Assembly: GCA_009780885.1 (NCBI GenBank) | Contig: WQZF01000005.1 | Span: 1 to 64,000, forward strand | Source of the DNA: Betaproteobacteria bacterium | GTDB taxonomy: Bacteria; Pseudomonadota; Gammaproteobacteria; Burkholderiales; Rhodocyclaceae | DNA: 64,000 bases | Direction of reading: 5' to 3' | Shown here: piece by piece, positions 1 through 64,000 of the stretch | How the letters are laid out: every line of letters starts with the position of its first letter | Position numbering within the stretch: position 1 is the first letter of the stretch | Position numbers and translations under genes: made by a program | Notes under the pieces: generated by a model | What the model was told of the DNA's origin: nothing | The model's input: only the letters and a program-made list of their open reading frames with translations | Databases searched by the model: none

Positions 1-117
1 CTTCCGCGAGAGCACCGTCGTGATCGCCGCCGTCAGCGTCGTCTTCCCATGATCCACGTGCCCGATCGTCCCTACGTTAACGTGCGGCTTCGTCCGCTCA
101 AACTTTCCCTTCGCCAT
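1..117 (-). CDS. tuf: Elongation factor Tu, N-terminal fragment (runs off the window)
   Basis: The minus strand reads from an ATG at 117 into [20 protein letters not shown] and on to a VDHGKTT P-loop, which is the universally conserved start of EF-Tu. Only the first 39 codons are in the window. EF-Tu is the GTPase that delivers aminoacyl-tRNA to the ribosome. The gene sits 33 bp downstream of fusA in the same direction, as expected for the last gene of a str operon (rpsL-rpsG-fusA-tuf). Proteobacteria often carry two near-identical tuf genes; this would be the str-operon copy. Confidence 0.97.
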
Positions 118-150
118 GTCTACGGCTCCTTAAGCTCAAATAAATTTCAA

Positions 151-2247
151 TTACTTTCTATTGTTGATTACCGCTTCCGCAACGTTTTTCGGCGCTTCGG
201 AATAGTGCTTGAATTCCATGGAGTAAGTCGCGCGCCCCTGCGTCAGGGAACGCAGTTGCGTAGCATAGCCGAACATTTCCGCCAGCGGGACTTCTGCCTT
301 GACTGCTTTCATCCCTCCGGGAAGATCATCCATCCCCTGCACGATTCCACGGCGCCCTGAAAGGTCGCCCATGACGTTCCCCATGTAGTCTTCCGGTGTT
401 TCGACTTCTACCGCCATCATCGGTTCAAGCAGGGTCGGAGAGGCTTTTCTCATTCCGTCCTTGAATGCGGCAGAAGCCGCCATCCTGAAGGCATTCTCGT
501 TGGAATCGACGTCATGGTAGGAACCATCGAACAGGGTGAATTTGATATCCACCACCGGAAAACCCGCCAGAACACCGCTGGTAATTGCGTCCTGCAGCCC
601 CTTGTCCACTGCCGGGATGTATTCACGGGGAACCGTGCCGCCCTTGATGGCATCGACAAATTCGTAACCCTTGCCCGCCTCGTTCGGCTCGATCTTGAGC
701 CAGACATGCCCATATTGACCGCGTCCGCCCGACTGCTTGACGAATTTTCCTTCCTGTTCGATGGCCTTCTTGATGCACTCGCGATAGGCAACTTGCGGCG
801 CACCGACGTTTGCTTCCACGCTGAATTCCCGCTTCATGCGGTCTACGATGATTTCGAGGTGCAATTCGCCCATGCCCGAAATAATCGTCTGCCCGGATTC
901 CTCGTCCGTGCGCACCCGGAAGGAGGGATCTTCCTGCGCCAGACGGTTCAGCGCGATTCCCATCTTTTCCTGGTCTGCTTTCGTTTTCGGCTCAACCGCC
1001 ACGTGAATCACCGGCTCTGGGAATTCCATTCGTTCCAGAGTCACCACTGCATCGCCGTCGCACAGGGTTTCGCCGGTCGTCACTTCTTTCAATCCGACAC
1101 AAGCGGCAATATCCCCCGCCCGCACTTCCTTGATTTCTTCCCGGTTATTCGCGTGCATCTGCAATATCCGGCCAATCCGTTCCTTGCGGCCCTTGATCGG
1201 GTTATAAACCGAATCGCCGGAATTCAGAACTCCTGAATAAACACGGATAAACGTAAGCTGCCCGACATACGGATCGGTCATCAACTTGAATGCCAGGGCA
1301 GAAAACTTGGCCTCATCCGAGGCTGCACGCGCCTCCTTGGAACCATCTTCCTTTTCTCCTTCAACGGGAGGAATATCGACAGGAGACGGCAGGAAATCGA
1401 TCACCGCGTCCAGCATCCGCTGCACGCCCTTGTTGCGGAAAGCCGTACCGCAAAGCACCGGCTGAATTTCGCAATTGATCGTGCGGAGGCGGATTCCCTT
1501 GACGATCAATTCCTCGGACAATTCTCCCGTCTCGAGATATTCATTCATCAATTCTTCCGAGGCTTCGGCAGCCGCTTCGACCATTTGCTCGCGCCATTGT
1601 GTTGCTTCATCGAGCAAATTGCCCGGGATGTCGTGGTATTCGAACTTCATCCCCTGCGATTTTTCATCCCAGAAAATCGCCCTCATCCTCACCAGATCAA
1701 CCACCCCTTCAAAGGCATCTTCCGCGCCGATGGGAATCACCACCGGCACCGGGTTTGCCTTCAAGCGGGTTTTCATTTGTTCGACAACCTTGAAGAAATT
1801 CGCCCCCTGGCGGTCCATCTTGTTCACAAAGGCAAGGCGCGGCACCCTGTACTTGTTCGCCTGGCGCCAAACCGTTTCCGACTGGGGCTGCACGCCACCC
1901 ACGGCGCAATACACCATGCACGCCCCATCAAGAACGCGCATGGAGCGTTCGACTTCAATCGTGAAATCGACGTGCCCCGGGGTATCGATGATATTGATCC
2001 GATGCTCCGGATAGGTCATTTCCATGCCCTTCCAGAAGCAGGTCGTCGCCGCAGAGGTAATCGTAATTCCCCGTTCCTGCTCCTGCTCCATCCAGTCCAT
2101 GGTCGCTGCTCCGTCATGGACTTCGCCAAGCTTGTGGTTCACCCCCGTGTAAAACAGGATGCGCTCGGTAGTGGTGGTTTTGCCTGCATCGATATGGGCA
2201 CTGATGCCGATATTACGATACCGCTCGATAGGAGTTTTTCGGGCCAC
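151..2247 (-). CDS. fusA: Elongation factor G
   Basis: This 698-residue protein has the full length of bacterial EF-G, the GTPase that drives translocation of tRNA and mRNA. The G1 loop AHIDAGKTT is at residues 17-25, followed by the G3 motif DTPGH and the G4 motif NKMD. The later EF-G domains are present up to the C-terminal region [21 protein letters not shown]. The gene lies between rpsG (46 bp gap) and tuf in the str operon and should be cotranscribed with them. Nothing suggests truncation or the divergent EF-G2 type: the sequence follows the standard housekeeping form throughout. Confidence 0.99.
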
Positions 2248-2293
2248 GGTAATTCTTTCTTCGTCTCTTGAAGAACAAGAAGTTCTTCAGTCA

Positions 2294-2764
2294 TTAAAAA
2301 CGATAATGGGCAAAAGCCTTGTTGGCTTCTGCCATGCGGTGCACCTCGTCGCGCTTCTTGACGGCGCCGCCGCGATTTTCGGAGGCTTCGAGCATTTCCG
2401 CTGCCAGCCGCTGTCCCATTGATTTTTCGGAACGCTTCCGTGCAGACTCGCGCAGCCAGCGCATTGCCAATGCCATGCGCCGCGACGGACGCACCTCAAC
2501 CGGCACCTGATAGTTTGCCCCGCCCACGCGACGGGACTTGACCTCGACCACAGGGCGCACATTGCCGATCGCCAGGGAAAACACTTCCAGGGGATCCTTT
2601 CCGCTCTTCGTGGAAATCTGATCGAAAGCGCCATAAACAATCCGCTCGGCAACGGATTTCTTGCCACTCTGCATGATGGCATTGACAAATTTGGAAACTT
2701 CGACCGACCCGTATTTCGGATCCGGCAGAATATCTCGTTTGGGAACTTCGCGGCGACGCGGCAT
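2294..2764 (-). CDS. rpsG: 30S ribosomal protein S7
   Basis: The 156-residue product begins [20 protein letters not shown] and matches the usual length and sequence of bacterial S7. S7 nucleates assembly of the 30S head by binding 16S rRNA, and contacts mRNA and tRNA near the exit site. It lies 68 bp downstream of rpsL and upstream of fusA in the canonical str-operon order. In Escherichia coli S7 represses its own operon by binding the rpsL-rpsG intercistronic mRNA; the gap here could serve the same purpose, but I did not establish a conserved fold. Confidence 0.98.
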
Positions 2765-2832
2765 AGCAAATTCTCCAGAGTCACACCCCGCCTGAAGAAA
2801 CTCTTTTTCTCAGGCGGGCACAAAAAACAAAA

Positions 2833-3210
2833 TCAGGCGGTTTTGGGACGCTTCGCCCCGTACTTGGAACGGGACTGCTTGCGATCCTTGACTCCCTGGG
2901 TATCCAGCGAGCCACGAACCGTGTGATAACGCACACCGGGCAAATCCTTCACACGACCGCCGCGAATCAACACGACGGAGTGCTCCTGAAGGTTGTGTCC
3001 TTCGCCCCCGATATAGGAGATCACTTCAAACCCGTTGGTCAAACGAACTTTGCACACCTTGCGCAGCGCGGAGTTCGGTTTCTTTGGCGTCGTGGTGTAG
3101 ACCCGCGTGCAGACGCCCCGCTTCTGCGGACACCGCTCCAGCGCAGGAACCTTGCTCTTGGACACCTCAGCCACTCTCGGCTTGCGCACGAGCTGATTAA
3201 TAGTCGGCAT
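2833..3210 (-). CDS. rpsL: 30S ribosomal protein S12
   Basis: A 125-residue S12, starting [12 protein letters not shown]. The [10 protein letters not shown] segment at residues 42-51 has lysine at the classical streptomycin-resistance site, so the sequence is of the sensitive type. S12 sits at the decoding centre and monitors codon-anticodon pairing. It is the first gene of the str operon here. The usual proteobacterial upstream neighbour, rpoC, is absent: the next gene upstream is an L,D-transpeptidase about 500 bp away, so the chromosome appears rearranged at this point. Confidence 0.98.
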
Positions 3211-3238
3211 ATGGTTGTTTACCTTATTTACATGCTAC

Positions 3239-3274
3239 AAAAAACCAAGGCGGAATAATCCGCCTTGGCGTTTT
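3239..3274. terminator. Bidirectional terminator-like hairpin in front of rpsL
   Basis: A perfect 9-bp stem (CCAAGGCGG at 3244-3252 and CCGCCTTGG at 3259-3267, six-base loop) has T5 following it on the minus strand and a T5 run just after the stem on the plus strand. On the minus strand it ends about 29 bases before the rpsL ATG. It may be the retained terminator of an ancestral upstream operon or an attenuator in the rpsL leader; the sequence cannot decide. Confidence 0.6.
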
Positions 3275-3416
3275 TAACCGTAGACGGCATTCAGGACGAA
3301 TGCTCCAGGGGAAAGACTGTCGATTGTATGTCAGCCAATCCTTGCAAGTCAATACGAAGCTGCCAATCCGTTGCGGCAAGTGTCTCATCCCGGCATCAAG
3401 GCAGAACCGGGCTACA

Positions 3417-3495
3417 ATTTTCTAAATTTAATTAAATAATGTTTTATTACCGTAGTGGATATTACACTAAAATTATTTAAACAAATTTAGAAAAT
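3417..3495. repeat. AT-rich palindromic repeat, copy 1 (79 bp)
   Basis: This is one of nine copies in the window of a 78-79-bp element. It starts ATTTTCTAAATTTA, ends AAATTTAGAAAAT, and has a centre related to CTACTGTAGTG. This copy reads TTACCGTAGTGG in the centre. It lies in the gap between rpsL and the L,D-transpeptidase gene and is strongly AT-rich compared with its surroundings. No ORF or consistent target-site duplication is visible. Confidence 0.9.
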
Positions 3496-3580
3496 TATTT
3501 GAACACCTGTCGAGCGCAATCCCTGCCATTCATGGCGGGGCCAGCGAGACATGGCCTAACAGGCGCCGAAGGCGCCCCGC

Positions 3581-3640
3581 ATTGTGTAGGGGCGGGTTTC
3601 AAACCCGCCCCTACACAATCCCCAACCTTCAAGGTTGGGG
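3581..3640. repeat. Two adjacent perfect palindromes (GTAGGGGCGGG type)
   Basis: Positions 3581-3599 and 3601-3619 form a perfect 19-bp inverted repeat around a single base, with the GTAGGGGCGGG / CCCGCCCCTAC core. It is followed immediately by a second perfect palindrome, CCCCAACCTT-C-AAGGTTGGGG, at 3620-3640. Neither is followed by a T-run. They belong to the GTAGGGG class of intergenic repeats seen elsewhere in the window. The rest of the 3275-3705 gap holds no gene that I can support. Confidence 0.85.
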
Positions 3641-3705
3641 TGACTCAAAAAAGAACCTGCCACATGCCTGAAGCCTGGTTCCGCAGAGGCGCGCGGCGCG
3701 GCGGT

Positions 3706-4236
3706 TTATTCAAGACATCCTCGAAAATCGTCCGCATTGTCGATCTCCACCACTGTTCCCACCGAAACGCACTCGAAGAGTTCGATCAAGTCGGAATTCT
3801 TCATGCGGATGCAGCCATGTGACCCCGCTTGTCCCACTACAATATCGTCAGGGCTGCCGTGGATGTAGATGTAGCGGCGCATCGTGTCCACCGTTCGTTG
3901 CGTACCGCAGTCTCGCTTCAAATCCCGGTTGAATCCCCATTCGCAGCCTCGCAGCCAGAGAATGCGCGTCAGTATCCAGTCGCGTTCCGGGAAGGCGTTT
4001 CCGAGTTCCGGGGTGTAGATTTCGCCGGTCGGGCGGCGGCGCACGAAGACGGTATTCACGGGCGCTCCGCTGCCGATCCTGGCGCGAATGATATGCTTGC
4101 CGCGTGGCGTGCAATAACTGCCGGATTGTTCGCCGGGCCCGTTGGCCGCAGTGGAAACGGGATAGCGGCAGAGCGGAATATCGCGCTCGTCGAGCAGCGT
4201 CAGGATTTGGCGGGCAAGCGAGATATGAATTCTCAT
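3706..4236 (-). CDS. L,D-transpeptidase (YkuD domain)
   Basis: The product (176 residues from the ATG at 4236) carries the YkuD catalytic signature HGSPDD followed by SHGCIRM, with the nucleophilic Cys at residue 142 and both conserved histidines. The family cross-links peptidoglycan at diaminopimelate or attaches lipoproteins to it. An upstream in-frame TTG at 4308 would extend the protein by 24 residues, but the added segment is unconvincing, so the ATG is preferred. No signal peptide or membrane segment is visible, which is unusual for a periplasmic enzyme; either export is non-classical or the true start lies elsewhere. It stands alone and divergently from relA. Confidence 0.85.
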   Translation of the reverse strand: MRIHISLARQILTLLDERDIPLCRYPVSTAANGPGEQSGSYCTPRGKHIIRARIGSGAPVNTVFVRRRPTGEIYTPELGNAFPERDWILTRILWLRGCEWGFNRDLKRDCGTQRTVDTMRRYIYIHGSPDDIVVGQAGSHGCIRMKNSDLIELFECVSVGTVVEIDNADDFRGCLE

Positions 4237-4368
4237 GGATTTCGCAGCGGCAGGAAGAAGCGAAGGAAGTCTGTAGCGGCTTTGGCTCAGGCTCCCGGCG
4301 AGTTTCAAATCATAGGCTAACTGGAATCAGAGAGCGCCGCAACGGCGCGGGAAGTGTTGGTCAGAATC

Positions 4369-6591
4369 ATGGTATCGGTTGTTCATTCGGTTGCGGCGCA
4401 AAGCGATCCCGAGCATTCGCTGCAAACCCTGTGCGAAGGCGTCTCCGAGGCGGAAGCCGAAGCCTTGCGCGAAGCGGCCGGCTTCGCGCGGCAGGCTTAT
4501 GCCGACCATTATCTCGGCAGCGGCGAAGGCGTCTGGCGCCATGCGCTCGGAATGGCGCTGATTCTGGTGGGCCTCAAACTCGACGCCAACAGCCGTCTGG
4601 CAGCCTTGCTGTTTGCGCTGCCGACCTTCGACGAAAACAGCCTGGACCGCGCCAGGGAACGTTTCGGCGCGGGAGTGACGCATCTGGTGGACGGCATCAC
4701 GCGGCTTTCCCGGCTGCGCCCGATCAAGCCGGGTTTCGTTGCGCCGTCGATGGAACGCGGAATCGACAATCCGCAGGAATTGAAAGCGCAGGTGGAAGTA
4801 TTGCGCAAGATGCTGCTGGCAATGGTCGAGGACATCCGGGTCGTCGTCCTGCGCCTGGCATCGCGAACACAGACCTTGCGTTTCTATGCCGAAAGCGGAG
4901 ATCCGCTGCGCACGCAGGTCGCGCGCGAAACGCTCGAACTCTATTCGCCACTGGCAAACCGGCTCGGCATCTGGGAACTGAAATGGGAACTGGAAGACCT
5001 CTCCTTCCGTTTCCTGCACCCCGACATCTATCGCCGCCTCGCCAAGGATCTCGATGAAAAGCGCAGTGAGCGCGAGCTGTTCATCGCCACGGCGATCGAG
5101 CGCGTGAAGCACGAACTGAAGCTCTCCGGTATCGGCAATGCCGAGGTATACGGACGGCCCAAGCATATCTACAGCATCTGGAACAAGATGCGCAAAAAGG
5201 ATCTCGATTTTTCCGAGGTCTACGACATCCGCGCGTTGCGCATCATCGTCGACGACATCAAAGGCTGCTACACCGCACTGGGGATCGTGCACAACCTGTG
5301 GACGCCGATTCCGAAGGAATTCGACGACTACATCGCACATCCGAAAAGCAACGACTACCGTTCGCTGCATACTGCGGTGCGCTGCACTGATGGCCGCAGC
5401 ATGGAAATCCAGATACGCACCTGGGAAATGCACCGCCATGCCGAACTCGGCGTCGCCGCGCACTGGCGCTACAAGGAAGGCAGCACGCGCGAGCCGGAAG
5501 ACAACTACGATCAAAAAATCGCGCGCCTGCGGCAGATTTTGACCTGGAAGGAAGAAGTCGCCGACGCTTCGGACTGGGTACGGCATTACCGGCAGGCGGC
5601 GCTCGACGAAACCATTTACGTCATGACGCCGCAGGGGCGCGTCGTCGACCTGCCCTACGGCGCGACGCCGGTCGATTTCGCCTATCGCGTACACACCGAC
5701 CTCGGCCATCGCTGCCGGGGCGCCAAGGTCAACGGAGCGCTGGTGCCGCTCAATACCCTGCTGGAAACGGGGCAGCGCGTCGAAATCGTCGCCGCGCGCG
5801 AAGGCGGCCCCTCGCGCGACTGGCTCAACCCGAATCTCGGCTACCTGATCAGCCACCGCAGCCGCGCCAAGGTACGCGCCTGGTTTGCCGCGCAGGCGAC
5901 GGAAACGACCCTGGCAGAAGGGCGCGCAGTTATCCACCGCGAACTCCAACGCCTCGGCCAGACCGGGATGAAGATCGAGGAACTGGCGGAAAAACTCGGT
6001 TTTCCCAAGCTTGAGGCCCTCTTTCTTTCTGCCGGACGCAACGAACTCAATCTGCGCCAACTGCAAAACGTCGTGCGCGGAGTGCCGGAGACCCACGCGG
6101 AAAGCGAATTGCCGCTGCCGCGCCGCGCCACGGCGGAGTCCGAGAAGGGCGACCAGGGAATTCTCGTCGTCGGCATCGGCAAACTCATGTCGCAACTGGC
6201 GCGCTGCTGCAAACCCGCGCCGCCGGAACCGATCCAGGGATTCGTCACGCGCGGCAAGGGCATTTCGATCCATCGCGCCGATTGCTCCAACTTTCAGCAT
6301 CTGGCCGCGCTGCACCCGGAGCGGGTGATCGAAACCGCATGGGGCCGGGAAACGGAAGGAAGCTTTCCTGTCGACATCCGCCTCGAAGCCTCCGACCGCC
6401 AGGGGCTGCTGCGCGACATCTCGGACATCTTCATGCGCGAAAAACTCAACGTCACCGCCGTCAATACCCAATCGCGGCAGGACAAGGCGTACATGAGTTT
6501 CACCATCGAAATCAGCGGCCTCAAACAGCTCGACCAGATTCTTCGCCAACTGCGCGAAGTCTCCGGCGTGCTCACCGTTGCCAGACGCTGA
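4369..6591 (+). CDS. relA: RelA-type (p)ppGpp synthetase
   Basis: A 740-residue RelA/SpoT-family protein that makes (p)ppGpp from ATP and GTP/GDP in the stringent response. In the N-terminal hydrolase domain the catalytic HD pair is replaced by a LLFALPTFD segment, as in monofunctional RelA. The synthetase domain contains KEFDDYIA, the acidic EXDD signature of RelA rather than the RXKD of bifunctional SpoT. A TGS domain (from DETIYVMTPQGRVVDLPYG), a Cys-containing zinc-finger-like domain (LARCCKPAPPEP...HRADCSNF) and a C-terminal ACT domain follow. A GTG five codons upstream (4354) is an alternative start. It is followed after 24 bp by a phosphatase gene on the same strand. Confidence 0.96.
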   Translation: MVSVVHSVAAQSDPEHSLQTLCEGVSEAEAEALREAAGFARQAYADHYLGSGEGVWRHALGMALILVGLKLDANSRLAALLFALPTFDENSLDRARERFGAGVTHLVDGITRLSRLRPIKPGFVAPSMERGIDNPQELKAQVEVLRKMLLAMVEDIRVVVLRLASRTQTLRFYAESGDPLRTQVARETLELYSPLANRLGIWELKWELEDLSFRFLHPDIYRRLAKDLDEKRSERELFIATAIERVKHELKLSGIGNAEVYGRPKHIYSIWNKMRKKDLDFSEVYDIRALRIIVDDIKGCYTALGIVHNLWTPIPKEFDDYIAHPKSNDYRSLHTAVRCTDGRSMEIQIRTWEMHRHAELGVAAHWRYKEGSTREPEDNYDQKIARLRQILTWKEEVADASDWVRHYRQAALDETIYVMTPQGRVVDLPYGATPVDFAYRVHTDLGHRCRGAKVNGALVPLNTLLETGQRVEIVAAREGGPSRDWLNPNLGYLISHRSRAKVRAWFAAQATETTLAEGRAVIHRELQRLGQTGMKIEELAEKLGFPKLEALFLSAGRNELNLRQLQNVVRGVPETHAESELPLPRRATAESEKGDQGILVVGIGKLMSQLARCCKPAPPEPIQGFVTRGKGISIHRADCSNFQHLAALHPERVIETAWGRETEGSFPVDIRLEASDRQGLLRDISDIFMREKLNVTAVNTQSRQDKAYMSFTIEISGLKQLDQILRQLREVSGVLTVARR

Positions 6592-6615
6592 AAGCCTGCG
6601 CAACCGAAATTGCCG

Positions 6616-7335
6616 ATGAATACCTTCTTCACACCTCCGGACAACGTTCCGCGCCTCTGCCTGATCCGTCACGGCGAGACCGAATGGAACGCCGCGCGGC
6701 GGATTCAGGGGCACACCGACACCGCTCTCAACGCCAAGGGTTTGCGCCAGGCCGAGGCGCTGGCAGCGCGTTTCGCCGCGCTGGCGCAACAACACCTTGC
6801 CACGCGCTTTTCGGCGATTCACAGCAGCGATCTCCTCCGCGCCCGCGACACCGCTGCCCCCATCGCGGCGGCGCTCGGATGCCCCTTGAATCTCTTGCCG
6901 CAACTGCGCGAACGTCATTACGGCGTCCTCGAAGGATTGACCTACGACGAAATCCAGGAACAATTTCCCGATGCCCACACCGCGCTGGCGCAACGCCTGC
7001 CGGAATATCTCCCGTCCGGCGGAGAAAGCCTGGCCCAGGCTTTCGCCCGCGTCAGCGCCCTTCTGGCCGGACTCTGCCTCGATCATCCCGGCGGCATCCT
7101 CATCATCGTCACCCACGGCGGCATTCTCGATCTCGTCAACCGCTTCGTCCGCCAGCGCCCCCTGAATGCTCCCCGCGATTTCCCGGTTCCAAACGCCGCG
7201 CTGAATTGGCTGCGGCGCGAAACCGATCCCCTTTCGGGCGACTGCTCCTGGAAAATCGAACACTGGGCCGAAATCGGACATCTTCCCAAATCGGCCCGCG
7301 CGCACCGGAAAGCGACTTATCCCTTTTCAAGCTGA
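6616..7335 (+). CDS. Histidine phosphatase family protein
   Basis: A 239-residue protein with the RHGE phosphohistidine motif at residues 18-21 and the second catalytic histidine in IVTHGGILDLVNRF. It therefore belongs to the phosphoglycerate mutase-like histidine phosphatase superfamily. GVLEGLTYDEIQEQFPD is typical of the GpmB/CobC-like branch, whose members dephosphorylate small metabolites, but the substrate cannot be read from sequence. The ATG at 6616 is preferred over a TTG two codons earlier. It follows relA by 24 bp and may be cotranscribed. No cobalamin genes are nearby, so CobC is not proposed. Confidence 0.9.
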   Translation: MNTFFTPPDNVPRLCLIRHGETEWNAARRIQGHTDTALNAKGLRQAEALAARFAALAQQHLATRFSAIHSSDLLRARDTAAPIAAALGCPLNLLPQLRERHYGVLEGLTYDEIQEQFPDAHTALAQRLPEYLPSGGESLAQAFARVSALLAGLCLDHPGGILIIVTHGGILDLVNRFVRQRPLNAPRDFPVPNAALNWLRRETDPLSGDCSWKIEHWAEIGHLPKSARAHRKATYPFSS

Positions 7336-7347
7336 TTCCCTATAGAT

Positions 7348-7431
7348 GCAGGATGGGTAGAGTGCAGCGAAACCCATCATTTCTCAACTTGGAATTGCGA
7401 TGGGTTTCGCTTGCGCTCACCCCATCCTACG
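7348..7431. repeat. GTAGG-type inverted repeat (copy B1)
   Basis: Arms GCAGGATGGGTAGAGTGC and a matching ...CTCACCCCATCCTAC enclose inner arms CGAAACCCATC / GATGGGTTTCG. It fills most of the gap between the phosphatase gene and the GDT1-like gene and ends 18 bp before the latter's ATG. It is one of several related elements in the window. Confidence 0.9.
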
Positions 7432-7449
7432 CCCTGTATCCACTCTGGC

Positions 7450-8013
7450 ATGTACGAATTTCTCGTTTCAATAGGCATCGTCGCGCTGGCTGAAATCGGC
7501 GACAAGACGCAACTGCTGGCCTTCGTGCTGGCGGCGCGCTTCAGGAAAACACGGCCCATCGTGCTGGGCATCCTGTGCGCCACCCTGCTGAATCACGGCC
7601 TGGCCGGAGCCGTCGGCGCGCTGGCAGCCTGGCTCATCGACGCCGGGATCCTGCGCTGGCTGCTGGGCCTCTCCTTCCTCGCCATGGCGGTATGGATCCT
7701 CGTGCCGGATTCCATCGACGAGGACGAGGAAACCGTGACGACACGTCATGGCGTGTTCGTTACGACTTTCATCTGCTTCTTCCTCGCCGAAATGGGCGAC
7801 AAGACCCAGATCGCCACCGTGGCGCTGGTAGCCCAATTCAGCACCCCCTTCCTGGTCGTGGCCGGCACGACCCTGGGAATGCTCCTCGCCGACCTTCCGG
7901 CGGTTTTCGTCGGCGAGCGCCTCGGCGAAAAACTTCCCCTCAAGGCAATCCGCATCGTAGCGGCGCTGCTCTTCGCCGCGCTTGGCGTGGCGGCGTTTTT
8001 TGTCGGGACTTAG
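7450..8013 (+). CDS. GDT1/TMEM165-family (UPF0016) cation exporter
   Basis: This 187-residue membrane protein has two copies of the family signature E-x-G-D-K-T: AEIGDKTQLL near residue 15 and AEMGDKTQIA near residue 114. They sit in two homologous three-helix halves separated by an acidic loop (DSIDEDEETV). The family exports Mn2+ or Ca2+ from the cytosol, and bacterial members protect against Mn2+ toxicity; the ion here is inferred. The ATG at 7450 is chosen because the upstream in-frame extension lies inside an intergenic repeat. No yybP-ykoY manganese riboswitch is apparent in the short leader. Confidence 0.92.
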   Translation: MYEFLVSIGIVALAEIGDKTQLLAFVLAARFRKTRPIVLGILCATLLNHGLAGAVGALAAWLIDAGILRWLLGLSFLAMAVWILVPDSIDEDEETVTTRHGVFVTTFICFFLAEMGDKTQIATVALVAQFSTPFLVVAGTTLGMLLADLPAVFVGERLGEKLPLKAIRIVAALLFAALGVAAFFVGT

Positions 8014-8065
8014 GAGTGTTTGGAGGCATGTGGCGAAACCAAACGACTGGAAAAGGAGAAACAAA

Positions 8066-9232
8066 GTGTCGCAGGACTTTGAGGCAGTGCAGCGCGCGGC
8101 GGAACAGGGGGATGCGAAAGCCCAATACAAGCTCGGATTGATGTATGACAAAGGTCGGGGTGTAACGCAGAACTATGCCGAAGCCGCAAAGTGGTTTCGC
8201 AAGGCGGCAGAACAGGGGGATGCGGCTGCCCAACATAACCTTGCATGGATGTACGAGAAAGGTCTGGGCGTAGCGCAGAACTATGCCGAAGCCGCAAAGT
8301 GGTACCAAAAGGCAGCGGAGCAAGGACACTGCGATGCCCAATACAACCTTGGAAATCTGTATGCCAATGGTCAGGGCGTATCGCAGAACTATGCGGAGGC
8401 CATGGACTGGTACACACAAGCTGCGGAACAGGGAGATGCAGCCGCAAAAACCAGCATTGGGGTTTTATACGCCGAAGGTCAGGGTGTAGCGCAGGATTAT
8501 GCCGAGGCTATGAAGTGGTACGCACAAGCAGCAGAACAGGAAGATGCGGATGCTCAATTCAATCTTGGCGTGATGTACGAACATGGTCAGAGCGTAGCCA
8601 AGGATGATGTTGAGGCTGTGAAATGGTACGAATTGGCGGCAGAACAGGGACATGTTAAAGCCCTGTTCAATCTTGGCGGAATGTACGATGAAGGTAGGGG
8701 TGTAGCGCAGGATTTTGTAGAAGCCGTGAAGTGGTACACGCAAGCGGCAGAACAAGGGGATGCGGATGCTCAAACCAGCCTTGGCGTGATGTATTCCGAA
8801 GGTCTGGGCGCAACACAGAATTTTGCCGAAGCCATGAATTGGTACACGCAAGCTGCGGAGCAGGGAAATGCGACGGCAAAAAACAACATTGGGGTTATGT
8901 ACGCCGAGGGTCAGGGTGTAGCACAGAATTATGCCGAGGCCATGAAGTGGTATACACAAGCAGCAGAACAGGGAGATGCAACCGCCCAAAGCAACATTGG
9001 GTTTATGTACGCAAAGGGACAGAGCGTAGCGCAAAACCATGCCGAAGCTGCGAAGTGGTATCAAAAGGCTGCGGAGCAAGGATACAGCGATGCCCAATAC
9101 AATCTTGGAGTGCTGTACGCCAATGGTCAGGGCGTGGCGCAGAATAATGCCGAGGCCGTAGCGTGGTACACAAAGGCGGCGGAACAAGGGCACACGGATG
9201 CACTGGAAGCCCTCATCTCCATGAAAAAGTAG
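8066..9232 (+). CDS. Sel1-repeat (TPR-like) protein
   Basis: A 388-residue protein built almost entirely of ten 36-residue Sel1-like repeats of the form AEQGDA.AQ.NLG.MY..GQGVAQNYAEA..WY..A, plus a partial eleventh. There is no signal peptide. The GTG at 8066 is chosen because AAGGAG lies seven bases upstream; the open frame extends to 7982, but that part overlaps the preceding gene. Sel1 arrays form alpha-helical solenoids that scaffold protein interactions. The partner is unknown and the neighbours give no clue. The DNA is a 108-bp tandem array with highly similar units, so recombination between units could change its length. Confidence 0.92.
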   Translation: MSQDFEAVQRAAEQGDAKAQYKLGLMYDKGRGVTQNYAEAAKWFRKAAEQGDAAAQHNLAWMYEKGLGVAQNYAEAAKWYQKAAEQGHCDAQYNLGNLYANGQGVSQNYAEAMDWYTQAAEQGDAAAKTSIGVLYAEGQGVAQDYAEAMKWYAQAAEQEDADAQFNLGVMYEHGQSVAKDDVEAVKWYELAAEQGHVKALFNLGGMYDEGRGVAQDFVEAVKWYTQAAEQGDADAQTSLGVMYSEGLGATQNFAEAMNWYTQAAEQGNATAKNNIGVMYAEGQGVAQNYAEAMKWYTQAAEQGDATAQSNIGFMYAKGQSVAQNHAEAAKWYQKAAEQGYSDAQYNLGVLYANGQGVAQNNAEAVAWYTKAAEQGHTDALEALISMKK

Positions 9233-9298
9233 CCTCCCCTGCTCCCGCTTGCGCAAAGGGCCGTAGCTTGATCCCAACGTTCGGAAGCAAGGATATGC

Positions 9299-9338
9299 TG
9301 CCATGTTGGGCTTCGCTACGCTCAGCGCCAACCTATGC
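9299..9338. repeat. ATAGGTTGGCG...CAACAT-type repeat
   Basis: On the minus strand this reads ATAGGTTGGCGCTGAGCG followed by CGAAGCCCAACAT. The same motif occurs at about 19260-19315 and 21388-21432 upstream of AT-rich elements. Here too it lies directly next to an AT-rich element (9352). The rest of the 9233-9518 gap contains no recognised gene. Confidence 0.75.
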
Positions 9339-9351
9339 GCCAGCGGATCGT

Positions 9352-9429
9352 ATTTTCTAAATTACTTAAATAATAGTCCGCTACAGTAGTGATTGCAAGC
9401 AATGAATTCTTTAGTCTAATTTAGAAAAT
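9352..9429. repeat. AT-rich palindromic repeat, copy 2 (78 bp)
   Basis: Begins ATTTTCTAAATTACTTAAAT and ends TAATTTAGAAAAT, with centre CTACAGTAGTG. It lies between the Sel1 gene and glyA, about 90 bp before the glyA start, so it could influence the glyA leader. Confidence 0.9.
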
Positions 9430-9518
9430 CATCCCCCAACCCGCCAACCCCCCGCGTGCTACAATTTCGCTCCCCTTCAGGCTTTTGGCCCGCGTTTGCG
9501 GGCCTGGAGAAACTTACG

Positions 9519-10763
9519 ATGTTTTCCGCAAAAGATATTCTGGCAAAAACCGACCCCGACCTCTGGCGCGCGATCGAGAATGAAAACCGGCGTCAGGAAG
9601 ATCATATCGAGTTGATCGCTTCCGAGAATTACGTCAGCCACGCCGTGATGCAGGCGCAAGGCTCGCAGCTCACGAACAAGTATGCCGAGGGTTATCCCGG
9701 CAAGCGTTATTACGGCGGCTGCGAACATGTGGATGTCGCCGAACAACTGGCGATCGACCGGCTGAAGAAACTCTTCGGGGCCGATTGCGCGAACGTGCAG
9801 CCGAATTCCGGCTCGCAGGCGAACCAGGCGGCGCTGATGGCTTTCCTGAAACCCGGCGATACGATCATGGGCATGAGCCTGGCCGAAGGCGGGCACCTGA
9901 CGCACGGGATGCCGCTCAATATGTCAGGCAAATGGTTCAACGTCGTTTCCTACGGACTCAACGAGCAGGAAGAAATCGACTATCCGCGCATGGCCGCGCT
10001 CGCGCGCGAACACAAGCCGAAAATGATCATCGCCGGCGCTTCGGCCTATTCCCTGCGCATCGACTTCGATCAATTTTCCAGGGTCGCAAAGGAAATCGGC
10101 GCGATTTTCATGGTCGATATGGCCCATTACGCCGGGTTGATCGCTGCCGGTTTTTATCCGAATCCGGTACCGTGCGCCGACATCGTCACTTCGACCACGC
10201 ACAAGACCCTGCGCGGACCGCGCGGCGGTTTCATCCTGATGAAGGCAGAGCACGAAAAGGCGGTGAATTCCGCCGTCTTCCCCGGCCTGCAAGGCGGGCC
10301 GCTGATGCACGTCATCGCCGCCAAGGCCGTTGCATTCAAGGAAGCCTCGACGCCAGCTTTCGGCCTCTATCAGGAACAGGTCATCGCTAATGCTCGCGTC
10401 ATGTCCCGCGCACTCGGTGAGCGCGGCTTGCGCATCGTTTCCGGACGAACCGAAAGCCACCTCTTCCTCGTCGACCTGCGCGCCAGGAACATCACCGGCA
10501 AGGACGCCGAAGCCGCGCTCGGCAAGGCGCACATCACGGTCAACAAGAACGCCATTCCGAACGATCCGCAAAAACCCTTCGTCACTTCCGGCATCCGCAT
10601 CGGTTCACCGGCCATGACCACGCGCGGTTTCGGTGAAATCGAGGCGGAGGAAGTCGCACATCTGATCGCCGATGTGCTCGAACGCCCGAATGACGAAAAG
10701 GCGCTCGAATCGGTACGCGCACAGGTTGCCGAACTGTGCCGCAAATATCCTGTCTACGGATGA
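9519..10763 (+). CDS. glyA: Serine hydroxymethyltransferase
   Basis: The 414-residue product has the standard length and sequence of bacterial SHMT ([19 protein letters not shown]...). It has the PLP-lysine motif [14 protein letters not shown] near residue 229 and [15 protein letters not shown] near the C-terminus. It interconverts serine and glycine with tetrahydrofolate, the main source of one-carbon units. The ATG at 9519 is preceded by GGAG at 9505-9508. It heads the glyA-nrdR-ribD series, an arrangement common in proteobacteria. I looked for a glycine or purine control element upstream and found only a short CCCGC...GCGGG stem. Confidence 0.98.
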
Positions 10764-10782
10764 CCCCCGGAATCCTTCTCGC

Positions 10783-11289
10783 ATGAAATGCCATTTTTGC
10801 GGCGCTGAAGACACCATCGTTGCCGACACCCGGGTCAACGAAGATGGCGATGTCGTGCGGCGCCGCCGCCGTTGCCTCTCCTGCGACAAACGCTTTACCA
10901 CCTACGAACGCGCCGAGATCCGGCTCCCGCAGGTGGTCAAGCGCAACGGCTCGCGTGCCGAATACAACCGCGACAAATTGACCGCCAGCCTTTGGCTGGC
11001 GCTGCGCAAGCGCCCGGTCGGCGCAGAGGCCGTCGACAATGCCGTGGCGCGGATCGAGGAAAAACTGCTCGCCCAGGGCGAGCGCGAAATCGCCTCGGAA
11101 AAGATCGGCGCAATGGTGATGCGCGAATTGAAAAAACTCGACAAGGTCGCCTATATCCGCTTCGCCTCGGTCTACCGCAATTTCGAGGACATCGACGAAT
11201 TTTCCGACGCCGTGCGCGAAGTCTCGTCCAAGCCGCTTAAAGCCGCCAGAGCCCCCAAGGCTACGCGCCGCACAACGAAGAATCCCTGA
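10783..11289 (+). CDS. nrdR: Transcriptional repressor NrdR
   Basis: From the ATG at 10783 the 168-residue product starts [10 protein letters not shown], with the zinc-ribbon cysteines at 3, 6, 31 and 34. An ATP-cone domain follows ([22 protein letters not shown]...). NrdR senses ATP/dATP and represses ribonucleotide reductase genes through paired NrdR boxes. It follows glyA by 19 bp and is probably cotranscribed. The C-terminal tail after VREVSS ([19 protein letters not shown]) is a basic extension beyond the typical ~150-residue length. Confidence 0.97.
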
Positions 11290-11365
11290 CGCGAATGCGC
11301 GGGATACGCCTCTTTCTGCCCACGGAGAAAAAAGCGGGCAAGAGGCCCGCGCTCCCTGAGTTGAA

Positions 11366-12547
11366 ATGAGCCCGCTTTCCGATACCCCCTCTTTCTCCGC
11401 CGCCGACCACGCCCACATGGCCACGGCGCTGCGTCTGGCCGAGCGCGGCATGATGACAACCACGCCGAATCCGCGCGTCGGCTGCTTGATCGTCGCCGAT
11501 GAAAAAATCATCGGCAGCGGATGGCACCGCCGCGCCGGGGAGCCGCACGCCGAGGCGCTGGCGCTGGCGCAAGCCGGGACGCGCGCGCGCGGCGCAACGG
11601 TCTATGTAACGCTCGAACCCTGCGCCCACCACGGACGCACGCCGCCCTGCGCCGACGCGCTGATCGCCGCCGGCGTCCGCCGCGTCGTCGCCGCCGTGCG
11701 CGACCCCAACCCGCTCGTCGCCGGCCAGGGATTGGCGCGTCTTGCCGCCGCCGGAATCGAAACCGGAATCGGGCTTCTGGACGAGGCGGCGCGTGAGCTG
11801 AACATCGGCTTTTTCACACGCATGACCCAGGGACGCCCCTGGATGCGCCTGAAGGCCGCCGCGAGCCTGGACGGAAAAACGGCGCTCGCCGACGGTCAAA
11901 GCCAGTGGATCACCGGCGAGGACGCCCGCCAGGACGGACACCGCTGGCGCGCGCGCGCCTGCGCGATCCTCTCCGCCAGCGGCACCGTTCGCCACGACGA
12001 TCCGCGCCTCAACCCGCGCGGAGTCGACGAACGCGCATGGGGCAACTGGAGCGACGGGAATCCCCAGGACGGCGCGGAAGCATTGCCGCCACGCGCGCCG
12101 CTCAAAGTCATCGTCGACAGCCGTCTGGAACTCTCGCCGCAAGCGCGGCTCTTCGAGGACGGCACGCCGGCGCTCATCGCGACCGCGACGCCGGAAGCCG
12201 ACCCCGCGCGGATTGCCGCCCTGCAAGCCCGTGGCGCGGAAATCGTGTTTCTTCCGGAAAAAACCCGCCCCGATCATGTCGACCTCTCCGCGCTCTGTGC
12301 CGAACTTGCCCGGCGCGGCATCAACGAAGTCCACGTCGAAGCGGGCCGCCGCCTGAACGGCGCCCTGATCGCCGCCGGACTGGCCGACGAATTGCTGCTC
12401 TACCTCGCCCCTCGCCTGATCGGCGCAGACGCGCTCGACCTCTTCGCCCTGCCCCCGCTCTCCGCGCTCGCAGAATCCCGCCGCCTTGCCTGGCACGAAC
12501 TGCGCCAGATCGGCGAGGACCTGAGGATCATCGCGCGATTCTTCTGA
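11366..12547 (+). CDS. ribD: Bifunctional riboflavin biosynthesis deaminase/reductase
   Basis: A 393-residue fusion of pyrimidine deaminase and reductase domains. The deaminase has the zinc motif HAE at 61-63 and PCAHHGRTPPC with Cys 86 and Cys 95. The reductase follows from about residue 150 (RPWMRLKAAASLDGKTA). The enzyme performs the second and third steps of riboflavin synthesis from GTP. The 76-bp gap after nrdR has a GC-rich hairpin (CGGGC...GCCCG) and is too short for an FMN riboswitch. No other rib genes are in the window, although ribE/ribBA usually follow in related genomes; here the run is cut off by a repeat and an oppositely oriented gene. Confidence 0.97.
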   Translation: MSPLSDTPSFSAADHAHMATALRLAERGMMTTTPNPRVGCLIVADEKIIGSGWHRRAGEPHAEALALAQAGTRARGATVYVTLEPCAHHGRTPPCADALIAAGVRRVVAAVRDPNPLVAGQGLARLAAAGIETGIGLLDEAARELNIGFFTRMTQGRPWMRLKAAASLDGKTALADGQSQWITGEDARQDGHRWRARACAILSASGTVRHDDPRLNPRGVDERAWGNWSDGNPQDGAEALPPRAPLKVIVDSRLELSPQARLFEDGTPALIATATPEADPARIAALQARGAEIVFLPEKTRPDHVDLSALCAELARRGINEVHVEAGRRLNGALIAAGLADELLLYLAPRLIGADALDLFALPPLSALAESRRLAWHELRQIGEDLRIIARFF

Positions 12548-12559
12548 GTGATGAAAACC

Positions 12560-12588
12560 TGCGGGACGATTGCCATCGTCCCCTGCAG
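12560..12588 (+). terminator. Putative terminator hairpin after ribD
   Basis: GGGACGAT at 12563-12570 and ATCGTCCC at 12575-12582 form a perfect 8-bp stem with a four-base loop, a few bases after the ribD stop. The following TTTGTTTGT is T-rich but interrupted. A near-identical hairpin occurs at about 29000-29025, so this may be a repeat rather than a dedicated terminator. Confidence 0.5.
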
Positions 12589-12600
12589 TTTGTTTGTCAT

Positions 12601-12678
12601 ATTTTCTAAATTTACTTAAATAATGTTTCGCTACTGTAGTGATTTTTAATCAATAATTATTACAGTAATTTAGAAAAT
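12601..12678. repeat. AT-rich palindromic repeat, copy 3 (78 bp)
   Basis: A clean copy, starting ATTTTCTAAATTTACTTAAA, centre CTACTGTAGTG, ending AATTTAGAAAAT. It lies between the convergent genes ribD and the YgjP-like gene, 22 bp from the latter's stop codon. Confidence 0.92.
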
Positions 12679-12700
12679 CGGTAGTTTACAAAACGTCTCC

Positions 12701-13474
12701 TCACCAATGCGGCAGCACATCGCCCCTCTGGCGGAGTTCGCGGCGGAGTTCACGGTAGTCGGGGCAGACCGAGGCGACGATGGCCCAGAAGCGGGGGCTG
12801 TGGTTCATTTCGCGCAGGTGGGCGAGTTCGTGGACGACGACGTAGTCGATCAGGCGCGGGTGCAGGTGGATCAGGCGCCAGTTGAGGCGGATGCCGCTCG
12901 CCTTGCTGCAACTGCCCCAGCGGGTGCGGGCTGCCGAGAGGGCGAGCGGGGGTTGAGGGCAATCCATTGTTGCGGCCAGATGGCGCAGGCGCTCGGCGAA
13001 ATGAGTCCGCGCATGGGCGCGGAAGGCGTGTTCCAGCGCGGCGCGCGGGTCGGCGCCGGGCTTGAGGAAAAGCGTCAGCGTCGGCGGCGGGCCGGGGTTC
13101 CAGAGGGCGCGGGGGGCGCGTCTGCTGTCATGGGCGCGCGCCAGCGTGAGTTGGAGCGTGTTTCCCAGATACGGGAGCGGCATTCCATCTTCGATGGGCA
13201 GCGGTTGCGGCTGGCGGCGGTCGCGCCATTCGTCGATTTTTTGCAGTACCCAGTCGCCGTGGCGCAGGATCAGGGCTTCGATTTCGTGGATGCCCGCGCG
13301 CAGCGGCGCTCCGACGCGCAGTCCGCGATGGTCGATGGAAAGTCCGATCGTGCGCCGCCGCGCGCGGCGCACGACATAGGAAATCCTGTGTCCGGAAAGC
13401 AGGATCGAGCGCAGGCTTTCTTCGCCGGAGCGCGGAGCGAGGTCGGTGAAGGGGAGCAGGAATTGTTCGAGCAT
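12701..13474 (-). CDS. YgjP-like (M48/SprT-related) metallopeptidase
   Basis: From the ATG at 13474 the 257-residue protein contains the zinc motif HELAH at 215-219, with the third-ligand region MNHSPRFW just after it. Upstream is the segment RTRWGSCSKASGIRLNWRLI, the WGSCS...LNWRL signature of YgjP (DUF45). The frame is open further upstream, but that part overlaps the SDH-like gene on the same strand and does not resemble this family. In related betaproteobacteria a gene of this type sits next to plsC and gmhB; here an SDH-like protease gene lies between. The physiological substrate is unknown. Confidence 0.9.
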   Translation of the reverse strand: MLEQFLLPFTDLAPRSGEESLRSILLSGHRISYVVRRARRRTIGLSIDHRGLRVGAPLRAGIHEIEALILRHGDWVLQKIDEWRDRRQPQPLPIEDGMPLPYLGNTLQLTLARAHDSRRAPRALWNPGPPPTLTLFLKPGADPRAALEHAFRAHARTHFAERLRHLAATMDCPQPPLALSAARTRWGSCSKASGIRLNWRLIHLHPRLIDYVVVHELAHLREMNHSPRFWAIVASVCPDYRELRRELRQRGDVLPHW

Positions 13475-13530
13475 GGGTGGGTCGGGGTGTTTTTTTATTT
13501 GGAGCGATTTTGATTCAAGGCGGTACGCTT

Positions 13531-13573
13531 TTCCCTCTCCCGGCGCTTCGCGCCACCCCTCCACGGGAGGGGA
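13531..13573. repeat. GGCGCTTCGCGCC-type repeat
   Basis: CTCTCCCGGCGCTTCGCGCCACCCCTCC followed by GGGAGGGG resembles blocks at about 28885-28930 and (inverted) 33649-33693. It lies in the gap between the YgjP-like gene and the SDH-like gene, beside a GAGCGATTTTGATTCA motif that resembles the arms of the element at 31422-31584. Confidence 0.6.
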
Positions 13574-13599
13574 ATTTATTTCCCTCGATGGAGCGGAGT

Positions 13600-14625
13600 T
13601 TAGGAGATGTGCAGGAAGCTCTTGCGGATCTTGCCGTTCTCGCGTTCGATACGCCGCCAACTGCTGTTGTCGTTCATGGTGATCCAGCGGCGTTCCTCGG
13701 AGCGGTAGAACCAGTCCTTGTCCTGCTGGAAATAGACTTGCAGGTCGCGTGCTTCCCAGATGTTGAGGATTTCGTTGCTGTGGGCGCGGATATCGTCGAA
13801 ATCGGTGGTCGCCTTTTGCCCCATTTCGCTGTACAGGGTGTTGAGTTCGAGCAGCAGGGTGTTGATTTCCGGCGCGAGACGGTCGACCTTGAGTCCAAGT
13901 TTTTGCGCTTCGTCGAGCAGGATCGGGTAGCTGTGCGAGGGATATTTGGCGTTGAGCGCGGTGGCGATGCGGTCGGCGGTATCCCCCTCTTTCATGTGGT
14001 GCGAGAGGAGTTCCTTGCAGATCATGATCGAGAGCGATTCGGCGCGGTCGACGGCGCCGACGACGAGCGGATGCACATGCTGGAACAGCGCCTCGTAGGC
14101 ATTTACCTTGCTGTCCGCCGGTTCCGAGCGCCACAGGCGGATAACCCGCGTGAGTTCGTCCAGGCTGACGCTGACGCGGTCGTTGTCGCGGTCGAGCGGC
14201 GAGAGGGCATGGGTCAGCGAGGTGTCGACGGCAGTCAGATAGGCCAGCGGCCCCATCCGGATTTCATCGGCGCCCAGCGCGATCATCGTCGCCGCCGAGG
14301 CGCATTCGAGGGGCACCAGCGCGACCAGGCGCTTTCCGAATTGCCGGATCAGATTGACGATGCGCAACGCGGCTTCGCCGGTGCCGCCGTCGGATTTGAC
14401 GAAAAGATAGACCGTTTCCTGCGGCCCCAGCTTTTCCAGCAGGCTGTAGAGCACCAGCACATCGCTGTGGCAGACAGAGCCGCGCGCGTTGTTCCAGTAG
14501 ACGATCAGCGTGCCGCCCAACAGCGCGTCGAGTCTTGCAATGGCGTGCTGCGTTTTCTTGAAGAGAACGGGGGGCTGCTTGATGGTGTGATCGTTCTGTT
14601 GCGGGGTTTGCACTTGCGAGTCCAT
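13600..14625 (-). CDS. SDH-family Clp-fold serine protease-like protein
   Basis: A 341-residue protein with crotonase/Clp-fold signatures: VKSDGGTGEAALRIVNLI near residue 77, LECASAATMIALGADEI with the likely nucleophile Ser110, and PLAYLTAVDTSLTHAL with Asp134. This arrangement matches the SDH/SppA-like group of soluble Clp-fold proteases (PF01972). No signal peptide or membrane helix is visible, so it is probably cytosolic. The start has GGAGCC seven bases upstream. It lies between plsC and the YgjP-like gene, separated from both by repeats, which suggests a later insertion into a conserved cluster. The substrate is unknown. Confidence 0.78.
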   Translation of the reverse strand: MDSQVQTPQQNDHTIKQPPVLFKKTQHAIARLDALLGGTLIVYWNNARGSVCHSDVLVLYSLLEKLGPQETVYLFVKSDGGTGEAALRIVNLIRQFGKRLVALVPLECASAATMIALGADEIRMGPLAYLTAVDTSLTHALSPLDRDNDRVSVSLDELTRVIRLWRSEPADSKVNAYEALFQHVHPLVVGAVDRAESLSIMICKELLSHHMKEGDTADRIATALNAKYPSHSYPILLDEAQKLGLKVDRLAPEINTLLLELNTLYSEMGQKATTDFDDIRAHSNEILNIWEARDLQVYFQQDKDWFYRSEERRWITMNDNSSWRRIERENGKIRKSFLHIS

Positions 14626-14636
14626 GAAGGCTCCTT

Positions 14637-14806
14637 ATTGAACCGGCAATTAAGGATTGATTTCCAAGGTATGTAGGATGGGTAGAGCGCAAGCGAAACC
14701 CATCATTTCTTCCTCTGCAACTCCGATGGGTTTCGCTTCGCTCTACCCATCCTACGCGGTCTTGGAATGATCCGGTTTTTCTCAACCCTTAATTGCCAGG
14801 TGAATA
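14637..14806. repeat. Modular inverted-repeat element with outer arms (copy B2)
   Basis: An inner GTAGGATGGGTAGAGCGC...CTCTACCCATCCTAC palindrome (14673-14755) is flanked by outer arms. The left arm reads TATTGAACCGGCAATTAAGG; the right arm, read on the minus strand, gives TATTCACCTGGCAATTAAGG, differing at a few positions. The whole looks like a ~170-bp non-coding mobile element. The right arm overlaps the 3' end of plsC and encodes its last residues and stop codon. Confidence 0.8.
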
Positions 14807-15526
14807 ATGCTGTGGAGAAATCCGCCGCATTTCGGCCTCGATCCAGGCTTCGACGCGGGTATTCAGTTCCCGGTCGGTCATGCCTTTCGGATCGATCGCG
14901 GGGCCGATGCTCATGACGACTTTCCCCGGTTTTTTGATGAATGCGTTTTTCGGCCAGCACCCTCCGGCGTTGTGCGCGATGGGGACGACCTTCGCGCCGG
15001 TCTGGGTTGCCAGATGCGCGCCTCCGATCTTGTAGCGGCCCGTCTCGCCCGGCGCGACCCGGGTGCCTTCGGGAAAGATGATGATCCACAGGCCGCAGTC
15101 CAGGCAGGCGCGGCCCTGGTCGACCATTCGCTTCAGCGCATCGCGCCCGGAAGAGCGGTCGATCCAGATGGTTTTCATCGAGGCCAAGGCCCAGCCGAAA
15201 AAGGGGATGAGCAGCAGTTCGCGTTTCAGGACGAAGACGGGATTCTGCGTCGCGGGACGAAGGTCCTGCAAGGCCAGCGTCTCCCATGCCGATTGGTGCT
15301 TGGAAAGGATGATCGAGGCTTCGGCGGGAAGATTTTCAAGGCCGCGAATTTCGGCGCGGATGCCCAGCAGATGCGCGACCAGCCACATGACGATGCGCCG
15401 CCAGGCGCTGATGGTGCCAGCGCGGAAGGTGCGCGGCAGCGGGATGCCGAGGACGACAATGGCGCCCGTGGGAATCGTGAGCACCACGAGCAACAGGAGG
15501 AAGAGCAATGAGCGCAGGAAATTCAT
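14789..15526 (-). CDS. plsC: 1-acyl-sn-glycerol-3-phosphate acyltransferase
   Basis: This 245-residue protein begins with a hydrophobic segment (residues 4-30). It has the acyltransferase motif KHQSAWET, with His77 and Glu82 in the HX4D/E position, and FPEGTR at 151-156. It converts lysophosphatidic acid to phosphatidic acid at the inner membrane. Its ATG overlaps the gmhB stop by 4 bp, implying translational coupling. The final residues HYSPGN and the stop codon come from the arm of a repeat element, so the original C-terminus may have been replaced. Confidence 0.93.
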   Translation of the reverse strand: MNFLRSLLFLLLLVVLTIPTGAIVVLGIPLPRTFRAGTISAWRRIVMWLVAHLLGIRAEIRGLENLPAEASIILSKHQSAWETLALQDLRPATQNPVFVLKRELLLIPFFGWALASMKTIWIDRSSGRDALKRMVDQGRACLDCGLWIIIFPEGTRVAPGETGRYKIGGAHLATQTGAKVVPIAHNAGGCWPKNAFIKKPGKVVMSIGPAIDPKGMTDRELNTRVEAWIEAEMRRISPQHYSPGN

Positions 15527-16080
15527 GACTTCGGCGCTTGCCCGCTTGCCGCCAGGATGTGATCGACCGCCGCCGCGAGGTCGGCGAAGATCAGCGTATC
15601 CGGAGGCAACGCGCCTTCCTCCCTGGTCTTTTCGCCCTTGCCGGTCAGCACGAGGACCGGCAGCGCGCCCGCCTCCTTCGCCGCTTCGAGGTCGCGGCTG
15701 GCGTCGCCGATACAGGGGACGCCGGTGAGATCGGTATTGAAGCAGGCGGCGATGCGCTTGTGCATTCCGGCCTTCGGCTTGCGGCAATCGCATTTGTCGT
15801 CCGCCGCGTGCGGGCAGTAGAAAATCGCGTCGATGCGCGCGCCTTCGTCGGTGAGCGCCTTGTGCATTTTTTCGTGGATCGCGTTCAGGGTGTCCATATC
15901 GAACAGGCCGCGTCCGACGCCGGATTGGTTGGTGGCGACGGCGACATGGTATCCCGCCCGGTTCAGCCGCGCGATGGCCGCGAGACTGCCGGGAATCGGT
16001 TTCCATTCCGATGGCGATTTGATGTATTGCGCCGAGTCGAAGTTGATGACGCCGTCGCGGTCGAGGATGACAAGTTTCAT
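15523..16080 (-). CDS. gmhB: D-glycero-beta-D-manno-heptose-1,7-bisphosphate 7-phosphatase
   Basis: A 185-residue HAD phosphatase with LDRDGVIN (nucleophile and acid Asp7/Asp9), TNQSGVGRG, and the Cys-rich zinc loop CPHAADDKCDCRKPKAGM, followed by CIGDASRDLEAA. This is the GmhB signature. The enzyme makes the heptose-1-phosphate intermediate of ADP-heptose for the LPS core. It lies between glyS (25 bp) and plsC (4-bp overlap) in an arrangement common in betaproteobacteria, presumably one operon with glyQS. Confidence 0.96.
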   Translation of the reverse strand: MKLVILDRDGVINFDSAQYIKSPSEWKPIPGSLAAIARLNRAGYHVAVATNQSGVGRGLFDMDTLNAIHEKMHKALTDEGARIDAIFYCPHAADDKCDCRKPKAGMHKRIAACFNTDLTGVPCIGDASRDLEAAKEAGALPVLVLTGKGEKTREEGALPPDTLIFADLAAAVDHILAASGQAPKS

Positions 16081-16105
16081 GGCGGATCAGCAGGAGAAAG
16101 AAAAA

Positions 16106-18207
16106 TCAGGCACTCAGTTTCGAGAGGTCGGCGACGGCGTTCAGTTGCTCGAACAGCGCCCGAAGCAGGTTCAGCCGGTTGGCGCGCAACAGCGGCTCTT
16201 CGGTCATCACCATGACTTCGTCGAAAAAGGCATCGACTTCGGGGCGCACCGTCGCGAGTCCTTGCAGGGCTTGTGCGTAGGCGCCGTTTTCGACGTGCGA
16301 GCGGATCAGCGGCGAGAGGTGCAGCAGCCGCTCGAACAAGGCTTTTTCGGCATCTTCCTGCAACAGCGCCACGTCGGGAGCGTTTGATGCGGAGGCGGAC
16401 GCTTCCCCGGTTTTTTTCAGGATGTTGCCGATCCGCTTGTTCGCCGCCGCCAGCGCCTGCGCCGCGTCGAGCGCGGAGAAGGCGGCAAGCGCGGTGAGCT
16501 TCGCCGGAATCGTGTCGATCCGCGCCGGACGTTGCGCGCAAACGGCCTCGATGGCGTCCGGCGCGTGGCCGGCGTCGCGCAGGTAGCCGCGCAGGCGGTC
16601 GAGCAGGAAATCGAAGAGCGTTTCCTCGAAACCCGGCGTCAAAACCCCCGGCGCGAATTGCGCGCCCGCAGCGGCTATCAGCGCGTCGAGTCCGAGCGGC
16701 AGCGGCGTTTCGATCAGGATGCGCAGGACGCCGAGCGCGGCGCGGCGCAGCGCGAAGGGATCCTTGTCGCCGGTGGGAATCTGCCCGATGCCGAAAAATC
16801 CGGTCAGCACATCGAGCTTGTCGGCCAGCGCGACGGCGGCGGCGATATTGCCGCTCGGCAATTCGTCGCCCGCAAAGCGCGGCTTGTAATGCGCCTCGAT
16901 CGCGTCCGCGACGACCGGATTTTCGCCATCGGCACGCGCGTAATAGCGCCCCATGATGCCTTGCAGTTCGGGGAATTCGCCGACCATATCGGTCGTCAGG
17001 TCGGCCTTGGCGAGCAGGGCGGCACGCCGGGCCGCGTCCGCGTCGCTGCCCAGGCGGGCGGCGATGTCGCCGGCGAGGCTCTCCAGCCGCGCGACGCGCG
17101 CGCGCTGCGTGCCCAGCTTGTTGTGATAGACCACGGCGGACAGTTTTTCGACACGCGCGGAAAGCGCCTGCCTGCGATCCTGCTCGAAGAAGAAACGCGC
17201 ATCGGCCAGGCGCGGGCGCACCACGCGGGCATTGCCGGCGATGATGTGACGCGGGTCGGCGGTTTCCATGTTGGAAACGATCAGGAAGCGATTTTGCAGG
17301 CTGCCGTCGGCATTCAGCAGCGGAAAATATTTCTGGTTCTGCTGCATCGTCAGGATCAGGCATTCCTGCGGCACCGCGAGATATTCGGCCTCGAATTCGC
17401 CGACATGGACGACGGGCCATTCGGTGAGCGCCGTCACTTCGTCGAGCAGCGCCTCGGGCAGATGCGCCCGCGCGCCGAGCCTGTCGGCCTTGTCCTGCAA
17501 CTGCTTGCGGATCGATTCGCGCCGCCGGTCGAAGGAAGCGATCACCTTGCCGGAATCGAAGAGGAGCGCCGCGTAAGCCTCGGCATGCTCAAGGACGAGT
17601 TCGCCCTGCGAGAGAAAACGGTGTCCGCGTGTCGCGCGGCCGCTCGACAAACCCAGGGCTTCGCCCGGAACGACGCGCCCGCCGTGCAGCATCACGAGTC
17701 CATGCACCGGACGCACGAACTGAATGTCGCTCGCGCCCCAACGCATCACTTTCGGAATCGGCAGTTTCTTCAGCGCCTCGGAAACGATGCCGCCAAGCAC
17801 CGCGTCGAGCCGCGCGCCGGGAACGAGGAAGCGGTAAAAGAAGCTTTCCGCCTTGCCGTCCTGCCGCTTTTCAAACTCGGCAATCGCCTCCGGCGCGATG
17901 CCCTTGGAAGCGAGCTTTTTCAGCAAGGCCGGGGTCGGCCCTCCGGCGGCATCGAGCGCGACGGAAACCGGCATGATCTTTTCGTCGACCGCTGCTTCCG
18001 CCGCCGCTTCCGCCACCTGCGGAATCAGCACCGCGAGCCGGCGCGGCGTGGCGAACCACTCGAAAGGCGCATCCGTGGCGCTCAACCCGGCATCGGCAAG
18101 CCGGTCGCGCACGGCGAGGGCGAATGTTTCTCCCAGACGGGCAAGCGCCTTCGGAGGCAATTCCTCGGTCAGCAATTCGATCAGGAGAGGTGCTCTGGAC
18201 AGGGTGT

Positions 18208-18211
<4 letters not shown>
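16106..18211 (-). CDS. glyS: Glycine-tRNA ligase beta subunit
   Basis: The 701-residue product, with N-terminus [23 protein letters not shown], is the beta subunit of the bacterial alpha2beta2 glycyl-tRNA synthetase, which supplies tRNA recognition. The ATG at 18211 has GGAGG eight bases upstream; the frame opens six codons earlier, but without better support. The ATG overlaps the glyQ stop codon by 4 bp, so translation of the two subunits is probably coupled. Length and sequence are typical of the family. Confidence 0.98.
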
Positions 18212-19101
<890 letters not shown>

Positions 19102-19130
19102 GACAGAAAAAGTCCGTGAGAGGCGGTGAA

Positions 19131-19406
19131 AAGTGAAACGGACAATTTTACTTGCTTTTGCCGCTTTTTCCGCCGCGTTGCTTTCATGAGGAATGATGAC
19201 GCACAGCGCGGGCGTCCCGCCCGCATGCGGGCAAGATGCCCGCGTTCCTGTGGGGTGTGAAACCCATAGGTTGGCGGTGAGCGCAGCGAACCTCAACATT
19301 GCTGCCAATTCGTTGGCTTTATGACGAAATTTTCTAAATTTAGTTAAAGAATGTTTCACTACTATAGTGATTATTAACTAATAATTATTATAGTAATTTA
19401 GAAAAT
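19131..19406. repeat. Long direct repeat, copy 1 (glyQ-proximal)
   Basis: This segment runs AAGTGAAACG, CTTGCTTTT, a GCGCGGGCGTC...GCCCGCGTTCC block, CTGTGGGGTGTGA, ATAGGTTGGCGGTGA, CAACATTGCTGCCAAT, then an AT-rich element. It recurs in the same order and orientation at 21281-21529. The two copies bracket the AlbA_2/AAA_4 gene. They differ by substitutions and by a shorter spacer (about 27 bp less) in copy 2. No other gene is seen in the 19102-19448 gap. Confidence 0.88.
19329..19406. repeat. AT-rich palindromic repeat, copy 4 (78 bp)
   Basis: Starts ATTTTCTAAATTTAGTTAAA and ends TAATTTAGAAAAT, with centre CTACTATAGTG. It forms the end of the long direct repeat and lies 43 bp from the stop codon of the AlbA_2/AAA_4 gene. 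Confidence 0.92.
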
Positions 19407-19448
19407 TGACCCCCCAAAACCCTCTCGTGCTCTCCCCGCTTATCCCAT

Positions 19449-21116
19449 CTACGAGCTACCGTTGGGATGCGCCTCCAGCCACTGCCGCCCGATGGCCGTC
19501 AAGCGGTAGCGTTGCAGTCGGCTGGTAGGCACGTCCGGCAGCGTCATCTCGATTAGCTGCGCAGTTAGCGCCGGTTTCAGGTAGGTTTTCCGGAAGTGCT
19601 CTTCACCCTTGAGGCAAAGTGCAGACTGAATCTGCTGCCGGGACATCTCGCCGACCACAGCGCGCAGCAGGCGCGCGACTTCACCTGTGACTTCACCTGT
19701 GACTTCACCTGTGACTTCACCTGTGACTTCACCTGTGACTTCCCCTGCGACTTCCCCTGCGACTTCCCCTGTGACTTCCCCTGTGACTTCCCCTGTGACT
19801 TCCCCTGTGACTTCCCCTGCGACTTCCCCTGTGACCACCGTAGGGGCGGACGCCAATGGATGGCGCGGCAGCCGGATTACGAACGAAATCCGGTCGTCGT
19901 CTGTCTCGAACATCGGCGACGGAGAGCCGTTGGCGGCCATTTCCTTGAGGATTTTCGGGATACCCGTTGAACGGCCTTCGGCCAGGTCAAGCTCCTTCAG
20001 AAACTCGCCGATGCGCCGATTGCGGTAGCGACGGCTGACGGCCCGGCCCGCCTGAAGGTCTTCCAAGCGAATTGACCGATCCGGGCCGGGGAAACTGACG
20101 ACGACCAACTCGTCGCGGCTGATGCGCACTTCGATGGGTTCGCGCTCTTCGTAGGAACGGTGGTAAACGGCGTTGACCACGGCCTCCTCGACAGCGGCGT
20201 AGGGAAAATTCCAGACCCGTGTGGCTTCGGCCCGGTTGGAATGCTTGATCACCGTTTCATGCAGGTAGTTGCGCTGGATGTAGCCCAAGGCCTCACGTGT
20301 CATCCGCGCCAACGGTCCCTTGAAGGTCTTTTCTTCAAAGCGGTCGCCGCCCGTGCCTTCGGGAAACCACACTACATCAATCTGCGCGTAAGGGAAAAAC
20401 CGCTCCGGGGTTTCGTTGAAGAACAACAGGCCCACGTTTTTGGGCCAGGGAGATTCGAGAGTGCCGCCCGCTATGTTCATCTGCCGCCCCAATGCTTCGA
20501 CGGAAAGCCCTGGCGCTTCCGCCGCCAATGCACTGCCTACTTCCTGCAAGAAGTCCTGCATCAAGGGTTTGGACAGATCATCGACACGGGCCGATTGGTT
20601 GTAGCGGTCGTCGAACGGCACCTTGGCGGCCAGATTCAGCAGTTCCTGTTCGGTGTCGCCCTTGGCCTCGACTGTGCTGCTGTAGCGGCGGATGTAGTAG
20701 CGCCAAGTTTTCTTCTTCGCGGTGACCAATTCTGGCGCCTTGTAAGGCCGGGTTTGCCCGCCCGGCGCCCACAGCACGATCAGGTTGCGGCCTTCGACGA
20801 CTTCCATGCTCAACACGGGGAAGTACGGCGGCTGGATCAACTGGCAGTACGCCAGCAGTTCGCGCTGGATTTTGTCGAGCTGATTGGCAGCCAGTCCGAC
20901 AGGAGGAAACACGGGCTGGCCGTTGGCGTCGCAGTCCTGCCCGATGACCACGTAACCGCCGCCCAGATTCTCGAAGTCGTTGGCAAAGGCGCAGAGCGTG
21001 CGAATGATCGGGTCCGGGTTCCACCCGGCCTTGTACTCGATGCGCTCACCTTCGACCGTGCGCTGGCGCAACAGGTCGGAGAGGTTGATGGGCAGTTTGT
21101 TACTCGAAATCGTCAT
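19449..21116 (-). CDS. AlbA_2/AAA_4 (Schlafen-like) putative DNA-binding protein with GEV[T/A] tandem repeat
   Basis: A 555-residue protein. The N-terminus (about 20-150) has the AlbA_2/AAA_4 pattern EGERIEYKAGWNPDPIIRTL followed by GGGYVVIGQD. A GHKL-like C-terminal core follows, with AAVEEAVVNAVYHRSYEERE, VVVSFPGPD and GRSTGIPKIL. Residues 429-480 are 13 tetrapeptide units of TGEV or AGEV. A winged-helix-like tail follows (MSRQQIQSALCL...LQRYRLTAIGRQWLEAHP). Proteins of this group are usually labelled transcriptional regulators or RecG-like; many are linked to mobile DNA, but their biochemistry is poorly known. The ATG at 21116 is preferred over a TTG two codons upstream. The gene is bracketed by long direct repeats, which suggests horizontal acquisition. 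Confidence 0.85.
   Translation of the reverse strand: MTISSNKLPINLSDLLRQRTVEGERIEYKAGWNPDPIIRTLCAFANDFENLGGGYVVIGQDCDANGQPVFPPVGLAANQLDKIQRELLAYCQLIQPPYFPVLSMEVVEGRNLIVLWAPGGQTRPYKAPELVTAKKKTWRYYIRRYSSTVEAKGDTEQELLNLAAKVPFDDRYNQSARVDDLSKPLMQDFLQEVGSALAAEAPGLSVEALGRQMNIAGGTLESPWPKNVGLLFFNETPERFFPYAQIDVVWFPEGTGGDRFEEKTFKGPLARMTREALGYIQRNYLHETVIKHSNRAEATRVWNFPYAAVEEAVVNAVYHRSYEEREPIEVRISRDELVVVSFPGPDRSIRLEDLQAGRAVSRRYRNRRIGEFLKELDLAEGRSTGIPKILKEMAANGSPSPMFETDDDRISFVIRLPRHPLASAPTVVTGEVAGEVTGEVTGEVTGEVTGEVAGEVAGEVTGEVTGEVTGEVTGEVTGEVARLLRAVVGEMSRQQIQSALCLKGEEHFRKTYLKPALTAQLIEMTLPDVPTSRLQRYRLTAIGRQWLEAHPNGSS
19677..19832 (-). repeat. In-frame 12-bp tandem repeat, 13 units
   Basis: Thirteen consecutive 12-bp units (plus-strand form GACTTCACCTGT or GACTTCCCCTGT/C) encode GEVT/GEVA tetrapeptides within the AlbA_2/AAA_4 gene. 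Units differ at only two positions, and blocks of identical units are adjacent (five TCACC units, then TCCCC units), as expected of recent expansion. Any gain or loss keeps the frame. Confidence 0.97.
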
Positions 21117-21280
21117 TACCAAAGCTCAGTATCAAATCTCTGTGTGAAATTCCGAGACAGCGTCTCGGAAATCTTTGCGGGGATGGATTTGGCAGACATG
21201 GTCTGCCAAATCCGCTCCGGCGACCAAGACAGATAGAACATCTGCATGTCTTGCAGATTGCGTCGACTGAAGCGACTGCC

Positions 21281-21529
21281 AAGTGAAACGAGAAATTCTA
21301 CTTGCTTTTTCTGCTGCGCAAGAAAGGAGCGCGGGCGTCTCGCCCGCCTGCGGGCAAGACGCCCGCGTTCCTGTGGGGTGTGAGGCTCATAGGTTGGCGG
21401 TGAACGCAGCGAACCCCAACATTGCTGCCAATCCGTTGATTTTATGGTGATATTTTCTAAATTTACTTAAAGAATGATTAGCTACTGTAGTAATTATTAT
21501 TTAAGAATTATTACAGTAATTTAGAAAAT
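21281..21529. repeat. Long direct repeat, copy 2
   Basis: The same ordered blocks as 19131-19406: AAGTGAAACG, CTTGCTTTT, GCGCGGGCGTC...GCCCGCGTTCC, CTGTGGGGTGTGA, ATAGGTTGGCGGTGA, CAACATTGCTGCCAAT, and an AT-rich element. The gap 21117-21706 otherwise contains no gene that I can support, and must hold promoters for the AAA_4 gene (minus) and the two-gene cassette (plus). Confidence 0.88.
21452..21529. repeat. AT-rich palindromic repeat, copy 5 (78 bp)
   Basis: Starts ATTTTCTAAATTTACTTAAA and ends TAATTTAGAAAAT, with centre CTACTGTAGTA. It is the terminal block of long direct repeat copy 2. Confidence 0.92.
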
Positions 21530-21706
21530 CATGTGCCGAAAAACTCTCGGGGCAGCAAGGGAAAGGGGGATTTCTGGGGTGAGATAGAATTGCAGAATAA
21601 GAGCCGTAGTGCCGTCTACATGGTGCGCTTCGCCTGATAATCCGCTCCTGCGCAGCCGGCTGGTTATGCTGTCTGCCTGCCGCTGACTTTCGTCCTTAGA
21701 CTGTTC

Positions 21707-22036
21707 ATGTCCGAATTTCTTTATTACGAGCCCAAAGATAGAAATGGTCACCGTATCCAGGTCGGTGACAGGGTTCGTATTGTTGGCATGCCCGACTTAA
21801 GCGGCATGACGCCCGAAGGTATTGCCGAATCCCGACCGGTGTTTGAGTACCTGATAGGGCGCTACAAGAGGATCGTCGAGTTCGATGAGTTTGGTTTCGC
21901 GTGGTTTTATTTCCGTATTCCAGGCTGTAAGTTCAAGGGGCTTCACTCCGTCGCAATTGAACCGTCCCTGCTTCATCTGCCGCGCTCGCGGTCCGACACC
22001 TCATTCCAGCGGACAGTCGCTGGTCTTGTTCCTTAG
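21707..22036 (+). CDS. Hypothetical protein, first gene of an ATPase cassette
   Basis: A 109-residue protein that I do not recognise. It begins MSEFLYYEPKDRNGHRIQVG. The segment RIQVGDRVRIVGMPDLSGMTPEG resembles a small beta-barrel (KOW/SH3-like) start, and the middle is aromatic (FGFAWFYFRIPG). There is no signal peptide or membrane segment. It ends 9 bp before a small AAA ATPase gene on the same strand, so the two are probably cotranscribed and functionally linked. The pair lies in the accessory islet between glyQ and the cardiolipin synthase gene. Confidence 0.65.
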   Translation: MSEFLYYEPKDRNGHRIQVGDRVRIVGMPDLSGMTPEGIAESRPVFEYLIGRYKRIVEFDEFGFAWFYFRIPGCKFKGLHSVAIEPSLLHLPRSRSDTSFQRTVAGLVP

Positions 22037-22045
22037 GTATCCAGC

Positions 22046-22786
22046 ATGGCTCGGCGCTCCAAACCTTATCTGCTGCACGCATCGTTTCGTTCCGATGTTG
22101 ATCTGGATTTCAACGAGTATCCCTTCAACATCCCGGCGGTACGGCAGCTCGAAAGCATTGAGTTCCACCCGAACCTTACTTTCTTTGTCGGCGAGAACGG
22201 ATCCGGCAAGTCGACCGTGCTGGAGGCGATCGCCATAGCCCTTGGATTTGGTGCTGAGGGAGGCACCAAAAATGTACAGTTTCGCACCGTCGAATCAGTG
22301 TCGCCTCTGCATAAAGCGCTGCGCCTGGCTCGTGGTGTTCCGCAACCGCGAGATGCTTACTTCCTGCGTGCCGAAAGCTTTTTCAACGTGGCGTCCTATA
22401 TGGATGGAGTCGGCTATCTTGAGAGCTACGGTGGCTCGCTGCACGCGCGGTCTCACGGTGAAGCATTCATGGCCGTGCTACTCAACAAGCTCAAGGGAAA
22501 CGGGATTTATCTCTTCGATGAGCCGGAGGCAGCATTGTCCCCTGGTCGACAGATGGCGGCACTCAGCGCCATCCATCAATTGGTGGAGGCTTCATCGCAG
22601 TTCATTATCGCCACTCACTCACCGATCCTGCTTTCTTATCCCCGCGCCAGGATCATCCAGTTCGATCGTTCGGGCATTGGCGAAGTCGCCTACGAAGAGA
22701 CTGAGCACTATGCTGTCACGCGCGACTTTCTCAACAACTACCCTCGGCGGCTGGAGCAACTGCTTGGCGATGACGAGGAGGCCTGA
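22046..22786 (+). CDS. Small ABC/SMC-type AAA ATPase
   Basis: This 246-residue protein has Walker A GENGSGKST at 49-57, a signature-like SHGE at 136-139, Walker B IYLFDEPE at 154-161 and the switch histidine in IATHSP (His191). This is the compact AAA_21/AAA_23-like ABC ATPase layout, without a long coiled coil or a TOPRIM nuclease. Relatives are found alone and as the ATPase subunit of defence or mobile-element systems; the function here is unknown. It follows the 109-residue gene by 9 bp. Downstream, clsB is convergent and 21 bp away. Confidence 0.88.
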   Translation: MARRSKPYLLHASFRSDVDLDFNEYPFNIPAVRQLESIEFHPNLTFFVGENGSGKSTVLEAIAIALGFGAEGGTKNVQFRTVESVSPLHKALRLARGVPQPRDAYFLRAESFFNVASYMDGVGYLESYGGSLHARSHGEAFMAVLLNKLKGNGIYLFDEPEAALSPGRQMAALSAIHQLVEASSQFIIATHSPILLSYPRARIIQFDRSGIGEVAYEETEHYAVTRDFLNNYPRRLEQLLGDDEEA

Positions 22787-22807
22787 CTAAAACAGGACCA
22801 CAACAAC

Positions 22808-23977
22808 TCAGTGCCTCTCCGGTTCCCCGCCATAACCGAGAACGCCGACCGCCAGGCGCACGAGCTGGTAGCAGGTCCAGCGCAGCAGGCGTGACCAGAG
22901 CGGCATGCGCTGCCAGCGGTGCGGCAGGAGTTCGACCGATCCTTCGGAAAGCGCGGCTTCGAGGCTTTTGCGCAACTCGCCGGAAAAGCGCGCGTCGCGC
23001 ACGACGATATTTGCTTCCCTGGCCATCAGCAGGCTGAAGGGGTCGATGTTGGAGGATCCGACCGTGGCCCAGTCCTCGTCGACCACGGCGGCCTTGGCGT
23101 GCAGGAAGCTCCTGCGGTATTCAAAGATGCGCACGCCGCCTTTGAGCAGGCTGCCGTAAAGCGCTTGCGCGGCGTAGTGGAAGAGGCGGTATTCGACCCG
23201 GCCCTGCAACAGGATCACGACGTCGACGCCGCGCCGCGCCGCGTCCAGAAGGGCGTGGCGGAAACGCAGGCCGGGGAGGAAGTAGGCGTTGGCGATCAGG
23301 ATTTTTTTTCGCGCCGATCCAATCGCTTCCAGATAGGTATCGACGATGTCGAGGCGGTGCCGGAGGTTGTCGCGGATCACGAGCGCGGCCGCCTGGTCGC
23401 CGGTCACGGCGTCCTGGACCGGCAGCGGGTCGACGCGCCGGTAGCGGCGTTTGAAATTGGCCCAGAGGACGATTTGCCAGAGCCGGTTGACCGTGGTGTA
23501 AAGCGGGGCCAGCAGCGGGCCTTCGATCCGCACCGCGTAATCGAAGCGGGGCGAAGGCTGAGGCGATGTGTTGTAGTCGTCGATGATGTTGATGCCGCCG
23601 ACAAAGGCGATCCTGCGGTCGACCAGCGCGAGTTTGCGATGCTGCCGGCGCAGGCGTTGCCGGCTCATCCGGAAACGGGCGATTTCCTCGCGGAACAGCA
23701 ATACCCGGACTCCGTCGGCGGCAAGGGCGGGCATCAGCGTCCGGGAGAACTGCCGCGCGCCAAAGCCGTCGGCGACGACGCAGACGGAGACGCCGCGCCT
23801 GGCGGCGCGCGCCAGCGCGGCGGCGACACTCCGGCCGGTGGCGTCATCCTCGAAAATATAGGTTTGGAGATGGACTTCGTGTTGCGCCGCATCGACGGCG
23901 GCGATCAGCGCGGGAAAGAATGCGTCGCCATTTTCCAGAAGTTCCAGCCTGTTTCCGGGGAGAAATTTTGGCGGCAT
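22808..23977 (-). CDS. clsB: Cardiolipin synthase B-like phospholipase D family protein
   Basis: A 389-residue protein with two HKD motifs, HRKLALVD at 113-120 followed by FVGGINI, and HAKAAVVD at 293-300 followed by TVGSSN. It starts directly with the soluble domain (FLPGNRLELLENGDAFFPAL) and lacks the two N-terminal membrane helices of ClsA, as in ClsB. A hydrophobic amphipathic C-terminus (WTCYQLVRLAVGVLGYGG) could anchor it to the membrane. The reaction is transfer of a phosphatidyl group to make cardiolipin. It lies 33 bp downstream of nadA on the same strand. Confidence 0.9.
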   Translation of the reverse strand: MPPKFLPGNRLELLENGDAFFPALIAAVDAAQHEVHLQTYIFEDDATGRSVAAALARAARRGVSVCVVADGFGARQFSRTLMPALAADGVRVLLFREEIARFRMSRQRLRRQHRKLALVDRRIAFVGGINIIDDYNTSPQPSPRFDYAVRIEGPLLAPLYTTVNRLWQIVLWANFKRRYRRVDPLPVQDAVTGDQAAALVIRDNLRHRLDIVDTYLEAIGSARKKILIANAYFLPGLRFRHALLDAARRGVDVVILLQGRVEYRLFHYAAQALYGSLLKGGVRIFEYRRSFLHAKAAVVDEDWATVGSSNIDPFSLLMAREANIVVRDARFSGELRKSLEAALSEGSVELLPHRWQRMPLWSRLLRWTCYQLVRLAVGVLGYGGEPERH

Positions 23978-24010
23978 TTCGCGGACGGCGCTTTCCGCTG
24001 TCTATTAAAT

Positions 24011-25129
24011 TCAGGAAACCGCGAACATCCGTTCCAGCGCCAGCCGCGCCAGCGCCGCTTCGTGTTCCGGCACCGCGATCCGGTTGACGATGCGGCCTTC
24101 GGCAAGGTTTTCCAGCGTCCAGGCCAGATGCGGCGGGTCGATGCGCTGCATCGTCGAACACATGCACACCAGCGGGGCCATGAATTCGACTTTTTTCCCT
24201 TCCGGCACGACTTCGCGCGCCAGCCGCTCGACCAGGTTCAACTCGGTGCCGACCAGCCAATGCGTTCCCGGCGGCGATTCCTTGACCGCCTTGACGATGA
24301 ATTCGGTCGAGCCGACTTCGTCCGCGTTCAGGCAGACCTCGAAGGCGCATTCGGGGTGCGCGATCACTTTCCCTTGCGGATGTTGCGCGCGCCAGCGCTC
24401 GATATGTTCGGGCCGGAACATCTGGTGTACCGAGCAGTGCCCTTTCCAGAGCAGGATTTTCGCGCGGCGGATTTCTTCCACGGAAAGCCCGCCGTATTCG
24501 AGATCGGGGTCCCAGACGCGCATTTCTTCCAGCGCCAGCCCCGAGCGATATCCGCTCCAGCGGCCCAGATGCTGGTCGGGGAAAAAGAGGATTTTTTCGC
24601 GCTGGGCAAAGGCGTGGGCGGTGATTTTTCCGGCATTCGACGAGGTGCAGACGATGCCGCCGTATTGACCGCAAAAGGCTTTCAGGTCGGCGGCGGAATT
24701 GATGTAGGTCACCGGCGTCACCGTTTTTTCAGCCGGCTCGCCGAGCGCTTCGGACAGCTCGCGCCAGGCCCGCGTCACTTTCGCCAGATTCGCCATGTCG
24801 GCCATCGAACAACCGGCGGCCAGATCCGGCAGGATGGCAATCTGCCGCTCTGCGCTGAGGATGTCGGCGACTTCGGCCATGAAGTGCACGCCGCAGAAAA
24901 CGATATATTCGGCATCGCTCTGGGCCGCCAGCCTGGAAAGCTTGAGCGAATCGCCGGTGAGGTCGGCGTATTGGTAAATGTCGGCGCGCTGGTAATGGTG
25001 GCACAGCAGGGTCACTTGCGATCCCAGTCGCGCGCGCGCGGCGCGGATGCGCTCATGCAGTGCCTCGGGCGGCAGCGCGCTGAACAGGTCGAAGGCTAAT
25101 GCGGAAAGGGGTGCGGCGGAAGCAGTCAT
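24011..25129 (-). CDS. nadA: Quinolinate synthase A
   Basis: A 372-residue NadA, which condenses iminoaspartate with dihydroxyacetone phosphate to quinolinate in NAD synthesis. The three 4Fe-4S ligands are visible in the FCGVHF, CTSSNAG and CMCSTMQ contexts. HHYQRADIYQYADLTGDS is the family N-terminal motif. The ATG at 25129 is preferred over a TTG three codons upstream. Neither nadB nor nadC is nearby. Confidence 0.97.
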   Translation of the reverse strand: MTASAAPLSALAFDLFSALPPEALHERIRAARARLGSQVTLLCHHYQRADIYQYADLTGDSLKLSRLAAQSDAEYIVFCGVHFMAEVADILSAERQIAILPDLAAGCSMADMANLAKVTRAWRELSEALGEPAEKTVTPVTYINSAADLKAFCGQYGGIVCTSSNAGKITAHAFAQREKILFFPDQHLGRWSGYRSGLALEEMRVWDPDLEYGGLSVEEIRRAKILLWKGHCSVHQMFRPEHIERWRAQHPQGKVIAHPECAFEVCLNADEVGSTEFIVKAVKESPPGTHWLVGTELNLVERLAREVVPEGKKVEFMAPLVCMCSTMQRIDPPHLAWTLENLAEGRIVNRIAVPEHEAALARLALERMFAVS

Positions 25130-25270
25130 CGGAATCAATCAGGCACGGCGCAAAAGGGCAAATGATACTGCATCCATCGCGGATCCCGCCTGCTTCCGGG
25201 TCTTGTCATCGGGGCCATCGCATGAATGCTTTCTTCATGGCGCATCGGCAATCGCCGAAGTACGGAGCAC

Positions 25271-25476
25271 GTAGGATGGGGTGAACGGCAATCGGCCCGC
25301 AGCCGCAAATCGCGCCGAAGAAACTCGGGCGCAGGGATTGGCATCTTCCTCTGGATCCTGCGCGAAGTCGCAGGATCCAGTGTGCAGAATGGGTAATTTC
25401 TTGAGAGAGCGAAGCGAAACCCATCGGAATTTCAGAAGGAGAAATGATGGGTTTCGCTTCGCTCACCCCATCCTAC
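25271..25476 (-). repeat. Composite intergenic repeat, copy 1 (inverted, internally deleted)
   Basis: Read on the minus strand this gives the same order of blocks as 51504-51716 and 63660-63882: GGGTTTCGCTTCGCTCTCTC, CTGCACACTGGATCCTGCG, GATGCCAATCCCTGC, GATTTGCGGC, GGGCCGATT, CCCATCCTAC. The inner GATGACGGAGTGTG / GACCCGTCATCC module of the other two copies is missing here. It fills most of the 25130-25629 gap between nadA and ycgR; no gene was found there. Confidence 0.88.
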
Positions 25477-25514
25477 ATATCGCTTCTCCGGAAAAGGCGG
25501 CGTTTTCTCGAATA

Positions 25515-25593
25515 ATTTTCTAAATTTGTTTAAATAATTATTTGATGAAAATCACTACCGTAGCGAAACATTATTTAAGTAAATTTAGAAAAT
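25515..25593. repeat. AT-rich palindromic repeat, copy 6 (79 bp, inverted)
   Basis: Opposite orientation to copies 1-5: centre CACTACCGTAGCGAAACATT, ends ATTTTCTAAATTTG and AAATTTAGAAAAT. It lies 36 bp downstream of the ycgR stop. Confidence 0.9.
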
Positions 25594-25629
25594 GAGTCAA
25601 AAAAAACAGGCCACGGAATCGGGGTTCGC

Positions 25630-26481
25630 TTACTCCATGCCGGATTCCCGGGCCTTGCGTTCGCGTTCGGTGCGGATGATGTAGCGCTGGATCAGGGCCA
25701 TCTGGGTTCCGGGCAGGTCGACGAACTGGCAACCGACGCGCCGGAAAAATCCGCGCGGAGTGGTGACCGAGAAGCTGTTCCTGACTTCCAGGGTGGCGGT
25801 AATGACTCCCTCGCCGGGGAGATTCATCTGGCAGCCGGAGAACATCGCGCCGATCGGCAACTGCTTGCTCTGGTTCTCCGGAACCGTCAGGCCGATGCCT
25901 CCGCCGCTGATGTCGGCAACGAAAAATTCCATCAGTTTCATCTCGGCTTGCGCCGGGGAATCCTGCGCCTCTGCCGCCGGTTCCTGCGGCGGAATCTTGC
26001 AGAGTACCGGCGCGGACACCGGGATCAGGAGACGGAAAAATTCGCGCCGCTGCAAGCGCAGCAATGCCTCCGGCAAGGCGCCCTGGAATGCGGGCCGCCC
26101 TTCAAAGACGGCTTCCGTGAGGCGATCCACGCGAAACTGGATTTTGACCCGGTCGAGCGAAGCCGTGAAAATCGGATGCTCCGCAAAAAGCAGACGCTGG
26201 TTCAAATCCTCGTTATGGCTGCGGTCGAAAATCAGCGTCGAATCCTGGGCAGTAATCGCCAGGAGGGATGTCGGAAGGAGATTTCTGCCGTGATCGAAAA
26301 AAACCGTGATCAAGGCCCTTTGCTTGATCAGCGAGCGCAGGATGAACAGGATTTCCGTCCTTGAATACAGCATGTAGTCGCTGTAAAGATCGTTCCGCTC
26401 CAGTTCCAGGGAGGGCCCGGACGATTGCGGATCTTCCGCAGGATCGGCCTGGGATTCCGTCAATTCTTCATTGACGCTCAT
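25630..26481 (-). CDS. ycgR: Flagellar brake protein YcgR (c-di-GMP-binding PilZ protein)
   Basis: The 283-residue product has an N-terminal YcgR domain and a C-terminal PilZ domain. The c-di-GMP motifs are visible as RREFFR and DISGGGIG. YcgR binds c-di-GMP and slows flagellar rotation by contacting the motor or stator. A start eight codons upstream (26505) is possible; neither has a strong ribosome binding site. It lies at the downstream end of the flagellar gene run, fitting the function. A wide low-complexity acidic N-terminal segment (ADPAEDPQSSGPSLELE) precedes the domain. Confidence 0.93.
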   Translation of the reverse strand: MSVNEELTESQADPAEDPQSSGPSLELERNDLYSDYMLYSRTEILFILRSLIKQRALITVFFDHGRNLLPTSLLAITAQDSTLIFDRSHNEDLNQRLLFAEHPIFTASLDRVKIQFRVDRLTEAVFEGRPAFQGALPEALLRLQRREFFRLLIPVSAPVLCKIPPQEPAAEAQDSPAQAEMKLMEFFVADISGGGIGLTVPENQSKQLPIGAMFSGCQMNLPGEGVITATLEVRNSFSVTTPRGFFRRVGCQFVDLPGTQMALIQRYIIRTERERKARESGME

Positions 26482-26568
26482 GTTGGTTACGCCCCGATTC
26501 ATCATTCACGAAAAGAGAGAGTTTATCCCGAATCCCATGCCCGGATTTGGAAAGTTCCGTAACGCGGA

Positions 26569-26898
26569 TCAAATATTGGCTTCGGGTACGCTCGGGGGAA
26601 GCGTCAAGGCCGGCGGCGTTGCGCTTGCGCCGCCGCGTTCGAGGTAATAGATCCAGGCCAGGAGTTCCGCCACGGCCACATAGAGCTGCGACGGGATCCG
26701 CTCGTCGATATCGACCTGGGTCAAAAGCGCCACCAGTTCCGGGGATTCATGAACATAAACGCCGTGCTCGCGGGCGCGGGCGATGATTTCCTCGGCGATC
26801 AGTCCACGCCCCTTGGCAACGACGCGCGGCGCAGCATCCGCTTCGCGGTAGGCCAGCGCAACTGCGGTTTTTATCGAATCAGACGGATTCCGGGACAT
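26569..26898 (-). CDS. FlhB C-terminal-domain paralogue (FlhX-like)
   Basis: This 109-residue protein corresponds only to the cytoplasmic C-terminal domain of FlhB/YscU: TAVALAYREADAAPRVVAKGRGLIAEEI, ESPELVALLTQVDIDERIPSQLYVAVAELLAWIYYL. The NPTH autocleavage motif of full-length FlhB is absent and there are no membrane helices. Such stand-alone domains occur in many proteobacteria and can partly replace the cleaved FlhB C-terminus in export switching. Its start overlaps the 3' end of the upstream FliK-like gene by 20 bp, which pairs it with a hook-length-type protein, the natural partner of FlhB. Confidence 0.9.
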   Translation of the reverse strand: MSRNPSDSIKTAVALAYREADAAPRVVAKGRGLIAEEIIARAREHGVYVHESPELVALLTQVDIDERIPSQLYVAVAELLAWIYYLERGGASATPPALTLPPSVPEANI

Positions 26899-28372
26899 TC
26901 TGCGCCCTCTCCACGCCCTCCGCGCCCTCCACGCCCTGGTCGGACGCCGCAGTTTCGGACTCGGGCTTCATCGCCCGGATATCGACCCCGGCAAGATGCA
27001 GGCCCGCCGCTTCAAGGTGATTCCGCAACAATTCAACCGCGTCCGCCGCGCCCATTCTCGTTACCGCCTCGGCGCTGTCGGCGGAAAGACCGAGGCTCAC
27101 ATCGCCGCCGCTCAGGCGCAATACTGCGTCGATCCCGCCCAGGTGCGGCAGGTTCAGCGTCAGGCGGGTACGCCAACTGGCCGGGGAAGCCTCGCCTTTA
27201 CCATCGCCTTCCTGTCTTTCCCGCTCCTCTTCCTCGATTTCCCAGCGCATTGGCTGGCCGGGCCACGCCTGCCCCTGCCAGACATAATTCTGCGTCCCCA
27301 GCGATTCGAGCTGCTGCTGCACCAGATGCGTGACTTCCGGCGCGACGATCTGGCCCGGCAGCAGATGCGCCGGCGGCAGGCGCTGCGCGGCGCCCTGGAT
27401 TTCCTGGGCGGCGGCCTGAAGAGGAGTCTGTTGCACGCTCGCCGCCTCCGCAGCGGGGCGAGCCGCCGGGGCCGCCGCCGCGCCGGATTCCGCAGGGGCA
27501 TTGGGCGGCGGCGAGGCAGGCGTTGCGGCATTCGGCTGCGTCGCGGGCGCTTGATCCGTGGCAGCGGCGGGGGCCGCTCCTTCCGGAAGCGGGAGCATCG
27601 CGTTCGCGGCGGCAGGAAGCAGGTTTGCCGTGTTGGGTCCGGCGGCGGAAAGAAGGCTCGCCGCGTTGGCGTTGGCGTTGGCGTTGGCGTTGGCGTTGGC
27701 GTTGGCGTTGGCGTTGGCGCCAGCGGCGGCAGGCGAAGAAGCCGGCGGCGCCTGGGGTGGCAGTGAAAGCTGCCCCTGCGGCTCGGCGCGCAACGCCGCC
27801 TCGCTCACCTTGCCGCCGATCCACTGCGCCAGATGCGCCTCATAGAACATTCCGCTTTGCGTGATCGCCTGTTGCAGCAGCGGGGCGAGGTTGCCGGCAG
27901 CGCCGCTGCCCGGCGGGGCCGCCGTGAGCGGCTGGTTGCCGTTGAGCGGCAAGGCCCGCCCTTCGACGCCCGAAGCGCCTGTTCCGGCAGGGCTTGAACG
28001 ACCGCCGAGCAATTCCGCGATCAGGACGCCGGTACGGCTCAAATTCGAGACGACCGCGCCCTGCTGCCCGGCATTGCCCTGCGCGGACTCCCTGGCGACG
28101 AAGGCCAGGGCCGTCTTGCCGTTATTCTCGATGACCTCCAGTTCGAGCGAATCCCCCGATTCGGCAGCGAAGGGAAGCGCCAGCGTCACATCGCGTTGCC
28201 CGACCAGCGCACGGTAGGCGCCGTTGGCCATTTCTCCCTGGATATACGCCGTGATCCGCTGCCCCGGCGCAAGATTGCCGAGCACATCGACGACATTGCG
28301 GGAAGCGGGCGTGGGCTGAACCGAAATATCGGTATCCAGCCGCGTCGGAAGCAGGGCATTTGTCGGGATCAT
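26879..28372 (-). CDS. FliK-like hook-length control protein (second copy)
   Basis: A 497-residue protein with a low-complexity Ala/Pro-rich middle and a C-terminal Flg_hook-like domain (RTRLTLNLPHLGGIDAVLRLSGGDVSLGLSA...). It therefore resembles FliK, the secreted ruler that switches export specificity through FlhB. The canonical fliK lies at 38373-39620, so this is a second member. It is followed by, and overlaps, an FlhB C-terminal paralogue. Residues around 219-236 are nine AN dipeptides from a hexanucleotide repeat. The extreme C-terminus (GVEGAEGVERAQ) is also repeat-like. It may act in export switching, perhaps for filament-type substrates; that is inference. Confidence 0.82.
   Translation of the reverse strand: MIPTNALLPTRLDTDISVQPTPASRNVVDVLGNLAPGQRITAYIQGEMANGAYRALVGQRDVTLALPFAAESGDSLELEVIENNGKTALAFVARESAQGNAGQQGAVVSNLSRTGVLIAELLGGRSSPAGTGASGVEGRALPLNGNQPLTAAPPGSGAAGNLAPLLQQAITQSGMFYEAHLAQWIGGKVSEAALRAEPQGQLSLPPQAPPASSPAAAGANANANANANANANANANAASLLSAAGPNTANLLPAAANAMLPLPEGAAPAAATDQAPATQPNAATPASPPPNAPAESGAAAAPAARPAAEAASVQQTPLQAAAQEIQGAAQRLPPAHLLPGQIVAPEVTHLVQQQLESLGTQNYVWQGQAWPGQPMRWEIEEEERERQEGDGKGEASPASWRTRLTLNLPHLGGIDAVLRLSGGDVSLGLSADSAEAVTRMGAADAVELLRNHLEAAGLHLAGVDIRAMKPESETAASDQGVEGAEGVERAQNVPESV
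27665..27718 (-). repeat. In-frame hexanucleotide repeat, 9 units
   Basis: Nine perfect tandem copies of GTTGGC (plus strand; GCCAAC in the sense direction) encode (Ala-Asn)9 in the central linker of the second FliK-like protein. Perfect identity of all units implies recent expansion or slippage; length changes would keep the frame. Confidence 0.98.
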
Positions 28373-28391
28373 GGCGGCGAGGCGACGATGC

Positions 28392-28499
28392 TATTGAATG
28401 GGCAATGAGCAGTATGCAGGATGGGTTGAACAACAGCAAAACCCATCATTTCTCCATTTGAAACTCCGATGGGTTTCGCTGTCGCTCAACCCATCCTAC
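28392..28499. repeat. GTAGG-type inverted repeat with arm (copy B4)
   Basis: GCAGGATGGG (28416) pairs with CCCATCCTAC (ending 28499), enclosing AAACCCATC / GATGGGTTT. The left flank TATTGAATGGGCAAT resembles the outer arm of the element at 14637. The right end overlaps the stop codon of fliT: the TAG of GTAGGATGGG on the minus strand is the fliT stop. Confidence 0.85.
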
Positions 28500-28798
28500 G
28501 CAGTCTTGTCTGCCTTTTCAAAAGCGGCCAGCATCTTTCCGACATGTTGCAGCCAGGGCTGGACGCGATCGAAAACCCTGCGGTCGCATTCGAGGATTTC
28601 CTGGACGATTTCGGCGATGAGGCGGCCCGAATCTTCCGGCAAGGGCGGCAACTGTTCCGGCAGGGCTGCCACCAGACGCGTTCGCTCCTCTCCCTGCTGC
28701 GCCAGTTTCTCCCATTCCTGCCGGGAGGCGGTTTCAAGCATCAGGCGGGAAAGATTCAGGAGTTCGGTGTAACGGGCGGGCCAGTCGGTCAAGCTCAT
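28496..28798 (-). CDS. fliT: FliT-like flagellar chaperone
   Basis: A 100-residue, mostly helical protein (MSLTDWPARYTELLNLSRLMLETASRQEWEKL...). Its position directly after fliD and fliS in the flagellar run fits FliT, the export chaperone of the filament cap FliD. FliT proteins are poorly conserved, so the assignment rests on size, helical pattern and context. The TAG stop codon lies inside a GTAGGATGGG repeat, so the C-terminus may have been set by insertion of that element. Confidence 0.75.
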   Translation of the reverse strand: MSLTDWPARYTELLNLSRLMLETASRQEWEKLAQQGEERTRLVAALPEQLPPLPEDSGRLIAEIVQEILECDRRVFDRVQPWLQHVGKMLAAFEKADKTA

Positions 28799-28882
28799 GG
28801 TGGTGGTGTCCGGTTGAACGGGGCTTTTGATTCATTCGCAGACATGTCGGATGTATACAACGGAAATACAACGGAAACACAG

Positions 28883-29030
28883 GGGCGGAAAAACTCCCAC
28901 CGGCGCTAAAGCGCCACCTCCCTCGAAGATGGAGGCTTGATAAGCCCCCTTTTCCAAAAGGGGTGCCCGCCAGGGCGGGGGTTTCGCCCGGGCAATCCAG
29001 CGGGACGATTGCCATCGTCCCCTACGGGTG
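28883..29030. repeat. Cluster of GC-rich hairpin repeats between fliT and fliS
   Basis: AACTCCCACCGGCGC followed by GCGCCACCTCCCTC matches inverted blocks at 33649-33693. Further on, GGGACGATTGCCATCGTCCC matches the hairpin at 12563-12582. They separate fliT from fliS by about 250 bp in what is otherwise a compact operon. Confidence 0.7.
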
Positions 29031-29054
29031 CGCCGCCTCCCCGGCAAAAACCTG

Positions 29055-29471
29055 TCACGGCGCGGACGAGAGCGGAGTCTTTCCCGGGGAAATATCGGCC
29101 CAGGCGGAATGGATTTCCTCGTGCAGATGCAGGACTTCGTCGATGGCGGCGGTATCGTTGTGCAGGTTGGCCCACAGCAGCCGATCCACCCAGTAATCGT
29201 ACAAAGCGCCCAGTTTTTCCGCCAAATCGCCGCCCGCCTCGACATTGAGGCTGGCGTGCAGGCCGTTGGCGATGATGTCGATTGCCTTCGAGAGCGCCTT
29301 GCCCTTTTCCGGAATGTTTCCCGCCTCGATATGGTGCCTGGCCTCGATCATCGCCGCACGAGAGCCCTCGAACAGCAGCATGATCAGATAATGCGGATCG
29401 GCGGTCTGGACCGAAGTTTCCAGGCTGACGCTCGCGTACGAAGCCGCAGGGTTTTGAAAATTTCCGAACAT
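29055..29471 (-). CDS. fliS: Flagellar export chaperone FliS
   Basis: This 138-residue protein has the FliS pattern ASYASVSLETSVQTADPHYLIMLLFEGSRAAM and ARHHIEAGNIPEKGKALSKAIDIIANGLHASLN. FliS binds the C-terminal end of flagellin in the cytoplasm and delivers it to the export gate while preventing early polymerisation. It follows fliD by 32 bp. Its C-terminus (DISPGKTPLSSAP) is slightly longer than usual. Confidence 0.95.
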   Translation of the reverse strand: MFGNFQNPAASYASVSLETSVQTADPHYLIMLLFEGSRAAMIEARHHIEAGNIPEKGKALSKAIDIIANGLHASLNVEAGGDLAEKLGALYDYWVDRLLWANLHNDTAAIDEVLHLHEEIHSAWADISPGKTPLSSAP

Positions 29472-29503
29472 GTCCTGGCGCCTTTTCCTGGCAATGCGAA
29501 AGC

Positions 29504-30964
29504 TTATTTGGATGACGAGGAAGTCTTCGGCAAGCTCGCGAGCTGCTGCGTCAGAGATGCCGCAGTGGTCTGCATGCTCGCCACATAGGAATCGAGCGCC
29601 GTGAACTGCTTGATATACATCTGCTGGACGCTATCCAGATGGCGGGACAGTTGGTCGCGCTGGCTTTCGATCGACTTGATGGTCGCTTGCAACCCGGTCG
29701 TCTTGGCCGGGATGATTCCGTTGGAACCGAGGATCGCATCGGTCACCGAGCCCAGATTCTTTCCGAGCGTGGCGGCGAAATTCGCAACGCTTTCAAAATT
29801 CGAGTCGATTGCCCTTTGCAGCTTGGCCGTATCGAGCGAGATTTCGCCGGTCGGAGCGGTTCCGTCGGCGCTCTTGTTGATCGAGATTCCGAGATCATCG
29901 AGAGAAGCGACCTTGTCGTTGATGCCGCCGGCCATGGCGAACATCGTCGAATAGATGCGGTTCTGCACCGTGCGCAGGGTGCTGTCGCCCAGCAACACGC
30001 CGTTTTGCGCGCCGTTGCCGTCCTTGTCGTAATAACCCAGGGCCTTGATCGTATTGTTCAGATCGTTGTAGGCCTTGACCATATCGGAGAGGTAATTCAC
30101 GAGCGGGCTTTTGTCGGCGCTGACGTTCAGCGTCGTCGGGGAATCGGTCGCGGTCATTTTCGAGACCGTCAGCGTGATTCCGTCAATCGGATTGTTGAAG
30201 GTATTCGTGCTGCTCGTGATCTCGATCCCGTTCAGCTTGATCCTGGCATCGGAAGCCTCCTGCGTTTGCGCCATTCCTGCCGCGCCCACACCCTCGTTCG
30301 TCGAAGGATCGTAATTCAGCGAATCGATATCGCCGCTGATCTTGATGACGTTGCTGGATCCGGTCGATTTGGAAGCTACCTGGAGGGTCCTGCCGCCCTG
30401 GCCGTCGTCGATGATCGTTGCCGAAACCCCGCCGTTGGCCTTGTTGATCGCATCGCGCACCGATTCGAGGCTGACGGCTCCGGTCGAGGTATCCAGCTCG
30501 ATATTCAGGTCGATGCTGCTGTTCGCGGTAAATGCGCCGCCGCTGCCGACGCCGCCCTCGACCTTGCCGATCTCGATCTTGAGCTGCCCCGCGTTGAGGT
30601 CGGGATTCACCGTGGATTGCAACTGCTGGCCCTGGGCCAGCGCGTTGACTTCCAGTTTGTAGGAACCGGCCACTGCGCCCTGCGCGGCGCTCACCGTGCC
30701 GAGCGTCGTGTCGACCAGGCTCGCGCGCATCGAGGAAAACGAGGAAACGGGCGAAGTTCCGGCGGAGACGGCAAGCTTCTTCGCTGCCGTCTGGAACGCG
30801 GCAACGGCCCCTTGCAATGCGCCCAACCCGGAAATCTGGGCCTGGTAGCTGGCTTCCTTCGTATCGAGCCGGTTCAGTGGAATCGCCTCGACGTTCATGA
30901 TCGCGGTGAGAATGCTGTTCAGGTCGATTCCCGATCCGCTGCCCAGAGATGAAATGCTCGCCAT
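29504..30964 (-). CDS. fliD: Flagellar filament cap protein FliD (HAP2)
   Basis: A 486-residue protein with the FliD N-terminal (SSLGSGSGIDLNSILTAIMNVEAIPLNRLDTKEASYQ) and C-terminal coiled (IKSIESQRDQLSRHLDSVQQMYIKQFTALDSYVASMQ) domains. It caps the growing filament and folds flagellin subunits into place. GGAAGGAG lies nine bases upstream of the ATG. It sits between flaG and fliS. Confidence 0.96.
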   Translation of the reverse strand: MASISSLGSGSGIDLNSILTAIMNVEAIPLNRLDTKEASYQAQISGLGALQGAVAAFQTAAKKLAVSAGTSPVSSFSSMRASLVDTTLGTVSAAQGAVAGSYKLEVNALAQGQQLQSTVNPDLNAGQLKIEIGKVEGGVGSGGAFTANSSIDLNIELDTSTGAVSLESVRDAINKANGGVSATIIDDGQGGRTLQVASKSTGSSNVIKISGDIDSLNYDPSTNEGVGAAGMAQTQEASDARIKLNGIEITSSTNTFNNPIDGITLTVSKMTATDSPTTLNVSADKSPLVNYLSDMVKAYNDLNNTIKALGYYDKDGNGAQNGVLLGDSTLRTVQNRIYSTMFAMAGGINDKVASLDDLGISINKSADGTAPTGEISLDTAKLQRAIDSNFESVANFAATLGKNLGSVTDAILGSNGIIPAKTTGLQATIKSIESQRDQLSRHLDSVQQMYIKQFTALDSYVASMQTTAASLTQQLASLPKTSSSSK

Positions 30965-30990
30965 GCTCGTACTCCTTCCTTTACGCAGTA

Positions 30991-31401
30991 TTACGCAGTG
31001 CCTTTCACAAACAATCCCTTGATCTTATCAAGCGCCTTCGCAATCGCCAACATTTCTTCTGCCGGAATCTGGCGCAAGACCTCCTTTGTCTTGATATCGA
31101 CAATCTTGACCACCTGCATTCCCGTATCCTCGTCGATACTGAAATCCAGATCGTTGGTCAATCCCGCGACAAATTCCTGGACATCCTTCGTCGCCGCCTC
31201 AAGCGTGTCGCGATCCACCGAGGACCCGGCGGCCTGGGCGCCGCCGACCATCTGGACCGCAGCCGCCTGCGCGACGATCGTCGGCGCGGCGGGAGCATTG
31301 CCGGAAGGCGTGGCGGCAGCAGCCATTTTCGACTGCGCAGCCGGCGGCGGATGGGCGGTCTCCACGGACAATGGCATTACCCCGGAAATATTCTCAATCA
31401 T
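30991..31401 (-). CDS. flaG: FlaG family protein
   Basis: The 136-residue product, starting from the ATG at 31401 with AGGAG just upstream, has the FlaG C-terminal domain LDFSIDEDTGMQVVKIVDIKTKEVLRQIPAEEMLAIAKALDKIKGLFV. An Ala/Pro-rich N-terminal half precedes it. FlaG affects filament length in polar flagellates; its mechanism is not well defined. It lies between fliC and fliD, the usual place. Confidence 0.93.
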   Translation of the reverse strand: MIENISGVMPLSVETAHPPPAAQSKMAAAATPSGNAPAAPTIVAQAAAVQMVGGAQAAGSSVDRDTLEAATKDVQEFVAGLTNDLDFSIDEDTGMQVVKIVDIKTKEVLRQIPAEEMLAIAKALDKIKGLFVKGTA

Positions 31402-31421
31402 GATGACTCCTCTTGAAGTTT

Positions 31422-31584
31422 TAGAGCGGTTTTGATTTATGCGGCACCCTGTCCGGGATCGTAGGGACGGCATCTTGCCGCCCGAAATCACCCATTTGCA
31501 ACGGCCGGGCGGCAGGATGCCGCCCCTACAAATTTCCTCCCGCACTTTGCGTCAAGTAGTACAGGTTTAAATCAAAAACGCTCT
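31422..31584. repeat. MITE-like element with 18-bp terminal inverted repeats
   Basis: The left end TAGAGCGGTTTTGATTTA (31422-31439) and the right end, read on the minus strand as TAGAGCGTTTTTGATTTA (31584-31567), match at 17 of 18 positions. Inside is a GTAGGGACGGCATCTTGCCG...GGCAGGATGCCGCCCCTAC palindrome (31461-31528). No ORF or clear target duplication is seen. It lies between flaG and fliC. Confidence 0.85.
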
Positions 31585-31656
31585 ATCGATCAATACCCTT
31601 CTGGCGCAAGGGGCGCGGCAACCTTGCGGAAACCGCGCCCCCAGAGCCTTTCGAGA

Positions 31657-31686
31657 CCGGTTCCTCCTTCAGGCGGGAGGAACCGG
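31657..31686 (-). terminator. Putative fliC terminator hairpin
   Basis: A perfect 11-bp stem (CCGGTTCCTCC at 31657-31667, GGAGGAACCGG at 31676-31686, eight-base loop) starts 11 bases after the fliC stop. There is no T-run after it on the minus strand, so it may instead protect the 3' end of the message. Confidence 0.6.
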
Positions 31687-31696
31687 ATTTATGATG

Positions 31697-33349
31697 TTAG
31701 CGCAACAGCGACAACACGTTCTGCGGCAGCGAGTTGGCTTGCGCCAGCATCGCGATGCCTGCCTGTTGCAGCACCTGCGCGCGGGCCAGGTTCGCCGTCT
31801 CGGCCGCGAAGTCCGTATCGCGAATCCGCGAACGCGAGGCCGACAGGTTTTCCGAAGTCGTTTGCAGGTTCACGATCGTGCTCTCGAAGCGCGACTGCAG
31901 GGCGCCGTAACGGGAACGCTGACCATTGACCGCCGCCAGGGCCGAATCCGCAATCGCGAGGGTGCGCATCGAGGATTCGTAGGTGGAGACGTCCATGGCG
32001 TCTACGGTTTGGAGTTGTCCGCCGTAGGTGGTGTTGGCTACCTTGAAGAAATCGGCATTCGTGGCGTCGGACGTTACGGCGAAGGACTTGTCCGAGTCGA
32101 TGTTGATCTGGCCGGAAACCCAGACGGCTGCTGTGGCATCCCACATCCCGGCCGAAGTACCTGCACTCAATGTTCCTGTCGAACCGGCAAGGGTAGCGGT
32201 AGATCCATCAATCACCTTTATGTCTTCAAGCGCGACCGTGTTGGTGCTTCCGGCATCCGACTGGATGCGCAGATCCTTGCCGGCCTCGTTGGTCAGCCGG
32301 ATCCCGTACTTGCCGTTATCTGTCTGGACGATCGAGGCGGTAAAGCCAGTTTTTCCTGCCGCATCGTTGAAAGCCTGCACCGCCGCGTTCAACTGGTCTG
32401 AGGAAGAGACCGCCGAGGCCGTGTCAGCACCACCGATGGTAAACGAAACGGTCGTCCAGGAAGCCGGTGCTGCACTGCCTGCCCCTGTCGTAGTCATATC
32501 GTTCGCCAGCATGAAGGTATAGCTTCCTCCCTGAAGGAAGGAATTCGTTGCTGCGGTAGCGGCAGCGTCGTTGGCGCCGAGGACAAAGGAGGTGATTGCC
32601 GTGGCGCGTACGCCGGCTTCAGCCTGGTTGATGGCCCCTGCCAGCGTCTCTGCGCTGGCGTGCGCCGCGTAAGTGACATTGAAAGAGCCTGAGCCGCTCG
32701 CAATCCCCAGCGTGCCGCCCGCTATCTTGGAGGCATCGCCGGTACCGAATTGGGTCAAACTCATCGTCTCGGTCGAACCGACGGTCAGGTCGCCCAGGCC
32801 AATGGTCGTTGAAGCCGCCAAACCACCCAAACGGAAATTACCGTAGGCGTTGACCTGGAAATTGCCCGAAGTTGCCGTGATCGTCTGGTTGGCATTCGCG
32901 CCGACCTGGAACATTGCCGAGGTGAAGGAACCGTCGAGCAGCTTGCGGCCGTTGAAGTCGGTCGTCGTCGCGATCCGCTGGAGTTCCTGCGAGAGCTGTT
33001 GGACTTCGGCGTTCAGCGCCATCCGGTCGCTTGGCGAGTTCGTCGCGTTGGCCGATTGAACCGCCAGTTCGCGGATCCGTTGCAGGATGTCGCCGGAAGA
33101 TTGCAATGCACCTTCGGCCGTTTGCGCGAGCGAAATGCCGTCATTGGCGTTGCGCCCGGCCTGGTCGAGGCCGCGAACCTGCGCCGTCAAACGCTCCGAA
33201 ATCGACAGACCCGCAGCGTCGTCCTTGGCGCTGTTGATCCGCAGGCCGGAAGAAAGCCGCTGCAGCGAGGTCGCCAGGGAAGACTGGCTGACGTTCAGGT
33301 TGCGTTGCGAATTCAGCGACGGGATGTTGGTGTTGATAATTTGAGGCAT
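31697..33349 (-). CDS. fliC: Flagellin
   Basis: A 550-residue flagellin with the conserved D0/D1 N-terminus ([21 protein letters not shown], then [17 protein letters not shown]) and C-terminus ([19 protein letters not shown], ending [15 protein letters not shown]). The central Ser/Thr/Ala-rich region is the variable surface domain and a natural target for O-glycosylation. AAGGAG lies six bases upstream of the ATG, and a good sigma-28 promoter lies about 110-140 bp upstream. A Maf-type glycosyltransferase gene is the next gene upstream. It is the only flagellin gene in the window. Confidence 0.98.
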
Positions 33350-33463
33350 GGTGATCTCCTTCTGGGAAGATTCCTGCCCGGCGCACTCCCGCGATGCGGG
33401 GCAAGGCGCTGGACGACGGAGGTTGAACGGTGGAACACAAGGATGACGTGGGTCACGAATCCT

Positions 33464-33490
33464 TTTACGGAACGCCTTGCCCGAACTTTA
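33464..33490 (-). promoter_or_regulatory. Sigma-28 (FliA) promoter for fliC
   Basis: On the minus strand TAAAGTTC (33490-33483), 11 bases, then TCCGTAAA (33471-33464). The FliA consensus is TAAAGTTT-N11-GCCGATAA, so the -35 box matches 7 of 8 and the -10 box 6 of 8, at exact spacing. The expected transcription start leaves a leader of about 105 nt before the fliC ATG. Confidence 0.8.
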
Positions 33491-33587
33491 GGGGCTTGCA
33501 AGGGCTTTCGGTTTCTGCGGCTTCCGGGGCGGCGCGAAGTGACTGAAATCAAAGGGATTTATCTCTTTGACTCACTGGAAAGTCGTA

Positions 33588-33718
33588 AGGAACGCCCCTC
33601 TCCCCCTGTCGGCTTCGCCGACATCCCCCTCGAAGAGGGTGACTTTGGAAGCCTCCCTCTTCGAGGGAGGTGGCGCGAAGCGCCGGTGGGAGTGCCTCTT
33701 GCAAGAGAGAGGCGAGCG
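33588..33718. repeat. GC-rich hairpin repeats upstream of fliC
   Basis: CCCCTGTCGGCTTCGCCGACA forms a small hairpin, and CCTCCCTCTTCGAGGGAGG a second; GGTGGCGCGAAGCGCCGG is the inverse of blocks near 13545 and 28895. They lie between the fliC promoter and the maf gene. No gene is present in 33350-33918. Confidence 0.7.
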
Positions 33719-33723
33719 GTCAG

Positions 33724-33869
33724 GATTGAATCAAAACCGATCTATTCACCCGGAAATCAAGGGTTGAGAAAAATCGGATCATCCCAAGGCCGCGTAGGGG
33801 CGACCGTCCCCGGTCTCCCGGTTCGGGCGAAGGATTGACAAACGGGCGACCGGGGACGGTCGCCCCTAC
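33724..33869. repeat. Arm plus GTAGGGGCGACC inverted repeat
   Basis: GATTGAATCAAAACCGATCTA resembles one arm of the element at 31422. It is followed by ATTCACCCGGAAATCAAGGG and TTGAGAAAAATCGGATCATC, closely matching the outer arm at 14770-14806. Next comes a GTAGGGGCGACCGTCCCCGG...CCGGGGACGGTCGCCCCTAC palindrome (33794-33869). The same arm is thus joined to two different cores in this window. Confidence 0.8.
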
Positions 33870-33918
33870 GAAAACCCGTCGCCCCGAGCATGGCGAATCA
33901 ATCCCGTGGATTGCCGCG

Positions 33919-36060
33919 TCACTTCGCGCAGCTCTCCTCCCGCGCGCGGCGTTGGGCCAGGGCTTCCGGCAGCAGCGCGTCGGGGTCGATGGCGTCGATC
34001 TCATCGCGCGCCTGATCGAGAAAGGCCGCGATCTTCCCGAAGGCTTCACTGGCGAAGAAGGCGGCGGAAACCTCGTCGGGCAGCTTCGCAATCCCCTCAT
34101 AGACATGGCGCCCGAAATGCAGCAAGGATCCGCGCAGGAGCACCCCCAGGCCCCGGTGCTCGCGGCTGGCGAGATTGGTAACACGGTAGATCGCGATCAG
34201 CCGGTCGATGACATCGGTCTTGTTGCGCACCGGGGCGGAAAGCATCGGGGAGAGCGCCGCATGAAGGGTGAGAATGCCTTCGGAAAGCGTCTGCCGGAAC
34301 GTAGCGCCCGTCAGCGGGGATTTTCTCGCGCCAGCGCACAAGGCTTCTACTACCCGCCGCTTTTTGGGCCCCGGCTCCCCGAAGCTGAAACTCTCCGATC
34401 GCGCCGGGATCGTGCCGGCGATTCTGGCGCCATCGTTCAGGTTCCAGATGCGAGCCTCGGGAAAATGTGCAATTTCATTCTCCAACCAACGCCTCGCTTC
34501 AAAAAGGGTGATCGTGGTACGCACAATGCCGCCAAAATTACCTTCCACCTCCCGGTTCAGGTCGGCACTTTCGCGCTCCGCTGCAGCGATCTGTTCGGTA
34601 TAGACCGGCGGCGCATCCCCGGTGCCGGCGTAATAGAACGAAGCTTGGGCGTGGTGTCGCGCAGCGTCCTTCGCACCGAGGTCGACGCCGACGAGCGCGA
34701 TCTTCCGCACTCCCTGCCGCAGCAGCCAACTGAGCGCGCCATTGCTGACGGTGGGGTAGGTCTGGACGCGCAGATGGTCTTCGGGAAAGATGTCTCCGGC
34801 GCAATCGCCCACTTTCAGGAAGAGCAGGGATTCTCTTGCGCCTTCGAGGGTTTCCGGGTGCAGCACGGTGGGGCCGATGATCCGCAATTTGGCCCGGAAT
34901 TCGGGGGAAATCGTGTAGGCCAGCGTCTGCGCAGTGAGCCAGGGACGTTCGATCTCGACATGGAAATCGGGAACGATGCCGAGCCTTTCCAGCGCGCTGA
35001 TCGCGGAACCGCAGGAGACGATCAGCGCCGATTCCTGATGTTGCCGCAAAAAATCGGCCAGCCCGTCGAGCGAGGGGCCGCTGGCGACGACGATGGCATG
35101 AGTTTTGGCAGCCATCGCGCGGGCCTCCGGATCATGGCGGAACAAGCGCCGTCCGGCGCGCAAATTGGCGATGGTATGACGCAATGAAATATATTCGTCG
35201 TCGAAGAACCCCCATCCCTTGTATAAGAGAGGGCCTTCCTTTGCCAACACGTGGTTGATGCGCTCGCTGTGTTCGGCATCGTGCAGGCCGTAGAAACAAC
35301 TGGCGCCGTGCAGGAAATAGGCTGGAATCGAAGCGTCAGCGTCCATCACGCGGCGCAACTGATTCATCAGAGGCTCTGCAGTACCGTCGACGACCAGCGA
35401 AAGGTTGGTTGGCTGGCCGATCAGATAATCGTTGTACAGCGCGACATAATCGGTCAGGAAGGTCGAGAGCCGGGTAATCGCCGCGTCGCTATCGATGACG
35501 ATGATCTGGCGCACTGTATAGCGTTCGAGCAGGCGCGAAAGATGAATGCCGTAGGCGGAACCGTAGACGATGAGCAGCGGAATGAGCGTGGGGCCAAAAT
35601 CAGGAGCTTTCGGCACAGAACTTTCATCTTCTTCCGTATCTTCCTGGCGCTGTCTCGCGGCTGTACGGTAATGATCCAATAATTCCCAAAGAATCTTGAC
35701 CGTTTCGGTATGCCCGTGGGTGTAGTAATAATTGCTGAAAAAATCTTCCAGCGTATCGACCTGGATTTTTTTCTTCTCTTCCGTTTCTTCTTCGCCGACG
35801 ATGCGCCGCCGCGCGGGGCTGATAAAGATAAACATCCCCTGATCGACAATCTTGCGCAAATCCTGCTGCGTCAGTCGTTGCCCCGCGATTTCAACCGAGA
35901 GTTGCATGTTTTCATCGACATCAAGACCCACAGCGACCTGCCCGTTTTTCGGGTCGGCCAGGATTTCATGCAGATGGGGCAGGTTCTGCCTGAAAAACTC
36001 CATATTGGCCAAATGCGTGGCCTGCATCTTTTGAAGGTAGCGCTGGGTCGCCTCGGACAT
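33919..36060 (-). CDS. Maf-type flagellin glycosyltransferase (motility accessory factor, DUF115)
   Basis: A 713-residue protein of the Maf / 6-hydroxymethylpterin pyrophosphokinase MptE-like (DUF115) family. The core contains LRAGRRLFRHDPEARAMAAKTHAIVVASGPSLDG, VSCGSAISALERLGIVPDFHVEIER and SNGALSWLLRQGVRKIALVGVDLG, the hallmarks of Maf proteins. Maf enzymes transfer nonulosonic acids (pseudaminic or legionaminic acid) to Ser/Thr of flagellin before export. The ATG at 36060 has GGAGG upstream; the longer frame extends into a repeat and is discarded. It lies between fliN and fliC, strongly supporting a flagellin substrate. No sugar biosynthesis genes are in the window. Confidence 0.9.
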   Translation of the reverse strand: MSEATQRYLQKMQATHLANMEFFRQNLPHLHEILADPKNGQVAVGLDVDENMQLSVEIAGQRLTQQDLRKIVDQGMFIFISPARRRIVGEEETEEKKKIQVDTLEDFFSNYYYTHGHTETVKILWELLDHYRTAARQRQEDTEEDESSVPKAPDFGPTLIPLLIVYGSAYGIHLSRLLERYTVRQIIVIDSDAAITRLSTFLTDYVALYNDYLIGQPTNLSLVVDGTAEPLMNQLRRVMDADASIPAYFLHGASCFYGLHDAEHSERINHVLAKEGPLLYKGWGFFDDEYISLRHTIANLRAGRRLFRHDPEARAMAAKTHAIVVASGPSLDGLADFLRQHQESALIVSCGSAISALERLGIVPDFHVEIERPWLTAQTLAYTISPEFRAKLRIIGPTVLHPETLEGARESLLFLKVGDCAGDIFPEDHLRVQTYPTVSNGALSWLLRQGVRKIALVGVDLGAKDAARHHAQASFYYAGTGDAPPVYTEQIAAAERESADLNREVEGNFGGIVRTTITLFEARRWLENEIAHFPEARIWNLNDGARIAGTIPARSESFSFGEPGPKKRRVVEALCAGARKSPLTGATFRQTLSEGILTLHAALSPMLSAPVRNKTDVIDRLIAIYRVTNLASREHRGLGVLLRGSLLHFGRHVYEGIAKLPDEVSAAFFASEAFGKIAAFLDQARDEIDAIDPDALLPEALAQRRAREESCAK

Positions 36061-36112
36061 GAAAAGCCTCCATGGGGAAGAAGGTTGAAACGCGAAAGGG
36101 GAAGGGAAGTGC

Positions 36113-36228
36113 GCAGGATGGGTAGAGCGAAGCGAAACCCATCGGAGTTCCAGATGAAGGAATGATGGGTTTCGCTGGCGCTCTACCCATCCTGCCTGGC
36201 CTTTCAACCCATAATTGCCAGGTGAATA
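36113..36228. repeat. GTAGG-type inverted repeat with right arm (copy B5)
   Basis: GCAGGATGGGTAGAGCGAAG pairs with GCGCTCTACCCATCCTGC (36113-36195), followed by TTCAACCCATAATTGCCAGG (from 36203), which matches the outer arm at 14780-14806. No left arm is visible. It lies between maf and fliN and ends six bases from the fliN stop codon. Confidence 0.85.
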
Positions 36229-36234
36229 ACGGAT

Positions 36235-36777
36235 CTACCTTCCGAGTTTCCGGACGCGCTCGGCGGGGGTGATGATGTCGGTGAGGCGGATGCCGAATTT
36301 ATCGTTGACGACGACGACTTCGCCCTGGGCGATCAGGGTGCCGTTGACGAGCACGTCCATCGGTTCGCCGGCCAGGGCTTCGAGTTCGACGACGGAGCCG
36401 TGCGCCAACTGGAGCAGGTTCCGGATGGTGATCTTGGTGCGCCCGAGTTCGACCGTGAGCTGGACCGGGATGTCGAGGATCATGTCGAGTTCGCGCATCA
36501 TCGACGCCTTGTCACCGTCTGCGGAAGCTTCGAAGGAGGGGAAGATCGGCGCCGGTTTTGCCCCCGGCGCGGCGGCGGCAGGGGCCGCAGGAGCGGCAGC
36601 CGCCGCAGCCGCGTCGGCCTGCGCCTGTTCGGCCATTGCAGCGGCCCAGTCGTCCTCGCCAATGGCGTCGGCATCGGCTGCCGCAGCCGCTGCCTCCGGC
36701 TGGGCGGCGATCGCGTTGCCGGCGGCATCCGTCATGTTTTTCATCGCTTCCTCAAAGAGGCTCATTTCATCCGCCAT
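36235..36777 (-). CDS. fliN: Flagellar motor switch protein FliN
   Basis: This 180-residue protein has a C-terminal SpoA domain (LDMILDIPVQLTVELGRTKITIRNLLQLAHGSVVELEALAGEPMDVLVNGTLIAQGEVVVVNDKFGIRLTDI). A long Ala-rich N-terminal extension (about residues 15-75) makes it longer than the ~140-residue enteric FliN. FliN forms the base of the C-ring and binds CheY-P and FliH. It overlaps fliM by 11 bp. Instead of fliOPQR, the usual next genes, a maf gene follows. Confidence 0.96.
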   Translation of the reverse strand: MADEMSLFEEAMKNMTDAAGNAIAAQPEAAAAAADADAIGEDDWAAAMAEQAQADAAAAAAAPAAPAAAAPGAKPAPIFPSFEASADGDKASMMRELDMILDIPVQLTVELGRTKITIRNLLQLAHGSVVELEALAGEPMDVLVNGTLIAQGEVVVVNDKFGIRLTDIITPAERVRKLGR

Positions 36778-37777
36778 GCTTTTCTCCCGGTGCGGAGGAA
36801 TCGTCGGATTCATCCGCAACAAAGCGCTCCACCCTGAGCGCGAATTTTCCGCCTTGCTGGCCGTAACGGCATTCCATCAGCGGCGTGTGGTCGACTTCGG
36901 CGATGATCGTCTGGGGAATGTCGATCGGAATCACATCGCCGGGTTTGAGCTGGAGGATCTGGCGCAGGGTGATGTTGGTATGCGCGAGTTCGGCCAGGAG
37001 TTCGACTTCGGCGTCCTGCAATTGTTTCCGCAGGGTGCCGACCCAGCGTTTGTCCGTGGAAAGCTGGTCGCTTTGCATCGTGCTGTAGAGCAGGTCGCGG
37101 ATCGGTTCGAGCATCGAGTAGGGGAAGCAGATGTGCATTTCCGCTGCCGATCCGCCGAATTCGACGGTGAAGGTCGTCGAGACGACGATTTCCGAAGGCG
37201 TGGCGATGTTGGCGAACTGCGAGTTCATTTCCGAACGGATCATCTTGAAGCTGAGTTCATGGACCGGCTTCCAGGAGCGGGCGTATTCGGTGAAGACGAC
37301 ATCGAGCATTCCCTGGATGATGCGCTGCTCGGTCGCGGTGAAGTCGCGCCCTTCGACGCGGGTATGGAAGCGCCCGTCGCCGCCGAACATGTTGTCTACG
37401 ACGATGAAGACCAGATTCGGGTCGAAGACGAAGAGCGCGGTGCCGCGCAGGGGATTGGCCTGTACCAGGTTGAGGTTGGTCGGCACGACCAGGTTGCGGA
37501 TGAATTCGCTGTATTTCTGCACCTTGATCGGGCCGACCGAAACTTCGGAGTTGCGGTGCATGTAGTTGAACATGCCGATCCGCAGGTAGCGGGCGAAGCG
37601 TTCGTTGATCAGCTCCATCGTCGGCATCCGGCCACGGACGATCCGTTCCTGGGTGCCGAGATTGTAGGGGCGGATTCCTCCCTCGGAATCGCCGGAAGAT
37701 TCCGGTTCGTCGGTTTCGCCGGTCACGCCCTTGAGCAGCGCGTCGACTTCTTCCTGGGAGAGAAATTCCTGCGACAT
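36767..37777 (-). CDS. fliM: Flagellar motor switch protein FliM
   Basis: A 336-residue FliM. The N-terminal EFLSQEEVDALLKGVTGE is the CheY-P binding peptide. The CheC-like middle domain (INERFARYLRIGMFNYMHRNSEVSVG...FGGDGRF) and a C-terminal SpoA domain follow. FliM links the rotor to chemotaxis signalling. It is preceded by fliL (10 bp) and overlaps fliN. Confidence 0.98.
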   Translation of the reverse strand: MSQEFLSQEEVDALLKGVTGETDEPESSGDSEGGIRPYNLGTQERIVRGRMPTMELINERFARYLRIGMFNYMHRNSEVSVGPIKVQKYSEFIRNLVVPTNLNLVQANPLRGTALFVFDPNLVFIVVDNMFGGDGRFHTRVEGRDFTATEQRIIQGMLDVVFTEYARSWKPVHELSFKMIRSEMNSQFANIATPSEIVVSTTFTVEFGGSAAEMHICFPYSMLEPIRDLLYSTMQSDQLSTDKRWVGTLRKQLQDAEVELLAELAHTNITLRQILQLKPGDVIPIDIPQTIIAEVDHTPLMECRYGQQGGKFALRVERFVADESDDSSAPGEKHGG

Positions 37778-37787
37778 GGCCGTGGTT

Positions 37788-38309
37788 TTACTGGACGATG
37801 AATGAGGTGAATAACACTTCCGAAACCGGAATGTCCCCCCGCTTGCCGCCGGGTTCGAGGACGGCGTTCATGTGGGTGCGGATTTCGATGGCCAGCGCTT
37901 CCTTGCCTTCCTTGGTGGCCAGCTTGGAGGGAAGCTTGTCGGAGAGGAGGAGCATGATCTCGTTGCGCAGCTTCGGCATGAAGAGCTTGACCCGCTCGCC
38001 GTCGGCGGTGTCGTCGACCTCTACCGAAATCGCGAGTTGCAGATAGTGGTCGCCATCTTCGGGCTTCAGATTCACGGTGAAGGGATCGAGCACGACATAG
38101 ACGGGCGCGGCCCTGATGGTCTTTTTCTTCTTCTTCGGCGCGGGCTGCTCGACGGCGGCTTCGTCGTCGGCGTCTCCGTGGTTCCCCAGAAGCATGAATC
38201 CGCCTACGCCGAGAACCGCGACAAGCACAAGAGCGACCACGCCGATGATGACGATCTTCATCGTGTTCCTTTGGGGCTTCGGGGCCCCGGCTTCCGTTTT
38301 TTCCGCCAT
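37788..38309 (-). CDS. fliL: Flagellar basal body-associated protein FliL
   Basis: This 173-residue protein has one transmembrane segment (IVIIGVVALVLVAVLGVGGFMLLG, about residues 19-42) and a periplasmic domain with the FliL pattern (YVVLDPFTVNL, DHYLQLAISVEV, LLLSDKLPSKLATKEGKEALAIEI). FliL surrounds the stator and stabilises torque at high load. A Lys-rich stretch (PKKKKKT) follows the acidic spacer after the helix. It is followed by fliM. Confidence 0.96.
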   Translation of the reverse strand: MAEKTEAGAPKPQRNTMKIVIIGVVALVLVAVLGVGGFMLLGNHGDADDEAAVEQPAPKKKKKTIRAAPVYVVLDPFTVNLKPEDGDHYLQLAISVEVDDTADGERVKLFMPKLRNEIMLLLSDKLPSKLATKEGKEALAIEIRTHMNAVLEPGGKRGDIPVSEVLFTSFIVQ

Positions 38310-38372
38310 TTGGAAATTACTCCTTGCTGTTCATATGCCGGATTCTATAGCGATCTTCGGGAATTCCGATAC

Positions 38373-39620
38373 CTACGCAAAGGTATTGATCAACCCGCTG
38401 CCGCGCCGTGTGGCGGGAATGCCAGCAGGCACAGGCGCGGATTCCCCGGCGCGGCTTCCGTCCTGCGGATACCGGGAGCCCTGGGAATTGCCGCCGGACT
38501 GCTGAAACAGGGCATTTTGCTGCTGCTGTTGCCGGAAGGATTCGGCGCTGACATCGGTCTGCCCCAATTCGATGTTGGCGTTGGCAAATAGTTCCCGCAG
38601 ACGCGGCAGGGCATTTTCGATCGCCTCGCGCACTTCCGCGTGGGGCGAGGCGAAGACCATTGTCGCGCGGCGGTCGCCGTCGATGTTGAGCGAGATATCG
38701 ACCGGGCCCAGATGCGCCGGGTTGAGCGAGAGTTGCGCCGATTGCCGGTCATTGCCGGCAAGCCAGAGGATTTTCTGCCCGAGTTCGCTGGCCCAATTGT
38801 CTCCGGAAACCGGAACGCTGATTCGCAGCGCAGCTTCGCTGGGGGAGGAAGCGGCTGGCTGCGCGAGCGTGGAAGCTGCCGCGACAAGACCATGCGCGGG
38901 TTCGGCGACGGCCTTCACCTGCGGCTCGGCGATGCTTTTGATGACTTGCTGCAAGGAAGGGGGTTCGGGGGCGGCGGCAAGTTTTGCCGCCGCCTTCTCC
39001 GAATTGCCGGTGAAACTTCCCCCTGACCCAGCAATTCCGTTTTCCGATGCGGCGCGCGGATCCTTCTTCGCCGTGGCAGCCAGCTCGTCGCCGTTCCGGG
39101 CGGAGACCTGTTCCCCTGTCACGACGGGCTTGCTCGCCGCCTTGTTGCCGGCCACATCTTCTATATTTTTCCCTGCCGGGGCCAATCGCTCCGCAAGCGT
39201 TGCGCGAGGATCGTGCAGGAGCGGGGTCTCGCCAGCGGCGGAAGCCTCGATGGCTGCCGGCGTCACCGGATTCTGGGCCGCCAGGGCGGGTGGCGTCACA
39301 GGCGCCATCCCAAGCGCGGCGAATAATGCCGCCGGATCCTGCACTTGCACATCCGGCAATTCATCGGGATCGGGCAGATCGGCAAGCTCGGGCGCAAGCT
39401 TCGTCAGGACTTCCTGGGCACTCAGCAAATCCTGTGGAAGGGGAATCAGCGCGGGATCTTCTCCGGGGTCGAGTTCCAGCAAGCGGTCGATCAGCAAGCC
39501 TGCAAAATCGTCGCTATCGGCGGCGCCGGAAAGATCTCCGTAAGCGCCGGTTCCCGCTGAAACGGATTTGGGGCTGAACATACCAGCGATCAGGAGATTG
39601 AGAGAGTTGAGGGCGGGCAT
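38373..39620 (-). CDS. fliK: Flagellar hook-length control protein FliK
   Basis: A 415-residue FliK with a variable N-terminal half and the conserved Flg_hook domain (about 270-370): WASELGQKILWLAGNDRQSAQLSLNPAHLGPVDISLNIDGDRRATMVFASPHAEVREAIENALPRLRELFANANIELG. The QLSLNPAHLG motif marks the canonical FliK. It precedes fliL-fliM-fliN, the standard location. A Gln-rich stretch (FRQQQQQNALFQQ) lies near the C-terminus. A second FliK-like gene lies at 26879-28372. Confidence 0.94.
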   Translation of the reverse strand: MPALNSLNLLIAGMFSPKSVSAGTGAYGDLSGAADSDDFAGLLIDRLLELDPGEDPALIPLPQDLLSAQEVLTKLAPELADLPDPDELPDVQVQDPAALFAALGMAPVTPPALAAQNPVTPAAIEASAAGETPLLHDPRATLAERLAPAGKNIEDVAGNKAASKPVVTGEQVSARNGDELAATAKKDPRAASENGIAGSGGSFTGNSEKAAAKLAAAPEPPSLQQVIKSIAEPQVKAVAEPAHGLVAAASTLAQPAASSPSEAALRISVPVSGDNWASELGQKILWLAGNDRQSAQLSLNPAHLGPVDISLNIDGDRRATMVFASPHAEVREAIENALPRLRELFANANIELGQTDVSAESFRQQQQQNALFQQSGGNSQGSRYPQDGSRAGESAPVPAGIPATRRGSGLINTFA

Positions 39621-39756
39621 GATGCGCTCCTTCAGAAAAAGTCAGTAGACCTCTAGCAAGCGCCGTGCCACTTATTCCTTGTCCCTTCCGGATCCGCCTC
39701 CACAAACACAAACGCCGCACGGAAAAGCGCGGCGTTTGTTGGGGGCCAGGGGCAAT

Positions 39757-40623
<867 letters not shown>

Positions 40624-40659
40624 GGGATTCAAGGCTCCTTGGATAACTCTGGAATCATT

Positions 40660-40686
40660 TTAGCACTCGATTATTGAGAGTGCTAA
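40660..40686. promoter_or_regulatory. CIRCE operator (HrcA binding site) in the rpoH leader
   Basis: TTAGCACTC (40660-40668), nine bases, GAGTGCTAA (40678-40686). This is a perfect match to the CIRCE consensus TTAGCACTC-N9-GAGTGCTAA. It lies 37 bases upstream of the rpoH ATG, so it is probably at or just after the transcription start. CIRCE usually controls groESL and dnaK; hrcA itself is not in the window. Confidence 0.95.
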
Positions 40687-40695
40687 TTTCCGGAA

Positions 40696-40774
40696 ATTTT
40701 CTAAATCTGTTTAAATAATGTTTCGCTACTGTAAAAAGTTTAGTTAAAGAATTATTTAAACAGATTTAGAAAAT
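40696..40774. repeat. AT-rich palindromic repeat, copy 7 (79 bp)
   Basis: Starts ATTTTCTAAATCTGTTTAAA and ends TTTAAACAGATTTAGAAAAT: the outer 20 bases form a perfect inverted repeat with compensating changes (T to C / A to G) against other copies. The centre is altered (CTACTGTAAAAAG). It begins 9 bp upstream of the CIRCE operator, in the rpoH promoter region. Confidence 0.93.
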
Positions 40775-40829
40775 TTTCAGGGATAAGCTCCTAATATATT
40801 TGACTTGCAACTCATCTGTGGAGCATGGC

Positions 40830-40904
40830 GTAGGGGACGCCGCCTTCGGCGTCCCGTTTGCCGGCCATCCACTCCTGCGGGACGCCGAGGGCGGCGTCCC
40901 CTAC
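40830..40904. repeat. GTAGGGGACGCC inverted repeat
   Basis: GTAGGGGACGCCGCC and GGCGGCGTCCCCTAC form the outer stem, with inner GGCGTCCCG / CGGGACGCC. It lies between iorB and rpoH. The rest of the 40624-40948 gap holds the CIRCE site and the AT-rich element. Confidence 0.88.
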
Positions 40905-40948
40905 GAAGGCGTTGATTTCCGATCTGGATGGTTTTTGCAAGAGCGCCC

Positions 40949-41608
40949 CTACGGGCTGGCGTTGCCCTGCGCTTCTTCCTCCGCCTTCCGGGCGGCGAGG
41001 CGGCCGGCGGCGAAGGCGCGGCGGTTGCGTTCGATGGTTTCCTCGCTCTTTTTGGCAAAGCGCTGCAACACGCATTCTTCGAGCGTTTCCGCCGGGAACG
41101 GCAGGTGATCGGCAATCGCGCCGAGCATGACGGTATTGCCGAGGCGCAGATCGCCCAGTTCCAGCGCGATGGACGAGGCGTCGAAAGCGAAGACCTGGGT
41201 GCCGGAATCGCGCATCGCGGCAATGGGATCGGCGGGGTAGTCGAAGAGACCGAGTTCGACAATCGGCGGCGGGATGCGCCCGGTGTTCATCAGCGCGAGT
41301 CCGCCTTCCCTGAGCATGTGGCGCCAGCGCATTCCCTCGGCGGCCTCGAAGCCAAGCAGGAGATGTGCCTCGCCGGGGCTGACCTGCGGCGAGAGCACGC
41401 GCGGGCCGAAGCGCAGGTGGGAAGAAACCACGCCGCCGCGCTGGGCCATGCCGGCCACTTCGGTTTTCTTGACGTCATGCCCGAGCGAAATCGCGGCGCC
41501 GGCGAGAATTTCCGTCGCCGTCATGACGCCCTGGCCGCCGATGCCGACAACGAGGATATTGGTGATGCCGCTGCTGTCGCCGCAGGCAGGGGTTTGGGAA
41601 ATGGACAT
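40949..41608 (-). CDS. iorB: Indolepyruvate:ferredoxin oxidoreductase beta subunit
   Basis: A 219-residue protein from the ATG at 41608, with the IorB N-terminus ITNILVVGIGGQGVMTATEILAGAAISLGHDVKKTEVAGMAQRGGVVSSHLRFG, typical of the gamma-type domain of 2-oxoacid:ferredoxin oxidoreductases. With IorA it oxidatively decarboxylates aryl pyruvates from aromatic amino acids to aryl acetyl-CoA, reducing ferredoxin. It follows iorA by 92 bp; a half GTAGGATGGGG repeat lies between. No ferredoxin or CoA ligase gene is adjacent. Confidence 0.93.
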   Translation of the reverse strand: MSISQTPACGDSSGITNILVVGIGGQGVMTATEILAGAAISLGHDVKKTEVAGMAQRGGVVSSHLRFGPRVLSPQVSPGEAHLLLGFEAAEGMRWRHMLREGGLALMNTGRIPPPIVELGLFDYPADPIAAMRDSGTQVFAFDASSIALELGDLRLGNTVMLGAIADHLPFPAETLEECVLQRFAKKSEETIERNRRAFAAGRLAARKAEEEAQGNASP

Positions 41609-41656
41609 GCGCTTGCTCGCTTGCAAAAGGTTCAGGATCGGTTCAAATCAGCTTGA

Positions 41657-41688
41657 GTAGGATGGGGTGAGCGTAAGCGAAACCCATC
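41657..41688. repeat. Half GTAGG-type repeat (copy B6)
   Basis: GTAGGATGGGGTGAGCGTAA followed by GCGAAACCCATC, corresponding to only the left half of the usual palindrome. It lies between iorA and iorB. Confidence 0.8.
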
Positions 41689-41700
41689 GCAAATTCTGCT

Positions 41701-43593
41701 TTACTGCTTGTGCATCGGAATCAGGGGTTTCACCTTGTGCGCATGGACGATCGCATCCGGCGCGCAGGGTTGCACGCACAGCCCGCAGCCGGTGCAGGCG
41801 GCGGTTTCGATGCGCACGAAGGCGAGATCGACTTCCTTGCCCGATGCCTTGACGACGCGGTCGCGCCGGGTGACGTGAATCGCCGGGCAGCCGACATCGA
41901 CGCAGTTGCCGCAGCCGGTGCATTGCTCGTCCAGCACGGTGTAGGGCGCCAGCTTGTGATAGTCCTTGATCAGCACGCAAGGCTGGTCGGTGATGATGAC
42001 CGAGGGTTCGGGGATTTTCGTTTCCTCGCGCAAGGTCTTGAAAAGCGTCGGCAATTCATAGGGATCGACGACGCGGACGCGCTCTTCGCGCACGCCGAGG
42101 GCTTTCACCAGCGCCACGAAATCGACGCGCGGCGCTTCCCTGTCGTGAATGTCGCGCCCGTTGCCGGGGTTGTTCTGGCCGCCGGTCATGCCGACGGCGC
42201 GGTTGTCGAGGAGCAGGACGGTGACATTGCCCTTGTTGTAGACGATGTCGAGCAGGCCCTGCATTCCCATGTGCAGGAAAGTGGAATCGCCGATCACGGC
42301 AACGACCTTCCTGTCCTTGTCCGCTTCGCCGCGCCCCTTGTCCAGGCCGAGCGCCATGCCCATCGAGGCGCCCATCGAGATGCAGGTGTCGAGCGCGTTC
42401 CACGGATGGCCAAAGCCGAGGGTGTAGCAGCCGATGTCGCCGGAAATGACGACGTTGCGCATTTGCGAAAGCGTGTAATACACCCCGAGGTGCGGGCAGG
42501 CGACGCACATGGTCGGCGGGCGCGGAAAGACCGGCAGCGGCGCGGCGCGTTCCTTCTCCACGGTTTCCGCCGATGCGCCGGTGAGCGCGGCGAGCGCCGG
42601 ACGCAGGACATGCGGGGCCAGTTCGCCCTGGCGCGGCAACAGATCCTTGCCATGCACCGCGATGCCCTGGGCGCGCAGCTCGGTTTCGATCAGGGGTTCG
42701 ACTTCCTCGACGACGACGAGATGCTCGACCGTCGCGGCAAAGGCGCGCAGGGCCGAAAAGGGCAGCGGATGCGAAAAGCCGAGCTTGAAGACCGGGGCGT
42801 CGGGAAAAGTCTCGCGGACGTGCATGTACGCGGGGCCGGAAGTGACGAACCCGACACGGCGCGGGCCGCCCTCCCCTGCCTCCACCGTGTTCAACGGCGA
42901 AATTTCGGTCTCGGCGCGCAGGGCCGCATCGCGCTCGAATACCAGCGGAATCCGCCGCCCGGCATTTCCCGGCACCATGACCCAGCGCGCCGGATCCTTT
43001 TTGAATCCGGCAGCCGTATGCGGGATGCGCTCGCCGACCGTCAGCATCGCCTTGACGTGGCAGATGCGGGTTGTCAGCCGCAGGATCACCGGCGCCTTGA
43101 AGCGCTCGGAAAGCTCGAAGGCCGCCAGGGTGTAGGCATAGGCTTCCTGCGAATCGGCGGGTTCGAGCACCGGCAGATGCGCAAAGCGCCCCCAGAAGCG
43201 CGAATCCTGTTCATTCTGCGACGAGGAAAGTCCGACATCGTCGGCGACGGCAACCACGAGCCCGCCTTCGACGCCGGTCAGCGCGATTGTCATCAGCGCG
43301 TCGGAGGCGACATTCAGCCCGACATGCTTCATCGCGCAAAAGGAACGCGAACCGGCCATCGACGCGCCGAGCGCGATTTCGAGCGAGGTTTTTTCATTGA
43401 CCGCCCATTCGGCGTAGAGATCGGGATAGGTGGCAATCGCTTCCAGGATCTCGGTAGAGGGCGTGCCGGGATACGCGGCGGCGACCCGCACTCCGGCTTC
43501 CCAGACGGCGCGGGCGACCGCTTCATTGCCGGACATCAGGAGCCGTGTTGCCGCCTTCTGTTCCGTTGACGATATGGGTTGGGCTGTGGACAC
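41701..43593 (-). CDS. iorA: Indolepyruvate:ferredoxin oxidoreductase alpha subunit
   Basis: This 630-residue protein starts at a GTG (43593) with AAGGAA upstream. It has the pyruvate:ferredoxin oxidoreductase domain (AAYPGTPSTEILEAI, VNEKTSLEIALGASMAGSRSF) and the TPP-binding domain (GDIGCYTLGFGHPWNALDTCISMGASMGMALG, VVAVIGDSTFLHMGMQGL, DNRAVGMTGGQNNPG). Two 4Fe-4S clusters lie at the C-terminus (CTGCGNCVDVGCP and CTGCGLCVQPCAP). It is the catalytic partner of IorB downstream. Confidence 0.96.
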   Translation of the reverse strand: MSTAQPISSTEQKAATRLLMSGNEAVARAVWEAGVRVAAAYPGTPSTEILEAIATYPDLYAEWAVNEKTSLEIALGASMAGSRSFCAMKHVGLNVASDALMTIALTGVEGGLVVAVADDVGLSSSQNEQDSRFWGRFAHLPVLEPADSQEAYAYTLAAFELSERFKAPVILRLTTRICHVKAMLTVGERIPHTAAGFKKDPARWVMVPGNAGRRIPLVFERDAALRAETEISPLNTVEAGEGGPRRVGFVTSGPAYMHVRETFPDAPVFKLGFSHPLPFSALRAFAATVEHLVVVEEVEPLIETELRAQGIAVHGKDLLPRQGELAPHVLRPALAALTGASAETVEKERAAPLPVFPRPPTMCVACPHLGVYYTLSQMRNVVISGDIGCYTLGFGHPWNALDTCISMGASMGMALGLDKGRGEADKDRKVVAVIGDSTFLHMGMQGLLDIVYNKGNVTVLLLDNRAVGMTGGQNNPGNGRDIHDREAPRVDFVALVKALGVREERVRVVDPYELPTLFKTLREETKIPEPSVIITDQPCVLIKDYHKLAPYTVLDEQCTGCGNCVDVGCPAIHVTRRDRVVKASGKEVDLAFVRIETAACTGCGLCVQPCAPDAIVHAHKVKPLIPMHKQ

Positions 43594-43665
43594 GAAGGAT
43601 TCCTTATCGGGATGAACGAAACTTTTGATTATAACGCCGCGAAAAATCGCGCTGCGCCGCAACGG

Positions 43666-44511
43666 TCATTTCCAGCAAGCGCCACTGACCCGCTCTATCG
43701 CGTTCAGGTCACGCTGGCTGCGCACTTCCCGGAAGCCTTCCTGCAATAACAGGGCGCGAACCGCCTCCGCCTGATCGTAGCCGTGCTCCAGAAACAGCAT
43801 TCCGCCCGGATGCAAATGCCGGGGAGCACCGGCAATGATCTCGCGCAGGCAAGCCAGTCCGTCGCCGCCGTCGGTCAATGCCGAACGCGGCTCGAAAGGC
43901 AGCCCGCCGCGTTCCAGATGCGGGTCTCCGGCAGCGACATACGGCGGGTTGGAAACGATCAGATCGAAACGCGCCGCGTCCAGCGGCGCGTACCAGTGGC
44001 CCTGATGAAAGCGGACATTCACACCGTGACGCTCGGAATTCCGGCGTGCCACTTCGATCGCGCCAGCGCTGGCATCGACGGCGGTTACCCGCGCATCGGG
44101 CAGGCATTTGGCGAGCGTGACCGCCAGAATGCCGCTGCCGGTTCCCAGATCGAGGATTTCCGCCGAAGGCGGCAAGGCATCCGAAATCGCCAGCGCCGAT
44201 TCGACCAGCAATTCGGTTTCGGGCCGGGGAATCAGCACCGCCGGCGTGACCGTGAAAGCCAGGCCGTAAAAACCGGCCTCTCCGGTGAGATAGGCCAGTG
44301 GCTCGCCTGCGGCGCGGCGCTCGACGAGCGCGAGGAAACGCGCCTGCTGCTCCGGCGCCAGGAATTCGCCGGCCTGCGTGATCAATGCTGCATGGGTTTT
44401 TCCGCTGACGAATTCGAGCAGCAGGCGCGCGTCGAGCCGGCCAATGCGCGCGCTCGCGGCGCGCAGGGCGGTCTCCAGGTTCAACGGGGACAATGACGGC
44501 AACGGGGGCAT
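43666..44511 (-). CDS. prmC: Release factor glutamine methyltransferase
   Basis: A 281-residue methyltransferase with the SAM-binding motif EILDLGTGSGILAVTLAK and the catalytic NPPY in DLIVSNPPYVAAGDPHL. TGEAGFYGLAFTVTPAVLIPRPETELLVE is the PrmC signature. It methylates the Gln of the GGQ motif in RF1 and RF2. It follows prfA by 8 bp, so enzyme and substrate are probably co-expressed. Confidence 0.97.
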   Translation of the reverse strand: MPPLPSLSPLNLETALRAASARIGRLDARLLLEFVSGKTHAALITQAGEFLAPEQQARFLALVERRAAGEPLAYLTGEAGFYGLAFTVTPAVLIPRPETELLVESALAISDALPPSAEILDLGTGSGILAVTLAKCLPDARVTAVDASAGAIEVARRNSERHGVNVRFHQGHWYAPLDAARFDLIVSNPPYVAAGDPHLERGGLPFEPRSALTDGGDGLACLREIIAGAPRHLHPGGMLFLEHGYDQAEAVRALLLQEGFREVRSQRDLNAIERVSGACWK

Positions 44512-44519
44512 GAAAGCGG

Positions 44520-45605
44520 CTAGGCCTCGTCGGCCAGCGCCGCCAGTTGCTCCGTTTGATATTCGGTAGCCAGCGCGGTCAGCAATTCATCCATGTCGCC
44601 ATCCATGATCGCGTCGATCTTGTAGAGCGTCAGGTTGATGCGGTGGTCGGTGACGCGTCCTTGCGGAAAATTGTAGGTGCGGATGCGCTCGGAACGGTCG
44701 CCGCTGCCGATCAGGCTCTTGCGATGCGCGGCTTCCTTCTCGTGCCGGGCGCGCTGTTGCGCGTCCATGATGCGGGCGCCAAGCACACGCATGGCCTGTT
44801 CCCGGTTCTGGTGCTGGCTGCGTCCATCCTGGCATTCGACGACGATGCCCGTCGGCAAATGGGTGATCCGCACCGCCGATTCGGTCTTGTTGATATGCTG
44901 CCCGCCTGCGCCGGAGGCGCGGAAAGTGTCGATCCTGAGTTCGGCGGGATTGATCACCAGATCTTCCTGCGGGCCGGCTTCCGGCAATACGGCGACGGTG
45001 CATGCCGAGGTGTGGATCCGTCCCTGCGCCTCGGTTTCCGGAACGCGCTGCACCCGATGCCCGCCCGATTCAAACTTCAACTGCGCATAAACGCCGTGGC
45101 CGACAACGCGGGCAATCGCCTCGCGGTAGCCGCCGAGATCGGATTCGGTGGCAGAAACGATTTCGACCTGCCAGCGCCGCCGTTCCGCCAGGCGGCAATA
45201 CATGCGCAACAGCGCCCCGGCAAAGAGCGCCGATTCCTCGCCGCCAGTGCCGGCGCGGACTTCGAGCACCACATTGCCTTCGTCGTGCGTGTCTTTGGGC
45301 AGAAGCAATCTTTGCAATTCGCTTTCAATTTGCGGCAGGCGCGTGCGCGCCGTTTTGATTTCTTCCTGCGCCAGTTCGCGCAATTCCGGATCGAAGCCCA
45401 GCATTTCCTCTGCATGGCGCATATCGCGCTCGGCATTCCGGTACTCGGCGTACAGCGTCACCACCGGCTCGATGTCCGAACGCTCGCGCGAAAGCCGGGT
45501 AAACACTTCCATCTGCCGCGTCGCGTCCTCGGCAGCAAGCAAGGCATCAATTTCGGCAATCCGGTCGGAGAGTTGTTCGAGTTTGTGTTGAATGCTTTTT
45601 TTCAT
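44520..45605 (-). CDS. prfA: Peptide chain release factor 1
   Basis: A 361-residue RF1 with the catalytic GGQ in [23 protein letters not shown]. Length and order of domains match RF1 rather than RF2, and no programmed frameshift is present. It terminates translation at UAA and UAG. It lies between hemA and prmC, the conserved proteobacterial order, but the gap to hemA is enlarged by a GTAGG repeat. Confidence 0.97.
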
Positions 45606-45676
45606 GGAATCTCCGCAAGGGCATCCGGGACCTCAGTCGCGGATTACTGAGGAGGCTGATAAATAGTGCGCAGTGC

Positions 45677-45758
45677 GTAGGATGGGGTGAGCGTAGCAAA
45701 ACCCATCGGAGTTGCGGAGGGAAAAATGATGGGTTTCGCTACGCTCTACCCATCCTAC
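45677..45758. repeat. GTAGG-type inverted repeat (copy B7)
   Basis: GTAGGATGGGGTGAGCGTAG pairs with ACGCTCTACCCATCCTAC, enclosing AAACCCATC / GATGGGTTT. It lies between hemA and prfA and ends 21 bp before the hemA stop. Confidence 0.9.
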
Positions 45759-45778
45759 ATGCTGGAATTCGGAAGCCG

Positions 45779-47032
45779 CTACCGCCGGCCCCGCGCCTGG
45801 AACAATCGCGCCACCAGCGCACGCATTCCTGCCCGTTCCTCCGGCATCGAAGTATTCAGCGAGTGCATCGGCGCGTGCAGGAACTTGTTCGTCAGCCGTT
45901 GCGAGAGCAGGTCGAGCACCCGCGCCGGATCGTCGCCCCGGCGCAGCCGGCGCAGCGCGTATTCCACTTCGCTGCAACGGAGTTCTTCGGCGTGTTCGCG
46001 CAGGGCGCAGATCGTCGGCACGGTATCGCGCGCTTCCAGCCAGTGCAGGAAGGTATCGACTCGCGTGGAGATGATTTCCTCGGCTTCGACCACGGCGGCC
46101 TGCCGCGATTCCACCCCGGCTTCGACGACCTGCGCCAGATCGTCGACCCGGTACAGGAAGATATCGTCGAGTTCGCCGACTTCGGCCTCGATGTCGCGCG
46201 GCACGGCAAGGTCGACCATGAACATCGGCCGGCGGCGGCGCGCGCGCACTGCGCGTTCGACCATTCCCAGGCCGATGATCGGCAGCGGGCTTGCCGTGCA
46301 GGAGACGACGATATCGAATTCGCCAAGGCGCTCGCCGATTTCATCGAGCCGGATCGCGTGCCCGCCGAGGCGTTGCGCAAGCGCCAGGCCACGTTCGGCG
46401 GTACGGTTGGCGACGGCGATTTCCTTCGGTGTCTGCGCCGCAAAATGCGTCGCGCACAATTCGATCATCTCCCCGGCGCCGACGAACAGAATGCGCTGTT
46501 CGGAAAGGGATTCAAAAATCTGCCCGGCCAGGTGAACACAGGCGGCCGCCATCGAAACGATGTTTGCGCCGATCGCGGTGGCCGTGCGCACTTCCTTGGC
46601 GACCGCGAAGGAACGCTGGAAGAGTTTGTGCAGCGTCGTCCCGAGCGTGCCGGCTTCTTCCGCGACACGCACCGCGTCCTTCATCTGCCCGAGGATCTGC
46701 GGCTCGCCGATGACCATCGAATCCAGGCCGGAAGCGACACGAAATGCGTGACGCACCGACTCCCTCTGCGGCAAGGTGTAAAGATAGGGCTGGATGGCGT
46801 TGCGCTCTACCGCGTGGAATTCGGCAAGCCAGTCGACGGCGGCTTCCGGTTTTTCGGTGGCGCAATAAAGCTCGGTACGGTTGCAGGTGGAAAGGATCGC
46901 CGCCTCAAGCACCGGCTTGGCGCGGATCAGATCCATCAACGCCTGGTGCAGGCGCTCGGCATGAAACGCCACCTGCTCCCGCACGGTCAGCGGGGCGGTA
47001 TGATGATTGATTCCGAGGGTAAACAGCGACAT
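45779..47032 (-). CDS. hemA: Glutamyl-tRNA reductase
   Basis: This 417-residue HemA has the catalytic Cys50 in [13 protein letters not shown], the NADPH-binding [17 protein letters not shown] and the C-terminal dimerisation domain. It reduces glutamyl-tRNA to glutamate-1-semialdehyde, the first committed step of C5 heme synthesis. It is divergently placed from no close gene: the next upstream gene is the pilin-like gene, on the same strand and 55 bp away. Confidence 0.97.
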
Positions 47033-47087
47033 GCCCGAAGCCGCAAAACGCGCCAGTAAAGGGATCGGGAATTATAGCATTGTCGTT

Positions 47088-47666
47088 TCACGGCCCCGCT
47101 GGCGTCTGCATCCCTCCCGTGGAGCATTCCTTGTTGCTCTTGGCGACCCAGCAGCCCTTGTCGGCCTTGTCCAATGGAGCCGTATTGGTATTGAAGGTTC
47201 CCCAGCGTGTGGCGTTGAGCACCGAGGCGCGAAAGCCTGTCTGGTCAATGGAGTAGGCAATGCCGTCGGTAATCAGGCCGGGTTTTCCGCTTGCCGACAG
47301 TTCATAGGCAGGGAGAGCGCCAGAGGTGTCTACCTTGCAGGAAAGGTTAAAAAAGCTCGTTTGCGGCGAAGCCGTCGGATCGACGCTCCTGGCCTTGTTG
47401 AACAAGGCTTTTGCTTCGTTGCAATCGTAGTAGCGCTTGTCCTGGTAAACCTGATCCATCTTGAGCGCAAATTCATTCAGCGCGGAAAAGGCTTCCGGCA
47501 GCCGCGAACGCAGGATGTAATCCTGGTAGGACGGCAGCGCAATCGCCGTCAGGATGCCCACCATGGCCACCACGATCAGCAATTCGATCAGTGTAAACCC
47601 CGATGCACGAGGGAGTTTGCGGGATGGAATTCCGTCCGCTTGGCGGAGCAGGGCGGTATGCGACAT
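47088..47666 (-). CDS. Type IV pilin-like protein (PilE-type)
   Basis: A 192-residue prepilin. The leader ends ...RKLPRASG and is followed by [31 protein letters not shown], so PilD would cleave after Gly23 and methylate Phe24; Glu28 is the conserved +5 Glu. The 23-residue leader is longer than usual. The C-terminal part has four cysteines in a pattern (CNEAK, LSCK, GCW, KECS) compatible with disulphide loops. AGGAGG lies upstream of the ATG. No other pil genes are adjacent, so it could be a minor pilin or a competence-type pilin; a major pilin is not excluded. Confidence 0.85.
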
Positions 47667-47964
47667 GAACGAGCCTCCTATGAAACGAGTAAACAGCGCT
47701 TGAACGCAAGCTTGTGCTTTTCTTTATAGTGTCTGGCGTCATAAGCTTCAATCCCCTTGAGATTGTTTGGCAAGATGCCGGACTTCCTGTATCAAAATGT
47801 TTTAACTGGCCTTTTTCCGGCAGGATCGGATTTTTGATGCTTTTGGAAAATTATTTCCGGGGCGGATATCCGACAAGTGGTTGATTTCAGGGAGCGAACG
47901 GCAAGGAAAGTATTGCCTGGCCAATACAGGCGCAGTATGCCTCACCGAGCGCTATCGACCCATA

Positions 47965-48043
47965 ATTTTCTAAATTTACTTAAATAATGTTTCACTACTG
48001 TAGTGTTTTTAAATCAAGAATTATTTAAACAAATTTAGAAAAT
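47965..48043. repeat. AT-rich palindromic repeat, copy 8 (79 bp)
   Basis: Starts ATTTTCTAAATTTACTTAAA and ends TTTAAACAAATTTAGAAAAT, with centre CTACTGTAGTG. It lies between the pilin-like gene and the large exported-protein gene. The 47667-48152 gap contains no recognised gene. Confidence 0.92.
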
Positions 48044-48113
48044 CAAAAGCTTTTCGGGCGGCTTTCCATCCGCGTCGTGCCGGCAAAAGGGAAGGCGCCC
48101 CAAATCGCGGCGG

Positions 48114-48143
48114 GTTGGCCCCAACTTCCGGGTTGGGGCCAAC
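48114..48143 (-). terminator. Putative terminator hairpin after the large exported-protein gene
   Basis: GTTGGCCCCAAC (48114-48125) and GTTGGGGCCAAC (48132-48143) form a perfect 12-bp stem with a six-base loop, about 10 bp past the stop codon. No T-run follows. Confidence 0.5.
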
Positions 48144-48152
48144 TCACTGAAA

Positions 48153-51068
48153 TCAGGGCGCGACCCTGAATATTCCGCAATACCGGCGGTTCACCATCAT
48201 TTCATCCGCATCCGCTCCGTGGCCGATGTACAACTCGACGCCGGGGACGCCGCGAACGTCGATGGCATCTACCACCGTCACCGTCAACGGGCCGGTTTCC
48301 GTCGCGGTTGCCAGCGGCAGGAACGGATCGTCGAGCGGACGCCAGCCCTGTCCATCGTTTTGATACCAGCCGTAAGGGTCCGCGCCCGCGACGACGAAAT
48401 ATTGCTGATCCTTGTTCAGGTTTTGCGTGTGTTTCACCGTCAGCTTTGCGTAGGTGCCCTTGAGGCTCAGCGCCGAAGGATTGCAGGCCAATTGACTGTC
48501 GGCAACCATGTAACGCCTCTTTTCCGGCGTCAGCGCGTCGGCAGGGCAGCCTGTCGCAGGCGGCGGAGTCGTGATCCACTCCGGCGCGGAGATCTGGCCT
48601 TCGAGCCTGCTGATCCGGGTGCTGGTGCAGTCGGGGTAGAAGCGCGCGCGGATCGTGGCGCTCGTGCTGCTTCCGCTGCCCTCGTTCAGCACCAGATCGG
48701 TATTGCGCGCCTGCAACAGCGGTTTTCCGGGAGCCGTTCCATTCACATCGCCGATGCCGCTGATGAGGATCAACGCCCGCTCGTTCTTCCGGATGGTCGG
48801 GAAAATTTCGAAGCAGGTGTTGTCGGCGCGAGGTGTGATGATGTAAGGCGCGTTGTCGATCCGCACCGTGACCGGAGCGCTTCCTGCGTTTCCACCGAGG
48901 CAGAAGGCGAGGCTGCCGGAAGGCGCGGTATGGGAACTTCCCGGCGCCAGGATGCTGCCGTCGGAAAAACTGCCGGAGTTCGGCGTCGGGTCGATCCCGT
49001 TGCCGCCGGAGGGAGGCAGGCTTCCGCCGCCTCCTCCGCCTCCTCCGCCTCCTCCGCCTCCTCCGCCTCCTCCGCCTCCTCCGCCTCCTCCGCCTCCTCC
49101 GCCTCCTCCTCCGCCACCACTTCCTCCGCTACCGCCGCTACCGCCGGTAGTAAACGTCAGTTTTTTGGGATCGCTGATTCCGTTTATGTTTTCAGCGGCC
49201 AGGCAAAGGGTGTAGCGGGCGCCGGAATCCAGGCTGCCGAGCGTGTGTTCAAAAGGCGTTGCGGCAATCATGCTTCCAGCCGCGCCACTCGCATAGGAAA
49301 CGTCGACGGCGGGACAGGGAACATCCCCCTGGATCACCCGCCACCGTGGAGTAGCGTCCTGGTCGCTGGTGACGGTAAATTTCACGCTGTCGTCAGTGAT
49401 GTCGCTGGCGCCTTCACCCGAAAGCACGGGGCGCGCGGCTTGCGTGCCGGTAGTAAAGTTCGTCCTCCAGGTGCCGCTGCTTCCGTTTGCGTTCTCGGCG
49501 TAGAAACAGAAGGTGTAAGTGCTATTGGGATCCAGCCCGCCCAGCGTGCCGCCAAAAGGCACATCCTGGCTCATGCTCCTGCTGTACAGGGGATCGCTGG
49601 AGCTGAAGCTGCAAGCGACATTCCCCTTGAGGACTTTCCAATAGCCTGTGGCGTCCTGGTCGCTGGTGACGGTAAAGTCCGCGCCCGAGAATGTGACGTT
49701 GTTGATGTTCCGGTTCCTGAGACTGGGAGGATCGAAGCTCGCCGCCGAAATATCGGCTACCTCGACCACGAGCCTGGTGCCGGAGGCTTCAGCAATCTTG
49801 AATGTGTAGTTTGAGCTCAGGCTGGTGACGGGGGAGCTGGTGTTCAGGGAAGTCGTCAATGAAGTTGCATCGACAAGGACAATCCGTTCGCCGACCGCAA
49901 GGCCCGAACCGTTCTCGACTCCGACGCTGACGGCCGCCGCGCCGATGTCCGCCGATCCGTCGACATGGAGCATGGTTCCGTTATCCGACAAGGTACTGGG
50001 AACGTGGAATTCCAGATTCTGGAAATCCGTCAATCCGGTCACGGTGATGTTGCTCAGGGAGAGTTTCAGCGCGTTGCCCACGGAAACCCTGGGACTGCCC
50101 GTCCTCGCCCAGCCGCCGCGAAGGGAGACATTGGCGCCAATCGTCGCATCCCCGCCGATCGCGACCGTGTTGTACGAGGCCGTCGCCGAACCGCTGCCGA
50201 TGGCCTCGGCGAATCCGACGTAGATGTCGATGTTGTGAACCGTGCCGCCCGTGATCGACACCGTGTTGTGCGAAGCCTCGGCGGCACAGTTTCCATTGCC
50301 GGGGCGGCTGCTGCCGATGTGAGCGGGATTGGACCATGCCTGCCCGCCGTAGATTTCGTTGCCCGTCGCCGAGCCTTCGCTGATCGACACGATGTTGTAC
50401 GAGGCGACGGCGGAGCCGGTGTCGTCGCAATTGGCGTATCCGCCGGAGGCAAAATTCACCGTGCCGCCAAGCACCTGGGTCTCATTTCCCTGGGCGCTGG
50501 CGTTTCCATTGAATGTCCAGGCTTCCCCGCCAATGGCCTCATCCAGTGTGCCAGCCATTACCTTGACGAAATTTTGTATGGCGGCGGCATCGCCGCTACT
50601 GAGGGTCTTGTCGGCCATCCCCCCCGAGACAAAGCCGTCCGCGCCGCCGCCGCCGGAGACGACGACCCGGTTCCCCGTGGCCGTGGCGTCGTAGGTTGAT
50701 CCCGCTTCGCCGGAAGCATATGCCCCATAGACAGTCATGCCGGAAGTGATCCCGCCGCTTTCGAGATTGACGGTGCTGTTCTCGACCCGGGTGGGAGCGG
50801 CTGCGCTCGCATCCAGCCTGCCGTAGACATCGTGGCTGATACTGCTGGCTCCGGGGAGCGCGATGCTGACCTGGTTACTCAGATAAGCGGGGTTGAGGCT
50901 GGAACAATTTCCATCCGCAGCGTTTGAATTGCCACAGAATTCAGCGGCGGGCGGGGTTGTGATGGAAACGTCGTTGTCATACACCGACTGCGCAAACACA
51001 CCGGAGACCGGCGCAAGAAACAGCGCCAGGATCGCGCAGCCCAAAGCGCGGGAGAAAACCCGATTCAT
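48153..51068 (-). CDS. Large exported protein with FN3-like domains and a poly-glycine linker
   Basis: A 971-residue protein with a clear signal peptide (cleavage near GVFAQ, residue 27). Residues 30-430 are Gly/Ser/Asn-rich with recurring T.SYN.VSI.GG patterns, suggesting a beta-helical passenger-like region. Two homologous fibronectin type III-like domains follow (FTVTSDQDATGYWKVLKGNVAC and FTVTSDQDATPRWRVIQGDVPC, each ending near FTTG). Next come GGSGGSGGS, 32 consecutive glycines, and a C-terminal domain of about 270 residues that I do not recognise. No autotransporter barrel or sorting motif is visible. AAGGAGG lies upstream of the ATG. A role at the cell surface or in secretion is inferred only from the layout. 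Confidence 0.85.
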   Translation of the reverse strand: MNRVFSRALGCAILALFLAPVSGVFAQSVYDNDVSITTPPAAEFCGNSNAADGNCSSLNPAYLSNQVSIALPGASSISHDVYGRLDASAAAPTRVENSTVNLESGGITSGMTVYGAYASGEAGSTYDATATGNRVVVSGGGGADGFVSGGMADKTLSSGDAAAIQNFVKVMAGTLDEAIGGEAWTFNGNASAQGNETQVLGGTVNFASGGYANCDDTGSAVASYNIVSISEGSATGNEIYGGQAWSNPAHIGSSRPGNGNCAAEASHNTVSITGGTVHNIDIYVGFAEAIGSGSATASYNTVAIGGDATIGANVSLRGGWARTGSPRVSVGNALKLSLSNITVTGLTDFQNLEFHVPSTLSDNGTMLHVDGSADIGAAAVSVGVENGSGLAVGERIVLVDATSLTTSLNTSSPVTSLSSNYTFKIAEASGTRLVVEVADISAASFDPPSLRNRNINNVTFSGADFTVTSDQDATGYWKVLKGNVACSFSSSDPLYSRSMSQDVPFGGTLGGLDPNSTYTFCFYAENANGSSGTWRTNFTTGTQAARPVLSGEGASDITDDSVKFTVTSDQDATPRWRVIQGDVPCPAVDVSYASGAAGSMIAATPFEHTLGSLDSGARYTLCLAAENINGISDPKKLTFTTGGSGGSGGSGGGGGGGGGGGGGGGGGGGGGGGGGGGGGGGGSLPPSGGNGIDPTPNSGSFSDGSILAPGSSHTAPSGSLAFCLGGNAGSAPVTVRIDNAPYIITPRADNTCFEIFPTIRKNERALILISGIGDVNGTAPGKPLLQARNTDLVLNEGSGSSTSATIRARFYPDCTSTRISRLEGQISAPEWITTPPPATGCPADALTPEKRRYMVADSQLACNPSALSLKGTYAKLTVKHTQNLNKDQQYFVVAGADPYGWYQNDGQGWRPLDDPFLPLATATETGPLTVTVVDAIDVRGVPGVELYIGHGADADEMMVNRRYCGIFRVAP
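49023..49118 (-). repeat. Poly-glycine tract: 32 consecutive Gly codons
   Basis: Codons TCC/GCC/ACC on the plus strand (GGA/GGC/GGT in sense) run without interruption for 96 bases. The tract is mostly a 9-bp repeat (GCCTCCTCC), so slippage in multiples of 3 or 9 would alter linker length without shifting frame. Confidence 0.97.
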
Positions 51069-51460
51069 GAGAAACCTCCTTCTTGTCTTGAAATGAAATT
51101 GCAGAAAAAACCCCGCTTCCGGAAAGAAGACGGGGTGTGTGGAGAAGCAACATAAACGACGCTGTATCCCGAAGGAAAAGCCGGGCCGGAGCGAGCCAAA
51201 ATCTTCTTCGCGCTCCTTTCAACATGCGGATTACCAGGAAATGACGGGGAAATTTCCGGAAGAGGGCGCGGCAAACAAACATCCCTGCCGGAACGGGAAG
51301 ATCCGTCCAGGGTTTCGTTTGTGAACGAAGCACACCCACGCCACTGTTTCAACACTTGTCGCCTGCCCCTGAATTTAGCTTGAATGAATAGGGAATCCTG
51401 ATTTGATAAGCATACCTGTTTGCAAAGAGATTGCAATTAAGAATCTCTTAGTGCGCGCAG
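51069..51460. other. Intergenic region without a recognised gene
   Basis: Between the start of the large exported-protein gene (minus) and the composite repeat, the sequence is of mixed composition with no convincing ORF or RNA. It must contain the promoter of the exported-protein gene. AGGAGG near 51073-51078 is that gene's ribosome binding site. Confidence 0.6.
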
Positions 51461-51716
51461 TGTGCAGGAATTCCAGATGAAGGAATGACGGGTTTCGCTT
51501 CGCTCTCTCAAGAAACTACCCCTCCTGCACACTGGATCCTGCGACTTCGCGCAGGATGACGGAGTGTGCGTACCGGTGGCCCTGACCCGTCATCCTGCGC
51601 GTAGCGAAGCGGAGTCGCAGGATCCAGAGGAAGATGCCAATCCCTGCTCCCGGGTTTCTTCGGCACGATTTGCGGCAACGGGCCGATTACTGCGCTACCC
51701 ATCCTACATATTGGGA
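51461..51716 (+). repeat. Composite intergenic repeat, copy 2
   Basis: Ordered blocks GGGTTTCGCTTCGCTCTCTC, CTGCACACTGGATCCTGCG, GCAGGATGACGGAGTGTG, TGACCCGTCATCCTGCG, GAGTCGCAGGATCCAG, GATGCCAATCCCTGC, GATTTGCGGC, GGGCCGATT, CCCATCCTAC. They match 63616-63882 in the same order. It ends 35 bp from the addA stop codon. Confidence 0.88.
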
Positions 51717-51751
51717 GTATTGATGGGCCGGAGCAATGAAGGCTCAGCGCT

Positions 51752-54700
51752 TCACTCGATTTCCATCAGCGTCGCATCGGCGAAAAGGAGCGCGCCGCGT
51801 ACCGGGCGGCCGGGGAAAACGGCTTCCACGGCGCGGCAGTAGGCGGCGAGTTGGCGCCGGTATTGCGGCAGGAAAGCGTCGGAGTTGCCGCTTTTGTAGT
51901 CGAGAACCCAAAAGCCTTCTTCGCGTTCGACCAGTCTGTCGATGCGGCGCAACGCGCCGTTTTCGTCGCAGAGTTCGGCCTCGTTCCAGGCGCGGCGGTA
52001 TTGTTCGGGGTTGAAGAAGCGCGCCAGGTGCGGCGCGGCAAGGAGGCGTTCGGCGACGGGCAGGGCGCGGCGGATTTCTTCGGCGCTGATGCCCCGCGCC
52101 TGCCGCCAGTCTTCGTCGATGGCGCCGCTTTCGGCGCGCTGTTCGAGCAGGGCATGAAGCACGATGCCAAAACGCGCGGCGGGAGTGGGTGGAACGGGTG
52201 GCGCGGATAGGGGTAGCAGCAGGAGCGGCGGCGGCGCGGAGGTCTGCACCGTGGGGAAGGCGGGCGCGGGCGCTGTTTTGGGTTCGCTTGCCGCCTTATA
52301 CGCCGGAATTGCCGGAGCTTCTTTCGGCAACGGCAGCGGCAAATCGCCGAAAACGAGCGCCGGTTCGGAGAAGCCGCTTTCCGGCCAGCGCAGCGGCAGC
52401 GTCTCTTCCTGCGCCTTCAGGCGTTCGAGCGCGGCGCAGAGGCGGAAGTAATGCGTTTCCTGCTTGATGTTCTTGCCCGGTTTTACGCCGCTGGCGATGA
52501 AGATTTGCCGGGCGCGGGTGATCGCGACATAGAGGAGGTTGAGTTCTTCCCGCGCCGCCGCTTCGGCTTCGGCCTCGAAGATCGGCTGCCGGCTCGTGCC
52601 GCGATGTTCTTTCTTGCCGACGAAGGAGAAATGCGCCGGCGCTTCGTCTCCGGGCTGCCAATCGACGAGGATATTCCAGGACTTGTCGGATTGCGGCGGG
52701 GTGTTGGCGTCCAGCAGCCAGACGAGGGGCGCTTCCAGCCCCTTTGCGCCGTGGATGGTCATGATGCGGACGCGGTCGCCGCCCGGTTCCGCCACTTCTA
52801 TCGTTCCGGCTTCTTCCGTCTCGTCGGAGGAGGCGTCCTCGCGTTCGATCTGGCCTTCGTCCGGCGCTTCCCTTGAATCGCCGCGCGAGAAGCGGCGCAA
52901 GGCGGCGATGAAGCGCGGCAGGCCGGGATAGCGGCCAGCGTCCAGATCGAGCGCGAAGAGGAGCAGGGCGCGCAGGTTGGCAAGCGCCGCGTCGGCCAGC
53001 GAGGGCGGAGCCGCGTGGCGGTAACGTTCCAGCACTTCGCCCTGATGATAGATACGGTCGAGCAGATCGTGCGCCGGCAAGCGGGGCGCGTCTTCGATCC
53101 AGACGCCGAGCAGGCGGCGGGCGCGTGAGAGATTTGGAGAGAGGGTCGGACCCGCTTTCGATTCATCCGCCATCGCCATCAGCCTGTCCCACCAGCATCC
53201 GCCCACTTCGGTGCGCCGCGCAAGCAGGAGCAGATCCTCGTCGGAACACGCGAAGATGGGCGATTTGAGGGCTTGGGCCAGATTCAGGTCTGCTTGCGGA
53301 GTGGAGAGAAATTCGAGCAGCGCGACGATGTCCTGCGCTTCCTGCGTCGCCAGAAGACCGCCGCGCGAGGCGGCGCTGAAGGGAATTCCGGCGGCGGCCA
53401 GGGCGCGTTCGTAAAAACGCATTTGGGTGCGGCGGCGGGCCAGGATCAGGATATCGCCGTAGCGCAGCGGGCGCTCGGTCCGGTCAGCATCGCGGATGCG
53501 GCAATGTCCGACCAGCGCGGCAATGCGTCCGGCAAGCAGCGCGGCTTCGGATTCGCGGCGGCGGTCGTGGACTTCTTCTTCGGGCGTCGTCAGCGGATCG
53601 CGCCAGCCCGCCGTTTCTTCAGCGGCCTCTTCCTTCGCCTCGCCAGCGCAGAGCGGCAGCAACTCGATGCGTCCGGGCAGGTTTTCCGCCAGCGAGGATT
53701 GCGGCGGAAAGGGAGCGAAGCCCGGCTCGTGCGAAAAGAGTTCGTTGACGAGTTCAACGATCTTCGGCGCATTGCGCCGCGTCGCGCTTTGTTCGAGCGG
53801 CACGGCGTCCAGCCGCGCACACAGGAAAGCGGAAGCGGCGCTGAAAAGGCGCGGATCGGCGCGGCGGAAACGATAGATCGACTGCTTCGGATCGCCGACG
53901 AGAAAGACCGCCGGAGGCGCGGACTCGCCGTAGGCGTCGAGCCAGGCCAGCAGGATTTGCCACTGGAACGGGTTGGTATCCTGGAATTCGTCGAGCAGCA
54001 CATGGCGGTAGCGGGCATCGAGCCGCGCCTGCATGAACGCGGCGTTTTCCTCGTCGCGCAGGAGTTGCAGGGTGCGCCATTCGCCGTCGACAAAGTCGAT
54101 CAGCCGCCGCTCGCTTTTGTAGGCTTCCAGATGATCCAGAAAGGCGCGGTAGAGCATCGAGGCATCGTAGTTGAAAGCCGCAATCTCTTCCTCCCGGATC
54201 GCTTCCAGACATTCGAGCATGCGCGAGGAAAGGCGCTCGTGGAGTGCAAGGAAATGCGCGATTTCCAGTCCGGCGGCGGCGAGGCGTTCCCTGGGCTTTT
54301 TTTTGTCCTCGCGTATGCGCGGGGTGCCGGCATCCGTCAACAATATGGAGGCCAGCGCGTCGAATCGTTCTCTCCGGGACTCTTCCGCATCTTCCTCCGC
54401 CAACACCGCCGCAAGCGTGGCGGCCAGCTTCTGATCGGTCGAAGTGCCCGCCGCGAGATATTCACGATAGCCCCGGAAATCCTCCGGCCACCCCGGAACG
54501 AAAAAGGCGGCCAGCGCCACGCCCGATTGCGGCGGATCCGGGATCGGCGAGAAATGCGCCGATGAAAAGGCCAGCCACTCCGAACGACGCGCCAGCCCAC
54601 GCTGGATCAAAGCGCGTACTCCGGAAAGCTTGGCAAGCCTCAAAAGGCGAAGACAGGCGGCGCGCACTTCGGGTGAAAGCGCAGCCTCATCGCCCGCCGG

Positions 54701-55189
54701 ATCGGCGGCGGCCTGCAACTTTGCCGCGAAGCCCTGCCACAATTCCTCGAAACGCTCCGTGGCGCTTTCTTCCAGCACGGTTCCCGCCAGATTGGCCGAC
54801 AGCGGCGCGACGGCGGCCAACTGCTGAAACCAGCCGTCAAAGGTATGAACGCTCAAACCGGGCCGCGCCGTCAGGACGCGCTCGAACAGAAGGCGGGCGC
54901 GGGCGAGGTTTTCCGCGTCCGCCCGAACCCCGCGCTCTTCCAGAAAGGCGAGGGCTTCCTGTTCCGGCGCAGTCGCCAGGAAACGCAGCCCATCGAGAAC
55001 GCGCGTCCGGATTTCGCCCGCCGCGCGGCGCGTGAAGGTGATCGCCAGAATCGCCCCCGGCGCGACGCCGGAGAGCAGCAGCCGCAGCACGCGCGAAGCG
55101 AGCAACCAGGTCTTCCCGCTCCCGGCGCAAGCTGAAACGACGACGCTACGCGAAGGATCGAGCGCGCGGGCGGAGAGATCGCGGCTCAT
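51752..55189 (-). CDS. addA: AddA-type helicase-nuclease (RecB-like)
   Basis: This 1145-residue protein from the ATG at 55189 is a UvrD/RecB-type helicase. Walker A CAGSGKT is at 21-27, ITFTRRAAGEIRTRV follows as motif Ia, and the helicase motifs LLDEFQDTNPFQW and VGDPKQSIYRFRRADPR are clear. The C-terminal PD-(D/E)XK nuclease has IDRLVEREEGFWVLDYKSGN. With AddB it resects double-strand breaks for recombination and degrades linear phage DNA. Normally addB and addA are adjacent; here a ~1.9-kb insertion separates them. The start codon overlaps the stop codon of a truncated antitoxin frame (ATGA). Confidence 0.93.
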   Translation of the reverse strand: MSRDLSARALDPSRSVVVSACAGSGKTWLLASRVLRLLLSGVAPGAILAITFTRRAAGEIRTRVLDGLRFLATAPEQEALAFLEERGVRADAENLARARLLFERVLTARPGLSVHTFDGWFQQLAAVAPLSANLAGTVLEESATERFEELWQGFAAKLQAAADPAGDEAALSPEVRAACLRLLRLAKLSGVRALIQRGLARRSEWLAFSSAHFSPIPDPPQSGVALAAFFVPGWPEDFRGYREYLAAGTSTDQKLAATLAAVLAEEDAEESRRERFDALASILLTDAGTPRIREDKKKPRERLAAAGLEIAHFLALHERLSSRMLECLEAIREEEIAAFNYDASMLYRAFLDHLEAYKSERRLIDFVDGEWRTLQLLRDEENAAFMQARLDARYRHVLLDEFQDTNPFQWQILLAWLDAYGESAPPAVFLVGDPKQSIYRFRRADPRLFSAASAFLCARLDAVPLEQSATRRNAPKIVELVNELFSHEPGFAPFPPQSSLAENLPGRIELLPLCAGEAKEEAAEETAGWRDPLTTPEEEVHDRRRESEAALLAGRIAALVGHCRIRDADRTERPLRYGDILILARRRTQMRFYERALAAAGIPFSAASRGGLLATQEAQDIVALLEFLSTPQADLNLAQALKSPIFACSDEDLLLLARRTEVGGCWWDRLMAMADESKAGPTLSPNLSRARRLLGVWIEDAPRLPAHDLLDRIYHQGEVLERYRHAAPPSLADAALANLRALLLFALDLDAGRYPGLPRFIAALRRFSRGDSREAPDEGQIEREDASSDETEEAGTIEVAEPGGDRVRIMTIHGAKGLEAPLVWLLDANTPPQSDKSWNILVDWQPGDEAPAHFSFVGKKEHRGTSRQPIFEAEAEAAAREELNLLYVAITRARQIFIASGVKPGKNIKQETHYFRLCAALERLKAQEETLPLRWPESGFSEPALVFGDLPLPLPKEAPAIPAYKAASEPKTAPAPAFPTVQTSAPPPLLLLPLSAPPVPPTPAARFGIVLHALLEQRAESGAIDEDWRQARGISAEEIRRALPVAERLLAAPHLARFFNPEQYRRAWNEAELCDENGALRRIDRLVEREEGFWVLDYKSGNSDAFLPQYRRQLAAYCRAVEAVFPGRPVRGALLFADATLMEIE

Positions 55190-55404
55190 GCCTGATCCCA
55201 CGGCGCTTTCAATGCAAAGAGGCGTTCAAGGCCGGAATTGGATGCTGGAGGCGCATCGAGCAAATCGAGAAATTGCTGGAATTTGTCGGCATCGAGTGTG
55301 AAAAGGGGGTGATCATGCACGGCTACATGCGCGCACTCGCAGGCGGCTTCGAGCATGAAGCCGGAACGGTTTTTGCCCAACAGGCTGGCAGCGTGGTCGA
55401 TCAT
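55186..55404 (-). pseudogene. Truncated DUF1778 (TacA-like) antitoxin
   Basis: From an ATG at 55404 the frame gives MIDHAASLLGKNRSGFMLEA, then HPLFTLDADKFQQFLDLLDAPPASNSGLERLFALKAPWDQA. This matches the helical and C-terminal parts of DUF1778 antitoxins (partners of GNAT toxins). The N-terminal beta-strand of the ribbon-helix-helix domain is missing; the upstream frame (to 55449) is unrelated sequence close to the brnA-like gene. No GNAT toxin gene follows: the next gene is addA, overlapping by 4 bp. It is most likely a remnant that now serves, at most, as a leader cistron for addA. Confidence 0.7.
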
Positions 55405-55429
55405 ATACACAAATCCCCGTGCGGCAGAC

Positions 55430-55732
55430 CTACAACGCGAAGCGTTCACGCAAAATGAGGTTTACGCGAGTCTGCCAGCCATCGCCAGTTGCGCGCAAAA
55501 CGGCCAACACATCGGGGTCGAGCCGTAACTTTACCGCTACTTTCGCACTTGCCTTCGTGCTTCCGGGAGGGCGCCCGCGCTTGCGCGCCGCGATGTTTTC
55601 CGGGGTGTGTACGGCGGCAAACTCGCCACGCTTGGCTTGCGCCAACGATTCGCGCAGCCCCGGCAGCGTTTCTCCCGCATCCGCTTCAATGGCGCTGGCG
55701 AGCTTTTCCACATCAATGTTTTTCAGCTTCAC
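55430..55732 (-). CDS. BrnA-like antitoxin
   Basis: A 100-residue protein starting at a GTG inside the 3' end of the toxin gene (20-bp overlap). The C-terminal half, PENIAARKRGRPPGSTKASAKVAVKLRLDPDVLAVLRATGDGWQTRVNLILRERF, is the BrnA-type ribbon-helix-helix DNA-binding domain with its GWQTRVN motif. The N-terminal half is helical and probably neutralises the toxin. It pairs with the RelE-like toxin gene upstream rather than with a BrnT toxin, and the toxin-first order is as in higBA. Confidence 0.85.
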   Translation of the reverse strand: MKLKNIDVEKLASAIEADAGETLPGLRESLAQAKRGEFAAVHTPENIAARKRGRPPGSTKASAKVAVKLRLDPDVLAVLRATGDGWQTRVNLILRERFAL

Positions 55733-56027
55733 GTTTGATTCTCCTCACGGCCTTGTTGGGCAGATTCGAGCGTTCGGCCTTGATGTATACGGCAAGCAAC
55801 ACGATCAAGCCATCGCCCAACTCGTTGAAATAAATCACGCGAGCGCCGCCGCGCTTGCCGCGACCGGACACTGCCCAGCGTACCTTGCGCACCCCTGCCG
55901 CTTGTGGAATGACATCGCCCGCCAGGGGATGGGCTGCAATGAAGTCGATAAATTCTTCCCGATCCACATCCGTCCAGATTTTGGACGCCTGGACGAGAAA
56001 TTCGGGCGTTTCGACGACAGTGTACAT
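55713..56027 (-). CDS. RelE/HigB2-like toxin
   Basis: A 104-residue protein with the RelE-superfamily pattern of ribosome-dependent mRNA interferases: a helical N-terminus (TPEFLVQASKIWTDVDREEFIDFIAAHP), then GDVIPQAAGVRKVRWAVSGRGKRGGARVIYFNELGDGLIVLLAVYIKAERSNL. Basic residues in the RKVRW...RGKRGG strand are typical. It precedes and overlaps the BrnA-like antitoxin. Just upstream is GTACAATTAAAATATGTAC (56022-56040), an imperfect palindrome overlapping the start that could be the operator. Confidence 0.87.
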   Translation of the reverse strand: MYTVVETPEFLVQASKIWTDVDREEFIDFIAAHPLAGDVIPQAAGVRKVRWAVSGRGKRGGARVIYFNELGDGLIVLLAVYIKAERSNLPNKAVRRIKREAEKH

Positions 56028-56163
56028 ATTTTAATTGTACCCCCAACAAATCTGTTGTCCAGCCCACGTAAGTCGGATAAGTGTCGCAATCCGACCTGCG
56101 TGCTAACATTTCAATGCTTGTAGTAGTCCTTTGTTTCAACCGTTAGATTTTTGGGGACGTTCC

Positions 56164-56964
56164 ATGGAGAGGTCTTGGAAAGAAGCGATAAAACGAGTTC
56201 TTCGAGAGTTCGATTTGCCGTTACATTACACGGAAATTTCGGAGCAGATACTTTCTCGTGGCTATTATGAAACTGATGGGGCAACGCCTGCCGCAACGGT
56301 CAATGCACAACTCGCAACATCCATAAAATATGACGGTGAACAGTCGCCGTTTATGCGAGTCGGGAAGGGCGTTTTCGCGTTGAAGAGTGCAACACAAACC
56401 ACGCCAATACTCGCACGAAAGTCGAAGGAAACAGTGTTGGCCTCGTCCTCTCCAGATATTGAAAGTACAGATTCCATCGTCCGCTCCTTTGGAATGTATT
56501 GGCAGAGAGATCTTGTCGTCTGGCGCAACGCCCCAAAACTCTTCGGAAAACAACAAGCCACATCCAAACCAATCGATTTTGGAAAGCAAAAAGGCATTTA
56601 CATTCTCTATGACCACCATACCGTGGTTTATGTCGGGCGCTCCATTGATCGTCCGCTCGGAAAACGCCTCTCTGAGCACACTGCTGATCGTTTGGGCGGT
56701 CGCTGGAATCGGTTTTCTTGGTTTGGGCTACTGGAGGCAACTGATGACGGTGGGTTGGAAGAAGCTCCTTTCAACAACTCACTTGCAAGTGTTATTGCCA
56801 CATTGGAGGCATTGCTCATCGAAGCGTTGGAGCCGCCGCAAAACAGAAGGCGCGGTGATGACTTTGCTATTGAGTACATTCAAGACATTGACCCAGAATT
56901 GCGAGAGCGAGAAATTCAAAATACTTTGCGCTCCATCGAGCAAAAGATGCGCGGCGGGTCGTAA
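56164..56964 (+). CDS. HARE-HTH / GIY-YIG nuclease
   Basis: A 266-residue protein with two recognisable parts. Residues 1-75 (MERSWKEAIKRVLREF, LHYTEISEQILSRGY, FMRVGKGVFAL) form a HARE-HTH domain, a winged helix found in restriction enzymes and chromatin proteins. Residues 144-225 are a GIY-YIG nuclease: GIYILY, VVYVGR, R168 in GKRLSEH, and a late Glu in TLEALLIEAL. Between them FGMYWQRDLVVW is a conserved-looking linker. Codon usage is AT-richer than in the neighbours, and the gene is on the opposite strand to addAB, within their split. It is probably a defence or mobile-DNA nuclease; no methyltransferase partner is present. Confidence 0.85.
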   Translation: MERSWKEAIKRVLREFDLPLHYTEISEQILSRGYYETDGATPAATVNAQLATSIKYDGEQSPFMRVGKGVFALKSATQTTPILARKSKETVLASSSPDIESTDSIVRSFGMYWQRDLVVWRNAPKLFGKQQATSKPIDFGKQKGIYILYDHHTVVYVGRSIDRPLGKRLSEHTADRLGGRWNRFSWFGLLEATDDGGLEEAPFNNSLASVIATLEALLIEALEPPQNRRRGDDFAIEYIQDIDPELREREIQNTLRSIEQKMRGGS

Positions 56965-57048
56965 AAAAATCTAGCTATTCACTCTAACCGGTTCTTCCTG
57001 CAACGCAGCTAAATTCCGGCGCTAGGCGCCGTTGCCTTATTGAGGGGG

Positions 57049-57126
57049 TTTTTCTAAATTACTGTAATAATTCTTTGCTAAAAACCACTACAGTAGCGAA
57101 ACATTATTTAAGTAAATTTAGAAAAT
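57049..57126. repeat. AT-rich palindromic repeat, copy 9 (78 bp, inverted)
   Basis: Starts TTTTTCTAAATTACTGTAAT and ends AAGTAAATTTAGAAAAT, with centre CACTACAGTAGCGAAACATT. It lies between the nuclease gene and the convergent addB, 9 bp from the addB stop, marking the edge of the insertion. Confidence 0.92.
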
Positions 57127-57135
57127 TCTAAAAAA

Positions 57136-59928
57136 TCAAACATTCCCGCGCCGCGCCCAGGGCACGCGACACAGGCCGTGTATCTCGCAGTAGGCGCATA
57201 TTGTGTCCACGCCGTGCGCCGGAAGGTTTGCGCCGGCGTGGATGCGCGAGAAGAGCGCGGAGAAATGCTGCAACAAGGGCGCTTCCGAAGCTTCTGCGTT
57301 CTCCGGCGTCAGGCTTGCCGCGACGGGCTGGACTTTGGTTTCGTCGAGCGCGAGGTAGGCCGCCTGTTCCACCTTGCCGTGCATCAGCGCGTACAGCGGC
57401 AATTGCAGGTCCTCGGCCTTTTTCAGCGCAGATGCCGATTTCGTTTTGTAGTCGAACAGGGCGCAACCTCCGGTGTCGTTCTCGTCGACGCGGTCGATGC
57501 GTCCGTGAATTTCGAGCGCGCCGCCGTCTTCGAGGGGCAGGAGGCATGCCGCCTTGACTTCCGCCTGATGCCAGCGCCAGCCGGCGGCTTCGTTTTCTCT
57601 CTGCCATTCGAGGTAGGCAGGAAGACACGCCTGCCAGCGCAAGCGCCAGCCGGCGACGAAGAAATCCTCGGCTTCGGCTTGCGCGAAGACTTCGTTCCCG
57701 ATGGCCTCCAGCGCCTCTGCCGCCGCCTCGGGAGAAAGGGCTGTGATCTGCGGATGGCGGCGGTGGAAGATTTCGAGGATGCGATGCACAAGGGTGCCGT
57801 AATCCTTTTTGCCGAATGTTTGCTCGATTTCTTCCATTTCGCCCAGACGCAGGATATAGCGGGCAAAAAAGCGGTACGGGCAGCTCATGAGCGTGCTCAG
57901 CGCGGCGACCGGCAGGCGCTGCGGAAAGTCCTGCGGGAGCAGTGACGGCGCGGGAGCATGGACGGAGGAAAGGGAATCGTCCCGATCCCTGGAGAGCGTG
58001 GCGGCGCTTTCGGCTTTCAGTGTTTTGGCGGCTTCCGGCCAGGCCAGATCATGCAGGGCCGCGAGCAGGTCGAGCGGCGGCGCGAGCGGGTTGGCTTCCC
58101 CTTTCTGTTCCAGGCACCAGGTGACCAGCACACGGGGCACGGTGGACAGGAGGGATTCGAGATCGCGCAGCAGCGCCGCCTCCCGCGTTTCCCGCGTCGG
58201 CAGGCCGAGATCGCGCCGTACCGCCTGATTGAAAAAGACGCTGGAGGAAGAAAGCGAGAGCGAGGCGGCACCGCCGCCGATCAGCACCGCCGCGTCGAAG
58301 CGGCGCAAGCGGGCCGCCGAAAGAGGCAGCATCACGACGGGGCTTCCAATCCGGGATTCGTGGAAATTCGCGTTTTCCAGTTCGCGGTCGAGCCAGGCCC
58401 GCCAGGCGGAAAAGGAGAAAGGACGAGAGGAAGGACTGCCCGCGCCCATGTCGGCGGAGAGTTCTTCCCGGCGCGTTCCCAGGAGGTCGAGCAGCGCCGC
58501 GCCAGCGGCGTCTGCCGCCAGGGTGTCCTGCGCGCCGATCGCTTCCAGCGCCTTCTCCAGACGCTCCAGCCAGCGCGCCAGCGGCGCCGGGGCAGCGCCC
58601 AGAAGATGAAGGGCGGCGTCGATCCGGTCGAGCAGTTCCGCCGAGACCTTTTCCTCATTCCGCAACGCGCGCCGGAAAAAGGCCATTCCGCGACGCCCGC
58701 CAGCGTTCCGTGGATCGCGGAGCGCCCGCTCCAGCGCGGGGATGGCGGAAGGAGTTTTTTCCGCTACCGCAGGAAGGAGAAAGGGGGATTTGAGGAGATC
58801 GAGCAGGTTTTCTCCCGTCACGCCGCGCGCGGCGTTTCCGGCGGCGCATTCGAGCAGGGCATCGACCAGCGCCGCCGCGCGCGAGGTCGACAATTTCCAG
58901 CCGGTTTCGTCGTCGACCAGTAGCTGTTCGCGTTCCAGCAAGGCGCGCACCCGGCGCGCGGAAAGCCGGTCGGCGGCGATCAGCGCGATGCGCTGCCGGC
59001 CCTCGCGCAACCAGGCAAGGGTCTGCGCCACGATCGTCTGCGCTTCGGCCTCGCGCCCCGAAGCGGGGGCAAGCCTGAAGCATTCCTCAAGCGGGCTTTG
59101 CGTCAGGGTGGCGGAGAGCTTGCGCGCGCGGTCGATGAGCGGGATCTGCGCCTCTTCCGTCTCCGGTGTTTCTTCCGGCCAGGCCGCCGACAGCAGGCGC
59201 GCAAGCGGCGTCCGTTGCGCGCGGCGCGGCGCGGGATAAAACATCAGGACATTCTGGCGCGCGGCGCAGCGTTCAAAAAAATCCATTTCGGCGCGGCTTA
59301 AGGCTTCCTCGGGCGGGGCCGCGAGAAGAACGGCACGCGGCGCGGAAATCGACGCCGACAGCCGCGCCAGCCGCAAGCGGTACAGCGAGGGGCGATCCGG
59401 CTGCCCGCAGGCGGACAGGGCATGCCACATCTCGTGCACCAGCCGCGCTTCAAAAAAGAGGGGCTTCGCGGCGGTCAGTTCATAGGCGCGTTGCAGTTGT
59501 TCCAGCAGGGTTTCAAGGTCGGCGGGCAGCGTTACCGCCGCCGAGGAAAGCTCGTCGGCCAGCGCCGCCAGTTCCGCCGCGACGTTCCACAAGGCGGCAG
59601 GGTCGAACCAGCCGCGCGCGGCCAGCGTATCGTAGAGCAACAGCAGCCGCGCGCTTTCCGGCTGCGCGGCAGGCAGCGAAGCAAAGTCGGGCAACGGGGT
59701 GTTGAAGGCCCAGCGGGAGAGCGTATCGAAACGCGGCAGCAGCATCGGCCGGCGCGCGGCGGCGACCAGCGCGGCGCGGCATTCGCCCGCCAGAGAAAGC
59801 GAGGGGACGAAAAAGAGTTGCGCCGAAAAATCGGCGGAGGCTGCCGCTCCCGCGCGTTCGAGAAAGCGCTCCGCCAGCGCGTGGAAAAATCCGTCGCCGG
59901 CGGCAAGGGCATGTTCTTCGATCTGCAT
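57136..59928 (-). CDS. addB: AddB-type PD-(D/E)XK nuclease
   Basis: This 930-residue protein, counted from the ATG at 59928, is AddB, the partner of AddA. The inactive helicase-like N-terminus (AQLFFVPSLSLAGECRAAL...PRFDTLSRW) is followed by a C-terminal nuclease with SCPYRFFARYILRLGEMEE, GTLVHRILEIFH, GRIDRVDENDTGGCALFDYKT. A 4Fe-4S cluster is formed by that first Cys and CAYCEIHGLC. The open frame extends to 60078; a start at 60006 is also possible. It is convergent with the GIY-YIG gene and separated from addA by the insertion. Confidence 0.92.
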   Translation of the reverse strand: MQIEEHALAAGDGFFHALAERFLERAGAAASADFSAQLFFVPSLSLAGECRAALVAAARRPMLLPRFDTLSRWAFNTPLPDFASLPAAQPESARLLLLYDTLAARGWFDPAALWNVAAELAALADELSSAAVTLPADLETLLEQLQRAYELTAAKPLFFEARLVHEMWHALSACGQPDRPSLYRLRLARLSASISAPRAVLLAAPPEEALSRAEMDFFERCAARQNVLMFYPAPRRAQRTPLARLLSAAWPEETPETEEAQIPLIDRARKLSATLTQSPLEECFRLAPASGREAEAQTIVAQTLAWLREGRQRIALIAADRLSARRVRALLEREQLLVDDETGWKLSTSRAAALVDALLECAAGNAARGVTGENLLDLLKSPFLLPAVAEKTPSAIPALERALRDPRNAGGRRGMAFFRRALRNEEKVSAELLDRIDAALHLLGAAPAPLARWLERLEKALEAIGAQDTLAADAAGAALLDLLGTRREELSADMGAGSPSSRPFSFSAWRAWLDRELENANFHESRIGSPVVMLPLSAARLRRFDAAVLIGGGAASLSLSSSSVFFNQAVRRDLGLPTRETREAALLRDLESLLSTVPRVLVTWCLEQKGEANPLAPPLDLLAALHDLAWPEAAKTLKAESAATLSRDRDDSLSSVHAPAPSLLPQDFPQRLPVAALSTLMSCPYRFFARYILRLGEMEEIEQTFGKKDYGTLVHRILEIFHRRHPQITALSPEAAAEALEAIGNEVFAQAEAEDFFVAGWRLRWQACLPAYLEWQRENEAAGWRWHQAEVKAACLLPLEDGGALEIHGRIDRVDENDTGGCALFDYKTKSASALKKAEDLQLPLYALMHGKVEQAAYLALDETKVQPVAASLTPENAEASEAPLLQHFSALFSRIHAGANLPAHGVDTICAYCEIHGLCRVPWARRGNV

Positions 59929-60276
59929 CGTTTCAGCACTCCTGGGAGAAAGGCTGCCCAAAGGGCAGGCAACGAAATATAACCGGGCGCCGGAAGCGTA
60001 GTCCATTCGTGGCGAGGAAGCCACAATCTTCAAAGTTTTGCATGGGCGCTTCCTGTTTTGGGCTTGCTCACTTCCCATGGCCGGGGTTTTTCGCTAGCAT
60101 TCTTCCCTGCCGTGCGAAAAAGAATCCTGACTTCAGGGGGCAAATCCAGGAACGCGCGGAAAAAGCGTCTTGACCCTGTGTTTACAATTTTTCCCCACGA
60201 TACATCTCCCATCCCCCGCAACAGGCGATATTCCTGAAAAAGGGAACTTTCCTGCCATCACAATGAGGTTTTTCCA
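59929..60276. other. Divergent intergenic region between addB and trxA
   Basis: This gap must contain promoters for addB (minus) and trxA (plus). If addB starts at 60006 or 60078 it is shorter. I see no gene, strong repeat or clear hairpin. A TTGACC at about 60169 and GATACAT near 60197 are promoter-like, but their spacing is poor. Confidence 0.5.
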
Positions 60277-60603
60277 ATGAGTGAACATATTCATCACGTC
60301 ACCGACGAATCCTTTGCCTCCGACGTGCTGCAATCGCAGCAACCGGTACTGCTCGATTACTGGGCGGAATGGTGCGGCCCCTGCCGGATGATCTCCCCCA
60401 TCCTCGACGAAATCGCGAAGGAATACGCAGGTCGGCTGAAAGTGGTCAAGATCAACATCGACGAAAACCAGCAAACTCCGGCACAGTACGGCGTTCGCGG
60501 CATTCCGACGCTGATGCTCTTCAAGGGCGGCAACATCGAGGCCACCAAGGTCGGTGCGCTATCCAAATCGCAGCTCTCCGCCTTTATTGACAGCAATCTG
60601 TAA
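60277..60603 (+). CDS. trxA: Thioredoxin 1
   Basis: A 108-residue thioredoxin with the active site WCGPC at 32-36, the cis-Pro in GIPTLMLF and standard length. It reduces protein disulphides in the cytoplasm using thioredoxin reductase. It lies upstream of rho, a very common proteobacterial order, with a 475-bp gap before the rho start. Confidence 0.98.
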
Positions 60604-61078
60604 AATCAACTACGCTACGCCGCCTTGAAAGCCTGCATCGTGTCGCGGCCCGTTACGGACGGCTTGTGGCAGACTCCCGAAATTCCTGAACGATCGGCGA
60701 CGCCAGCCCCGCGCGGCAAAAGGCGTCCGCTGGTATTTTTCCGGTTCTGAACAATCCGCCTCAGGTCATATACATGGCGCGAAGCGGCGGAAGATGGGAA
60801 GGTTGGCGCAGATCAGGCTTATCCCCTGCTCTCCCGGCAGAGATGGCGCTCCTTCCCGACTCCCGAATCATCTGCGGTATCCCTGTCCGGCTCCGGAAAA
60901 CGAACCGACTGATCCAATCGTCCATCCCGAAGCTGATTGTCCCCGGTTTCCCCGTTCGTTGATCTTCTGGCATCCCCCGTCTTCTTCCCCGTCCTGCCCA
61001 TTCCCGAAAAACCCTCCAAAGCCTTATCCACGCACCGCGCGGCATCTTCCGCGTCATCATTTCACTTCACCTCCCGCC
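60604..61078 (+). other. Long leader region between trxA and rho
   Basis: A 475-bp region without a supported gene. The last ~150 bases before rho are C-rich and G-poor on the plus strand (for example CCCGTCTTCTTCCCCGTCC), which is the composition of a rut site. In Escherichia coli Rho terminates transcription within its own leader; the composition here fits such autoregulation, but that is inference. Confidence 0.55.
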
Positions 61079-62338
61079 ATGTATCTCTCCGAACTCAAAA
61101 ATCACCACGTCGGCCACCTGCTTGAAATGGCGGTCGAAAACAATATCGAAGGCGCAAACCGCCTGCGCAAACAGGAACTGATTTTCGCGCTGCTGAAAAA
61201 CCAGGCCAAAAAGGGCGAAAGCATTTTCGGCGACGGCACCCTGGAGGTGCTTCCCGATGGCTTCGGCTTCCTGCGCTCGCCGGATATTTCGTACCTCGCC
61301 GGCACTGACGACATCTACGTCAGCCCGAGCCAGATCCGGCGCTTCAACCTGCATACGGGAGATTCGATCGAAGGCGAGATCCGCACGCCGAAGGAAGGCG
61401 AGCGCTATTTCGCGCTGGTCAAGCTCGACCGCATCAACGGGGAACCTCCGGAAGCGGCCAAGAACAAGATCATGTTCGAGAACCTGACGCCGCTGCATCC
61501 CACGCGGCACCTGATGCTCGAACGCGACATCCGTAGCGAGGAAAACATCACTTCCCGCGTTATCGACATGATCGCGCCGATTGGCGCGGGGCAACGCGGT
61601 CTTCTGGTCGCGTCGCCGAAATCCGGGAAAACGGTGATGTTGCAGCACATCGCGCACGCGATTACCGCGAACCATCCCGACGCGACCTTGATCGTGCTGC
61701 TGATCGACGAACGTCCGGAAGAAGTGACCGAAATGACGCGCACGGTGCGCGGCGAAGTCGTCGCCTCGACCTTCGACGAACCGGCCACGCGCCACGTCCA
61801 GGTTGCCGAAATGGTGATCGAGAAGGCCAAGCGGCTGGTCGAGCACAAAAAGGACGTCATCATCCTGCTCGATTCGATCACGCGCCTGGCGCGCGCCTAC
61901 AACACCGTGCAGCCGGCTTCCGGCAAGGTGCTCACCGGCGGCGTGGACGCCAATGCGCTGCAAAAGCCGAAACGCTTCTTCGGGGCCGCGCGCAACATCG
62001 AGGAAGGCGGTTCGCTGACGATCATCGCCACGGCGCTGATCGAAACCGGAAGCCGGATGGACGACGTGATCTACGAAGAATTCAAGGGCACCGGCAACAT
62101 GGAAATCCATCTCGACCGGCGGATGGCAGAAAAGCGCATCTACCCGGCGATCAACGTCAACCGTTCCGGCACCCGCCGAGAGGAATTGCTGCTGAAGGCG
62201 GACGTGCTGCAAAAAATGTGGATTCTCAGGAAGCTCCTCTACAACATGGACGATCTCGACGCCATGGAATTCCTGCTCGACAAGGTCAAATCGACCAAGA
62301 CCAACAACGAATTCTTCGACGCCATGCGCCGGGGCTGA
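61079..62338 (+). CDS. rho: Transcription termination factor Rho
   Basis: The 419-residue protein from the ATG at 61079 has the full length of Rho. The N-terminal RNA-binding domain ([22 protein letters not shown]), Walker A ASPKSGKT (178-185), Walker [11 protein letters not shown] and the R-loop/Q-loop region ([20 protein letters not shown]) are present. This hexameric helicase terminates untranslated transcripts. The upstream open extension is discarded because it lies in the leader and lacks similarity. Confidence 0.98.
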
Positions 62339-62440
62339 TATAATTTCGCCCTTTACGCATTCCTGCGCCTTACCGATCCCCGGATCACTTTTTCAGGCCG
62401 GCCACAATCGCCGGTCGCACGCACCGAAAGGAAAAACCCG

Positions 62441-62656
62441 ATGAAATCCGAAATCCACCCCGACTACCAGGAAATCCAGGTGACCTGTTCCTGCGGAAAT
62501 TCGTTCACGACGCGCTCGACAAACAAGAAGGCGCTGCACATCGAAGTCTGCTCGCAATGCCACCCCTTCTATACCGGCAAGCAAAAGATCGTCGACACCG
62601 CAGGCCGGGTCGAGAAATTCAATCAGAAATTCGGAAACCTGCGCAGAACTGCGTAA
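62441..62656 (+). CDS. rpmE: 50S ribosomal protein L31, zinc-binding form
   Basis: A 71-residue L31 with the four zinc-binding cysteines at 16, 18, 37 and 40 (TCSCGN...[14 protein letters not shown]). It is therefore the zinc-containing form rather than the zinc-free paralogue made under zinc starvation. L31 helps form the bridge between subunits. It follows rho by 102 bp, the usual order, and is followed by a strong terminator. Confidence 0.98.
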
Positions 62657-62672
62657 TCGCCGCAGGATTCAC

Positions 62673-62703
62673 AAAAAAGGCAGCCGGAGAGGCTGCCTTT
62701 TTT
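62673..62703. terminator. Bidirectional terminator between rpmE and dapB
   Basis: A6-GGCAGCC, five-base loop, GGCTGCC-T6. It lies 16 bp after rpmE and about 20 bp from the dapB stop and can serve both convergent genes. Confidence 0.93.
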
Positions 62704-62723
62704 CATGGCGCGGGAAAAAAGCT

Positions 62724-63882
<1,159 letters not shown>

Positions 63883-63917
63883 CCCCTGGAAAATCCGGAA
63901 AAATCGGCGGTTTTCAC

Positions 63918-64000
63918 TCAGAACCCGATCATTTCCAGCAAGCCCCCAAAAAATCCCGGCTCGTTTTCAATGGGCGGCAGTGTCGCTCCTTCTTCCAGCG
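63918..64000 (-). CDS. C-terminal end of an unidentified gene (runs off the window)
   Basis: On the minus strand a frame enters from the window edge, reads LEEGATLPPIENEPGFFGGL and then LEMIGF, and stops at a TGA (63920-63918). Only 27 residues are visible. In related genomes bamE often precedes dapB, and the short Pro/Gly-rich tail would be compatible, but the sequence is too short to name. Confidence 0.4.
   Translation of the reverse strand, partial: LEEGATLPPIENEPGFFGGLLEMIGF

Follow-up and report, generated by a model that had tools for sequence, protein, structure and literature searches.

At this locus, two minus-strand genes are each preceded by one copy of a composite block. The window, meaning the whole 64,000-nt stretch of DNA that was analysed, carries glyQ at 18208–19101 (minus strand), encoding the alpha subunit of glycyl-tRNA synthetase (Pfam tRNA-synt_2e, E 2.8e-151), and an accessory gene at 19449–21116 (minus strand). 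The 555–557-aa product of the latter harbors SLFN_AlbA_2, HATPase_c_4, and Fic-like_C domains; AAA_4, the name under which it was first described, is an older name of one of these. Its two halves are joined by approximately 13 in-frame 12-bp repeats (GEVT/GEVA, 19675–19835), the number of which seems to vary among homologues. Block copy 1 (19131–19406, minus strand) lies upstream of glyQ and block copy 2 (21281–21529, minus strand) upstream of the accessory gene.

The duplicated block and its site

The preliminary description reported direct repeats at these coordinates, in the same order and orientation, and alignment of the two copies bears this out. Positions 19205–19406 and 21328–21529 share 178 of 202 nt in an ungapped alignment, and the first modules (19131–19165 and 21281–21315) share 29 of 35 nt; between these two parts, copy 1 has 27 nt more than copy 2. 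In a search of the genome itself, the match to copy 2 has an E value of 2.8e-69, far beyond chance. Each repeat had also been said to end in an AT-rich element, and the right-hand limits of the copies (19406 and 21529) in fact coincide exactly with the end of a 78-bp AT-rich element. The repeats likewise flank the accessory gene only, with a single gene call between them. The copies have diverged by 12%, and their longest common identical run is 23 nt.

Along the minus strand, starting at its right-hand side, the block comprises the 78-bp element, then the REP-like and GC-rich palindromes, and lastly a promoter-like module. The elements (19329–19406 and 21452–21529, both plus strand) belong to subfamily A. 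They are 87% identical and rank 11 and 22 of 105 among each other's kin, so they are not nearest relatives; at a separation of 2.05 kb, they form one of the few close element pairs. By this divergence, together with that of the block as a whole, the block copies are old. The REP-like palindromes (ATAGGTTGG...CCTCAAC in copy 1) occupy 19266–19300 and 21389–21423 (plus strand). The GC-rich palindromes lie at 19207–19244 and at 21330–21367 (minus strand), the latter with a 17-pair stem.

When the 171-nt non-element part was used as a query against the whole genome, 20 places were found (40 of 41 candidates scored), and besides the query itself only block copy 1 aligned over more than 100 nt. The GC palindrome has one further copy (C34:17315–17359, 91% over 46 nt). 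The refutation allowed for at the outset, that these are simply common intergenic repeats, is half borne out: the AT-rich tail occurs at hundreds of places and the REP-like part at 13 further ones, but the whole block occurs only twice. What sets the bracket apart is this restriction of the complete block, promoter module included, to two places.

The promoter-like module contains a −10-like hexamer, TAAAAT at 19145–19150 and TAGAAT at 21295–21300 (both minus strand). In 19 of 23 relatives, TARAAT lies no more than 80 nt from the glyQ start, compared with 1, 0, and 0 of 23 in three control windows further upstream and a mean of 0.5 (maximum 3) in shuffled sequences. As had been claimed, the glyQ upstream region lies within copy 1, whose first module carries the conserved hexamer. 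A sigma-70 consensus scan listed no promoter at either hexamer, and the proposed promoter function is therefore drawn from conservation. Copy 1 would thus serve glyQ, and copy 2 has the same direction as the accessory gene, its hexamer lying about 180 nt ahead of the ATG.

The lnt gene precedes glyQ in at least 10 of the 23 relatives (up to 1.5 kb upstream examined). In the present genome, it is found on another contig (C10:455–1705), at the contig end. Given this loss of the usual neighbor and the other contexts in which the accessory gene is found elsewhere, the site was rearranged and a block was duplicated. Adjoining lnt on C10 is a 121–122-nt sequence (L200:1–122) that, among the contigs sampled, is identical at the starts of C6, C9, C10, and C45; it is probably present in many copies and located where the assembly breaks.

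A search of public genomes with the accessory gene found 138 related stretches. At the best 80 of these 138, DNA homology extends over 19452–21122 at most and ends with the open reading frame, and at none of the 80 is glyQ detected within the flanks covered. With homologues in other contexts, the gene is accessory and, judged by its distribution, mobile. Two more, weaker relatives are present in the same genome, on C23 and C92. Three proteins encoded at the gene and next to it were scanned and show no recombinase or transposase domain.

A 78-bp element with near-invariant ends

The pattern ATTTTCTAAATT-N-AATTTAGAAAAT has 208 exact-end matches in 2.63 Mb of the genome. A profile search of 1,175,663 nt from 21 contigs yields 153 copies, 90 of which have both ends exact; when scaled, these counts give an estimate of roughly 340–355 copies in all. 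In the window, further copies lie at 3417–3495, 9352–9429, 12601–12678, and 47965–48043 (plus strand) at 25515–25593 (minus strand), and at 40696–40774 (plus strand) and 57049–57126 (minus strand).

The length of the element is nearly fixed: 150 of the 153 copies measure 78 (114 copies) or 79 (36 copies) nt, the others being 72, 75, and 80 nt long. The termini are 12-bp inverted ends, whose inner 8 nt, TTCTAAAT, are exact in 148 of 153 copies at each end. The G+C content is 0.20, compared with 0.54 in other intergenic DNA. Three subfamilies are distinguished by their arms, 23 or 24 nt long, on either side of a core containing CTACNGTAG.

Substitutions relative to the subfamily consensus total 1447 over 150 copies, and just 3 more copies depart in length, whereas alignments of BIMEs from the same genome contain 1103 mismatches and 228 gap openings. 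By BLAST the contrast is smaller, since gaps also appear in alignments within the element subfamilies (3965 alignments, with 1736 gap openings per 46419 mismatches). We read these openings as alignment artefacts, the aligned copies being nearly all of equal length, although compensating pairs of indels are possible. Symmetric positions in the arms vary independently, with no compensation beyond the subfamily differences; an RNA stem as the conserved form of the element was rejected on this basis.

A search of 862 kb of the genome found no larger element bearing these ends. The end motif alone has 4 degenerate matches in these 862 kb, two of which make up one more degenerate copy of the element. 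Flanks of 106 copies show no excess of matches at 2–9 nt of the kind that a target-site duplication would leave. Queries made by joining the two flanks of each of the 153 copies returned one suggestive empty site; two other bridging matches were discounted, one being the query's own flank and the other poorly aligned.

Beyond this genome, the element was not found in sets of 61, 399, and 101 genomes, which overlap and include no other species of the genus, nor at the 80 best of the 138 loci around accessory-gene homologues. In five relatives, of which 26–80 kb each were searched for AT-rich repeats of a like kind, no AT-rich 12-mer exceeded 2 copies, compared with 18 such 12-mers in 80 kb of the present genome. 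An exact-end pattern search of IMG/VR, whose public collection may omit this genome, returned no copy. Plasmid and phage collections, to which the same reservation applies, matched in part only, in 2 and 4 records, respectively, with less than 80% of the query covered in each and E ≥ 0.01 throughout. Rfam has no family that matches the window at gathering scores, and within 19000–21700 there are sub-threshold matches only. A full-text literature search on ATTTTCTAAATT matched only papers titled on other subjects, and among the matches listed for spaced or immune bacterial repeats none appeared to describe the element, which is apparently undescribed so far.

Several features of the element recall MITEs such as Correia/NEMIS and ERIC. 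According to a review (PMC10969869), MITEs are typically AT-rich, intergenic, and variable in size, their target repeats are present when young and fade with age, and those of pneumococcus may cluster. The 78-bp element is likewise short, AT-rich, non-coding, and intergenic (one of 153 copies overlaps a gene call), has terminal inverted repeats, is present in high copy, and forms subfamilies. It differs in its nearly fixed length, in the mutual avoidance of its copies, and in the absence of a target duplication (106 copies, 2–9-nt flanks); no autonomous relative was seen in the 862 kb searched.

The REP family of the genome provides a second comparison. An inverted pair of ATAGGTTGG lies beside a Y1_Tnp (RAYT-like) gene at L054:12480–13330 on contig C4 (E 6.9e-5; 23.9 bits, the cut-off being 23), which is flanked by further palindromes, of the GTAGGATGGGT family. 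This makes the middle module of the block one of the REP kind, a dispersed palindrome linked to a RAYT gene, with the head ATAG rather than GTAG in the copies read. The GTAGGATGGGT palindromes number 82 in 1.18 Mb and are clustered. REPs are reported to lie mainly between convergent and codirectional genes (PMC3733652), and MITEs and REPINs depend on a transposase encoded elsewhere (PMC3116915). The 78-bp element shares the preference for convergent and codirectional gaps reported there. Unlike the REP, BIME, and REPIN sequences of RAYT transposases, it is AT-rich and has no GTAG head with a hairpin next to it; its spacing is even, in contrast to the clustered REPs of the same genome. Its CTACNGTAG motif is central and not present in all copies, and inspection found no hairpin adjoining it as in REPs or REPINs.

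DNA uptake sequences also occur in many copies, often near gene ends and spaced, and the element resembles them in all three respects. In contrast to them, it is a 78-bp composite, and its end motif alone appears in 862 kb only as the 4 degenerate matches.

Location and spacing of the element

Placement was scored against the calls of a home-made gene caller, not a standard one. Among the 153 copies, 1 overlaps a gene call and 1 lies at an edge, while convergent gaps contain 55, codirectional gaps 84, and divergent gaps 12. Expressed as gaps occupied, these are 54 of 114 convergent, 81 of 457 codirectional, and 12 of 125 divergent; on gap length, the 147 occupied gaps would be expected to divide into 27, 81, and 38, respectively. 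Within codirectional gaps, the element is nearer to the stop of the upstream gene in 61 of 84 cases (p 4e-5) and is oriented against the genes in 56 of 84 (p 0.003). Of 106 copies, 35 have a T-run ending 3–10 nt off one end of the element, whereas the A-run control gives 5. The T-runs fall outside the element, which often lies 6–8 nt past them.

The copies keep apart from one another. Under a null in which labels were permuted among gaps of the same type and length class, distances between elements shorter than 2.5 kb number 12 versus 31.6 expected (sd 4.3), those shorter than 4 kb number 28 versus 53.9, and the dispersion index in 20-kb bins is 0.37 versus 0.81, none of the 2000 permutations being as extreme in any of the three. 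Pairs less than 3 kb apart number 17 versus 42.8 expected, and counts are near the null beyond 4.5 kb. Gaps longer than 15 kb (9 versus 12 expected) are not significantly depleted, and in convergent gaps alone the spacing is not over-regular (CV 0.87 versus 0.79). The 50 REP-bearing gaps, put through the same permutation test, show clustering (9 versus 3.9 expected below 2.5 kb).

Three candidate causes or correlates of this pattern were rejected. Deletion between close direct pairs predicts the opposite of what is found, as pairs below 2.5 kb are mostly direct (11 direct, 4 inverted; 70 and 64 below 10 kb), avoidance being stronger between inverted than between direct pairs. Avoidance specific to subfamilies is contradicted by the even division of the 30 adjacent pairs below 4 kb (15 within, 15 between subfamilies). 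Orientation shows no bias with GC skew, 69 copies agreeing and 84 disagreeing.

Origin of the bracket and nature of the element

The two block copies are a duplication of the glyQ upstream region. Following an old rearrangement that separated glyQ from lnt, the accessory SLFN-type gene stands between the block copies such that each minus-strand gene has its own upstream block, possibly with common expression. The 78-bp element, in turn, most likely spread by a mobile mechanism in which a putative partner enzyme recognizes the near-invariant inverted ends. Such a mechanism would settle the element at the ends of transcription units, often 6–8 nt past a T-run, and a resident copy would deter insertion within about 3 kb of it, much as transposition immunity does. 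This joint account, in which the element is a lineage-restricted, non-autonomous short interspersed repeat, is the best explanation at hand, and we consider it on balance probable. Several results count against it, including the lack of a target duplication and, in 862 kb, of any larger element sharing its ends, the spacing in convergent gaps, the distant kinship of the two block elements, and the sigma-70 scan without the proposed promoters. Against mobility in particular, divergent copies with almost no change in length resemble a constrained site more than decaying mobile DNA.

The bracket had been likened to a gene gained by recombination between repeats or to a tandem duplication with an insertion. 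The accessory nature of the gene, the rearranged site, and the duplicated block agree with this, but its further development into an excisable or recombinationally acquired cassette, freed as a 2.1-kb circle by recombination between the direct copies, is improbable. True direct repeats do surround one accessory gene that elsewhere sits in unrelated contexts. However, with copies 12% diverged and a longest identical run of 23 nt, such excision would be inefficient; moreover, the repeated parts are host sequence (glyQ promoter, REP, and 78-bp element) and not an attachment site, and the flanking proteins scanned include no recombinase. That dispersed repeats instead landed on both sides of the gene by chance is the least credible reading. 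The element and the REP-like module are dispersed, and 9 of 68 adjacent element pairs are less than 2.5 kb apart, 6 of them direct, yet outside this pair of places nothing matches the promoter module or the stretches that join the modules, and their order is the same in both. On the duplication account, the seeming cassette bracket is thus a duplicated promoter region.

As for the element itself, it could have a chromosomal function, as an array of fixed length to which a DNA-binding protein attaches so as to organize the chromosome or insulate transcription units, with roughly even spacing maintained by selection. We regard this as possible though unlikely. In favor of such a site are a length that stays rigid while 150 copies carry 1447 substitutions, near-invariant ends without stem-like covariation, regular spacing, and placement between transcription units, but the element was not found in the other genera searched, the pair correlation shows short-range avoidance only (gaps longer than 15 kb, 9 versus 12), the subfamilies resemble founder expansions, and orientation is not biased with GC skew. 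In its most specific form, with 78/79-bp copies bound chromosome-wide by a predicted lineage-specific nucleoid or insulator protein at transcription-unit ends, held on average about 7–8 kb apart by selection and marking domains, the proposal is a more doubtful one. Compared with mobile spread, a protein-binding site kept evenly placed by selection accounts better for the rigid length but less well for the lineage restriction and the short range of the effect. An action as RNA, either as a 3′-UTR stem-loop or as a bidirectional terminator, seems quite unlikely. The position at gene 3′ ends, the T-runs near the element ends, and mean fold energies over 30 copies of −15.9 and −13.2 kcal/mol for the two strands, versus −8.0 for simple shuffles, would suit it, but the outer arms lack compensatory changes, no Rfam family matches in the window at gathering scores, and the T-runs are external to the element.

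Small repeats in bacterial genomes tend to be regarded as dispersed mobile debris, and clustering is indeed what the REPs here show. A self-avoiding family of near-fixed length would offer a natural test between transposition immunity of a non-autonomous element and selection for chromosome organization.

Two further features of the locus lie outside the block copies. Between copy 2 and the start of the accessory gene, three palindromes stand in a row at 21150–21260 (CCGAGACAGCGTCTCGG, GGATTTGGCAGACATGGTCTGCCAAATCC, and ATCTGC...GCAGAT) and are absent from the DNA common to the gene's homologous loci. On the other side of copy 2, at 21707–22786, a 109-aa protein without a Pfam match is followed by an AAA_15/AAA_21 ATPase that, at scores below the NCBIfam cut-offs, resembles the defence ATPases PtuA and AriA.

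Follow-up and report, generated by a model that had tools for sequence, protein, structure and literature searches.

A HARE-HTH–GIY-YIG nuclease family carried on integron gene cassettes is a candidate for defense against invading DNA

Introduction

According to the available part of PMC11037411, the wH-GIY-YIG enzymes Ahi29725I and Apa233I from Acholeplasma are 6mA-dependent type IV endonucleases. They resemble the family described here in having an N-terminal winged-helix-type domain and a C-terminal GIY-YIG domain, in being encoded by a single gene, and in that methyltransferase (MTase) genes are rare beside them. They differ in the sensor, which is a DpnI-type wH in those enzymes and a HARE-HTH by Pfam in ours, a distinction drawn from the descriptions; that part of the source describes no association with integrons. 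Of the characterized enzymes, we take these wH-GIY-YIG 6mA nucleases, whose DNA-binding domain is of another type, to be functionally closest to the family. The HARE-HTH–REase fusions of Dnd phosphorothioation clusters (PMC10853773) also join HARE-HTH to a nuclease and are proposed to discriminate modified DNA, but they have the REase fold and are tied to Dnd clusters, whereas the present family has no recurrent neighbor. T4 EndoII (DenA), Hpy188I, and Eco29kI are GIY-YIG nucleases found among the structural matches of our domain. They lack HARE-HTH; EndoII comes from phage, and Hpy188I and Eco29kI are type II restriction enzymes.

Integrons have been reported to be anti-phage libraries that include shortened type II and IV systems (PMC12409362, in the sections available), and integron-borne anti-phage cassettes are the subject of Darracq 2025, Kieffer 2025, and Getz 2025, as cited in the accessible text of PMC12444791. 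The likeness to the present family lies in small defense genes with attC sites that are shuffled by IntI. The HARE-HTH–GIY-YIG architecture is not named for such cassettes in the open literature, as represented by the available portions of PMC12409362 and PMC12444791. In an Aeromonas class 4-like integron, orf6 is a cassette gene for a GIY-YIG protein; PMC10609294 has no mention of HARE, and we liken the two by description alone. Fusions of HARE-HTH to nucleases are already known in general, as are wH-GIY-YIG type IV enzymes, defense cassettes, and one Aeromonas GIY-YIG cassette. We found no report in the open literature of a cassette family with the HARE-HTH–GIY-YIG architecture, and subscription papers, including the 2025 Science screens, may mention it.

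Here, we describe a family that turns this orphan domain pair into a testable defense candidate, namely a single gene of about 800 bp that is under strong selection and borne on integrons beside defense cassettes. It also offers a handle on what prokaryotic HARE-HTH domains recognize, which bears on the eukaryotic homologues ASXL and HB1.

Results and discussion

The gene encodes a predicted two-domain nuclease

The window is the whole stretch of DNA that was analyzed, the first 64,000 nucleotides of contig WQZF01000005.1 from a Betaproteobacteria bacterium (GCA_009780885.1). It contains one HARE-HTH–GIY-YIG gene (Table 1), which is present as a single copy in the source genome. A TTG located 11 codons 5' of the ATG is also in the open frame.

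Table 1. Coordinates of the nuclease gene, its domains, its putative cassette ends, and the surrounding genes in the window
Feature	Position	Strand	Remarks
HARE-HTH–GIY-YIG nuclease gene	56164..56964	+	266 aa, ATG start; 80 homologous loci
HARE-HTH winged-helix domain	56170..56388	+	residues 3-75; PF05066 E=1.5e-18; winged-helix/RNA polymerase delta fold matches
Disordered linker	56398..56466	+	residues 79-101; pLDDT <50; poorly conserved in the consensus
GIY-YIG nuclease region	56473..56961	+	residues 104-266, core 144-227; residue conservation, model pLDDT 87.2
GTTAGAT integron core site (GTTRRRY)	56142..56148	+	cassette 5' edge, 22 nt before the start codon
Degenerate attC-like site, cassette 3' end	56970..57026	+	starts 6 nt after the stop codon; covariance model match
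addA	51752-55201	-	
addB	57136-60078	-	
Insert separating addB from addA	55202..57135	.	carries the cassette and a toxin-antitoxin pair; 1,934 bp
BrnA-like antitoxin	55430-55732	-	PF14384 2.8e-18; inside the insert, outside the cassette
RelE-like toxin	55713-56027	-	PF06296 5.9e-5, under cut-off; inside the insert, outside the cassette

The original prediction placed a HARE-HTH domain at residues 1-75 and a GIY-YIG nuclease at residues 144-225, and both assignments held up. PF05066 matched the window protein at 67.4 bits (Pfam cut-off 25.9) and was present in all 64 rows scanned. In the fold searches Foldseek returned no match at E<=0.001; with the N-terminus its top match was RNA polymerase delta, and further winged-helix proteins were also found. 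The GIY-YIG domain of the window protein lies under the Pfam cut-off (PF20815, 0.043), and among the relatives PF20815 matched 26 of 64 rows and PF01541 7 of 64. In the alignment, 63-64 of 64 rows retain Y146 (of GIY), Y156 (of YVG), R168, H172, E215, and N227. The AlphaFold model has a pLDDT of 81.6 for the whole protein and 87.2 for residues 104-266, and with the latter domain it retrieves the UvrC GIY-YIG domain, T4 EndoII, Hpy188I, Eco29kI, and I-TevI, all at low Z (2-3.7). Structure prediction, proposed earlier as a check of the active site, thus brought GIY-YIG structures among the matches, but because Z is low the assignment is carried mainly by the motifs and, on the structural side, by rank together with motif.

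The ratio dN/dS was 0.02-0.12 for pairs with dS <0.9, which indicates strong purifying selection and therefore that the protein has been maintained functional. As judged from the alignment, the predicted catalytic residue set is intact in a protein under strong purifying selection, and we predict with good confidence that it is an active endonuclease.

A search of PDB sequences with the single protein found nothing, and the only PDB matches of a profile search, to C-type lectins, were taken as spurious. No PADLOC or NCBIfam defense model matches the window protein, so that the models used missed this candidate; a match to UzuA (PADLOC, 0.048) was regarded as noise. Phage proteins annotated as EndoII match residues 105-189 at 37%. 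An origin as a plasmid or phage gene was considered and rejected, there being one distant full-length plasmid match, and phage or viral records matching the GIY-YIG part only, and partially.

The family is found on integron gene cassettes

One genome scan yielded 80 homologous loci with about 40-87% identity. In many of these the stop codon is followed by AAAA and then TCTAAC...hairpin...GTTAG, which is a typical attC; many other homologues have no recognizable attC. We trained a covariance model on nine homologue attC sites, with the window excluded, and ran it on 1.03 Mb, leaving the nine training sites out of the evidence since they match by construction. The model finds the downstream attC of L044 and L057. 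In L006, L009, L023, L054, and L057 it finds upstream attC sites terminating at the GTTAGAT of the nuclease itself. Whole attC arrays are present in L006, L009, L023, L044, and L057. In L057, intI is followed by an attI-like site (GTTAGGC), by cassette 1 and then the nuclease, each with its own attC, and by more attCs. The nuclease is therefore the second cassette behind an integron integrase, and this integrase is 58% identical to that of the source genome.

We hold it as nearly certain that the HARE-HTH–GIY-YIG family is an integron gene cassette, which integron integrases would capture and shuffle between integrons. The gene had earlier been called stand-alone, with no transposon nearby. 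This is correct for its immediate surroundings, but it is wrong for a family of integron cassettes and overlooks that the window gene is flanked by cassette ends. It had also been asked whether homologues lie in a known mobile or restriction system that explains their role; the integron explains the spread of the gene and the absence of fixed neighbors, but not the biochemical target.

The source genome has an integron integrase of its own (341 bits, cut-off 265), split by contig ends into two fragments with 24 identical residues in common, and attC sites on contigs C58 and C95. Genomes that carry the nuclease show no enrichment for IntI (24/50 versus 144/369, p=0.28), so IntI in a host is in itself no evidence for mobility. 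One intI match, from genome G133, was once placed beside the nuclease of L036 and was then rejected, as it is not in that locus and the stretch encodes a thiolase-like protein.

The window copy is probably a lone cassette between addB and addA

DNA similarity between the window and its homologues extends beyond the coding region, from ~56141 to ~56973 in many of the 80 loci. The upstream alignment shows GTTAGAT followed by TTTTT(C/T)GGAGG-like sequence, and 23 of the 80 loci have GTTRRRY at -32..-10, compared with 1.0% in the background; the p of 6e-27 overstates the significance because the loci share ancestry. On the 3' side the window attC reaches 26.3 bits (E=0.0011 in 1.03 Mb; 2.3e-6 in 2.2 kb) with the covariance model, from whose training set it was excluded. 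Its core boxes are TCTAGC/GCTAGG, not TCTAAC/GTTAGG, and it folds weakly, about like shuffles (z of -0.2 and -1.1 on the two strands). A possible upstream attC for this copy (56102-56147, 8-9 bits) was not significant and was dropped. That the window copy is an integron cassette is very likely. Given the altered core boxes and the lack of a clear upstream attC, it looks like a lone cassette, inserted outside an array, with a decaying attC.

The distance between addB and addA is -44 to +175 bp in 14 relatives, where the two genes overlap or lie directly next to each other, and 1,934 bp in the window; there is no significant attC at the relatives' junction. The nuclease gene was noted before to be AT-richer than its surroundings, and its GC content is indeed ~47-50% versus 62-70%. 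Integrase insertion at non-canonical attG sites has been described (Loot 2024, as cited in the available parts of PMC12444791 and PMC12901181), and the addB/addA junction of the cassette probably arose by such an off-target, attG-like event. The cassette would then have become fixed between addB and addA, its attC decaying since, and the window copy would be a case of cassette fixation away from an integron.

Its position between the two genes could also suggest an accessory factor of the AddAB repair machinery. This is scarcely credible and is largely refuted by the neighborhood data: the gene lies on the strand opposite to addBA, addB and addA are contiguous without it in the 14 relatives, and addAB does not recur beside the nuclease at the homologous loci.

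The rest of the insert holds the BrnA-like and RelE-like pair, oriented opposite to the cassette. An 87-aa ORF at 55186-55449 (-) overlaps the addA start. It probably resembles the C-terminal portion of a DUF1778/TacA-type antitoxin that lacks its toxin, so the insert looks like a toxin-antitoxin gene graveyard. A REP-type palindrome, GTCGGAT...ATCCGAC, occupies 56077-56100, between this pair and the edge of the cassette.

Cassette companions suggest a role in defense

In all-against-all clustering of the neighbors at 83 loci, no family besides the nuclease occurred in more than seven loci, and an operon or a partner gene was therefore rejected. The recurrent neighbors were generic regulators, transporters, housekeeping genes, or toxin-antitoxin genes. 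There was no recurrent MTase neighbor across loci, the MTases in the arrays being separate cassettes of differing kinds; the nuclease has no dedicated cognate MTase, as expected of a type IV enzyme. In the L009 array a D12 adenine MTase with a REase, a TIR/ThsB-like protein, and AbiU precede the nuclease. The companion is a C5 MTase in L023 and an N6/N4 MTase in L057. The integron of the source genome (L091, G000:C58, 1767-4956) carries an N6/N4 MTase, a Bpu10I-family REase, and the candidate defense gene PDC-S19 (DUF3644) as cassettes.

Because of these defense-like companions, the use of integrons as anti-phage libraries, and the precedent of the wH-GIY-YIG 6mA enzymes, we read the protein as an anti-invader nuclease. 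A role in anti-invader defense is likely. We give about even chances to the fuller reading, in which a one-gene integron cassette encodes a compact anti-invader endonuclease that is probably modification-dependent (type IV). HARE-HTH would dock on DNA that bears a base modification or another foreign feature, the tethered GIY-YIG domain would cut nearby by way of the flexible linker, and the single gene would restrict modified phage or plasmid DNA in a type IV-like manner. A single-gene modification-dependent restriction enzyme was the possibility raised originally. It stands as the leading idea, supported by cassette transfer, purifying selection, and defense-rich arrays, while its modification dependence is a point we infer and regard as equally balanced.

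The same arrays, rich in defense genes, would suit an integron-borne anti-phage nuclease that is independent of modification. HARE-HTH would then bind DNA generally or sense a structure, an end, or a protein, and GIY-YIG would degrade or nick DNA as a direct or abortive-infection effector. Carriers have many kinds of MTase, even in the same array, so varied host methylation is tolerated, and HARE-HTH also occurs in RNA polymerase delta, the top Foldseek match. However, a nuclease that attacked DNA indiscriminately would be harmful to the cell that carries it, and the neighbor clustering revealed no recurrent antitoxin or immunity partner. We consider this explanation rather unlikely, though it is the one among the alternatives that deserves most weight.

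Free-standing GIY-YIG homing endonucleases promote their own spread. The nuclease could likewise be a selfish, homing-like enzyme that spreads its own cassette instead of defending its host, since GIY-YIG domains are known from homing endonucleases, I-TevI is among the weak structural matches, and the gene is widely spread. Yet the 80 loci have no common insertion site or flanking gene, and integron ends account for the mobility without homing, making such a role very improbable.

MTases in carrier genomes bear on the target

C5 MTases are enriched in carriers (27/50, 54%, versus 52/185, 28%, in the class sample that served as background; p=0.001), a comparison that taxonomy confounds. There are as many as nine C5 MTases in one carrier genome. 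This enrichment may reflect defense-rich genomes and not a functional link. D12 MTases were found in 10/50 carriers versus 61/185 at the preset threshold (p=0.08) and, with a stricter threshold applied post hoc, in 4/50 versus 48/185 (p=0.007), again confounded by taxonomy; we treat this depletion as a lead only.

The enzyme could be a generic type IV endonuclease dependent on 5mC or on Dam methylation (Gm6ATC). In favor of this, C5 MTases are absent from the source genome, carriers have D12 MTases somewhat less often, and the wH-GIY-YIG relatives read Gm6ATC (PMC11037411). Against this, the L009 array itself holds a D12 adenine MTase, and together with the enrichment of C5 MTases in carriers, which disfavors a generic 5mC target, this makes general 5mC or 6mA targeting unlikely, subject to the taxonomic confounding of the MTase comparison; we regard a generic enzyme of this kind as improbable.

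PMC11037411 mentions the view that HARE-HTH senses modified cytosines, so a hypermodified or context-bound cytosine is a possible target. The family may, tentatively and at somewhat less than even chances, form a new integron-borne class of type IV enzymes in which HARE-HTH would read a hypermodified or context-specific phage base and GIY-YIG would cut beside it, in a self-sufficient cassette that has moved across phyla and can settle alone outside integrons.

Distribution and variant copies

In a maximum-likelihood tree, attC-bearing copies are spread across a clade of 48 rows, intermixed with copies that have no recognizable ends. The hosts belong to several phyla; since many loci come from metagenome bins, an individual cross-phylum case may reflect misbinning. 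Among the named strains are Acidithiobacillus sulfuriphilus (L009), Piscinibacter caeni (L044), Giesbergeria anulus (L007), and Sulfurisoma sediminicola (L036). No attC was seen in the distant members from Bacteroidota and Planctomycetota. The Piscinibacter caeni locus (1425-3873) has repeated 124-bp attC sites ~600 bp apart, with the nuclease as the first cassette seen on the contig.

The nuclease is disrupted, by a stop codon or by frameshifts, in L054, L055, L059, L061, and L062. Of these, L054 and L055 belong to a single genome, and the broken L054 copy is still between attC sites. In L049 a second, HARE-less GIY-YIG protein (4250-4744) is encoded just 5' of a full nuclease and is 35% identical to it over residues 104-231. 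A distant homologue in L072 (45%; about 7990-8800) has the inverted pair CGTTAGACGCTGTATAA.../...TTATACAGCGTCTAAC on its two sides, which may mark the termini of a different mobile unit.
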